DNA of 33,567 nucleotides from Planctomycetes bacterium GWF2_41_51. Lineage in GTDB: Bacteria; Planctomycetota; Phycisphaerae; Sedimentisphaerales; UBA12454. The stretch spans positions 1 to 33,567 of the forward strand of contig MHXZ01000113.1 in NCBI GenBank assembly GCA_001825665.1. Direction: 5' to 3'. A model generated the notes under the pieces. It had not been told where the DNA came from, made no database searches, and worked only from the letters and a program-made list of their open reading frames with translations. Positions 1 to 33,567 of the stretch are shown here, in pieces. Every line of letters starts with the position of its first letter. Position 1 is the stretch's first letter. The position numbers and the translations under genes are program-made.

Positions 1-28
1 GGTTTAGCAGTATATAGGGATATTTAAA

Positions 29-715
29 ATGATAAGACCGATAAAACTGCGACGTAAACGTATATTGGTTGACGTTGATACTCAAATCGACTCGTTAATC
101 GCCTCCGGTTCCAATTGTATTAAGAATCATCGCCGCGTTTTAATGAATATCCGGCGGGCTTATGCATGGGCGAGAGCTAAAAATATCAAATCCGTTTCCA
201 CTGCAATTTCAAAACCCATCAGAAATGGCGATAATTTCTGTATTACAGGCACTCAGGGCCAAAAGAAAGTTTCATATACTCTTCGCGGCAAGAGAATTAT
301 TCTGGAAGCCGACAATTCAACCGATTTATCGCGAGACCTTTTTACCCGTTTCGACCAGATTATTCTGACTAAGCGGACCGAAGATCCGTTTGATGAACCC
401 AGAGCTGAAAGACTGCTGACAGAACTTCGCGCAGATGAATTCATCATTATTGGCGCTCCTGCCGAAGGCGCGGTAACCTCGACCGTTCTTGGACTGTTGC
501 AAAGAGGCAAAAGGGTCGTTGTCCTTACAGATGCTATTGGTGTGTACGACAGAAAAATCGCCGAAATTGAGATGCGCAAATGGCAGGCAAAAGGTGCGAT
601 TTTGATGGAGACAAAAGACCTCGCCGGTGTGACTCATCTGAGAACTGCGGGCGTTTGCGACTGTAAAATCTGCAATATGACTGAAAAAGAGCTTCAAACT
701 CAGGCTAGCGCGTAA
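29..715 (+). CDS. Isochorismatase-fold protein lacking the catalytic cysteine
   Basis: The 228-aa product has the layout of cysteine hydrolases of the isochorismatase family: a first strand with the DxQ signature (D17 in DVDTQ), a Lys in the usual place (K115 in TKRTEDPF), and the G-x4-E-x-(C)-V-x2-T segment followed by LLQRGKRVVVLTDAIG. In this last motif the nucleophilic Cys is Ala (A148 in GAPAEGAVTST), while flanking G142, E146, V149 and T152 fit. A short CDCKIC cluster (C210, C212, C215) lies near the C-terminus. Asp and Lys of the triad remain, so the fold is probably kept but Cys-dependent hydrolysis is unlikely; a binding or regulatory role is an inference. ATG is chosen as the first in-frame start in the window. 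The gene stands alone, upstream of the REP/RAYT unit. Family assignment is fairly firm, function unknown. Confidence 0.75.
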   Translation: MIRPIKLRRKRILVDVDTQIDSLIASGSNCIKNHRRVLMNIRRAYAWARAKNIKSVSTAISKPIRNGDNFCITGTQGQKKVSYTLRGKRIILEADNSTDLSRDLFTRFDQIILTKRTEDPFDEPRAERLLTELRADEFIIIGAPAEGAVTSTVLGLLQRGKRVVVLTDAIGVYDRKIAEIEMRKWQAKGAILMETKDLAGVTHLRTAGVCDCKICNMTEKELQTQASA

Positions 716-724
716 GCACCAGCT

Positions 725-746
725 AAAACGACTCCTGACACCGTTT
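725..746 (+). repeat. REP-like repeat copy 1 (aacgactcctgacacc core)
   Basis: First copy of a ~20-bp repeat with core aacgactcctgacacc followed by gttt. It lies 10 bp after the stop codon of the isochorismatase-like gene and 180 bp before the RAYT gene, in the same orientation as copies 2 and 3. Confidence 0.85.
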
Positions 747-862
747 CTCATTTCACCATAAATTTAATGTAAGTTTTACATGAATTTTGTTTCCATAACA
801 GGAACTCAATAGCGACATTGTTCGGAATTTTCATCTGCAATTTTGATAATAACCTTACAACG

Positions 863-884
863 AAAACGACTCCTGACACCGTTT
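863..884 (+). repeat. REP-like repeat copy 2
   Basis: Identical to copy 1 over 22 bp (aaaacgactcctgacaccgt plus tt). It is the copy closest to the 5' end of the RAYT gene, 41 bp before its start codon. Two direct copies upstream, with one direct and one inverted copy downstream, frame the transposase gene. Confidence 0.85.
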
Positions 885-925
885 TTTTATTGCAATTAAA
901 AATACAGTAGTTAATATGCCTTTGT

Positions 926-1603
926 ATGGCAAGACCATTAAGAATAACGCCGGCAGGTTATGCTTACCATGTTTTCAACAGGGCTAATGCGCGTGTCCCC
1001 ATCTTCGTCGATGAAAAAGATTACGTCTGTTTCGAAAAACTACTTAAAGAAGCTGTTGAATGGTTTGATATGCGTGTGTGTACATATTGTATAATGCCCA
1101 ACCATTGGCACCTTGTTCTATGGCCTAAAGAAGACGATTCGCTTTCAAAATTTGTCGGTTGGCTTACTATGACGCATACAAAAAGGTGGCATGCGGACCA
1201 CAAGACAAATGGGTATGGTCATGTGTATCAGGGGCGTTTCAAATCATTTCCCGTTCAGGATGACTCGCACTTTTTAACATTGTGCAGATATATCGAGCGT
1301 AATCCTGTAAATAGCGGTCTTGTAGAAAATGCACAATCTTGGAGATGGTCTGGGATGTGGCATCGTTGCAATAGCGGCAAAAGCAATGTATTGTCGTGTT
1401 CTGATTGGCCGGTAGGCATTCCAGATGATTGGCCGAGTTTAGTAAATCAAAGGCTTAGCGAGAAAGAGGTTTTAGAAATTAGGCGATGTTTTGATCGCAG
1501 CAAGCCTTTTGGTGAAGTTACCTGGACCCAAAAAACCGCTTCTTCTCTGGGAATAGAGTCTGCAATAAGGCCAACTGGCAGACCTAAAAAAAACGACTCC
1601 TGA
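926..1603 (+). CDS. REP-associated tyrosine transposase (RAYT, TnpA_REP-like)
   Basis: A 225-aa Y1 transposase of the IS200-like/REP-associated family. These enzymes bind and cleave single-stranded hairpins in REP sequences and are thought to spread them. Visible motifs: MARPLRI start typical of the family; HUH metal site as H60-W-H62 within MPNHWHLVLWP; YQGRFKS at 101-107; and RYIERNP with Y122, the expected catalytic tyrosine. The length is normal and the reading frame intact, so it may be active. Cognate REP-like repeats surround it (725, 863, 1590, and inverted at 1708). The last three codons and the TGA stop lie within the third repeat, so the repeat edge and the gene edge coincide. No clear Shine-Dalgarno precedes the ATG. 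Unlike a true insertion sequence, no separate terminal ends are seen. Confidence 0.9.
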   Translation: MARPLRITPAGYAYHVFNRANARVPIFVDEKDYVCFEKLLKEAVEWFDMRVCTYCIMPNHWHLVLWPKEDDSLSKFVGWLTMTHTKRWHADHKTNGYGHVYQGRFKSFPVQDDSHFLTLCRYIERNPVNSGLVENAQSWRWSGMWHRCNSGKSNVLSCSDWPVGIPDDWPSLVNQRLSEKEVLEIRRCFDRSKPFGEVTWTQKTASSLGIESAIRPTGRPKKNDS

Positions 1604-1611
1604 CACCATTT
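1590..1611 (+). repeat. REP-like repeat copy 3, containing the RAYT stop codon
   Basis: Core aacgactcctgacacc is conserved; the following base is changed (attt instead of gttt). The TGA in 'cctgacacc' at 1601-1603 is the stop codon of the RAYT gene. It pairs as an inverted repeat with copy 4 about 100 bp downstream. Confidence 0.85.
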
Positions 1612-1651
1612 CCATTCCTGCATTTCGTAGACAATCATCCAGCATTCATTT

Positions 1652-1678
1652 TTTTGCCTGTCAGACTGACAGGCAAAA
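1652..1678. repeat. Perfect 12-bp dyad (ttttgcctgtca / tgacaggcaaaa)
   Basis: A perfect 12-bp inverted repeat with a 3-nt spacer (gac). It sits between REP copies 3 and 4, so it may be the structured heart of a REP/BIME-like unit. There is no T-tract after the right arm on either strand, so it does not look like a Rho-independent terminator. It also lies about 125-150 bp upstream of the predicted sigma-54 transcription start, a typical distance for an enhancer-binding-protein site. Confidence 0.7.
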
Positions 1679-1707
1679 CTGCTATTTTGCCATTGTTTCA
1701 CAAAAAA

Positions 1708-1727
1708 CACGGTGTCAGGAGTCGTTT
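1708..1727 (-). repeat. REP-like repeat copy 4, inverted
   Basis: Reverse complement of the same core (ggtgtcaggagtcgtt on the + strand). With copy 3 it forms an inverted pair enclosing the 1652-1678 dyad. It marks the right limit of the RAYT/REP region, 50 bp before the sigma-54 promoter. Confidence 0.85.
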
Positions 1728-1777
1728 ATCTATTTACAAATAAAAGATTTACAGCAAAAATTACATTTATCAGTCAA

Positions 1778-1793
1778 TGGCACATTATTTGCA
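1778..1793 (+). promoter_or_regulatory. Sigma-54 (-24/-12) promoter for the receiver-groES-groEL operon
   Basis: The sequence TGGCAC-ATTAT-TTGCA matches the RpoN consensus TGGCACG-N4-TTGCW, with exactly 10 bp between the GG (1779-1780) and the GC (1791-1792). Transcription should start near 1804, 17 nt before the ATG of the receiver-domain gene. No CIRCE element (TTAGCACTC-N9-GAGTGCTAA) is visible before groES, so activation by an enhancer-binding protein is the inferred control. Confidence 0.75.
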
Positions 1794-1820
1794 TTTACAA
1801 TATAAATTGAAGATAATTTT

Positions 1821-2219
1821 ATGACCACAGACAGTGTAAAAGTATTAATAAATGGTTTTGACTGGGCCTGGCCCGAGGCGGTCAGGCAGATTTTCAAAGA
1901 CCGCAGCGTTGAACTGCTCATGGTTAAGCGTCCTGATGAAGCGCTTAATGTTATTCAGCAGCGGCGGATTCACACGGCTATTGTCGATATGGATTCGAAA
2001 ATGCTCAGCGGCCTTAGCATGATAAAGATTATTCGCGGCAGTTTTCCCGCTCTGCCCTGCATTTTGCTGACAGAAGCTGCGGAAGAAAAACTGCTCGCCG
2101 CGGCTCTTGAGCTTGATGTATTCAGCGTGATGAACAAGCCGGTGGATATTAATTTGCTGCAAACTCAGCTCCACAGGCTTTTTGTGAAAAGATATAACAA
2201 TTACGTATTTAATAGTTGA
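1821..2219 (+). CDS. Orphan response-regulator receiver-domain protein
   Basis: A 132-aa protein made of one receiver (CheY-like) domain without an output domain. D56 in IVDMDSKMLSG is the predicted phosphoacceptor, spaced eight residues from G64 as in CheY. T84 (LLTE) and K106 (NKPVD) match the conserved switch Thr and Lys. The acidic pair normally at the end of the first strand is not there (LINGFDW instead), so Mg2+ binding may be weak or unusual. It is the first gene after a sigma-54 promoter and ends 13 bp before groES, so it should be co-transcribed with the chaperonin. No histidine kinase or enhancer-binding protein is nearby. It could tie chaperonin expression to a phosphorelay, or act on an unlinked partner; this is inference. 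Confidence 0.8.
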   Translation: MTTDSVKVLINGFDWAWPEAVRQIFKDRSVELLMVKRPDEALNVIQQRRIHTAIVDMDSKMLSGLSMIKIIRGSFPALPCILLTEAAEEKLLAAALELDVFSVMNKPVDINLLQTQLHRLFVKRYNNYVFNS

Positions 2220-2232
2220 AAGGAATTAGGAA

Positions 2233-2523
2233 ATGAAAATCAGACCATTAGCCAACAAGGTGCTTGTCGAACGCATCGAGGCTGAAAGCAAAACCGCCGG
2301 CGGGATCGTTCTGCCGGATTCAGCAAAGGAAAAACCACAAAGAGGCAAAATCGTTAGCGCAGGAGACGGAAGAGTTCTCGACGACGGCTCAAAAGTCGCT
2401 ATGCAGGTAAAAAAAGGCGATGAAGTGCTCTTCACAAGTTACGCCGGTACAGAAGTTAAAATCGACGGTAAAGAGTTCCTCATTATGGACGAATCAGACA
2501 TTATGGCAGTAATTGAGAAATAG
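2233..2523 (+). CDS. groES: Co-chaperonin GroES (Cpn10)
   Basis: A 96-aa protein of normal Cpn10 length. It begins [18 protein letters not shown] and carries the mobile loop that binds GroEL ([17 protein letters not shown], residues about 20-36), followed by GKIVSAGDG. It ends with the usual [12 protein letters not shown] strand. It forms the heptameric lid over the GroEL cavity in the cytoplasm. The start has a good ribosome-binding site (aaaggaattagga). It lies 12 bp before groEL and 13 bp after the receiver-domain gene, making one operon driven by the sigma-54 promoter at 1778-1793. Confidence 0.97.
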
Positions 2524-2535
2524 GAGATATAAAAA

Positions 2536-4161
2536 ATGGCAGCAAAAAAAATAGCATATAGTACCGAGGCCAGAGAGGCCATCCGTCAGGGCATTAAGAA
2601 ACTTGCCGCTGCGGTAAAGGTTACTCTCGGTCCTTGCGGAAGAAATGTTGTTCTCGAAAAATCTTTCGGCTCACCAACCGTTACAAAAGACGGCGTGTCA
2701 GTCGCAAAGGAAATCGAACTCGAAGATTCTTATGAGAATATGGGCGCTCAGATGGTTAAGGAAGTCGCAAGCAAAACAAGCTCAGTAGCAGGCGACGGAA
2801 CAACCACCGCGACCATTCTCGCAGAATCCATCTTCGAAGAAGGCCTGAAAAACATCACAGCAGGCGCAAATCCTATGCAGGTTAAACGCGGCATCGATAT
2901 GGCGGTTGAGAAAATCGTCGAAGAGCTTAAAAAAATGAGCACAAAAGTCGAATCAAGCAAACAGGTTGAACAGGTCGCTACCTGCTCGGCAAATCAGGAT
3001 GCTGAAATCGGCAAAACAATGGCACAGGCAATGGATAAAGTCGGCAAAGACGGCGTTATCACCGTTGAAGAAGGCCAGAGTCTCGAAACCGTTGTCGAGC
3101 TTGTCGAAGGCATGCAGTTCGATAAAGGTTATATCAGTCCTCACTTCATCAATAACTACGATGAAATGACTTGCGTTCTCGAAAAACCATACATCCTCAT
3201 CAACGAGAAAAAAATCAGTTCGATTAAATCTCTCGTTCCTCTTCTCGAAAAAGTCGCAAAACAAGGCAGACCTCTGCTCATCATCGCAGAAGACATCGAA
3301 GGCGAAGCACTCGCGACATTAGTCGTAAATAAACTCCGCGGCGTTCTCCAGTGCGCAGCAGTAAAAGCTCCCGGCTTTGGCGACAGACGCAAAGCTATGC
3401 TCGGCGACATCGGCGTCCTCACCGGCGGCGAAGCTATATTCGAAGATCTCGGCATCGACCTCGAACATATTGATTTATCGCAGCTCGGCCAGGCCAAACG
3501 CGTTACCATCGACAAGGAAAACACAACCATCGTCGAAGGCGCTGGCTCTACCGACGCAATCAAAGGCAGAATCGAACAGATTAAACGCGAAATCGATTCG
3601 ACCACAAGCGATTATGATATCGAAAAGCTTCAGGAAAGACTCGCTAAACTTTCAGGCGGCGTAGCACAGATTAACGTTGGCGCTGCGACAGAAGCAGAAA
3701 TGAAAGAAAAGAAAGCACGTGTCGAAGACGCTCTTCACGCTTGCAGAGCTGCTGTTGAAGAAGGCATCCTGCCAGGCGGCGGCGTTTCTATGCTCCGTGC
3801 TGTAAAGGTTCTCGATAAAATCAAAGCAAAAGATGATGAGAAAGTCGGCGTTGACATCGTTCGTCGCGCAATCGTCGCTCCAATTAAGCAGATTGCTTTA
3901 AACGCAGGCCTTGATGGCTCTATCGTCGCACAAAAAGTTATGGAAAGCACCGAAGTAAATTTCGGCTACGACGCTTTAAGAAAAGAATACGGCGATATGA
4001 TTGCCTTTGGCATCATCGTTCCGACAAAAGTCGAACGCACTGCCCTGCAAAACGGCGCTTCAATCGCATCGCTTCTTCTGACAACCGACGCAATTGTAAG
4101 TGAGATTCCTGAAAAGAAGGAAGCTCCTCCAATGGCTCCCCACGGCGGCGGAATGTACTAA
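2536..4161 (+). CDS. groEL: Chaperonin GroEL (Cpn60)
   Basis: A full-length 541-aa group I chaperonin that folds proteins in an ATP-driven cavity capped by GroES. The equatorial ATP site is intact: the GDGTTTATI motif with D87, the [12 protein letters not shown] segment, and the [20 protein letters not shown] block that holds the ATPase Asp. The C-terminus ends in GGGMY, a short form of the GGM tail. The ribosome-binding site is taggagat, 6 nt before the ATG. It follows groES by 12 bp and is followed by a strong hairpin-T terminator. Codon use is regular and strongly coding, as expected for a highly expressed gene. Assignment is certain. Confidence 0.98.
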
Positions 4162-4170
4162 CACAATCGC

Positions 4171-4203
4171 AAAGGGCAGGCCTCAAAACCTGCCCTTTTC
4201 TTT
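4171..4203 (+). terminator. Rho-independent terminator of the groESL operon
   Basis: A perfect 10-bp stem (aaagggcagg / cctgcccttt) with an 8-nt loop is followed by ttctttt. It starts 9 bp after the groEL stop codon. The ribosome-binding site of the next gene begins just after it, so some read-through into that gene is possible. Confidence 0.85.
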
Positions 4204-4218
4204 TATGAAAGGATTGAA

Positions 4219-4485
4219 ATGGTTTTCAATTTTTATTCCAATTCGTTCAGTCAGCTCTCAAAAGGCTTTGCCAAAGGTCTTTTCATTATCGGTCTGCTGC
4301 TTATCGGTTTCGGTATTCTGGTTTGGGTTTTTAAGGAAGTCCTCGCGATTATCGCCGCCGCAATCTTTATGGCTATCGGCGCAGTCTGCTGCCTGAACGC
4401 AATCAAAATATTTTTCCTCTCATGGAAATCAGGAAGAAAACCGGACGACGGCCGCAGCGACAATGTCAAAATCCACATCGAATAA
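4219..4485 (+). CDS. Small two-helix membrane protein, unknown function
   Basis: An 88-aa protein with two predicted transmembrane helices (about residues 18-36 and 41-66), a short N-terminal tail and a polar C-terminal tail (WKSGRKPDDGRSDNVKIHIE). The start ATG has a good ribosome-binding site (gaaaggattga). It lies directly after the groEL terminator on the same strand and converges with the glutamine amidotransferase gene. I do not recognise a family. Stable coding frame, hydrophobic profile and ribosome-binding site support a real gene. Confidence 0.7.
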   Translation: MVFNFYSNSFSQLSKGFAKGLFIIGLLLIGFGILVWVFKEVLAIIAAAIFMAIGAVCCLNAIKIFFLSWKSGRKPDDGRSDNVKIHIE

Positions 4486-4497
4486 AAACAATCTCGT

Positions 4498-5196
4498 TTA
4501 ATCGTTAGCTTTTTGAATCGTTTCTAAAATCTCAGCCATAATTTTATTTATTCTCTCAAACCGCTCCAAATCCGAGAACACTCTTTGAGCATTTTGAATA
4601 TATTTATCATTTTTAATTTCTTCAGGAAAGTTATCAAACAGCGCTTTGGCATATTCATAAGTCGTCTCAAGATGAAATTGAAAACCAATCACCCTGTTAT
4701 CGATAATGAATCCTTGATTTTTAGTAGCCTCGCTCGATGCCAGATGCACTGCCCCATTTGGCAAATCGAAAGTATCCCCATGCCAGTGAAAAACTTCCAT
4801 TATTTGTGAAAAGCAATTCCCAAGGATTGTACTTTTAGCCTCTTTTGATGGTTTTAAATCAAACCATCCGATTTCCTTATATTTGTTTTGATAAACTTTC
4901 ACTCCAAGGCTTGCCGCGATTAGTTGCGCACCTAAACAAATTCCTATCACGACTTTCCCTGCATCAATTGCTTTTTTTATGAATTCTTTTTCAGTCGCCA
5001 GCCACGAATATTTTGCGTCATCATTCGCGCTCATTGCCCCGCCCATAATTATCAGCCAGTCGAAGCTGTCCATCTCCGGCAGTTTTTCATTGAGATAAAA
5101 ATGCGTCGACGTCGAAGTAATATTTTTCTGCCGAAAGTATTCCCCCATACTTCCAAGCCCCTCAAACGGTAAATGCTGTAACCAATGTACTTTCAT
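4498..5196 (-). CDS. Class-I glutamine amidotransferase domain protein (GMP synthase-like)
   Basis: A 232-aa cytoplasmic protein with a complete triad-type GATase fold: nucleophile elbow GICLGAQ (C87) and FQFHLE with H175 and E177, plus MGGAMSANDD in the oxyanion region. It resembles stand-alone amidotransferases often annotated GMP synthase-like, of which some hydrolyse gamma-glutamyl compounds; the substrate cannot be read from the sequence. A C-terminal helical tail (FERINKIMAEILETIQKAND) is present. The start at 5196 (MKVHWLQHLPFEGLG) is preferred because ggggaa lies about 7 nt upstream and family members start here; an in-frame ATG at 5211 would add five residues. It is downstream of the P-loop gene on the same strand, separated by a palindromic repeat. 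Confidence 0.85.
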   Translation of the reverse strand: MKVHWLQHLPFEGLGSMGEYFRQKNITSTSTHFYLNEKLPEMDSFDWLIIMGGAMSANDDAKYSWLATEKEFIKKAIDAGKVVIGICLGAQLIAASLGVKVYQNKYKEIGWFDLKPSKEAKSTILGNCFSQIMEVFHWHGDTFDLPNGAVHLASSEATKNQGFIIDNRVIGFQFHLETTYEYAKALFDNFPEEIKNDKYIQNAQRVFSDLERFERINKIMAEILETIQKAND

Positions 5197-5212
5197 ATTT
5201 ATTTTCCCCATG

Positions 5213-5238
5213 TGTCATTCCCGCGTAAGCGGGAATCC
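5213..5238. repeat. Dispersed palindromic repeat (tgtcattcccgcgtaagcgg)
   Basis: An 8-bp stem (attcccgc / gcgggaat, 5217-5224 and 5229-5236) with a gtaa loop inside tgtcattcccgc...gcgggaatcca. This is a well-known type of dispersed intergenic palindrome found in many bacteria. It lies between two minus-strand genes and may act as a weak transcript processing or attenuation hairpin. Confidence 0.7.
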
Positions 5239-5240
5239 AT

Positions 5241-5963
5241 TTATCTTTTTAATATTTCCACTAATCTTTCCATTGCTATCTTTGCATCTCCAATCGGTTC
5301 CCCAAAAAATGTTCCATCCGCAAGCCGATTCCAGTTCGGCGAACCTTCGCCGTCGCGATTGACAATTATATGCATATAGTTTTTAGCGCTCGCAATTTCC
5401 AGCACCGAATCATCAATTCTTTTTTTAACATCCTGCAAAAACTCAGAGTCAACATTCCTTTTATGATATGCGATTCTTTGATATTGCTTATCCGCCATCA
5501 AAGATTTAATAAAAAGCTCCGCGACTATTCCCGTTGAACGGACAAATTCAATTTCTTCATTACTGATTGGCGAAACAAAAACAGTTTCAATCTTTATATT
5601 TCTAAGCCGTTTAGCCGCAAGCAGCCTCGGCACAATCGGATAATACATCTCCATCAAAATCGTCTGCTCAGGATAATTGACAATCAAATCAAGATTCACC
5701 GCCTGGCTGAACCCAAAACATTTCCCGATAACATAATGGTCATTCCCTTCCAGCCCCGCGATTTCCTCTTCCGTTCTCCAGCAGTCAGGATTATCCCAGA
5801 CCGTATGTTCATCAGGCCGCGGAATATGATTCCTCGAATGTTTGCTTTTGATTACCGACAATTTTGTAAATTTCACATCAGGCCTAAAATGCTTCACCGC
5901 CGCAGTCAGCGGCCCTTTGCCTACGCAACTCGGCCCCGATAATAATATCAATCGCTTTCCCAT
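5241..5963 (-). CDS. P-loop NTPase, guanylate kinase-like
   Basis: A 240-aa protein starting MGKRLILLSGPSCVGKGPL, a Walker A loop of the nucleotide-kinase type (G10-x4-G15-K16). Guanylate kinases usually read GPSGVGKGT here; this protein has Cys at the fourth position and Pro at the position of the Thr. The middle part (HSRNHIPRPDEHTVWDN; RTEEEIAGLEGNDHYVIGKCFGF) resembles the GMP-binding region of guanylate kinase-like proteins, but the true substrate is unknown. ATG 5963 has aggaaataa upstream. Its 5' end overlaps a long open frame on the other strand, which is why the sulfatase start is placed further right. It probably forms a transcript with the glutamine amidotransferase gene. Confidence 0.75.
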   Translation of the reverse strand: MGKRLILLSGPSCVGKGPLTAAVKHFRPDVKFTKLSVIKSKHSRNHIPRPDEHTVWDNPDCWRTEEEIAGLEGNDHYVIGKCFGFSQAVNLDLIVNYPEQTILMEMYYPIVPRLLAAKRLRNIKIETVFVSPISNEEIEFVRSTGIVAELFIKSLMADKQYQRIAYHKRNVDSEFLQDVKKRIDDSVLEIASAKNYMHIIVNRDGEGSPNWNRLADGTFFGEPIGDAKIAMERLVEILKR

Positions 5964-6030
5964 TTATTTCCTGTTGGTATTTCAATGTATATCTTGCTTT
6001 ATACCTGTTATGCAAGTATATTTCTATTTT

Positions 6031-8007
6031 ATGGATAACCCGTCAAGCAAAATCTCGCCATACAAAAGTTTTTTTGCTTTTATTACCGCCCGCTCGGCAG
6101 GCATCATTGTCGCCGCCGCACTTTTCTGCACTTTATCTGCAAAGCTCTATTGGGCTTTCCACATCAACCAACTTCGCAACTGGCCGGATTGGATAATCGC
6201 TGACATTTTCGTTTTCTCTTTCTCCGAAATGTTTATTGCACTTGTCTATTATTTCTGGCACAAAAAAACCGCCGTAAGACTAATGCTCCTTTTCGCCGCT
6301 TCGATTTGCACATGGTCTGTCCTGAACGCCGGCTGGCTCATCGCAACTGGCACACAAGCCCTCCCCGCCGTCATTGCCCCGCTCTTCTATGACCCACTCG
6401 GCAGATTCAGCATCGTCGGCCATCATCTCGCCGAAAGGCCAATCGCCGCTTTCGCACTCCTCGGCCCAAGCGCAGTGGCACTCGCGTTTTTCTTCTACGT
6501 CATCGCAAAACCAGTCGTGCCCCAGATAGAAAAAAAACATATTCGCGCCAGAATGATTTTCTACGCCTCCTTTTTCTTTATAGCCTCGATATTTGCCATC
6601 TTCATCGGAGACAAAAAAACTCCCGCTCTCGCCGAACTCCGCTACAACAGCCAGCTCAAAGCAGTCAAATCATTATTTTATCGAAACCCATCGAGAAGAA
6701 ATATTGCCGAATTTTCAGATTCAAACGAAATGCCATTTGCCGCATTGAAGCCCATTACGCTCGAACACAAAAAATATGCCGGAAAATATAACATCGTACT
6801 CGTCGTGCTCGAAGGAGTTTCTCCGCTGCAAACTAATTTCTGCGATGGCAGCGCCGATGTCCCGTTCCTCAAAAAACTCGCTAAAAATGGCGTCAATTTC
6901 ACCAACTGCCATACCGTCGCGACGCACACCACAAAAGCCCTCTTCGCAATACACACCGGAATCTATCCATCCGTCAGCCAGGACTACATCGAAGCCGCCG
7001 TCGCACCAGCCCCCTGCCGCAGCATCGTAACAACACTGAAAGATTCCGCGAATTACAAAACTGCCTTTTTCCAATCCGCCAAAGGTTCATTCGAAGCTCG
7101 CCCCGGCCTCGTCCACAATCTCGGTTTCGATAAATTTTTCGCACGCGACGACATCACCGATTCAAATACTTACCTTGGCTATCTCGCCGCCGATGAATTC
7201 GCCCTCATCCCTCCAATTGAAGATTGGATTAAGAATTCCGATCAGCCGTTTTTCCTGACCGTACTTTGCTCTGCGACACACGACCCTTATGAAATCCCCG
7301 AACATTACATTGACAATGAAATAAACAACGACAGCAAACCTCTCCAGCGATACAGCCGTTTGCTTGAATATACTGATTCGTTTATAGAAGAACTTTATAA
7401 AAAAATCATTTCACACGTTGACAAAGACGATTTAATTTTTTGCGTCGTCGGCGACCATGGCGAAGCCTTCGGCCAGCACTCGCGCTTCGGCCACGCACGT
7501 ATCCCTTATGAAGAAGCGATGAAAGTTTTTTGGATTATGTCAGGCGACAAAATTAAACGCGGCAAAAAAATAGATTTGCCCGTCAGCAATCTCGATGTAA
7601 CCCCGACGATTCTTTCGATGCTCGGCTTCGACATCTCAGATGCTTCGTTTGACGGCCTAAATATTTTGCAGAAAAAAACAAATGAACGAAAAATTTATTT
7701 TTCAACATGGATGTCCAACGGCCCTGCCGGTTTTGTTACCGATAACCGTAAAATTATTTACGACCCGACAAATCAGCAGATTATTGAATACGATTTATCA
7801 ACAGACCCGCTTGAGCAAAATGGCTTGTTTTTACAGCCGAAAAAATCAGAATCCGCCGCAAAGAATGTCGAATTGATAAACGCCTGGCAGTCCCGCAATT
7901 TCCATATCTTCCATAAAGACGACACGGAAAAATACCAGCGTATTTTCGATAATTGGCTCTGCCAAACCGCCACCCGTGAACCCCGCGCCATCTTCGATAA
8001 ACAATAA
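6031..8007 (+). CDS. Membrane sulfatase-fold enzyme (LTA synthase/phosphoglycerol transferase type)
   Basis: A 658-aa protein with about five N-terminal transmembrane helices (residues 15-200) and a periplasmic alkaline-phosphatase-superfamily domain. The metal-site motifs of the LtaS-like group are visible: NIVLVVLEGVSP with E261, ATHTTKALF with the predicted nucleophile T300/T301, VVGDHGEAFGQH with the Asp-His metal pair, and a later RFGHARIPYEEAM His. Such enzymes transfer phosphoglycerol, phosphoethanolamine or similar groups at the outer face of the membrane, or cleave sulfate esters. A planctomycete would not be expected to have lipoteichoic acid, so the substrate is open. The start is uncertain: ATG 6031 is used; ATG 6010 is possible and longer versions would run into the P-loop gene. 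Confidence 0.8.
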   Translation: MDNPSSKISPYKSFFAFITARSAGIIVAAALFCTLSAKLYWAFHINQLRNWPDWIIADIFVFSFSEMFIALVYYFWHKKTAVRLMLLFAASICTWSVLNAGWLIATGTQALPAVIAPLFYDPLGRFSIVGHHLAERPIAAFALLGPSAVALAFFFYVIAKPVVPQIEKKHIRARMIFYASFFFIASIFAIFIGDKKTPALAELRYNSQLKAVKSLFYRNPSRRNIAEFSDSNEMPFAALKPITLEHKKYAGKYNIVLVVLEGVSPLQTNFCDGSADVPFLKKLAKNGVNFTNCHTVATHTTKALFAIHTGIYPSVSQDYIEAAVAPAPCRSIVTTLKDSANYKTAFFQSAKGSFEARPGLVHNLGFDKFFARDDITDSNTYLGYLAADEFALIPPIEDWIKNSDQPFFLTVLCSATHDPYEIPEHYIDNEINNDSKPLQRYSRLLEYTDSFIEELYKKIISHVDKDDLIFCVVGDHGEAFGQHSRFGHARIPYEEAMKVFWIMSGDKIKRGKKIDLPVSNLDVTPTILSMLGFDISDASFDGLNILQKKTNERKIYFSTWMSNGPAGFVTDNRKIIYDPTNQQIIEYDLSTDPLEQNGLFLQPKKSESAAKNVELINAWQSRNFHIFHKDDTEKYQRIFDNWLCQTATREPRAIFDKQ

Positions 8008-8064
8008 CGACTATAAAAATGCTGCTCTGTCATTGAACATAAGCGATTACTTTTTACACTCCTT

Positions 8065-8649
8065 CTATTTCAAACCAAATGATGTAACCTTAATTTTTAC
8101 TTCATCGGATTTGAATGCGTCGCTTTCTTCTTTTGGCAAAGTCCTGCTTTTACTTAGTGCTATTTCATGGTGAGGCTCGAGTAATTTTATTTCATTTATC
8201 CAGTCGTTCCTGCAATCTATCATTTCACCATTTTTGAAATATTCAAAATTAAGTTTCAAATTGCTTATTGCGTTTTCAGAATCATTTTTCAATATGAAAA
8301 TTATTTTTTCATGGTTCTGCCATTCAGTTGGTACTAATTTTATTCCTGAGATGCTCAATTTTTCTTTAACTGCCGCAAACATTTTATCTTCATCATCTTT
8401 TTCAGGTTCAGTGGATTTAAAACCTGCTGAAAATCCGGCTCGAAATTGTTTACTGATTTCCTCTGCGAATTGCTGTATTGCTTTTGTTTTCTCAGCATCT
8501 GAAGCGCCGTCTTGAATTATGCTGTTGAGTTCCTGATAAGCTCCCCTGATTTCACTTGCCAGTTTAGGTTTCATTGTAGCTCTGAAAACAAACAGCGCCG
8601 CAATAGCAATAATAGTTATTACGATTGGACTATTAATAATTTTCCACAT
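8065..8649 (-). CDS. Membrane-anchored protein of unknown function
   Basis: A 194-aa protein with one N-terminal transmembrane helix (about residues 8-23), a charged helical stretch (EIRGAYQELNSIIQDGASDAE and after) and a C-terminal beta-rich part with extracytoplasmic character. The start at 8649 (MWKIINSPIV) is chosen because aaggag lies 9 nt upstream; an in-frame ATG at 8670 overlaps that site. It is the last gene of a minus-strand series with the three-Cys protein (44 bp gap) and TcmP-like protein. I do not recognise a family; the C-terminal portion could be a small Ig-like or FxLYD-like domain, which is a weak guess. Confidence 0.65.
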   Translation of the reverse strand: MWKIINSPIVITIIAIAALFVFRATMKPKLASEIRGAYQELNSIIQDGASDAEKTKAIQQFAEEISKQFRAGFSAGFKSTEPEKDDEDKMFAAVKEKLSISGIKLVPTEWQNHEKIIFILKNDSENAISNLKLNFEYFKNGEMIDCRNDWINEIKLLEPHHEIALSKSRTLPKEESDAFKSDEVKIKVTSFGLK

Positions 8650-8693
8650 CTTTCGACTCTCCTTAATCATATCTTTTTTAAATTAGTAAAATA

Positions 8694-9416
8694 TTACGCA
8701 CAAAGTGCTTGATTCGGTATTTGATCCCATTCTCTGCCATCGAGTTGACGTCCGTTTTTCTTCTTATTGAACCCGCCCCACTGTTTAAAGAAGAATGGCA
8801 CTTTTTGCTCTAAGCATTGCTCTCTGATATTTCTTACCCAATCTGCTTCCATTGGTCTTGCGCCCGGCCCGGATTCGCCGCCTGTTATCACCCAGTCGAT
8901 ATTAGACAAATCTAATTTGCCTACATCATTAAGCAGAGGCTCTAAAGATAGAAATTTCATATTGGCTTTTGTATTTCTTAAAAGGTCTATCCTGTATTTA
9001 TAGTCTGATGCTTCAACAGTAACACCCGCCCAGATATTTTTTGCCCATGAAAGGCAATCCGATATTTCTGCAAGCCTTTCTGCCCTTTTCGTCAAAACTT
9101 GATAAGTGTGTTGAGGAGTTTTGTTCATAACATCGAAAATTTGCGAGACAAATTCGAATGGCACTTTCTTATGAAAAAGGTCGCTCATCGAATTCACAAA
9201 AATCATTTGCGGCTTCTTCCAGCACAATGGCAGATTGAGTACTTGCGGATGACAGGTAACTTTAAAACCATTTCGATAGTTCGGCTGCCCCATTGCCTGC
9301 AATCGTAACGCCATTCGCTTTGCATAGCAGTTTTTACAACCTGCGCTTATCTCCGTACAACCCGTTACCGGATTCCACGTCGATTCTGTCCATTCTATTC
9401 CCGATTTAACTGCCAT
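8694..9416 (-). CDS. Three-Cys-motif protein, phage Gp37/Gp68 (DUF5131) family
   Basis: A 240-aa protein beginning MAVKSGIEWTESTWNPVTGC, the signature of the phage Gp37/Gp68 family. The Cys cluster is C20-x6-C27-x2-C30, followed by Y-A, which recalls an atypical radical SAM cluster. The body holds family blocks FVNSMSDLFH, QVLTKRAERL, WAGVTVE, FLSLEPLL, DWVITGGESGPGARP and FFFKQWGG. The family is typical of phages and accessory DNA and its reaction is not established. The neighbour upstream is TcmP-like (69-bp gap), and these two families are known to occur side by side. The complete set of motifs suggests an intact gene. Confidence 0.88.
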   Translation of the reverse strand: MAVKSGIEWTESTWNPVTGCTEISAGCKNCYAKRMALRLQAMGQPNYRNGFKVTCHPQVLNLPLCWKKPQMIFVNSMSDLFHKKVPFEFVSQIFDVMNKTPQHTYQVLTKRAERLAEISDCLSWAKNIWAGVTVEASDYKYRIDLLRNTKANMKFLSLEPLLNDVGKLDLSNIDWVITGGESGPGARPMEADWVRNIREQCLEQKVPFFFKQWGGFNKKKNGRQLDGREWDQIPNQALCA

Positions 9417-9485
9417 ATTCTTTCAACAATCGATAGGTTATATTTGCTTGTTATTATAGCGAGGAAATTAGAAAAATAAATAGGA

Positions 9486-10367
9486 TTATAACTTTTTCAA
9501 TAGGTATTCTGCGATTCGGATAGCAATCGCTGAGCCTTTTGGATTTCCTGCTGCAAAGAAAAATTGAAAAAGAAAACTTCCTCGACTGTTATAAAAAGTT
9601 TTATTTACCTCTGCCACACCAGAGAATATAGCTTTAAGTCTGCTTTTATAAAAATCTCCAATACGGCTATAATCGCATACTTTAACTATCTTATCTACAG
9701 ATTGACCAAAAATATCATCTAAAGTTTGAGTTTTATAAAAATGATTGAACCAATCCTTTGTACCAAATGTTCTATTTAGACGATCGTAAAAAACTTTCTT
9801 GGGATCTTGAGCTAATAATCGATTGACGGCCATAAGCGGAAAAAGTATCCAAACATCAATACATCTTGTTTTTGCAACGGCTTCAATCGTTACCCACTCT
9901 ACTTCTGTAGCAAATGGATCAAGAAATAGAACTGCACGAGTATTCTTCCAATCTTCATTATCACAGTATCTTTGTATAAATTCATTTGCATCACTTTGAA
10001 TAATTTCTATCTGTTTGCTTTTTGTCGGATAAGAGTTCCTTAATTTTTCCAATTCTTTTATTTTGGATTCGTCACTTTCTATGAAAATAAATCTATCGAA
10101 TGAGGGTTTTGATTCTAAGGCTAAAGCCGCTGAACCTTTCAAGAATTGTTCGGATTCTTCTTGTTCCAATTCTTCAAAAATGTCTGGATCATTATTTTGA
10201 GATTTTCTTTGTTGCCGGTATCCAGTCCCCGCAAATGCATCTATGTAAACTCTTTTAAAAGGCTGATTTTTTAAGGCGGTATTGTAACTGTCGAGATATT
10301 TCTTTAAAATATCAAGTTTCTTCTCTGTCCAACTTCCGCCAAAAAGTTGTTCTGTAAATTCTACCAT
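9486..10367 (-). CDS. tcmP: Three-Cys-motif partner protein TcmP (methyltransferase fold)
   Basis: A 293-aa protein matching the partner family of the three-Cys protein. It looks like a Rossmann methyltransferase: motif I D43-A-F-A-G-T-G-Y, acidic motif II FIFIESDESK, motif III IIQSDANEF (D126) and a catalytic-like FLDPFATEVEW (D150-P-F). Together these recall SAM-dependent nucleic-acid methylases, though DPF is not the classic DPPY, so activity is unproven. It begins with MVEFTEQLFGGSWTEKKL; the ATG overlaps the stop of the 62-aa gene (ATGGTAG) and has aaaggag about 8 nt upstream, showing translational coupling. It is followed by the three-Cys gene. No nuclease or specificity subunit is nearby. 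Confidence 0.85.
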   Translation of the reverse strand: MVEFTEQLFGGSWTEKKLDILKKYLDSYNTALKNQPFKRVYIDAFAGTGYRQQRKSQNNDPDIFEELEQEESEQFLKGSAALALESKPSFDRFIFIESDESKIKELEKLRNSYPTKSKQIEIIQSDANEFIQRYCDNEDWKNTRAVLFLDPFATEVEWVTIEAVAKTRCIDVWILFPLMAVNRLLAQDPKKVFYDRLNRTFGTKDWFNHFYKTQTLDDIFGQSVDKIVKVCDYSRIGDFYKSRLKAIFSGVAEVNKTFYNSRGSFLFQFFFAAGNPKGSAIAIRIAEYLLKKL

Positions 10368-10549
10368 TCTATATTCTCCTTTGATAATTTTCGATTTTCC
10401 CTAATTTTGGTCAGTTGTGATTCAATTGTAATTTGTGCATTTTGATAATGGACTGTCCGCTGGAAAAATTTCATCGCTGATTGGTCAACTCCGTTTGCCA
10501 GAGCTTTAATAATTCCAAGCGCTTCATGCTCTCTCACATTACTCTCCAT
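10361..10549 (-). CDS. Small helical protein, first gene of the TcmP operon
   Basis: A 62-aa protein (MESNVREHEALGIIKALANG...). The ALGIIKALANGVD stretch recalls a short motif seen at the start of small proteins encoded beside DNA-processing genes (typically ALANGVDPxTGE), but the PxTGE part is missing here. It overlaps the TcmP start by 7 bp. A sigma-70-like promoter lies just upstream (10565-10593). A GTG at codon 5 is an alternative start, with ggag 6 nt before it. It could be a DNA- or partner-binding accessory, or a truncated version of a longer protein. Supported mainly by coupling and operon position. Confidence 0.6.
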   Translation of the reverse strand: MESNVREHEALGIIKALANGVDQSAMKFFQRTVHYQNAQITIESQLTKIRENRKLSKENIEW

Positions 10550-10564
10550 ATAATATAATACATG

Positions 10565-10593
10565 AATATACTCTTGAATATTCTGAAACTCAA
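10565..10593 (-). promoter_or_regulatory. Sigma-70-type promoter of the TcmP operon
   Basis: On the minus strand TTGAGT is separated by 17 bp from TATATT (consensus TTGACA/TATAAT). Transcription would begin some 10-15 nt before the ATG at 10549, giving a very short leader. Confidence 0.5.
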
Positions 10594-10650
10594 TCTATTT
10601 TCTCGACACAATAACGGCCAACAAACTTGCGCTTTTTTTTAGTAAAAATT

Positions 10651-10909
10651 TAGAATTAAGATAATTATGCACCCCTAATATCTATAGAAAAGTGCTTATT
10701 TTCATATACTTTTGTTATGATTTTCTTTCATTTTTTATCAAAATCATTATGTTTTTTTGCAAATTTATCAAAATTCTTTAAATTCGACATAAGTCCAGAT
10801 ATATTAATCAGTTAAGTTCTAAAAAAGCATCATAAGTCCTTTATTTACGTATTCTGGGTTCTGTGTTCTGAGTTCTTGTTTTTTTGCCGTAAGTCTTTAT
10901 TTTACGTTG
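10651..10909 (+). repeat. Left arm of a ~260-bp inverted repeat
   Basis: The block is nearly identical, in reverse complement, to 12714-12973. Long exact stretches are shared, such as attctgggttctgtgttctg and gcaaatttatcaaaat, with scattered single-base differences and a divergent section near 10675-10695. By eye the identity is roughly 90%. The arm contains cataagtcc at 10788 and 10831 and a variant at 10889. It is AT-rich without an open frame and sits immediately upstream of the ASCH-protein gene. Confidence 0.9.
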
Positions 10910-10920
10910 TAATTTTTTGA

Positions 10921-10937
10921 GGAATTTATAAAATTCC
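10921..10937 (+). promoter_or_regulatory. Hairpin between Shine-Dalgarno and start codon of the ASCH gene
   Basis: The stem ggaattt/aaattcc with an ata loop overlaps the end of the gagga site and ends 3 nt before the ATG. When folded it would either hide part of the ribosome-binding site or bring it close to the start codon. Confidence 0.4.
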
Positions 10938-10940
10938 GGT

Positions 10941-11360
10941 ATGAATTCACATCTTGTAATTTTGAAAAAATTTTATCTCGACAAAATACTCGATGGCTCA
11001 AAACCGGTTGAATCGAGGCTTTTAAAAGCCGCTTTCCCCCCTTTTGATTCGATTGCGATTGGCGACAGGTTATTTTTAAAGCAGTCCAGCGGCCCTGTTT
11101 GTGCCATTGCGCAAGTCTCTTCTTTTCAGGAGTTTAGCAATTTAACCCCCCGCAAAATCTCCCAGTTAAAAGCGATTTATAATCACCTTGTTTTAGGAGC
11201 GGATGAATATTGGAAATTAAAATCAGACAGCAAATTTGCCGTTTTCGTCTGGCTGAAAAATGTCAGAAGTATCGACCCTATAATGATTTGCAAAAAGGAC
11301 TGGCGCGCCTGGGTCGTCCTGAATGACAAGGAAAACTACGGCTTATACCCACGGCCTTAA
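10941..11360 (+). CDS. ASCH-domain (PUA-like) protein
   Basis: A 139-aa protein whose N-terminal half is an ASCH domain: HLVILKKFYLDKILDGSKPVESR holds the GxKxxExR signature (G19, K21, E24, R26), followed by IGDRLFLKQSSGPVCAIAQV, the usual beta-barrel core. ASCH domains bind RNA or modified nucleotides and some are ribonucleases or amidohydrolases; the particular role here is unknown. The C-terminus (DWRAWVVLND) completes the barrel. Gagga lies rather far (16 nt) from the ATG, with a small perfect hairpin (ggaattt/aaattcc) between them that would shorten the distance. It converges with the RodA gene, and both sit inside the pair of long inverted repeats. Confidence 0.8.
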   Translation: MNSHLVILKKFYLDKILDGSKPVESRLLKAAFPPFDSIAIGDRLFLKQSSGPVCAIAQVSSFQEFSNLTPRKISQLKAIYNHLVLGADEYWKLKSDSKFAVFVWLKNVRSIDPIMICKKDWRAWVVLNDKENYGLYPRP

Positions 11361-11448
11361 AAAACTATGTTCTTAATTCGCGGCTTAAGCGAAGCTGGCA
11401 CAATGATTTACGGATCGTTCAACGCGCCATTAAAAAATGCCTGTGGTA

Positions 11449-12681
11449 TTATTTCGTTCTGCCGATATTATTGACAAGTCCCACAGCAAAAATATTCACC
11501 AAAAGGCTTGACCCGCCATAACTTATGAACGGCAAAGTAATTCCGGTAATCGGCATCAAACCGATATTCATTCCGATATTTACAAGCACCTGGATAGCGA
11601 AAATAATACTGATTCCCGCAGCAACATAACTCCCGAAAGTATCGGTACTTGCGGCCGATATTTCCATCCCGCATGCAATCAGAAGCGCATACAAACCCAC
11701 CAGCAGCATCGCGCCTGCAAAGCCCCATTGATGACTGATAAAAGCGAAGATAAAATCGTTATGTTTTTCAGGCAGAAATTTCCCATATTTTACAAACGGT
11801 CCGCTCCTGAAACCCTGCCCGCTAAGGCCTCCCGAAGCGATCGCAAGTTTAGATCTGGTAAGATGATAGCCTTCTCCGGCCTCCCATGTTCGAAGCCTTT
11901 CGGCGGACACGCCAAGCAATTTTGCCAGCCATGGTTTTTCGATACTTTTCTGCTTTAGCCAGTTGTCGCTGCCGTCAATTTTGCTTTGCAAAAGCACCGA
12001 ACTGACGCGCATACGCTGGTAATCGTGCATATTAAGCCAAAGAACCGGAAGCCCCAATATTGCGATTGAAATTATTATAACAAGATGCTTAACTCTTGCG
12101 CCGGCAAGGAATAACATCGACAAAAAAACAGGCATCATCAAAAGCACCGTACCCAAATCCGGCTCCAGAAATATTAAAGCCATTGGGAAAATGGTGAGCA
12201 AAAACGGCGGCAAAAGCGAAGATAAATTTCTGTAATTGCTTCTGTAACGCAAGTGCCAGCCAAGAGCTATGATATAAACCAATTTGAAAAATTCAGAAGG
12301 CTGAAACTGAAATAACGAACCGAAAAGAATCCATCGGCGGGAGCCTTTTTTTAAGGGAACGAAAGGCAAATCTATAAAAATATCCAAAATCAAAACAGCC
12401 AAAAGAACGATAATTCCGAAATAAAGCCAGCCGCTTGCGGGGCCTAACTTCTTGTAGCTGAAAGAGTTAAGGAAAATCAAGCCGATGAATCCGGCGGCTG
12501 CGTAAATTGCCTGCTTTTTCCAGATGTCAGTAATTCCGCCAAGGGAGGCGCTGGAATCGTAGGGATTGCCGGATGCGTAAATCATTAAAATGCCGATAGT
12601 TGTGAGGCCTGCCGCGGAGGCTAACATTACCATCCGTGTTAAAAAAAGCTTCCCGCGCAAAAAATCAAACATATCGAACAT
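11449..12681 (-). CDS. rodA: SEDS peptidoglycan glycosyltransferase RodA/FtsW
   Basis: A 410-aa polytopic membrane protein (about ten helices) of the SEDS family that polymerises lipid II glycan chains with a partner class B penicillin-binding protein. Diagnostic blocks: GSRRWI (115-118), FQFQPSEFFKL (124-133), FLEPDLGTVLL with catalytic-type D175, GGLSGQGF, PEKHNDFIFAFISHQWGF, and the C-terminal ITGITLPFISYGGSSLL. These match RodA slightly better than FtsW, but the two cannot be separated firmly without alignment. No PBP2, MreC or MreD gene is adjacent, so it is detached from the usual mre operon. Its 5' region is the right arm of the long inverted repeat. ATG 12681 is used; ATG 12672 is an alternative; neither has a good ribosome-binding site. 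Confidence 0.9.
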   Translation of the reverse strand: MFDMFDFLRGKLFLTRMVMLASAAGLTTIGILMIYASGNPYDSSASLGGITDIWKKQAIYAAAGFIGLIFLNSFSYKKLGPASGWLYFGIIVLLAVLILDIFIDLPFVPLKKGSRRWILFGSLFQFQPSEFFKLVYIIALGWHLRYRSNYRNLSSLLPPFLLTIFPMALIFLEPDLGTVLLMMPVFLSMLFLAGARVKHLVIIISIAILGLPVLWLNMHDYQRMRVSSVLLQSKIDGSDNWLKQKSIEKPWLAKLLGVSAERLRTWEAGEGYHLTRSKLAIASGGLSGQGFRSGPFVKYGKFLPEKHNDFIFAFISHQWGFAGAMLLVGLYALLIACGMEISAASTDTFGSYVAAGISIIFAIQVLVNIGMNIGLMPITGITLPFISYGGSSLLVNIFAVGLVNNIGRTK

Positions 12682-12713
12682 AAAAAAATCATAACAAAAT
12701 TGCAGAAAAGAAA

Positions 12714-12973
12714 AACATAAAATAAAGACTTATGGCAAAAAAACTAGAACTCAGAACACAGAACCCAGAATACATAAATAAAGGACTTATGACGCTTTTC
12801 AAGCACTTAACTAATTAATATATCCGGACTTATGTCGAATTTAAAGGATTTTGATAAATTTGCAAAAAAACATAATGATTTTGATAAAAAATGGAAGAAA
12901 ATCATAACAAAAGTATATGAAAATAAGCCCTTTTATATAGACGTTCGGGGTACATAATTATCTTAATTTTAGA
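12714..12973 (-). repeat. Right arm of a ~260-bp inverted repeat
   Basis: Reverse-complement partner of 10651-10909. It lies immediately upstream of the RodA gene. Three ggacttatg-type motifs are inside it (gacttatg 12727, ggacttatg 12783 and 12826), and a fourth (ggacttat) lies just beyond at 13006. The arms enclose about 1.8 kb with two convergent genes. Confidence 0.9.
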
Positions 12974-13149
12974 ATATTGACCATAATTTCTACTATGTTT
13001 TAACAGGACTTATTTTACCCGTAATCAGTATAAAATTACGCCCCCAAGGGACTCCGTCTTGTACCCCAAGGGGGGTAAGACTTCGCAATTTTTAAAAAAG
13101 TAAATGGGTTTGATTATAAGATGTGAGTTGGTTAGAATCGGTATATTCA

Positions 13150-13169
13150 CCACGAAGAACCACGAAGGA
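13150..13169 (+). repeat. Two tandem copies of a 10-bp unit ccacgaagaa
   Basis: ccacgaagaa is directly followed by ccacgaagga. This short tandem motif is a common intergenic microrepeat in PVC and other environmental bacterial genomes. Confidence 0.7.
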
Positions 13170-13310
13170 AAAATAATATATGAAAAAACGGAATTCAGGT
13201 ATAAGAAAAATGTATTATGCAGAAGTCGGCCAAAATGCGCTTTGTGGAATTTTGTAAGATTTAAAAATAGAAGCGAAGAAGGCGCTGATTTACGCTGTCT
13301 TTTCTTCGAC

Positions 13311-13342
13311 ACGGATTAACACGGATTAACACAGATTAACAC
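13311..13342 (+). repeat. Three tandem copies of a 10-bp unit acggattaac
   Basis: acggattaac, acggattaac, acagattaac, then ac. It is the same class of microrepeat as at 13150 and lies 215 bp before the next gene. Confidence 0.75.
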
Positions 13343-13556
13343 TGCAATTATATTTATATTTTTGTAGAAAAAAGTTTTTAAAAAAAATCTTGATAGAAAA
13401 AAACATAACATTTCAGAAAAAATTAGGGATGATGCACAAGAAAACTTAAAGTTAAAGTTTAAAATGTAAAACCAAAGTGCAATATTTAAAATTGAATTAT
13501 ATCAGTTGAGTTTGAAAAAGAGGAGTTATAATTTTGTGTAGCCACAAAGACACATA

Positions 13557-14909
13557 ATGACAAACGAATATAAACTAACAAGAGAGCAATTTGCTGATGC
13601 ACTTGCGAAAGGGCTTGGCAGGGCAATGTTATATATTAAACATTACGGGCTAGACAATGTTAAAGACATTGTGCTTGAAGCCTGTATCCATAATACCACT
13701 TACGATGTTCAATGCGAAGATGTTAAAGCACAATGGCTTTATGAAATGTTTAAAGATACTTCCCATTATAATGATTTTCGTGCCGCTATTTTAGCAGCTA
13801 TGAAAGAGAAGAACGAATGGCACGATGCGGTTGGGCTTTGCGATTTAGCAACAGAGATGGCTTTGGATGGAGATGAGTTAGCTAAAGAAACATTGAGAGC
13901 GTTTGTTCTTAATGCTGCCGCTAATGAAAAAAAATATTTTGATTTAGGCATTTATGAATATATCAGAGTCGGAGGAGAACAGGCAGTTTTAGAGCTTGCT
14001 AAAATATATGGACAAAGACTTATTGATAACCCAGAAGACAGCGTTCCGGAAACATTGACATTTGAAGATGAGAATCGTGTAAAGTTCGCGCAATTACTAC
14101 AAGAACAATGCTGTTCTGACAACAGGATAAAAGTATATTTTGATTACGCAAATGCAAACGGCGGACTTGAACTGCCAAAAACGAAATCACAAGAGGAACG
14201 AGCAATTGACTGGGAAAATACAAAAAATGAATTTCTCTCAACTTATAACGCAGAAAAGATAATCGAAACGGCAGTTGAAGGTTCCATTGATAGTATGAGT
14301 TTTTACAGGAGATATGGAATATTCGCTGATGAATCTGATTTAAAATTAGTTTTATCGCGTCTTCCTGGAGAACAAAATAATGAAGTGCGCAAAAGATTAT
14401 TGTGGGTGTTTGGAAAAGCTGCAATGCCAATAGTTGATGAAAGGATTTTTGAATGGGCCAACAGTGATAATGCTAAATTTAGGGCTGCGATTCTGATTGC
14501 ACTTGCCAACTGCGAGGATGACAAGGTTCACGATTTTGCCTGTGCACGGTTGAAGGTAGGAAAAATCATCGGGTGGCCGGATCATCTGGTGTTTGATATT
14601 TTTTCACTAAACTATTCTGTGGGCGATGCAAAGTTAATTATGGATACAATTCTTGCAAGTAAGGCGGACAAACACGATATCCACAGCTTTGGGTTGAGCA
14701 TAACCAGCATCGCTGAAGAGAATAAAACCAATGAGCTAAAAGAATTATTGATTTGGGTATATGAAAATACGCCATGCAGTAATTGCCGTGAGCAGGCAGT
14801 TGACAGGCTTAAAGATATTGAAGCATTGAGCCAGGAAATTATAGATGAATGCCTTTGTGATGGTTTTGAAGAGATAAGAGAATTTGTAAGGAATATGAAG
14901 AATCAATAA
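13557..14909 (+). CDS. Large helical-repeat (HEAT/ARM-like) protein, unknown function
   Basis: A 450-aa, probably cytoplasmic protein with no signal peptide. It is almost all alpha-helical, and the C-terminal half has pairs of helices with HEAT-like rhythm (for example EVRKRLLWVFGKAAMPIVD, DNAKFRAAILIALANCEDD, REQAVDRLKDIEALSQEI). Such solenoids bind proteins or nucleic acid. No catalytic motif is seen. The ATG at 13557 follows a microrepeat-like sequence (tagccacaaagacaca) and has no clear ribosome-binding site, although gaggag lies 33 nt upstream; the start is uncertain. It stands alone on the plus strand. I do not recognise a named family. Confidence 0.7.
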   Translation: MTNEYKLTREQFADALAKGLGRAMLYIKHYGLDNVKDIVLEACIHNTTYDVQCEDVKAQWLYEMFKDTSHYNDFRAAILAAMKEKNEWHDAVGLCDLATEMALDGDELAKETLRAFVLNAAANEKKYFDLGIYEYIRVGGEQAVLELAKIYGQRLIDNPEDSVPETLTFEDENRVKFAQLLQEQCCSDNRIKVYFDYANANGGLELPKTKSQEERAIDWENTKNEFLSTYNAEKIIETAVEGSIDSMSFYRRYGIFADESDLKLVLSRLPGEQNNEVRKRLLWVFGKAAMPIVDERIFEWANSDNAKFRAAILIALANCEDDKVHDFACARLKVGKIIGWPDHLVFDIFSLNYSVGDAKLIMDTILASKADKHDIHSFGLSITSIAEENKTNELKELLIWVYENTPCSNCREQAVDRLKDIEALSQEIIDECLCDGFEEIREFVRNMKNQ

Positions 14910-14934
14910 TATAATTTGAGATTTGAGAAAAACC

Positions 14935-14952
14935 CTTCGGCTGGCCGAGGGG
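14935..14952. terminator. GC-rich hairpin after the helical-repeat gene
   Basis: cccttcggc pairs with gccgagggg (one G-T pair), 25 bp after the stop codon. The T-tract is missing (ctaaatac follows), so it is only a possible terminator or a 3'-end stabiliser. Confidence 0.35.
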
Positions 14953-14999
14953 CTAAATACGTGAATATACTTATGATAAATTTTGAGGTAACAGAACCG

Positions 15000-15058
15000 C
15001 CGCACCAATCAATATACCGTAGTGATAGTAGAAATATTTAAATGGTAAATTGGTGCGG
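15000..15058 (+). promoter_or_regulatory. 10-bp inverted repeat in the leader of the release-factor-like gene
   Basis: ccgcaccaat (15000-15009) and attggtgcgg (15049-15058) are perfect reverse complements 39 bp apart and end 18 bp before the start codon. They may form the base of a leader stem or an operator pair. Confidence 0.45.
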
Positions 15059-15076
15059 GATAAATAGAATCAATAT

Positions 15077-15439
15077 ATGATTAACTTTGGAATTACTGAA
15101 CGGAAAAGGCGAGAGTTGGAACAGCGGATGGTAAAGTGCAATCTGCTGGAGAAGGACATTGAAGAAAAATTTGTTCGGAGCGGAGGAGCGGGCGGACAAA
15201 AAGTCAATAAGACTTCATCATGCGTTTATCTGAAACATATTCCAAGCGGACTTGCGGTAAAAGTACAAAAGAGCAGAAGCCAGGGACTTAATCGCTATTA
15301 TGCAAGAAAACAATTGTGCGAAATGATGGAGAATAATTTATTGGGAGAAAAAAGCCCGGAAGCCAGAAAAATAAAAAAAATCAGGAAACAGAAAGACAGA
15401 AGAAGACGGAGAACGAAAAGAGCGGGAAGTAAATTATAA
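15077..15439 (+). CDS. Stand-alone GGQ-domain release-factor-like protein
   Basis: A 120-aa protein with the peptidyl-tRNA hydrolysing GGQ motif (RSGGAGGQKVNKTSS, G39-G40-Q41) of class-I release factors but no codon-recognition domains. The C-terminus is very basic (KIRKQKDRRRRRTKRAGSKL), as in ArfB/YaeJ and the C12orf65-type ribosome-rescue factors, whose tails reach into the mRNA channel of stalled ribosomes. A rescue role is likely by family knowledge; it has not been shown for this protein. A 20-residue helical N-terminus (ITERKRRELEQRMVKCNLLEKD sits around it) precedes the domain. The ATG lacks a strong ribosome-binding site. A perfect 10-bp inverted repeat occupies its leader. Confidence 0.85.
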   Translation: MINFGITERKRRELEQRMVKCNLLEKDIEEKFVRSGGAGGQKVNKTSSCVYLKHIPSGLAVKVQKSRSQGLNRYYARKQLCEMMENNLLGEKSPEARKIKKIRKQKDRRRRRTKRAGSKL

Positions 15440-15529
15440 TGGTTTATCCATATTGAAGCGGAAGAAATGAAGTTAATTGAAAATTTAAGATTATAAATTT
15501 AAGGGAGCCTGTAATAATTCGAAGGGTTG

Positions 15530-15567
15530 AGATTGCCACGTCCCCCTAAGGGGTCCTCGCAATGACA
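15530..15567. repeat. Dispersed repeat of the 'gattgccacg...cctcgcaatgac' type
   Basis: gagattgccacgtc-cccctaagggg-tcctcgcaatgaca has a central ccccttagggg-like hairpin and outer attgc/gcaat arms. This is a widespread dispersed intergenic palindrome class; here it sits between two convergent genes. Confidence 0.55.
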
Positions 15568-15583
15568 ATTTTTAGAGGTGGCC

Positions 15584-16138
15584 TTAAGATTTGATATTCA
15601 ACAGATTTTTTAATTTGAGGATTTGGGCAACTGAAACGCTATCTTTACAGGTGAAGCCTGTTTTGAACCATGAATTATTATGCTCAATGACGAAAGTCAT
15701 TTTTCGGTTCGTACGATTCCAATCTATGCCAAACCAAGTTCTAAAATCTCCGCTGCCCCAAAGCCTCATACAGCCGCCGTTGTATGCCTGCACAGTTTTG
15801 ATGTCCCTGAAATTAATTCTCTTTTTTGCTGCGAATGGGAAATAAAAATGCTTTATAGTTATTCCATCGCTATCAATCTCTATCAGATTATCTGAATAAT
15901 GTGAAGTACCAAGAACGGATTTTTCTGTAAGTTCGACGTTTTCAGACGATTTGGAGGGCATATAAAGGAACATAATCGCAACTAAAATATCCATAGTCGC
16001 CATTATAAACGCAACTATCAAAAAAATATGTACCGGGATTTTGTGCAATACCACAGATGCAATATAAAGTACAACAATTGTTGCAATTGCACCCAAGAAA
16101 GAAGCGGCGGCTAAAATTATTTTTACGTTTTTGTTCAT
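15584..16138 (-). CDS. Two-helix membrane protein with PH-like domain
   Basis: A 184-aa protein with two N-terminal transmembrane helices (about 5-28 and 36-61). The soluble part (ELTEKSVLGTSHYSDNLIEI to the end) has a beta pattern like bacterial PH domains (bPH/YcxB-like): IEIDSDGITIKHFYFPF, INFRDIKTVQAYNGGC, FGIDWNRTNRKMTFVIEH, and a final helix VAQILKLKNLLNIK. Function is unknown. No good ribosome-binding site precedes ATG 16138. Its neighbour upstream on the same strand is the CE7 esterase, but a terminator-like hairpin (16178-16196) lies between them, so it is probably a separate unit. Confidence 0.6.
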   Translation of the reverse strand: MNKNVKIILAAASFLGAIATIVVLYIASVVLHKIPVHIFLIVAFIMATMDILVAIMFLYMPSKSSENVELTEKSVLGTSHYSDNLIEIDSDGITIKHFYFPFAAKKRINFRDIKTVQAYNGGCMRLWGSGDFRTWFGIDWNRTNRKMTFVIEHNNSWFKTGFTCKDSVSVAQILKLKNLLNIKS

Positions 16139-16177
16139 AAAAATTTAAATGAAGCGTTTAAAATATTATCAAGTAAA

Positions 16178-16200
16178 CCCCCGGCAGAGCCGGGGGCTAA
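16178..16200 (-). terminator. GC-rich hairpin terminator after the CE7 esterase gene
   Basis: cccccggc / gccggggg, a perfect 8-bp stem with a 3-nt loop, starts about 6 bp after the esterase stop codon on the minus strand and is followed by tttactt. The T-run is short. Confidence 0.6.
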
Positions 16201-16202
16201 TT

Positions 16203-17162
16203 TTACAAGCTAAGCATAAACTGTAAGGTTTCGTCGTTAGCACCTGCTAAATTTTCGTGGCCGAAGTCGGGATAGATTATTACTTCCTTTTTTGAAGTAA
16301 TCTTATTATATGCGGCGAACTGGCTCGACGGCGGGCAGATTGTATCCATCATTCCGGTTACCATTCTTACGTGGCCTTTGATTCGAGGCGCGAGGTGCTG
16401 GACGTCGATGTAGCCGAGCTTAGTAAAAATTTCATCTTCTCTTTTGTGCTGCGGGTCGAAAAATCTGAAATACATTTTCAGTTCATCATAGGCATCTTTG
16501 GCGAGGTCCATTTCCCAGACACGTTTGTAATCAGAAAGGAAAGGATAAAAACTTACGACTTTTTTTACGTTTGGAGAAAGCGAGGCACAAGCGAGTGCGA
16601 GACCGCCGCCCTGCGAGCCGCCGATAACGCCGATGCGTGCGGGGTCAACTTCTGGCATATTTGAAACTATCTTTGTGAGCTCGGCTGTGTCGAGATAAAT
16701 ATTTCTGAAGAGGAGTTTGTGCGGGTTGGGGTCGTCGAGGCCGCGGATAATCTGGCCTTTGAAAGTATTGCCTTTGACTCCGCCGGTGTCTTCGGAGAGT
16801 CCGCCCTGGCCGCGGCAATCGAGAGCTGCGCAAGAATAGCCGAGCGCGAGGTACTGCAACTTATTCGACCAATCGCCGGCGTTTCCGCTGTAGCCGTGAA
16901 AGAAGATTATCGCAGGTTGTTTTTTCGGGGTATTCTTGGGGCGGAGATATTGCGCGTGGATTCGAGCGTTGTCAACGCCTGTGAACCATAAATCGAAACA
17001 TTCGGCGGAAGGAACCTGGAAGTCACTTTTGACGAGTTCGATTTTGGGGTCGATTTCGTTCATGGTATTAAGGGCGTTGTTCCAGTAATCATCAAAATCG
17101 GCCGGGCGAGGATTGCGGCCCTGATAAGTTTTAAGCTGGTCAAGAGGCATATCTATAAGCAT
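16203..17162 (-). CDS. Acetyl xylan esterase / cephalosporin C deacetylase, CE7 family
   Basis: A 319-aa alpha/beta hydrolase of carbohydrate esterase family 7, which removes acetyl groups from xylo-oligosaccharides and similar substrates. All CE7 signatures are present: DMPLDQLKTYQGRNPRPADF at the N-terminus, R118-G-Q-G-G, the nucleophile GGSQGG (S183), D273 in MMDTICPPS, and H302 in FGHE. There is no signal peptide, so it is cytoplasmic, as usual in this family, and would act on imported oligosaccharides. ATG 17162 has aaggag 8 nt upstream. It lies just downstream of the tRNA-Ser gene on the same strand. Length is normal. Confidence 0.93.
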   Translation of the reverse strand: MLIDMPLDQLKTYQGRNPRPADFDDYWNNALNTMNEIDPKIELVKSDFQVPSAECFDLWFTGVDNARIHAQYLRPKNTPKKQPAIIFFHGYSGNAGDWSNKLQYLALGYSCAALDCRGQGGLSEDTGGVKGNTFKGQIIRGLDDPNPHKLLFRNIYLDTAELTKIVSNMPEVDPARIGVIGGSQGGGLALACASLSPNVKKVVSFYPFLSDYKRVWEMDLAKDAYDELKMYFRFFDPQHKREDEIFTKLGYIDVQHLAPRIKGHVRMVTGMMDTICPPSSQFAAYNKITSKKEVIIYPDFGHENLAGANDETLQFMLSL

Positions 17163-17218
17163 TTTTCCAACTCCTTATGAAAATAAAAATCCGTTTACTT
17201 TTAAAGCCATTAACGCTC

Positions 17219-17237
17219 CAAATCTGCAGCAGATTTG
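17219..17237. repeat. 8-bp hairpin caaatctg / cagatttg
   Basis: A perfect 8-bp inverted repeat with a cag loop between the CE7 gene and tRNA-Ser. It lies 13 bp from a second, larger palindrome. Confidence 0.6.
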
Positions 17238-17250
17238 AAGGGCGAGACTT

Positions 17251-17286
17251 CTCCGTTAAAAATTTCTGTCGAAATTTTTAACGGAG
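17251..17286. repeat. 16-bp perfect palindrome reaching into the tRNA-Ser 3' end
   Basis: ctccgttaaaaatttc / gaaatttttaacggag is a perfect 16-bp inverted repeat with a 4-nt tgtc loop. Its right arm covers the discriminator base and first acceptor bases of tRNA-Ser. No T-run follows on the minus strand, so it is more likely a processing or 3'-end hairpin than a standard terminator. Confidence 0.75.
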
Positions 17287-17370
17287 AGGGCGAGATTCGA
17301 ACTCGCGGTACGCGGTAAAGCGCACACTGGTTTTCGAAACCAGCTCGATCAGCCGCTCCGACACCTCTCC
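17282..17370 (-). tRNA. tRNA-Ser (CGA anticodon)
   Basis: On the minus strand the acceptor stem GGAGAGG/CCTCTCC closes an 89-nt class-II tRNA: a D-arm, an anticodon arm CTGGT-TTCGAAA-ACCAG with anticodon CGA, a long variable arm typical of Ser, and a T-arm GCGAG-TTCGAAT-CTCGC. The discriminator base is G, as usual for Ser. CCA is not encoded (gttaaa follows). Confidence 0.95.
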
Positions 17371-17539
17371 GGAACTTCGGGCAACGTATTTCGGTGACGC
17401 TGCCTGCAGTAATAATCAAGCTGATGATTTTACCGCAACCGGCCTGAAAACTCAAGTATAGTGTTTTGAATAATATTTTGGGTTTGAACGGGCCAAGAAA
17501 GAGGATATAATTTAGTTTTATTGTTTTCGGGGAACAAAA

Positions 17540-18166
17540 ATGAAAAGCAAAAATGACGGATTTGCGATTGTCGCTGTTCTGATTGTAATTTTAATCGGCG
17601 TTATGATTTATATGGTTGATTTTTCGGCGATGTTCGGGCATATCGATAAGAACAGGGCTTATGAAGAAAGGCCGTGGTTCGAAGAGCAGCGATTAGTTTC
17701 TAAAGAAAATCTGCCGGTCAAACAAACGGGCAAAGGCGGTAAAACGCTGATTTTGAATCAAAAAGTTCTCGCTGGGCCGGTGCAAAGAAAAGATGAGAAT
17801 AGAGGCGAGATTGAAATTATTGTCGAGCCGAACGGGCTGGCGAAGGGACACTGGCAGTGCGAATATGATTATGAACAAGGGAAAATTCATTATACTATAA
17901 CAGCTAATTTCGAGGGGAATATCGACCCGACGAAAAATTTTACAAATCCAGAAGGTACGAATAAAAAACTGCTATATTTTATTACCAAGGGAAAATATAA
18001 ACAAATCAAGACCGATGAAAAAAGAGTTCAGTGGCCGACAGAAGCTCCGGTTTATGTTGTGGGATGGATTGATAAAGATTATTCGGCAAAGGGGAAAATT
18101 TTCCTGATGTCGAATGAGGATAAAGAAAGTCACGGCAATGCAGAATATGACTGGAAGACAAAATGA
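17540..18166 (+). CDS. Signal-anchored exported protein, unknown function
   Basis: A 208-aa protein with a single N-terminal transmembrane anchor (about residues 8-26) and a soluble extracytoplasmic part. The latter has a beta-rich core around GEIEIIVEPNGLAKGHWQCEYDY and ends in a charged tail. The start has a clear ribosome-binding site (ggggaac, 5 nt before ATG). It lies on the plus strand between the tRNA-Ser and the convergent aldo/keto reductase, whose stop is 8 bp away. No family recognised; such proteins with little homology are common in planctomycetes. Confidence 0.7.
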   Translation: MKSKNDGFAIVAVLIVILIGVMIYMVDFSAMFGHIDKNRAYEERPWFEEQRLVSKENLPVKQTGKGGKTLILNQKVLAGPVQRKDENRGEIEIIVEPNGLAKGHWQCEYDYEQGKIHYTITANFEGNIDPTKNFTNPEGTNKKLLYFITKGKYKQIKTDEKRVQWPTEAPVYVVGWIDKDYSAKGKIFLMSNEDKESHGNAEYDWKTK

Positions 18167-18174
18167 TTTAAAAT

Positions 18175-19317
18175 TTACCCGAATTTTTGTTTCAGAATTT
18201 TCAGTGTTTCGATAATTTTAATTTTTTGCGTGCATTTCTGCTCGCATTTTCCGCATTCGATACATTCTGACGGGTCTGCGGAACGAGCGGTATTATTCTT
18301 GTTTAACTGCCAATCATAGATATTTCGCGATCTGCTATCGATTTTCAGAAATTCGCTGAAATAGGCGGCCTGCATAAAGCCGGGGATGTAAATATTTTTC
18401 GGGCACGGGAGGCAATATTTGCAATCGACGCAGAAGCCTGTGTTTTTATTTGAGAGTTTTTCAAATTCTTCATTAAGTTTTTTAATCTGCTCAGGAGTAA
18501 AATCGGGTTTTTCGTAATTAGCGAGAGTTGAAGTTATATCAGATGGTTTGCTGATGCCACAAATAATGGTGTCAATATTTTTGTTTGATTTAAGCCAGCG
18601 ATGGGCGGTTTCGACTAAATCGGTGCGGCCAATCGCATTTTTTACGGCAACATTCAATGGGGGCGAATCCTGGGCAAAGACTCCGCCGCTAATCGGATTC
18701 ATAACTATCGTGGCGATGCCCTTTTCGTGAGCTTTGGCAATTACGTCTTCGTAAGTTCTATTGAGCATATTATACGTAAAAAGAATAGCTTCGCACCAGT
18801 CGGCGTGGTCTATGTATTTGCTGATATTTTCGGGGGTATCGTGAGTTGTGAAACCGATGTGCTTTACCAGACCTTCTTTTTTTGCGCGCAGGATGCCATG
18901 GAGCATTGAGCCTTGGCTGGTGGTCTCGACCCACTGCTCGTTGTTGTTTATGCTCCAGAGCTGATAAAAATCGAGGTAGTCGACATCGAGCCTTTTCATA
19001 GATTCGATAATTCTTTTGTATGTGCAATCGGCGGAAGTATCGTCGGTTGGTTCAACTTTTATATTCCACGGACACCACTTGGTGGAAAGAATTACTTTTT
19101 CTCTGTAACCGTTCTTGAGGGCTTTTGCGAGTTTCAATTCGCTATCAATGTAACCGCGGCTGGTATCGATGTAAATCATTCCAGCGTCGATGGCTTGTCT
19201 TATAAGGGCAACAGCATCGTCACACTTTTCCGGGAAACGCATCGCGCCGATGCTTACGGGGTGGACTTTGAGGCTGCTGCGTTTGCCGAAATTTACTTCT
19301 CGGGTTTGTTTTTGCAT
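18175..19317 (-). CDS. Aldo/keto reductase with C-terminal double 4Fe-4S domain
   Basis: A 380-aa fusion of an aldo/keto reductase barrel and a ferredoxin domain. The barrel has DTSRGY (D51, Y56) and STKW (K80) of the catalytic tetrad. The His at the next position (normally LYQLH) is Trp (W121 in FYQLWSI), which should change catalysis. The C-terminus carries two cluster motifs: CVDCKYCLPCP and CIECGKCEQKC. Such fusions belong to the 4Fe-4S-linked oxidoreductase branch, probably using ferredoxin-type electrons. The ATG overlaps the stop of the radical SAM gene (TAATG) with aaagg upstream; the longer ATG at 19353 lies inside that gene and is not preferred. Third gene of the OFA-radical SAM-AKR operon. 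Confidence 0.9.
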   Translation of the reverse strand: MQKQTREVNFGKRSSLKVHPVSIGAMRFPEKCDDAVALIRQAIDAGMIYIDTSRGYIDSELKLAKALKNGYREKVILSTKWCPWNIKVEPTDDTSADCTYKRIIESMKRLDVDYLDFYQLWSINNNEQWVETTSQGSMLHGILRAKKEGLVKHIGFTTHDTPENISKYIDHADWCEAILFTYNMLNRTYEDVIAKAHEKGIATIVMNPISGGVFAQDSPPLNVAVKNAIGRTDLVETAHRWLKSNKNIDTIICGISKPSDITSTLANYEKPDFTPEQIKKLNEEFEKLSNKNTGFCVDCKYCLPCPKNIYIPGFMQAAYFSEFLKIDSRSRNIYDWQLNKNNTARSADPSECIECGKCEQKCTQKIKIIETLKILKQKFG

Positions 19318-20594
19318 TATGTACCTTTTACTTTTTGGTTTAAAATACGACACATATCTTTAATTCGGTTTATTTGGTCATCTCCATATACAATTATCGG
19401 AAAAACCGTTTTATTGTGCATTAAAGGCTCAGACATATCAACAAATTTTTCACACAATTTTCCATCGGGGGTTTTTGGGATTGGAGAAAAATCTGCAAGC
19501 ATAGTTCTTACGCCGAGGCTGTTTACGTAACGCAGCGAATCTTCGATGTTCTGGATTTCGGTTTTTGGATGGCCTAAAATCATATAAGCAGAAATGCTGT
19601 TTCTTTCAGCGTCTGCGTCAATCAGGTTTTTAACAGAGTTTGCAAACTCTGTATCGAAGATTTTCGAGCCTGTCTGTTTTTGAAATTCATCTGCCCTGCT
19701 TTCGAAGCCGAGATAAAAAGTTTTGAAGCCGGCATTGACTAATAGCTGCGCAAGTTCGGAATCAATAAATCTGGCATTGAGTGCGTTAGGGGTATGGAAC
19801 GAAACTTTGATTTTATTTTCAATTACGTATCGCAGGAAAGGTTTGATGATTTCATCGGCTTTGTATAAAAGAGCGTCATCGTAAAATGCAATATTTTTTA
19901 CGCCAAGAGAAATTATAGAATCAAATTCTTCGATAATCTTTTCATAAGGTTTTGAGGTAAAGCCTTTATTGAAAATCGGGACGGTGCAATAGGTACATTT
20001 AAAGGGGCAGCCCTGCGTTATTTTCATCGCGACTGTTTGCGGATTTTTGTAAAGATTCCATAATGGGGGATTGTCTGCGGTCGTCGATAATGGCATTTCA
20101 TCGCCAAAGAGGAAATCTGCGCCGAGATTTTTTGCGTGGTTGGGGCAAATCATTGTGTATGGGCCGCCGAGGATGATTTTAGATTTCGGCCAATTGGTTT
20201 TTACGGCATCGATAACTTCCTTATAGCCTAAATACCAATACGTCATAACGGTTTGGATTAAAACAAAATCTGCGGGATTGTTTGTTTTCAGAAAATTGAT
20301 AAAGAATTCGGAAGGCAAACCGAAGCGGCGGAAATTTCGCGGAATTTCCTTAAAAACATCCGGCTTTGGGATTATCTCTGAATAAAAACTGCCCCTGTCC
20401 CAATTATCGCTTTTGTATTTCGGTTTGTCGTCATAGAAAGGATTTGCGCGGTTCAAAAAATCGAATAATTTGAAATCTGCATCTGCGATTTTGCCGGCGA
20501 ATGCGAGCATACCTAAAGGCTGCAACCAGAAATCAAAGGCCGCGAAATCGTATATCGGCGGATTTATCAGGAGTATTGACGGTTTACTATTCAT
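19317..20594 (-). CDS. B12-binding-type radical SAM protein
   Basis: A 425-aa protein with an N-terminal Rossmann-like region as in cobalamin-binding radical SAM enzymes (ILLINPP at the start, then FVLIQTVMTYW and KIILGGPY), and a radical SAM core with the cluster motif C196-PFK-C200-TY-C203. The core continues with FYDDALL, GFKTFYLGFES, AYMILGHP, typical of the B12-dependent subgroup. The reaction is unknown. It stands between the OFA transporter (13 bp) and the aldo/keto reductase (TAATG overlap). The three could make or convert a small organic acid or related compound: import, radical chemistry, reduction. This last statement is inference. Confidence 0.9.
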   Translation of the reverse strand: MNSKPSILLINPPIYDFAAFDFWLQPLGMLAFAGKIADADFKLFDFLNRANPFYDDKPKYKSDNWDRGSFYSEIIPKPDVFKEIPRNFRRFGLPSEFFINFLKTNNPADFVLIQTVMTYWYLGYKEVIDAVKTNWPKSKIILGGPYTMICPNHAKNLGADFLFGDEMPLSTTADNPPLWNLYKNPQTVAMKITQGCPFKCTYCTVPIFNKGFTSKPYEKIIEEFDSIISLGVKNIAFYDDALLYKADEIIKPFLRYVIENKIKVSFHTPNALNARFIDSELAQLLVNAGFKTFYLGFESRADEFQKQTGSKIFDTEFANSVKNLIDADAERNSISAYMILGHPKTEIQNIEDSLRYVNSLGVRTMLADFSPIPKTPDGKLCEKFVDMSEPLMHNKTVFPIIVYGDDQINRIKDMCRILNQKVKGT

Positions 20595-20607
20595 ACCGTC
20601 AATTAGT

Positions 20608-21867
20608 TTACGTCAAACAAACCGCCGGTTCAAGATTTTTAGCTTTAATCGAGCGAATATTAACTATCAATAAAATTGAGGTAAACAAAGCGATAACGAA
20701 AAAGCCGCTGAAGATGTACAGAGTTGTCGAATAATTTTGTGTTTTGTCTTTAATTGTCGAGAGAAACATCGGGCCGAAAATACCTGCGGCAGACCATGCG
20801 GTTAATGTATAGCCGTGGATTGCGGAGACCTGTTTTGTGCCGAAGAGGTCGCTGATATATGCGGGAACCGAAGCGAAGCCGCCGCCATAACAGGTCATAA
20901 TTAAAAATACGACAGCCTGGAAGAGAACTGGATTTGAAACTTTAGGCAGAGCTAAAAACGCAATGATTTGAATGATAAAAAATAATGTCCAGGTTACTGG
21001 TCTGCCGATGTGGTCTGAAATGCTTGACCAGCCGATTCTGCCGAAACCATTGAACAGGCCGATTATGGCAACCATTCCGGCAGCGGCTGCGGCAGACAAA
21101 CCTGCAAGTTCCTGACCCATTGGTGATGCTACGGAAATTACCGCGATGCCGCAGGAAATATTGATGAACAACATCAGCCAGAGGAAATAGAAACGCAATG
21201 TTTTAACAGCTTCATTTGCCGTAAGCTGAGAAAGGTCTGCTTTGATTTTTTTTGCGCCATTGTCAAGTTTTGCTTTGTAGCCTGCGGGAAGCCAATCTTT
21301 TGGAGGGGGAGAAAGATATTGAGCTGAGCAGAACATAACAAGAAAATATATCACGCCCAAAACGTAAAACATGCCTTCAACGCCAATCGATTCGATTGAC
21401 ATTAATTTTTTCATTGCGAAACTGCTGATGAAGGCGGCAAAACCGAAACCCATAATCGCCATTCCAGTAGCCATTCCCCTTTTGTCGGGAAACCATTTAA
21501 TCAGCGTAGAGACCGGTGTGATGTAACCTGTTCCAAGGCCGATACCGCCGAGAACGCCGTAAGATAAATATAAAAGCGGGAGCGATTCAAATCTGACGGC
21601 GAGGCCAGCAGTTGTAACCCCAATTCCGAAAAAACAGGCAGCGAGCATACCGGCTTTTCGCGGGCCTTTGCTTTCGACAAAATGGCCGAGGAACGCCGCA
21701 CTTAATCCGAGAAAACAAATCGCAATCGCGAAAGTAAGGGTAACATCGGATAATTTACATTCGAAAAGGTTCATAATGGGCTTGGCGGCAACGCTCCATG
21801 CGTAAACCGAACCGATTGAAATATGAATGCCGACCGCGCTTAAGGCAATTAACCATCTGTTCTTCAC
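20608..21867 (-). CDS. MFS transporter, OFA (oxalate/formate antiporter) family
   Basis: A 419-aa twelve-helix major-facilitator protein. The N-terminal block NRWLIALSAVGIHISIGSVYAWSV and YGVLGGIGLGTGYITPVSTLIKWFPDKRG are signatures of the OFA family, which exchanges small carboxylates. Substrate cannot be told from the sequence. GTG 21867 (MKNRWLIA...) is chosen as start since ggag lies 7 nt before it and family members begin here; the ATG at 21873 has the same ggag only 1 nt away. It is first in an operon with a radical SAM gene and an aldo/keto reductase. A plausible promoter is at 21930-21958. Confidence 0.9.
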   Translation of the reverse strand: MKNRWLIALSAVGIHISIGSVYAWSVAAKPIMNLFECKLSDVTLTFAIAICFLGLSAAFLGHFVESKGPRKAGMLAACFFGIGVTTAGLAVRFESLPLLYLSYGVLGGIGLGTGYITPVSTLIKWFPDKRGMATGMAIMGFGFAAFISSFAMKKLMSIESIGVEGMFYVLGVIYFLVMFCSAQYLSPPPKDWLPAGYKAKLDNGAKKIKADLSQLTANEAVKTLRFYFLWLMLFINISCGIAVISVASPMGQELAGLSAAAAAGMVAIIGLFNGFGRIGWSSISDHIGRPVTWTLFFIIQIIAFLALPKVSNPVLFQAVVFLIMTCYGGGFASVPAYISDLFGTKQVSAIHGYTLTAWSAAGIFGPMFLSTIKDKTQNYSTTLYIFSGFFVIALFTSILLIVNIRSIKAKNLEPAVCLT

Positions 21868-21929
21868 GTACATTCTCCGTTTAATTAAGGATAAAGATGC
21901 AAGGAAATTAATCCTTACTTCTTAAGAAC

Positions 21930-21958
21930 AGGATACTAAGCTGCTTACGGCAGGTCAA
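21930..21958 (-). promoter_or_regulatory. Sigma-70-type promoter of the OFA operon
   Basis: On the minus strand TTGACC is followed after 17 bp by TATCCT (close to TTGACA/TATAAT). It would start transcription roughly 55 nt before the GTG at 21867. Confidence 0.5.
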
Positions 21959-22015
21959 TGAAATGAATGAAAAGAAGCTCAAATGATATGATAGTAATGT
22001 AAATTGGCAGAAATT

Positions 22016-22044
22016 GAACAAAAAGACCGTCCAGAAGGACGGTC
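22016..22044 (-). terminator. Terminator after the tRNA-Met fragment
   Basis: On the minus strand GACCGTCC-TTCT-GGACGGTC is followed by TTTTTGTTC, a strong Rho-independent terminator. It follows the tRNA-Met 3' half by 15 bp and is most simply the original terminator of that tRNA gene. Confidence 0.85.
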
Positions 22045-22058
22045 GTATGCAAATGAAA

Positions 22059-22102
22059 TAGCGGGGGCAGGATTCCGAACCTACGACCTCCGGGTTATGA
22101 GC
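22059..22102 (-). pseudogene. 3' half of tRNA-Met (CAT), probable attachment-site remnant
   Basis: On the minus strand the sequence runs from the anticodon loop CTCATAA (anticodon CAT) through CCCGGAGGTC, a T-arm GTAGG-TTCGGAAT-CCTGC and the acceptor 3' strand CCCCGCT with A as discriminator. The T-loop has one extra base. No matching 5' half (AGCGGGG and D-arm) is present upstream. A tRNA 3' half beside its own terminator is the usual mark of integration by a tyrosine recombinase. Confidence 0.75.
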
Positions 22103-22630
22103 GGTATTCTGCTCAAATTCCTAAGTTCTTGAATTACATCATCTTACGCATAAGTCCTGTCGCCACATACAGCTAACTCAATTCTGCATAATGTGCATGT
22201 TGAGCATATTACGCACCAAAATAAGTACAATTTAGGTACAGTGACTTTCATGTCGGGAATTATACCATTATTATGAGTTTAATGCATAATAGTTTTTTAA
22301 ATATCTATGATTTTAAAGTCAGATTAGTCTTTGCGCATCACTGATTTTTATATTCAGAACAATAACTCCAGGACATGCTTACGAATCACGGTACCGCTTT
22401 AACCATACCCACCCACTATTAAGTTTTAAAATAGCAGCCAACAACAATTTATGGCCCCACTTTTCTTATTATTTTTCGGATTGAAATCCCCCCCAACTGG
22501 GACGTCATAATGCTTTAATAAACATAAACTTAATGTCAGATGATTATTTGCCTAATACGCCATTTTGATACACCTGATTAAATCTTCATTACCAGGTTGC
22601 AGGTGTTGGCCTTCATAATCGTGAGGTTCC
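22103..22630. other. Gene-free stretch next to the tRNA fragment
   Basis: About 530 bp with no convincing gene. It contains an imperfect dyad gcataatgtgc...gcatattacgc near 22185-22213 and a cataagtcc motif at 22149, like those inside the long inverted repeats. Its composition is patchy, as in decayed mobile DNA. No integrase is found in the window. Confidence 0.5.
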
Positions 22631-22831
22631 TTATCGCATTTGAGACGTGCATAATCGAAGTTTGCTGATTAGTCTATTTCCAGCCTGAAAGGCAAGTGTC
22701 TCATTGAGATGCGTTGGCGTAATGCTGCCGCGACTAAGCAGTATTTGCCCAATTTGCGTGTTTGCGCCTTGTTCAGCAAGAGCATTATCCAACTCTAAAG
22801 AATTTAAATATCTTTTGTTGAATAATAACAA
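22631..22831 (-). pseudogene. Fragment of a type II secretion ATPase N-domain (MshEN-like)
   Basis: A 66-aa open frame with two units of the MshEN/GspE-N pattern: LNSLELDNALAEQ and IGQILLSRGSITPTHLNETLAFQ (typical form: LGeiLvekGlit...LeeALaeQ). This domain binds c-di-GMP or partners in secretion ATPases and glycosyltransferases but is normally attached to a large protein, missing here. A second open frame of about 37 codons continues downstream in another phase on the same strand, so a frameshifted remnant is likely. A free small protein cannot be excluded. Confidence 0.4.
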
Positions 22832-22873
22832 ACCTAACGGTTTTTAAATCTGTGTACTCATTTGGTTTTTTGT

Positions 22874-23401
22874 TTAAGAAAGTATTTGGGATGTCCGGCC
22901 ATTTATTACAATCCATTTTTTGCTTATTACAAATGAAATACAAAAAAATAGCAACGTCACAGGTTCGGGTATTGTAAAACCGTTAGCAATTGTTTGATTC
23001 GTTGCAGGAGCAACAATTTCGTAACATTGACTGCCGGGCAAACCAGCGCCGAGCCAGACAAATCTTACAGAAAAACTGCTAACTGTTTGTCCAATGTCGA
23101 TACCGCTTGAAAGAGCGAGCGCATCATAGCCGAGAGGAATGCCAAAACCTGTCGACGGCAGAATTATTTCGTCCCACTCATTTGACAAAGAAGTCGACGT
23201 GGTAACTTGAAGGTTATTATAAAGTTGCTCATCAAACCAGATTGTGAACTGCTCAATCGCGGAAGTAAGCGTATCATTTTCTATCGTATAAACATACTCG
23301 AAACTGCCGTCGCTTAAACCATTCAACTCGTAACTAACAATTGTCGCATCAGCGAAATCACTTAACAACATAACCATAGCTAAAACTAAACCTTTTTTCA
23401 T
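22874..23401 (-). CDS. PEP-CTERM sorting-domain protein
   Basis: A 175-aa exported protein: N-terminal signal peptide (residues 1-19, ending DFADA), a beta-rich body, and at the C-terminus IPEP (P145-E146-P147 of ...TIPEPVTLL), a hydrophobic stretch of about 12 residues and basic SKK. This is the sorting signal recognised by exosortase, which attaches or exports proteins to the extracellular matrix. The signal is followed by a 12-residue tail, a little longer than usual. No exosortase is in the window. ATG 23401 has aggag about 12 nt upstream. It is 13 bp downstream of the giant beta-helix gene and the last intact gene of the surface-protein operon. Confidence 0.85.
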   Translation of the reverse strand: MKKGLVLAMVMLLSDFADATIVSYELNGLSDGSFEYVYTIENDTLTSAIEQFTIWFDEQLYNNLQVTTSTSLSNEWDEIILPSTGFGIPLGYDALALSSGIDIGQTVSSFSVRFVWLGAGLPGSQCYEIVAPATNQTIANGFTIPEPVTLLFFCISFVISKKWIVINGRTSQILS

Positions 23402-23414
23402 CTTTCAAATACTC

Positions 23415-26400
23415 CTAATATTTAAACCAATGTTCTGCGAAAATTCCAAAATCTCTAAAATTTATTATTTCATCTTTATAAAGATCCTGCGGCATGTTGA
23501 GACCCGTTAGCAGCCAATTTTGTCCCAACACCCGCAGATCACTAATATCAATTATATTATTGAGCGTAAAATCTGCTTCGCGCTGCGATGAAATTTTCAG
23601 ATCTATATCATTTATGTCAATGTCATAAAGCCGGTTAATTCTTACAATAAAACTATCATCACTTACAGCTTGCTGTCCTGCTGGAATTGATTTGAAAAAT
23701 ATCTTATCGTTCATCATTTCAACTTCCCCATAGCCACAGGAAAGCTGGACAGTTATATTACTAACATCATAACCTGTCATATTTTTCAGCTTCATTTTAA
23801 AACAATATTCAAACTCAGTTCTTGATATTCTTTTTTGCAAAACAAGCTCATAGCCTGTGCAGCTTAAATATTCCTGGCCTGCTCTATTGGCGACAGGTTT
23901 GGCTATATTGTCCGATTTAATTAAAATCGGGTCAGCATAAATTGATGAACCAAACTGGTCATAGCACTTGATCGTCCAGTATGTATTTTTATATGGAAAG
24001 GCATCCATAGTTTTTTCAATTGGCTGACCCGATTCACAAATTTTATAAATCATACTGTATTTATCCGGCCCCATAAGCAATTCATATTTGACGGCATTTT
24101 CACAAGGCAAACAACCAAGAACAGCATACTCTTCGCCAATATCGCTGCCGTCTGGGATACCGGTCAACTGAACTGGTGCAAGAATTTTGCCAGGATATGA
24201 AGTCTGGTTATAAAAAACAATATTCTCACTTGAATCAATTTTGAAAAAATATTTGTTCGCCTGGGTATTCAACTGAAAATTTTTACCTTCGCCGATAACA
24301 GACAAATAAGCGAAAGCATCCAAACCATTATTTTGATAATTGAAACTTGAAGACATATATTTTGAAACAGGATAAGAATGTGAACGCTTAGGCTGACATG
24401 TTATATTCAAAGTATTTGAAATAATCGCGGCAATACTATAAGAAGTATCATTGCTTATATAATTATCCACCCAGCATTGCTCACCGGCCACACGATTGGA
24501 ATAATATTGGCTGACTCTGCTCGAAAGATTATTACAAACTGCATCGAGCAGTGAAACACGATTTACAACATATCGTGGGTCTTTGTAATACATGTTCAAA
24601 TACCATGCTACTTCCATTGCCGGTTTGTTGCCGGTGCTGTAGCCGGTGGTTTGAATCGCCTCTTTATAATTCGGGGCAATTTCAGATAATAAAACAAGCA
24701 GCATATCGCCGTATTTCGTGTAAGGCGTACCATAGGAACTTACCGTAATCCAATTTACCTTTTGAGACCAGGTGCCGCCAAAAGACAGTGAGCCTCCCGT
24801 TGTACAGTTTCCTCCGCCAAAAGCCAAAATAGTTGGCTTTTCCGGGTCAAATGGCGGATTGGAAATAACTAATTGCTGCGTCGTATAATTCGGGACGATT
24901 ACTACATTGACATCGTCCGGCTGGCTTTCTTTTAACCCATCAGATACGACAAGTTCAAATTTACAATATTGCCGGCTGCTGTTGGGAACAAATCCGCTTA
25001 TTAAAGGTTCGGCCGTATCCGCACCTGTTATCTGAAGCGTAGGACCAGCAATCTGTCGCCACTGGTACGTCAGATCCCCGTAACCATCTCGGTCGTAGGA
25101 ACTTCTGCCGTCGAGCAACACAGGCGATGTTAAAGCATATCTTGCTGCGCCTGCATCCGCCACCGGCGCTCGATTACAACCAATTATTATTCCAACTTCA
25201 TCCGCTTTGCTTGCAATTACGCCGTCATCAATGATTAAACTGAAAACATAAAGGCCTTTTTGCTTTGGCACAAAAGTCGGCTGACTAATATCGTTATGGT
25301 CGAGTTCAATTTTCGGGCCGCGTATCTGATGCCATTTATAATATATTGCGTCGCCGAGCGGATCATAAGAAGCCGAGCCGTCAAGATTGACAACCGCAGG
25401 CAATTCTTCAAAAGCCTGATCCACACCAGCATCAGCCATTGGCGCTACATTTCCGGGATATTCATAAGCTCCGATATCTACTCGTCCTGCTTCCACACGA
25501 TTATTACCTGAAATATCTTTCTCATTTTCTTCGATTAAATAATTCGGATTACCTGCATTTCTACATGGCGAGGATACCTGCAGATGAAAATTTGCATCAT
25601 TTGTAAAAACAGGGTCAACCGAAATATTACCATTAATGCCGGTCTGGTTTTCTATTCCGACATAATCATTAATCGCATTTCCCCATACATTATTATAAGT
25701 AAATGTGCTGTTACTGCTCCAAAAATAACTAACACCGGAATAATTCAGCCCCTGAGCAATAATATTATTTGAAATAAACACATTGCTGCAATACATAAGA
25801 GAAAAGTTCGACACCGTCTGAACAGCAGAATTCCGAACAATAGTATTGCCGATTACAATTGAATCATTTGCATTTCTAAGTAGAACACCGCCGCATGATG
25901 CCGCATTTGCAATATTGTCGGAAACAATATTATTTTTGAATTCTGTTTTAGCCCAGAGATAAACAGCACCGCCAATATTCGCGAGATTTTGTTTGAATAT
26001 ATTATTTTTAATAATGGTGGATGCAGTGCTATAAATTGCGCCGCCACTGCCGCTATTTGCGGAATTTGCTAAAAGTTTATTACCAGAAATTATCAATGGT
26101 CCCTGGTTGCACCATATACCCCCGCCTTCGCCTGTAATGTGGTTTGCAGTGATAATATTGTTACTGATAGTCGGAGTTGACAGATTACAACAAATTCCTC
26201 CGCCCGCTATTTTTGAAGTGCCGACTCTTGTTCCAGTTCCACCCGTAATAGTGAACCCTTTTATAACCGCGTTTTGTGTTTCGCCGTTTGCAAAAGTAAC
26301 AACCGAAGCTGCATCGGGATTAGATGGTCTGCTGCCGTCAATAATTGTCGATTCGACTATTGCACCATCAAGCGGATTCTGGCTTGTGAGAGTTAAATCC

Positions 26401-27602
26401 TTGCCGATAAAATTGATATTTTCGTAATATCTGCCAGGCAAAACAACGATAATATCGCCTTCGTTGGCTTCGTTTATTTTTGTCTGAATGCTTTGATCGG
26501 AATTGACATAGTGAATCATATAACCTGAAAATTCATCAGCTCCAATATCTATATAAGTTGATAAAACTCTCGCCTGGCCGTCCATGTCTTTTTCACCGGT
26601 TATAAGATATGAATTTGTACCAGCGTTAATGCACGGCGAATAGGGTTTTAAATGAAAATCATTCACATCCGGATTAACAAGCCTCGGATCCTCGGAAATA
26701 TTGTGGTTAATACCAGTTTGATCCGGCATTTCAAAATAGTCTCCATCAACATTACCCCAGACACAATTGTATTTAAACAAATTTAAATCGCCAGGATTTT
26801 CACAATATACTCCACCCCCTTGGCCGGCAAAACAAATTATATTATTGATGACCATATCATACATTACTGACTCAGCAATAAGATAAAGGTTGCCTGCCGA
26901 GTCGGCTTCATTTTTTACAATGGTATTGTTTGCAAGCACTCCGCCACCCAGCAGGATAACACCTCCGCCAATTATCGCGGAATTATCATAAATCAAATTG
27001 TCGTATATAAGCGGTTTATTATAAATCGTAATCAGTCCACCGGCGACAAGTGAATAATTTTGTTTGATGATGTTATTAATTATTGTCGCATTTGAATATA
27101 GTGTTGCAATTCCCCCGCCATAATGAGTCTGGCCATTATTGGGACAGATGTTATTTGTGATAATATTTAATTTTATTGTAGGAGAGGCATTTTTGCAGAA
27201 AACACCCCCGCCCAAATATAACGTTTGCCCGAGAGATGTATCGAGCGTTCCTGTTCCGCCTGTGATTGTAACTCCCTGTATAACAGCATTTTTCGTTTCA
27301 CTATTTGCGAAAGTTACAGTTGAAGCGGCACTAGAACTTGCAGGCCGATTGCCGTCGATTATGGTTGTTTCGACAATGGCTGAATTATTTGGATCAACAC
27401 TTGTCAGGATTATGTTTTTGCCGTTGAATTTTATGTTTTCAAAATACCTTCCCGGCTGAACGATAATCCTGTCGCCGGAAACCGAAGCGTTAATGGCAGA
27501 TTGAATAGTAGCATATTCTGCGGGAACATTTCGAACTGCGGCATTACAATAAGAAAACACACAACATAAAATAATTATCGCTAATAAAAAGTTTCTTCTC
27601 AT
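23415..27602 (-). CDS. Giant secreted protein: two beta-helices, PKD domains, hydrolase-like domain, dockerin-like tail
   Basis: A protein of about 1,395 aa with signal peptide (MRRNFLLAIIILCCVFSYCNA). Order: two related right-handed parallel beta-helix units (about 22-360 and 362-715; both open with TIQSAINASVSGD- or SIQTKINEANEGD-like text and end in DIGADEF/DIGAYEY); two PKD/REJ-like domains (about 718-806 and 811-905; DAGVDQAFEELPA, DGSASYDP); a region of about 210 residues with TTGYSTGNK (nucleophile-elbow GxSxG, S989), D1020 and H1075, like an alpha/beta hydrolase; and two dockerin-like EF-hand repeats at the end (NIIDISDLRVLGQNW, EIINFRDFGIFAEHW). Probably a surface carbohydrate-binding or degrading protein. 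ATG 27602 (aggag 5 nt before) is preferred; ATG 27620 also has aggag 8 nt before it; the longest frame would start at 27668. Confidence 0.85.
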   Translation of the reverse strand: MRRNFLLAIIILCCVFSYCNAAVRNVPAEYATIQSAINASVSGDRIIVQPGRYFENIKFNGKNIILTSVDPNNSAIVETTIIDGNRPASSSAASTVTFANSETKNAVIQGVTITGGTGTLDTSLGQTLYLGGGVFCKNASPTIKLNIITNNICPNNGQTHYGGGIATLYSNATIINNIIKQNYSLVAGGLITIYNKPLIYDNLIYDNSAIIGGGVILLGGGVLANNTIVKNEADSAGNLYLIAESVMYDMVINNIICFAGQGGGVYCENPGDLNLFKYNCVWGNVDGDYFEMPDQTGINHNISEDPRLVNPDVNDFHLKPYSPCINAGTNSYLITGEKDMDGQARVLSTYIDIGADEFSGYMIHYVNSDQSIQTKINEANEGDIIVVLPGRYYENINFIGKDLTLTSQNPLDGAIVESTIIDGSRPSNPDAASVVTFANGETQNAVIKGFTITGGTGTRVGTSKIAGGGICCNLSTPTISNNIITANHITGEGGGIWCNQGPLIISGNKLLANSANSGSGGAIYSTASTIIKNNIFKQNLANIGGAVYLWAKTEFKNNIVSDNIANAASCGGVLLRNANDSIVIGNTIVRNSAVQTVSNFSLMYCSNVFISNNIIAQGLNYSGVSYFWSSNSTFTYNNVWGNAINDYVGIENQTGINGNISVDPVFTNDANFHLQVSSPCRNAGNPNYLIEENEKDISGNNRVEAGRVDIGAYEYPGNVAPMADAGVDQAFEELPAVVNLDGSASYDPLGDAIYYKWHQIRGPKIELDHNDISQPTFVPKQKGLYVFSLIIDDGVIASKADEVGIIIGCNRAPVADAGAARYALTSPVLLDGRSSYDRDGYGDLTYQWRQIAGPTLQITGADTAEPLISGFVPNSSRQYCKFELVVSDGLKESQPDDVNVVIVPNYTTQQLVISNPPFDPEKPTILAFGGGNCTTGGSLSFGGTWSQKVNWITVSSYGTPYTKYGDMLLVLLSEIAPNYKEAIQTTGYSTGNKPAMEVAWYLNMYYKDPRYVVNRVSLLDAVCNNLSSRVSQYYSNRVAGEQCWVDNYISNDTSYSIAAIISNTLNITCQPKRSHSYPVSKYMSSSFNYQNNGLDAFAYLSVIGEGKNFQLNTQANKYFFKIDSSENIVFYNQTSYPGKILAPVQLTGIPDGSDIGEEYAVLGCLPCENAVKYELLMGPDKYSMIYKICESGQPIEKTMDAFPYKNTYWTIKCYDQFGSSIYADPILIKSDNIAKPVANRAGQEYLSCTGYELVLQKRISRTEFEYCFKMKLKNMTGYDVSNITVQLSCGYGEVEMMNDKIFFKSIPAGQQAVSDDSFIVRINRLYDIDINDIDLKISSQREADFTLNNIIDISDLRVLGQNWLLTGLNMPQDLYKDEIINFRDFGIFAEHWFKY

Positions 27603-27639
27603 ATTCTCTCCTGTAATCATTTTAAATTCTCCTGTAACT

Positions 27640-30330
27640 TTAATTTTCTTTAAGCCAATTTTCGACAAAGACTGCGAAATCTTTAAAATCCACTATGCCG
27701 TCGCCCGCATTCGGGGCAATATCTGCATTATACATTCCCTGCATCAGCCATTGAGACGCAAAATCATATAGCAGGTTTATATCGTCCTGCCAGTTTTGGG
27801 CAAAGTCAGCAAAGTCCCAAAAGTTCACAATGCCGTCGCCGCGGTTTGGCGCAACATCGCAAGATAATTTTTCAAGTTTCCACTGATTTGCAAGAATAGC
27901 ATAATCAACAAAATCAACACCATCAGGACAGGTAAAATCAGCAGATAAAAATTGCCAGCTCAATTTAGGAAAACTAATTCCGTCCTCACACATACGCCAA
28001 ATATCATTTGAGCCGTTTATGGTTTCACAGACAAAATCCCAATTTGCGAAATTTGTTTTCATTTTCATCTGCTGTTCAGACAATGGTTGGCCAAAACCAT
28101 TATTGACGCCAGTGGGCATAAGGAAATAAGAATTAAAGATATATCCTTCGGAAAGCCCTGTGAGTCCGCCAAAGTTGCCTACAGAACCGGCTGCATAACA
28201 ATTAGTAATATTACCATAATTATATCCAGTCAGGCCGCCAATCATGTAATCACCAGTTATAATAAATGTCGAATAAGAATTAGAGATGCTGCTTTTATTG
28301 GATCCACACAGTCCTCCTGCATAAGCCAGGTAAGACGAGCGATTCATAGTTCCTGTTGAAAAACAACTATCGATTATACCATTATTATTGAATCCACACA
28401 ATCCGCCACCGTGATATCCATTTCTTACTGTTATGTCGCAAACCGAATAGCAATGACTTATGTAGCCAGTATCAACGTAACCACAAAGACCGCCGGTGTA
28501 ATTCATCCCACTTACACTGCCAGCCACATAACAATCTGCGATAGTCCCACTATTTTTTCCGCACAAAATACCGGTATTACTTCCATTGATAGAATTCCCG
28601 CCAGTTACACTGCTGGAAGAATAGCAGTTAGTAATACTGCCGGTATTTGCTCCGCACAAACCACCTGCATTGTCATTAGTTCCATTAATGTTAGCAATCG
28701 AATAACAATTTATTATATTTCCAGAATCCGCATATCCAGACAGACCACCAACATAATTCTTTCCACTTACATTACCTTTCACATAGCATTCATAGATACT
28801 GCCTGAATATTTATACCCACACAAGCCGCCAATATAAGCGCCTTTTGAAGAGATATTAATGTTTTCAATTCCTAAGTTTTTGATTAAAGCATTATGGGTG
28901 TAACCAAATAAACCAATATTACTTGTAGATGAGGTTGTAACATAAGTCAGATTATAAATGACATGCCCATCTCCATCAAACACGCCAGAAAATTTAGTAG
29001 TCGAATTACCAATTATTTTATATTTCGTACCTGTAAAGCCTGCCATATTTATATCCGCAACAAGCATGAAATATTTATCCCAGTCCGCAGACATCTGACC
29101 AATTTCATTCATATCCTCGGGGTTAGCGATCAAATACGGGTCTTGCTCTATGCCATGGCCGCCGCTATATTTGATCCCCAATGAAACAACAATATTTACC
29201 TTAGATTCGCTAATTACTAACCTACCAGCTACAGGTGCTTGTTCTATAATACAACCCTTGGTAACGGTTTCGCTGTATGCGTTTGATATCGTTCCTGTGA
29301 AAAGATTAGTATTCGTAATCACTGCAGAGGCATCTGTTAATGTCATTCCTGTGACATTTGGGACAAATACAGTCTGGCAGGCAAATACAAATAAGGGATA
29401 AGTCACACCTTCGTCAATTATCCATATATCATCTACGCCATTTACAGTTTCATTAACAAAATCCCAGCCGGCATTTAAGTAAGTATTTAAATTTTTAGTT
29501 GCCGCGCTGCGGCCAAAACAGCCGGTTATCATACCTCCGGTGCTACCTACAAATTGACCAACACCCGAGCTTCCAGAAGCAGTACCTATAGAATAACAAT
29601 TTGTAATATGCGCACCCGAATAATTAGTACCGACAAATCCACCAACAATATCGGCCGAATTCCAATAATTTCCTGTAACATCTCCAGTCGAATAGCAATT
29701 ATTTATGTTCCCTGTGTTGTGGCCAACCATTCCGCCCAAATTCATTTCGCCTTTGACCTCGGCGTTCGAAAAACATTGAGATATTGTTCCGCTATTAACG
29801 CCGACCAAACCGCCGATGCTGTAACTTCCAGCTACTCTGCCGGTTGAACTGCATTGAAAAATTGTACCTTTGTTTTCACCAGCTATCGCCCCAACGATTC
29901 CGCTCATCATACCTCCATACGGGGATATATGTATATTTACGTTCCTTATTTTGACATTGCAAACTTCTCCTGCTGTTCCAATTGTACCAAACAGTCCAAG
30001 CTGATTGCGGTCGTTAGCTAAATATGTAAGATTGCTGATAAAATGATTCTGTCCGTCAAATGAACCATTAAACGATAAAGACGAATCCCCTGCCATTTTG
30101 TATCTTTTGACATCGTTATATTCGGCAAGATTAATATCAGCTACAACTTTAAAATATGAATTCCAGTCTTCGGAATAAGTTCCGATGGCGTTCATGTCCC
30201 GCGGAGTACCGATTAGATATGGGTCTGTTTCTGTACCGCTGCCGCCTGAATATTTAGCGAATGCGGGTGAAATAAAAAGACAGAGTACAAAATTGATTAA
30301 AAGGTACTTCCTTAAAATTCCTGCAAACAT
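27640..30330 (-). CDS. Secreted GLUG-repeat protein with PASTA domain and dockerin-like tail
   Basis: An 896-aa protein with signal peptide (about residues 1-25). Two similar halves each begin KYSGG-x-G-x4-DPYLI and contain many GLUG units (pattern GGLVG-x3-G-x-I-x-CYS-x-G-x-V-x-G). Between them lies one PASTA domain (about 321-386, VPNVTGMTLTDASAVI to VNIVVSLG), which usually binds peptidoglycan or muropeptides. The C-terminal 100 residues hold three dockerin-like EF-hand repeats: CPDGVDFVDYAILANQW, GDGIVNFWDFADFAQNW, GDGIVDFKDFAVFVENW. Likely an adhesive or cell-wall-associated surface protein. It is the first gene of the surface-protein operon (38 bp before the beta-helix protein) and is divergent from the sigma factor gene. 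ATG 30330 is followed by a typical lipo-free signal sequence. Confidence 0.88.
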   Translation of the reverse strand: MFAGILRKYLLINFVLCLFISPAFAKYSGGSGTETDPYLIGTPRDMNAIGTYSEDWNSYFKVVADINLAEYNDVKRYKMAGDSSLSFNGSFDGQNHFISNLTYLANDRNQLGLFGTIGTAGEVCNVKIRNVNIHISPYGGMMSGIVGAIAGENKGTIFQCSSTGRVAGSYSIGGLVGVNSGTISQCFSNAEVKGEMNLGGMVGHNTGNINNCYSTGDVTGNYWNSADIVGGFVGTNYSGAHITNCYSIGTASGSSGVGQFVGSTGGMITGCFGRSAATKNLNTYLNAGWDFVNETVNGVDDIWIIDEGVTYPLFVFACQTVFVPNVTGMTLTDASAVITNTNLFTGTISNAYSETVTKGCIIEQAPVAGRLVISESKVNIVVSLGIKYSGGHGIEQDPYLIANPEDMNEIGQMSADWDKYFMLVADINMAGFTGTKYKIIGNSTTKFSGVFDGDGHVIYNLTYVTTSSTSNIGLFGYTHNALIKNLGIENINISSKGAYIGGLCGYKYSGSIYECYVKGNVSGKNYVGGLSGYADSGNIINCYSIANINGTNDNAGGLCGANTGSITNCYSSSSVTGGNSINGSNTGILCGKNSGTIADCYVAGSVSGMNYTGGLCGYVDTGYISHCYSVCDITVRNGYHGGGLCGFNNNGIIDSCFSTGTMNRSSYLAYAGGLCGSNKSSISNSYSTFIITGDYMIGGLTGYNYGNITNCYAAGSVGNFGGLTGLSEGYIFNSYFLMPTGVNNGFGQPLSEQQMKMKTNFANWDFVCETINGSNDIWRMCEDGISFPKLSWQFLSADFTCPDGVDFVDYAILANQWKLEKLSCDVAPNRGDGIVNFWDFADFAQNWQDDINLLYDFASQWLMQGMYNADIAPNAGDGIVDFKDFAVFVENWLKEN

Positions 30331-30431
30331 TGTATCTTCAATCCTAAAAATTTATACTCTCATAGCCGTACAACATATAATCACACATTTTGTTCGCACC
30401 CAGCATGTCATTTATTCCTAAGCAAATTAAA

Positions 30432-30511
30432 AAAAGCCAGATTAAAACCTGTGCATATTGGATTTTGGAGGAGGCAAAATCCAATAACATTCGAGTTTAA
30501 CTCCGGCTTTT
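30432..30511. promoter_or_regulatory. Long structured hairpin in the divergent leader region (possible attenuator)
   Basis: An inner perfect 12-bp stem (tattggattttg / caaaatccaata, 30456-30467 and 30475-30486) has the 7-nt loop gaggagg. An outer imperfect stem (30432-30448 with 30495-30511; aaaagcc/ggcttttt core) surrounds it. On the minus strand the outer stem is followed by seven T, like a Rho-independent terminator, about 100 bp before the GLUG gene. On the plus strand the loop reads as a Shine-Dalgarno-like sequence. Confidence 0.6.
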
Positions 30512-30539
30512 AATGCAATAGTCCAATAAATTCGAAAAT

Positions 30540-30597
30540 CTTACGGTTTTTTTTGCAAAAATTATAATTTTTTCAATTTTTTAAAAAAAATTGTAAG
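30540..30597. repeat. Imperfect A/T-rich inverted repeat before the sigma gene
   Basis: cttacggtttttttt pairs with aaaaaaaattgtaag (two G-T pairs), 35 bp before the sigma factor ATG. The A/T tracts could also be a curved promoter region. Confidence 0.4.
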
Positions 30598-30631
30598 AAA
30601 TAAGGCGATTTTGGACTACAATAACGGCTGA

Positions 30632-32590
30632 ATGAAGCCATTGGATGACAACTTAAATACGACGGATGTGGTTAAAAAAGCTCAATTCGGCTGTCATGAC
30701 AGCATGAGCATTCTGACCCAGCAAGTCCAGCAAGGGCTATTGGTGTATATTTATCGCTTGACGCTGAATCATAACACCGCAGAAGACCTTTTGCAGGAAA
30801 CGCTGCTGGAGATGGTTAAGTCGCTCAAAAACTTAAGGCGTCCTGAATGCTTACATGGCTGGTTATACAGAACAGCGCTCGGAAAAGTCCAGCATTACTT
30901 CCGAGACAATCAATACGAAAAAACGATATTACCAATGTCAGCATTTGACAAAGAAAAACTATTGCAGCGAGCATCGGACAGCAATTGTGATGGATTAAAA
31001 AATCTTATCAATGAGGAATTGTCGCAGGCAATAGTTGGCGCTATGGCAAAGCTAAAACTTAGGCACCGAAATATTTTAATCCTGCGATGCTGTGAGAATA
31101 TGCCTTATTCCGAAATTGCCGAAGTTCTGAATTGCAGCCAGTTTGCCGCACAGGTTCTTTTCTTTCGGGCAAAGCAGGCTCTTAAGAAAAAATTATCGAA
31201 ACATGGCTTTGGCAAACCGATTCTTGCCGGGTCGCTGACGCTGTTTGGCATTATGACAAGCTCGGCAAATAATACTGTCGCCGCTGTTTCAGTTTCTTCA
31301 CTCAAAGTCGGTTTTCTTATCACAATCATCGGAGCTATCCTTACAAGACTTGGAATAACCCTACTAACGCTAATTGCCGCAAGCCTGTTCACCGCAGGGA
31401 CAATTCTGCTGAATGCCGAAAAAAACGATCGAGATAAACTGCCTGATAAGTCTGAAATAAAAAGTTTTCATTATGTAATGCAGTCATGGAGCGGAACAGG
31501 AAGTACCAATTCCAATCTGATTCGCGGCCGAAGCCTAAGTAAAGGTGCTTACGAGCAATGGTATTTCTTTCCGCAAGGGATAGATGGGCCTATGTTTATG
31601 ATGATGCAGAGATGGGATCCCAAACAGTTAACCAAACTCTGCGGTTGGTTACAAAACAACAGTGGAAATTATTACTACCATTCGGGTCGAAAAACCATTT
31701 ACTTATACAATTATCATTTACCGCTATCGACCCTTCAAACCCGCCGATTACCTTCCGATTCACCACAGCTAACAGTTTTTCTCGACCAGGTCGAAGGCAA
31801 AATAGAAGGGCTTGATTATGCGCGCGATCCCAAAACAGGCCTTCTTACCGGAGTGCTTGATAACCGTTTTTATAACGCGCAGGATTTCAAAACTAATATT
31901 TCATACAATAACGTCGATGAAAAATCATTTGGCTCTTTTCGTCATACCTGGCCTGACGCACCGGTTGTAGATGAACGCGACGATATCCACAAGCAAGGCT
32001 GGACATATTTTCGAATCATCGGCAATATAAATGGAAATAAAGTACAGGGCTGGGCACAAATTCCTTTCATATACGACACATACCTTCAGCGAAAACCCTG
32101 GCTAAAAATGCAAATAGGTGATCAGGTGGAAATTATCGATTCAGATTCGCAGGCCTATATAACCAGCGAGAAAAATGTGATAGCATCTTATCCGCCTGGC
32201 AGTTTTTTTAAAGGGCTTGCACGACAGTGGTCAGGTATGCATACCATTGATGTTGTCCGCAGAGACGCAGCCGAGAAAAGAATTAAATTCGATCTACGAA
32301 ATTTCGATAATAACAACGAAGGCTACGGCAATGCGGAGATTACATTATACAATCCAACCGATCCATGTCAGGCACAAATCGTTTATACAATCGACATCGA
32401 CAGAGATTTACTCAAAAAAATTGAATTCCCGGCAAGTAAAAATGTGCTCGAATTTCTTTACCCGGATATTGACCAATATAGCCAACAGTTTACAGAACCA
32501 GCTAAAGTTAATACAAGAAAAATCATTCAAAAGGATAGTATTGGAATATTGTGGCTGAAAGAATTATCAAATGGAACTTTGATACAATGA
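30632..32590 (+). CDS. ECF-like sigma factor fused to membrane segment and large ectodomain
   Basis: A 652-aa protein. The N-terminal 190 residues are an ECF sigma factor: region 2 about 36-92 (YIYRLTLNHNTAEDLLQET, HGWLYRTALGKVQHYF) and region 4 about 132-188 (AMAKLKLRHRNILILRCCEN, YSEIAEVLNCSQFAAQVLFFRAKQA). Then two or three transmembrane segments (about 196-212 and 224-262) and a C-terminal region of nearly 390 residues with no known motif, rich in Trp and Tyr and probably outside the cytoplasm. Such long sigma factors occur in planctomycetes; the extension may sense signals and keep the sigma part at the membrane until needed (inference). No separate anti-sigma gene is seen. ATG 30632 lacks a clear ribosome-binding site. 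The stop overlaps the pseudopilin start (ATGA). Confidence 0.9.
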   Translation: MKPLDDNLNTTDVVKKAQFGCHDSMSILTQQVQQGLLVYIYRLTLNHNTAEDLLQETLLEMVKSLKNLRRPECLHGWLYRTALGKVQHYFRDNQYEKTILPMSAFDKEKLLQRASDSNCDGLKNLINEELSQAIVGAMAKLKLRHRNILILRCCENMPYSEIAEVLNCSQFAAQVLFFRAKQALKKKLSKHGFGKPILAGSLTLFGIMTSSANNTVAAVSVSSLKVGFLITIIGAILTRLGITLLTLIAASLFTAGTILLNAEKNDRDKLPDKSEIKSFHYVMQSWSGTGSTNSNLIRGRSLSKGAYEQWYFFPQGIDGPMFMMMQRWDPKQLTKLCGWLQNNSGNYYYHSGRKTIYLYNYHLPLSTLQTRRLPSDSPQLTVFLDQVEGKIEGLDYARDPKTGLLTGVLDNRFYNAQDFKTNISYNNVDEKSFGSFRHTWPDAPVVDERDDIHKQGWTYFRIIGNINGNKVQGWAQIPFIYDTYLQRKPWLKMQIGDQVEIIDSDSQAYITSEKNVIASYPPGSFFKGLARQWSGMHTIDVVRRDAAEKRIKFDLRNFDNNNEGYGNAEITLYNPTDPCQAQIVYTIDIDRDLLKKIEFPASKNVLEFLYPDIDQYSQQFTEPAKVNTRKIIQKDSIGILWLKELSNGTLIQ

Positions 32591-33399
32591 CCGGGCGATC
32601 GAATGATTTCGTAAAAGCCTTCACCTTGATCGAATTGCTTGTTGTTTTATCTCTTATCTCTCTTCTGCTTGCTATCCTGATGCCTGCTTTAAGTATGTCT
32701 CGGTCGCTTGCCCAAAAAATCACCTGCCGCAGTAATCTTCGACAACATCTTTTGGCAAATTTTGACTATGCCCGAGAAAACAACGGCAGTTACGTTCCTG
32801 CGGCATTGGATATTTATACCGAAAAAAAACATCGCTGGTATGGTGTTCGCGATAACATATTCCAGCCGTTCGATTCTGCTAAAGGGCCCCTTGCATCGTA
32901 CTTCGCGCAGGGATGTTTAAAATGTCCGGTAAATATTAGTTTTATTAGACCGGAAACTTCCGATCCTGATTATGACAGCGGTAGCGGCGGTTACGGTTAT
33001 AATATGATATACATCGGCTCAACTATCTGGAGAGACGGTTATGACGATGCATACTGCAAGGAAACCGCTAAATCAACAACTATCCGTCAACCGGCTTTAA
33101 CACTCATGTTTGCCGACACTGCAATGTTAAAAAATAATTCTTATATAGAATATTCTACTGCAGAGCCTCGCTATTTTGTAATTAACGGCGAACCCGCTAT
33201 CGACGCCGGAGGATGGGAACCATCGCCATCCATTCACTTTAGGCATAGAGGCATGGCGAATATCGGCTGGACTGATGGGCACGTGGATTCAAGAAAAATG
33301 GGAAAATGTGACAGCCCAAATAATGACGATACCAAATCATCTGCTATGAATTTAGGCTGGTTTGAGCCAATGGATAATACCTTATTCGATTTAAAATAA
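32587..33399 (+). CDS. Pseudopilin-like protein with H-X9-DG motif
   Basis: A 270-aa protein with a type IV pilin/type II secretion signal: a basic leader (MTGRSNDFVKA), cleavage expected between A11 and F12, FTLIE (E16 at mature position 5), and a hydrophobic helix to about residue 33. The body ends with H220-RGMANIGWT-D230-G231, the H-X9-DG motif of planctomycete/lentisphaere pseudopilins (DUF1559-related). The start at 32587 is preferred because it forms an ATGA overlap with the sigma factor stop; a GTG at 32551 inside the sigma gene is less likely. Each such genome has very many of these proteins and their cargo role is unclear; coupling to a membrane sigma factor is the noteworthy point. 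Confidence 0.9.
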   Translation: MTGRSNDFVKAFTLIELLVVLSLISLLLAILMPALSMSRSLAQKITCRSNLRQHLLANFDYARENNGSYVPAALDIYTEKKHRWYGVRDNIFQPFDSAKGPLASYFAQGCLKCPVNISFIRPETSDPDYDSGSGGYGYNMIYIGSTIWRDGYDDAYCKETAKSTTIRQPALTLMFADTAMLKNNSYIEYSTAEPRYFVINGEPAIDAGGWEPSPSIHFRHRGMANIGWTDGHVDSRKMGKCDSPNNDDTKSSAMNLGWFEPMDNTLFDLK

Positions 33400-33567
33400 A
33401 ATACCACATTCACTTCAATTTCATTCCTTTAATGGCTTATACCGTAATTAAAATCTGAAAAATCAATAAATTATAAACTTCTATCAAGCTTAAGATACTT
33501 ACCGCTTTCAGCGACTGTTTGCCGTCAGGAGAAATGGCACAGTATAGCCTCTTAAGCTAAGAGAGGG
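33400..33567. other. Non-coding window end
   Basis: No gene is visible in the last 168 bp. The very end (cctctta-agc-taagagaggg) may be the start of a hairpin that continues beyond the window. Confidence 0.4.

Follow-up and report, generated by a model that had tools for sequence, protein, structure and literature searches.

A putative tethered ECF sigma factor with a predicted LolA/RseB-like domain and its H-X9-DG pseudopilin partner in the planctomycete order Sedimentisphaerales

The stretch of DNA that we have analysed, referred to here as the window, comprises the whole of contig C113 (33,567 nucleotides) of a 4.83-Mb planctomycete genome (G000). Close to one end of the window, the gene of an ECF sigma factor that is fused to a predicted membrane segment and to a large C-terminal domain is directly followed by the gene of a pseudopilin, while two genes for large surface proteins are read in the opposite direction from the other side of a 301-bp intergenic region (30331-30631); the features of the locus are listed in Table 1.

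Table 1. Features of the sigma-pseudopilin locus and of the divergent operon, with positions counted in the window.
Feature	Position	Strand	Basis
ECF sigma factor - TM - ectodomain fusion, 652 aa, ATG start	30632..32590	+	domain searches, model, homologues
Sigma region 2	30719..30913	+	Pfam PF04542, residues 30-94
Sigma region 4	31025..31183	+	Pfam PF08281, residues 132-184
Post-sigma4 helix, near-invariant, LxLFGKxTAPSEAA	31214..31273	+	conservation in 66 relatives, model
Likeliest single transmembrane segment, residues 243-262	31358..31417	+	hydrophobicity over 66 relatives
Ectodomain, predicted LolA/RseB/MucB-like fold, residues 273-652 (best-matched part 366-635)	31448..32587	+	AlphaFold2, Foldseek, VIA
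H-X9-DG pseudopilin, 270 aa	32587..33399	+	N_methyl motif, direct reading
H-X9-DG motif (HRGMANIGWTDG)	33244..33279	+	direct reading
Putative ECF-type promoter GTAAG-N15-GGACTA, 13 nt before sigma ATG	30593..30618	+	exact match; conserved in G001, G106
Second GTAAG-N15-GGACTA, reading into the divergent surface-protein operon	30519..30544	-	exact match; conserved in G001
Divergent secreted GLUG/PASTA protein, 896 aa, likely target	27640..30330	-	Pfam Glug 1.4e-30, PASTA
Beta-helix/PKD surface protein, 1417 aa, likely in the same operon as the 896-aa gene	23415..27668	-	Pfam Beta_helix, PKD
Terminator-like leader hairpin, start of divergent transcript	30432..30511	-	MFE -30.2 kcal/mol, z -6.7

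The 652-residue protein carries sigma regions 2 and 4 without a region 3, as is expected of an ECF sigma factor: the matches to Sigma70_r2 (E 5e-9) and Sigma70_r4_2 (E 6e-9) both lie above the Pfam cut-offs, TIGR02937 (sigma70-ECF) lies over the NCBIfam cut-off, and the sigma part resembles SigW in fold (VIA Z 17.5, 156 aligned residues, rmsd 2.7). Region 4 is followed by a hydrophobic stretch (about residues 195-262). The AlphaFold2 model has a helix at residues 195-209, and L202, F205, G206, T209 and A214 are conserved among 66 relatives; we only suggest that this helix could act as an intramolecular clamp. No Pfam zinc-finger match has been found in the C-terminal extension at E values up to 1.

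The initial annotation described transmembrane segments behind the sigma part; the hydrophobic region is indeed found there, but the plural is the less likely reading, as the last segment (about residues 243-262) alone is consistently the most hydrophobic across the 66 relatives on a crude index. A Lys or Arg residue stands ahead of this segment in most of the family. A consistently strong last segment with basic residues ahead of it makes one transmembrane helix more likely than several, as judged from the sequences, and favours a position of the C-terminal domain outside the membrane, to which it would have to be exported. In an alternative topology, with an even number of membrane passes such as a hairpin, the sigma part would still be tethered, while the C-terminal domain would be cytoplasmic or membrane-peripheral and would sense an intracellular state, the pilin being merely a target. 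This topology could draw on the second hydrophobic stretch that adjoins the last segment in the window protein, on the weak hydrophobicity of class B (introduced below) and, on the crude scale, of the transmembrane segment in many relatives, and on the low confidence of the model in this region (pLDDT <50 at residues 216-267); we consider it unlikely, given the consistent strength of the last segment alone, the Lys and Arg residues, which fit the positive-inside rule with the domain outside, and the extracytoplasmic location of the LolA, RseB and MucB folds.

An ectodomain of nearly 390 residues had been annotated; the corresponding domain of approximately 380 residues matches no Pfam or NCBIfam family, and its profile has given no relevant match among PDB sequences. 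In AlphaFold2 models built on the alignment of the 66 relatives it is confidently folded and not disordered, with pLDDT 88.4 and pTM 0.89 for the domain modelled alone and a mean pLDDT of 82.5 for the whole protein. Queried with the domain model, Foldseek returns LolA (E 3.4e-5, probability 1.00), MucB (8.9e-4) and RseB (2e-3), while most of the top-50 rows of VIA are LolA, LolB, RseB, MucB, LprG or the related EPDR fold, at Z values of up to 8.2 over 130-160 residues and 4-6 angstrom, where the tool rates Z 7-8 as middling. Both the whole-protein model and the independent domain model show the LolA/RseB-like fold; the predicted ectodomain is modelled as a LolA-type half-barrel but has no sequence-family match, and it can be assigned to the LolA/RseB/MucB superfamily by its modelled fold, an assignment that concerns structure and not function. 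RseB and MucB are periplasmic regulators of sigma-E and AlgU, respectively; this biology, together with the consistency of the match list, points to an analogy with the regulation of these two sigma factors.

Of 148 related genomes, 83 encode homologues of the C-terminal domain, with up to eight per genome; the relatives traced by name are Planctomycetota, for the most part MAGs of Phycisphaerae and Sedimentisphaerales. In a phylum-wide draw, the ectodomain family has been found in three of 294 genomes, all of them from the same order, Sedimentisphaerales. The open reading frame at 30632-32590 encodes a probable tethered-ECF protein of a known general kind, in a variant that is new and restricted to one order.

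The downstream gene does encode the H-X9-DG pseudopilin that had been annotated, a type IV pilin-like protein with the N-terminal motif of prepilins (N_methyl PF07963, E 1.2e-4, over the cut-off; also TIGR02532) and a C-terminal motif that literally reads H-(RGMANIGWT)-DG. The annotated ATGA overlap also exists in the sequence (pilin ATG at 32587, sigma TGA at 32588-32590), but it is not the sole option for the start of the pilin: a GTG at 32551, which would extend the overlap to 40 nt and the pilin to 282 residues, is equally plausible, and in the sister genome G001 the pilin has the -40 start only; the -40 start codon is largely forced by an invariant Trp of the sigma factor. There are 65 pilin-like matches to the pseudopilin in its own genome, nearly all of them limited to the N-terminal motif. 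An expansion of N_methyl pilins, 41 or more per genome and often flanked by signal-peptide genes, has been reported in Planctomycetes (PMC8567305), and the pseudopilin of the window belongs to such an expansion; unlike the expansion in general, its subfamily is locked to a dedicated sigma factor or to a cobalamin riboswitch operon. Our literature search has found no paper on H-X9-DG pilins in Planctomycetes.

We have read the gene order in about 110 loci. The eight closest sigma factors, which we refer to as class A (the window; L037 to L041, L043 and L044), group as a single clade in a quick tree (SH-aLRT 95), for which one gain of the pair suffices, and a pilin of one subfamily is located directly behind the sigma gene in all eight, with the two genes overlapping in six. 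The pair, whose recurrence in other genomes the initial annotation had proposed as a check, is thereby found in eight genomes from four families of Sedimentisphaerales (Planctomycetota); the surroundings vary between these genomes, the surface-protein neighbours doing so beyond the genus, and it is the sigma-pilin pair alone that is conserved, not the neighbouring surface proteins. The pilin motif occurs in two of 119 background genes, and with 8/8 clade members set against this background, the pair is a real cassette, far beyond chance. An adjacency arising as a by-product of a pilin-rich genome, without a functional link, would be in keeping with the 65 matches in G000, but it is hardly credible in view of the same comparison, of the overlapping reading frames and of the same pilin subfamily each time. 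As a separate observation, a pilin from outside the close subfamily of the window follows the sigma-ectodomain gene directly in L088, L090 and L102, possibly as independent pairings; the pilins of L088 and L090 are on long branches, while that of L102 falls within the class B pilins, and the records of L088 and L090 are titled Actinomycetes MAGs but hold proteins of the planctomycete family, perhaps as mis-labelled bins.

In class B, the sigma gene is followed by the gene of a secreted protein of 500-1800 residues and then by a pilin of a separate clade. The pilin motif is found at the second downstream position in 19 of 63 cases, against the same two of 119 background genes, and the secreted proteins in class B and similar positions have beta-helix matches in 26 and LamG matches in 11 of 41 cases. 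Such three-gene cassettes (sigma-ectodomain, large beta-helix/LamG surface protein, pilin) exist as multiple paralogues per genome, at L092, L099, L106, L112, L115, L116, L117 and L120, among others, and further at L128, L131, L138, L143, L146, L153 and L154; subtype-specific promoter boxes accompany them (CGTTAC-N16-GGCACTT; CGTCAA-N15-TGAACTT).

On the divergent side of the window locus, large surface proteins are encoded, as had been annotated, i.e. the GLUG/PASTA and beta-helix/PKD proteins, the gene of the latter overlapping that of the former by 29 nt (first TTG start). A search for a shared promoter motif in front of the operon at 30.3 kb had also been proposed, and it has yielded GTAAG-N15-GGACTA, which has exactly two mismatch-free copies in the 4.83-Mb genome, both of them in the 301-bp intergenic region. 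The pattern was read off the same data in which it is counted, and our own chance estimate is approximately two exact matches per genome and 1e-4 in 301 bp; with two chance matches per genome to be expected, the weight rests on the co-location of the copies and on their recurrence. The same divergent pair of motifs is present in G001, though the divergent gene there encodes an unrelated GEVED-domain protein, and G106 has a copy before its sigma gene. By its position, uniqueness and recurrence, the motif strongly supports the prediction that the sigma factor drives both its own operon and the divergent one.

Within the family as a whole, a -35-like box lies ahead of 69 of 87 sigma genes and of 83 of 656 other genes, counts for which the patterns were chosen on the same data and the sequences are related; ECF promoters known from elsewhere are consistent with the AAC...CGT form (PMC8103513). 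At class B loci, second copies of the sigma factor's own promoter are not in excess (11 matches versus 11.7 expected); in this class, the surface protein is already inside the sigma operon. It could also be proposed that the inverted motif pair is an operator pair of another regulator, the regulon of the sigma factor lying elsewhere, as the motif is not a textbook AAC/CGT promoter in the subclade of the window and its role has been read from sequence only; this is quite improbable beside the two-box layout with its constant N15 spacing and an A-tract ahead, the distance of 13 nt from the sigma ATG in both G000 and G001, the ECF-like GTAAC-N16-CGTCTA that relatives carry at the same place, and a distribution of the motif that follows the subtype of the sigma factor and not the species.

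The only other exact copy in G001 is located upstream of the gene of a 396-residue secreted protein of no assigned family (G001:C118:1587-2834, L215), a likely member of the regulon in trans. Homologues of this protein follow the sigma factor in L080 (directly, 41% identity) and L046, and another one, in L083/L048, carries the promoter GTAAC-N16-CGTCTt, one base from the class C sigma promoter GTAAC-N16-CGTCTA; the contig does not extend far enough to include the promoter of the sigma gene of L083/L048. Upstream of the G106 homologue there is no exact motif. The leader hairpin of the divergent transcript, which has the loop CCUCCUC and a similar counterpart at the same place in G001, has no credible Rfam match and is possibly an attenuator.

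The closest paralogues of the pseudopilin (51% identity, same genome) are located in a different operon, which encodes a DUF4465 protein (PEP-CTERM in the copy of this genome), a protein of approximately 340 residues without a Pfam match, and the pilin; in L190, next come the genes of a FecCD permease and of a periplasmic binding protein. A cobalamin riboswitch lies near the operon start in six of seven scanned DUF4465-type loci, and none has been found in the 33,567-nt window. The riboswitch operon of G000 is on contig C47 (L183; riboswitch 8156-8347, genes 5204-7826), and others are present at L184, L187, L189, L190 and L192; a short secreted protein can take the place of the DUF4465 protein, which is likely to be B12-binding. 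DUF4465 domains bind vitamin B12 (PMC13398666), and the composition of these operons hints at a system for pilin-linked uptake of vitamin B12 in Planctomycetota. With paralogues under riboswitch control, the subfamily of the window pilin serves at least two regulons, that of the riboswitch and that of the tethered sigma factor. The common thread, a pilin encoded beside secreted surface proteins, fits the report on N_methyl pilins (PMC8567305), and pilins of this kind look, from their gene contexts, like dedicated partners of secreted surface proteins.

These observations can be joined into one mechanism, which we regard as probable: the locus would be an obligate cassette of an H-X9-DG pilin and a tethered ECF sigma factor with an RseB/LolA-like domain of its own. 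One transmembrane helix would hold the sigma part at the inner membrane, and the LolA/RseB-like domain would be periplasmic; to judge from its fold, this domain may bind a lipid, an envelope component or a pilin-type ligand that reports the state of the envelope or surface. Binding would lead to regulated intramembrane proteolysis that releases the sigma part, as happens with IutY; the freed sigma factor would recognise GTAAG-N15-GGACTA and start transcription of the operon that encodes it and the pilin, and of the divergent operon for the surface proteins. The pseudopilin, processed by prepilin peptidase, may help to export or display the surface proteins that are regulated together with it. 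The parts that such a mechanism needs exist, as the genome encodes M50 site-2-type proteases, several T2SSF proteins and a prepilin peptidase. Of the surface-sensing and expression circuit that had been envisaged in the initial annotation, self-contained expression is well supported by the two matching predicted promoters that lie in the divergent region and by the recurrence of this arrangement in G001, while surface sensing, proteolytic release and the export of the ectodomain are steps that we infer.

The pilin may instead be the input, with the LolA/RseB-like domain acting, in a feedback loop, as a chaperone-sensor for the assembly state of the partner pseudopilin. The pilin is the sole gene that always accompanies the class A sigma clade, and the overlap in six of eight cases suggests a fixed ratio; against this, related pilins occur in riboswitch operons without any such sigma factor and class B sigma factors pair with a different pilin clade, and we assign this feedback loop a low probability.

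The cassette that we propose can be compared with several known systems. IutY of Pseudomonas putida belongs to a FecR-type iron-starvation system. In this ECF243 protein, a sigma factor is fused to a membrane anti-sigma factor and is freed by Prc and RseP (PMC8999054); the window protein likewise has an ECF sigma factor, a predicted transmembrane helix and a predicted periplasmic signalling domain on one polypeptide, and its proteolytic activation is proposed by analogy, but its ectodomain is LolA/RseB-like and its partner is a pseudopilin. The ECF48, ECF52 and ECF53 proteins of Actinobacteria (e.g. SCO4117) have C-terminal extensions of up to approximately 400 residues (PMC8999054), with one or two transmembrane helices and an extracytoplasmic domain; the window protein is predicted to have a comparable extension. 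Theirs contains a zinc-finger anti-sigma domain, and that of SCO4117 a carbohydrate-binding domain, whereas neither a zinc finger nor a known Pfam domain has been found in the extension of the window protein. C-terminal extensions, WD40 among them, have been described for planctomycete ECF factors (PMC8567305 and references), and the fusion of a large domain behind sigma region 4 is typical of the phylum; unlike the ECF-WD40 factors, the ectodomain family of the window is confined to Sedimentisphaerales and tied to pilin and surface genes.

The RseA-RseB-sigmaE and MucA-MucB-AlgU systems also join a sigma factor at the membrane to a LolA-fold regulator, periplasmic in their case, and RseB and MucB are the fold matches of the window ectodomain. 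Sigma factor, anti-sigma factor and RseB are three proteins in RseA-RseB-sigmaE, whereas the window protein is one chain without a recognisable anti-sigma domain. It is conceivable, and we put it forward tentatively, at somewhat short of even odds, that the whole sigma-E/RseA/RseB relay is contained in this chain, with a LolA-fold sensor of lipid or pilin wired to a sigma factor, an insulated private promoter, and a matched pseudopilin and large surface protein as its output, there being one promoter subtype per paralogue and up to eight paralogues per genome.

Planctomycetes have dozens of sigma factors whose C-terminal extensions are unexplained, along with dozens of orphan pseudopilins, and in the literature that we have searched, no function is assigned to the combination of a sigma extension with a pseudopilin. 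The locus described here is a compact, testable unit, with a proposed one-protein relay that has an RseB/LolA-like sensor, a predicted private promoter found at just two genomic sites, and defined targets; its paralogues, each with a private promoter, would provide a natural collection of sigma-promoter pairs that are possibly orthogonal.
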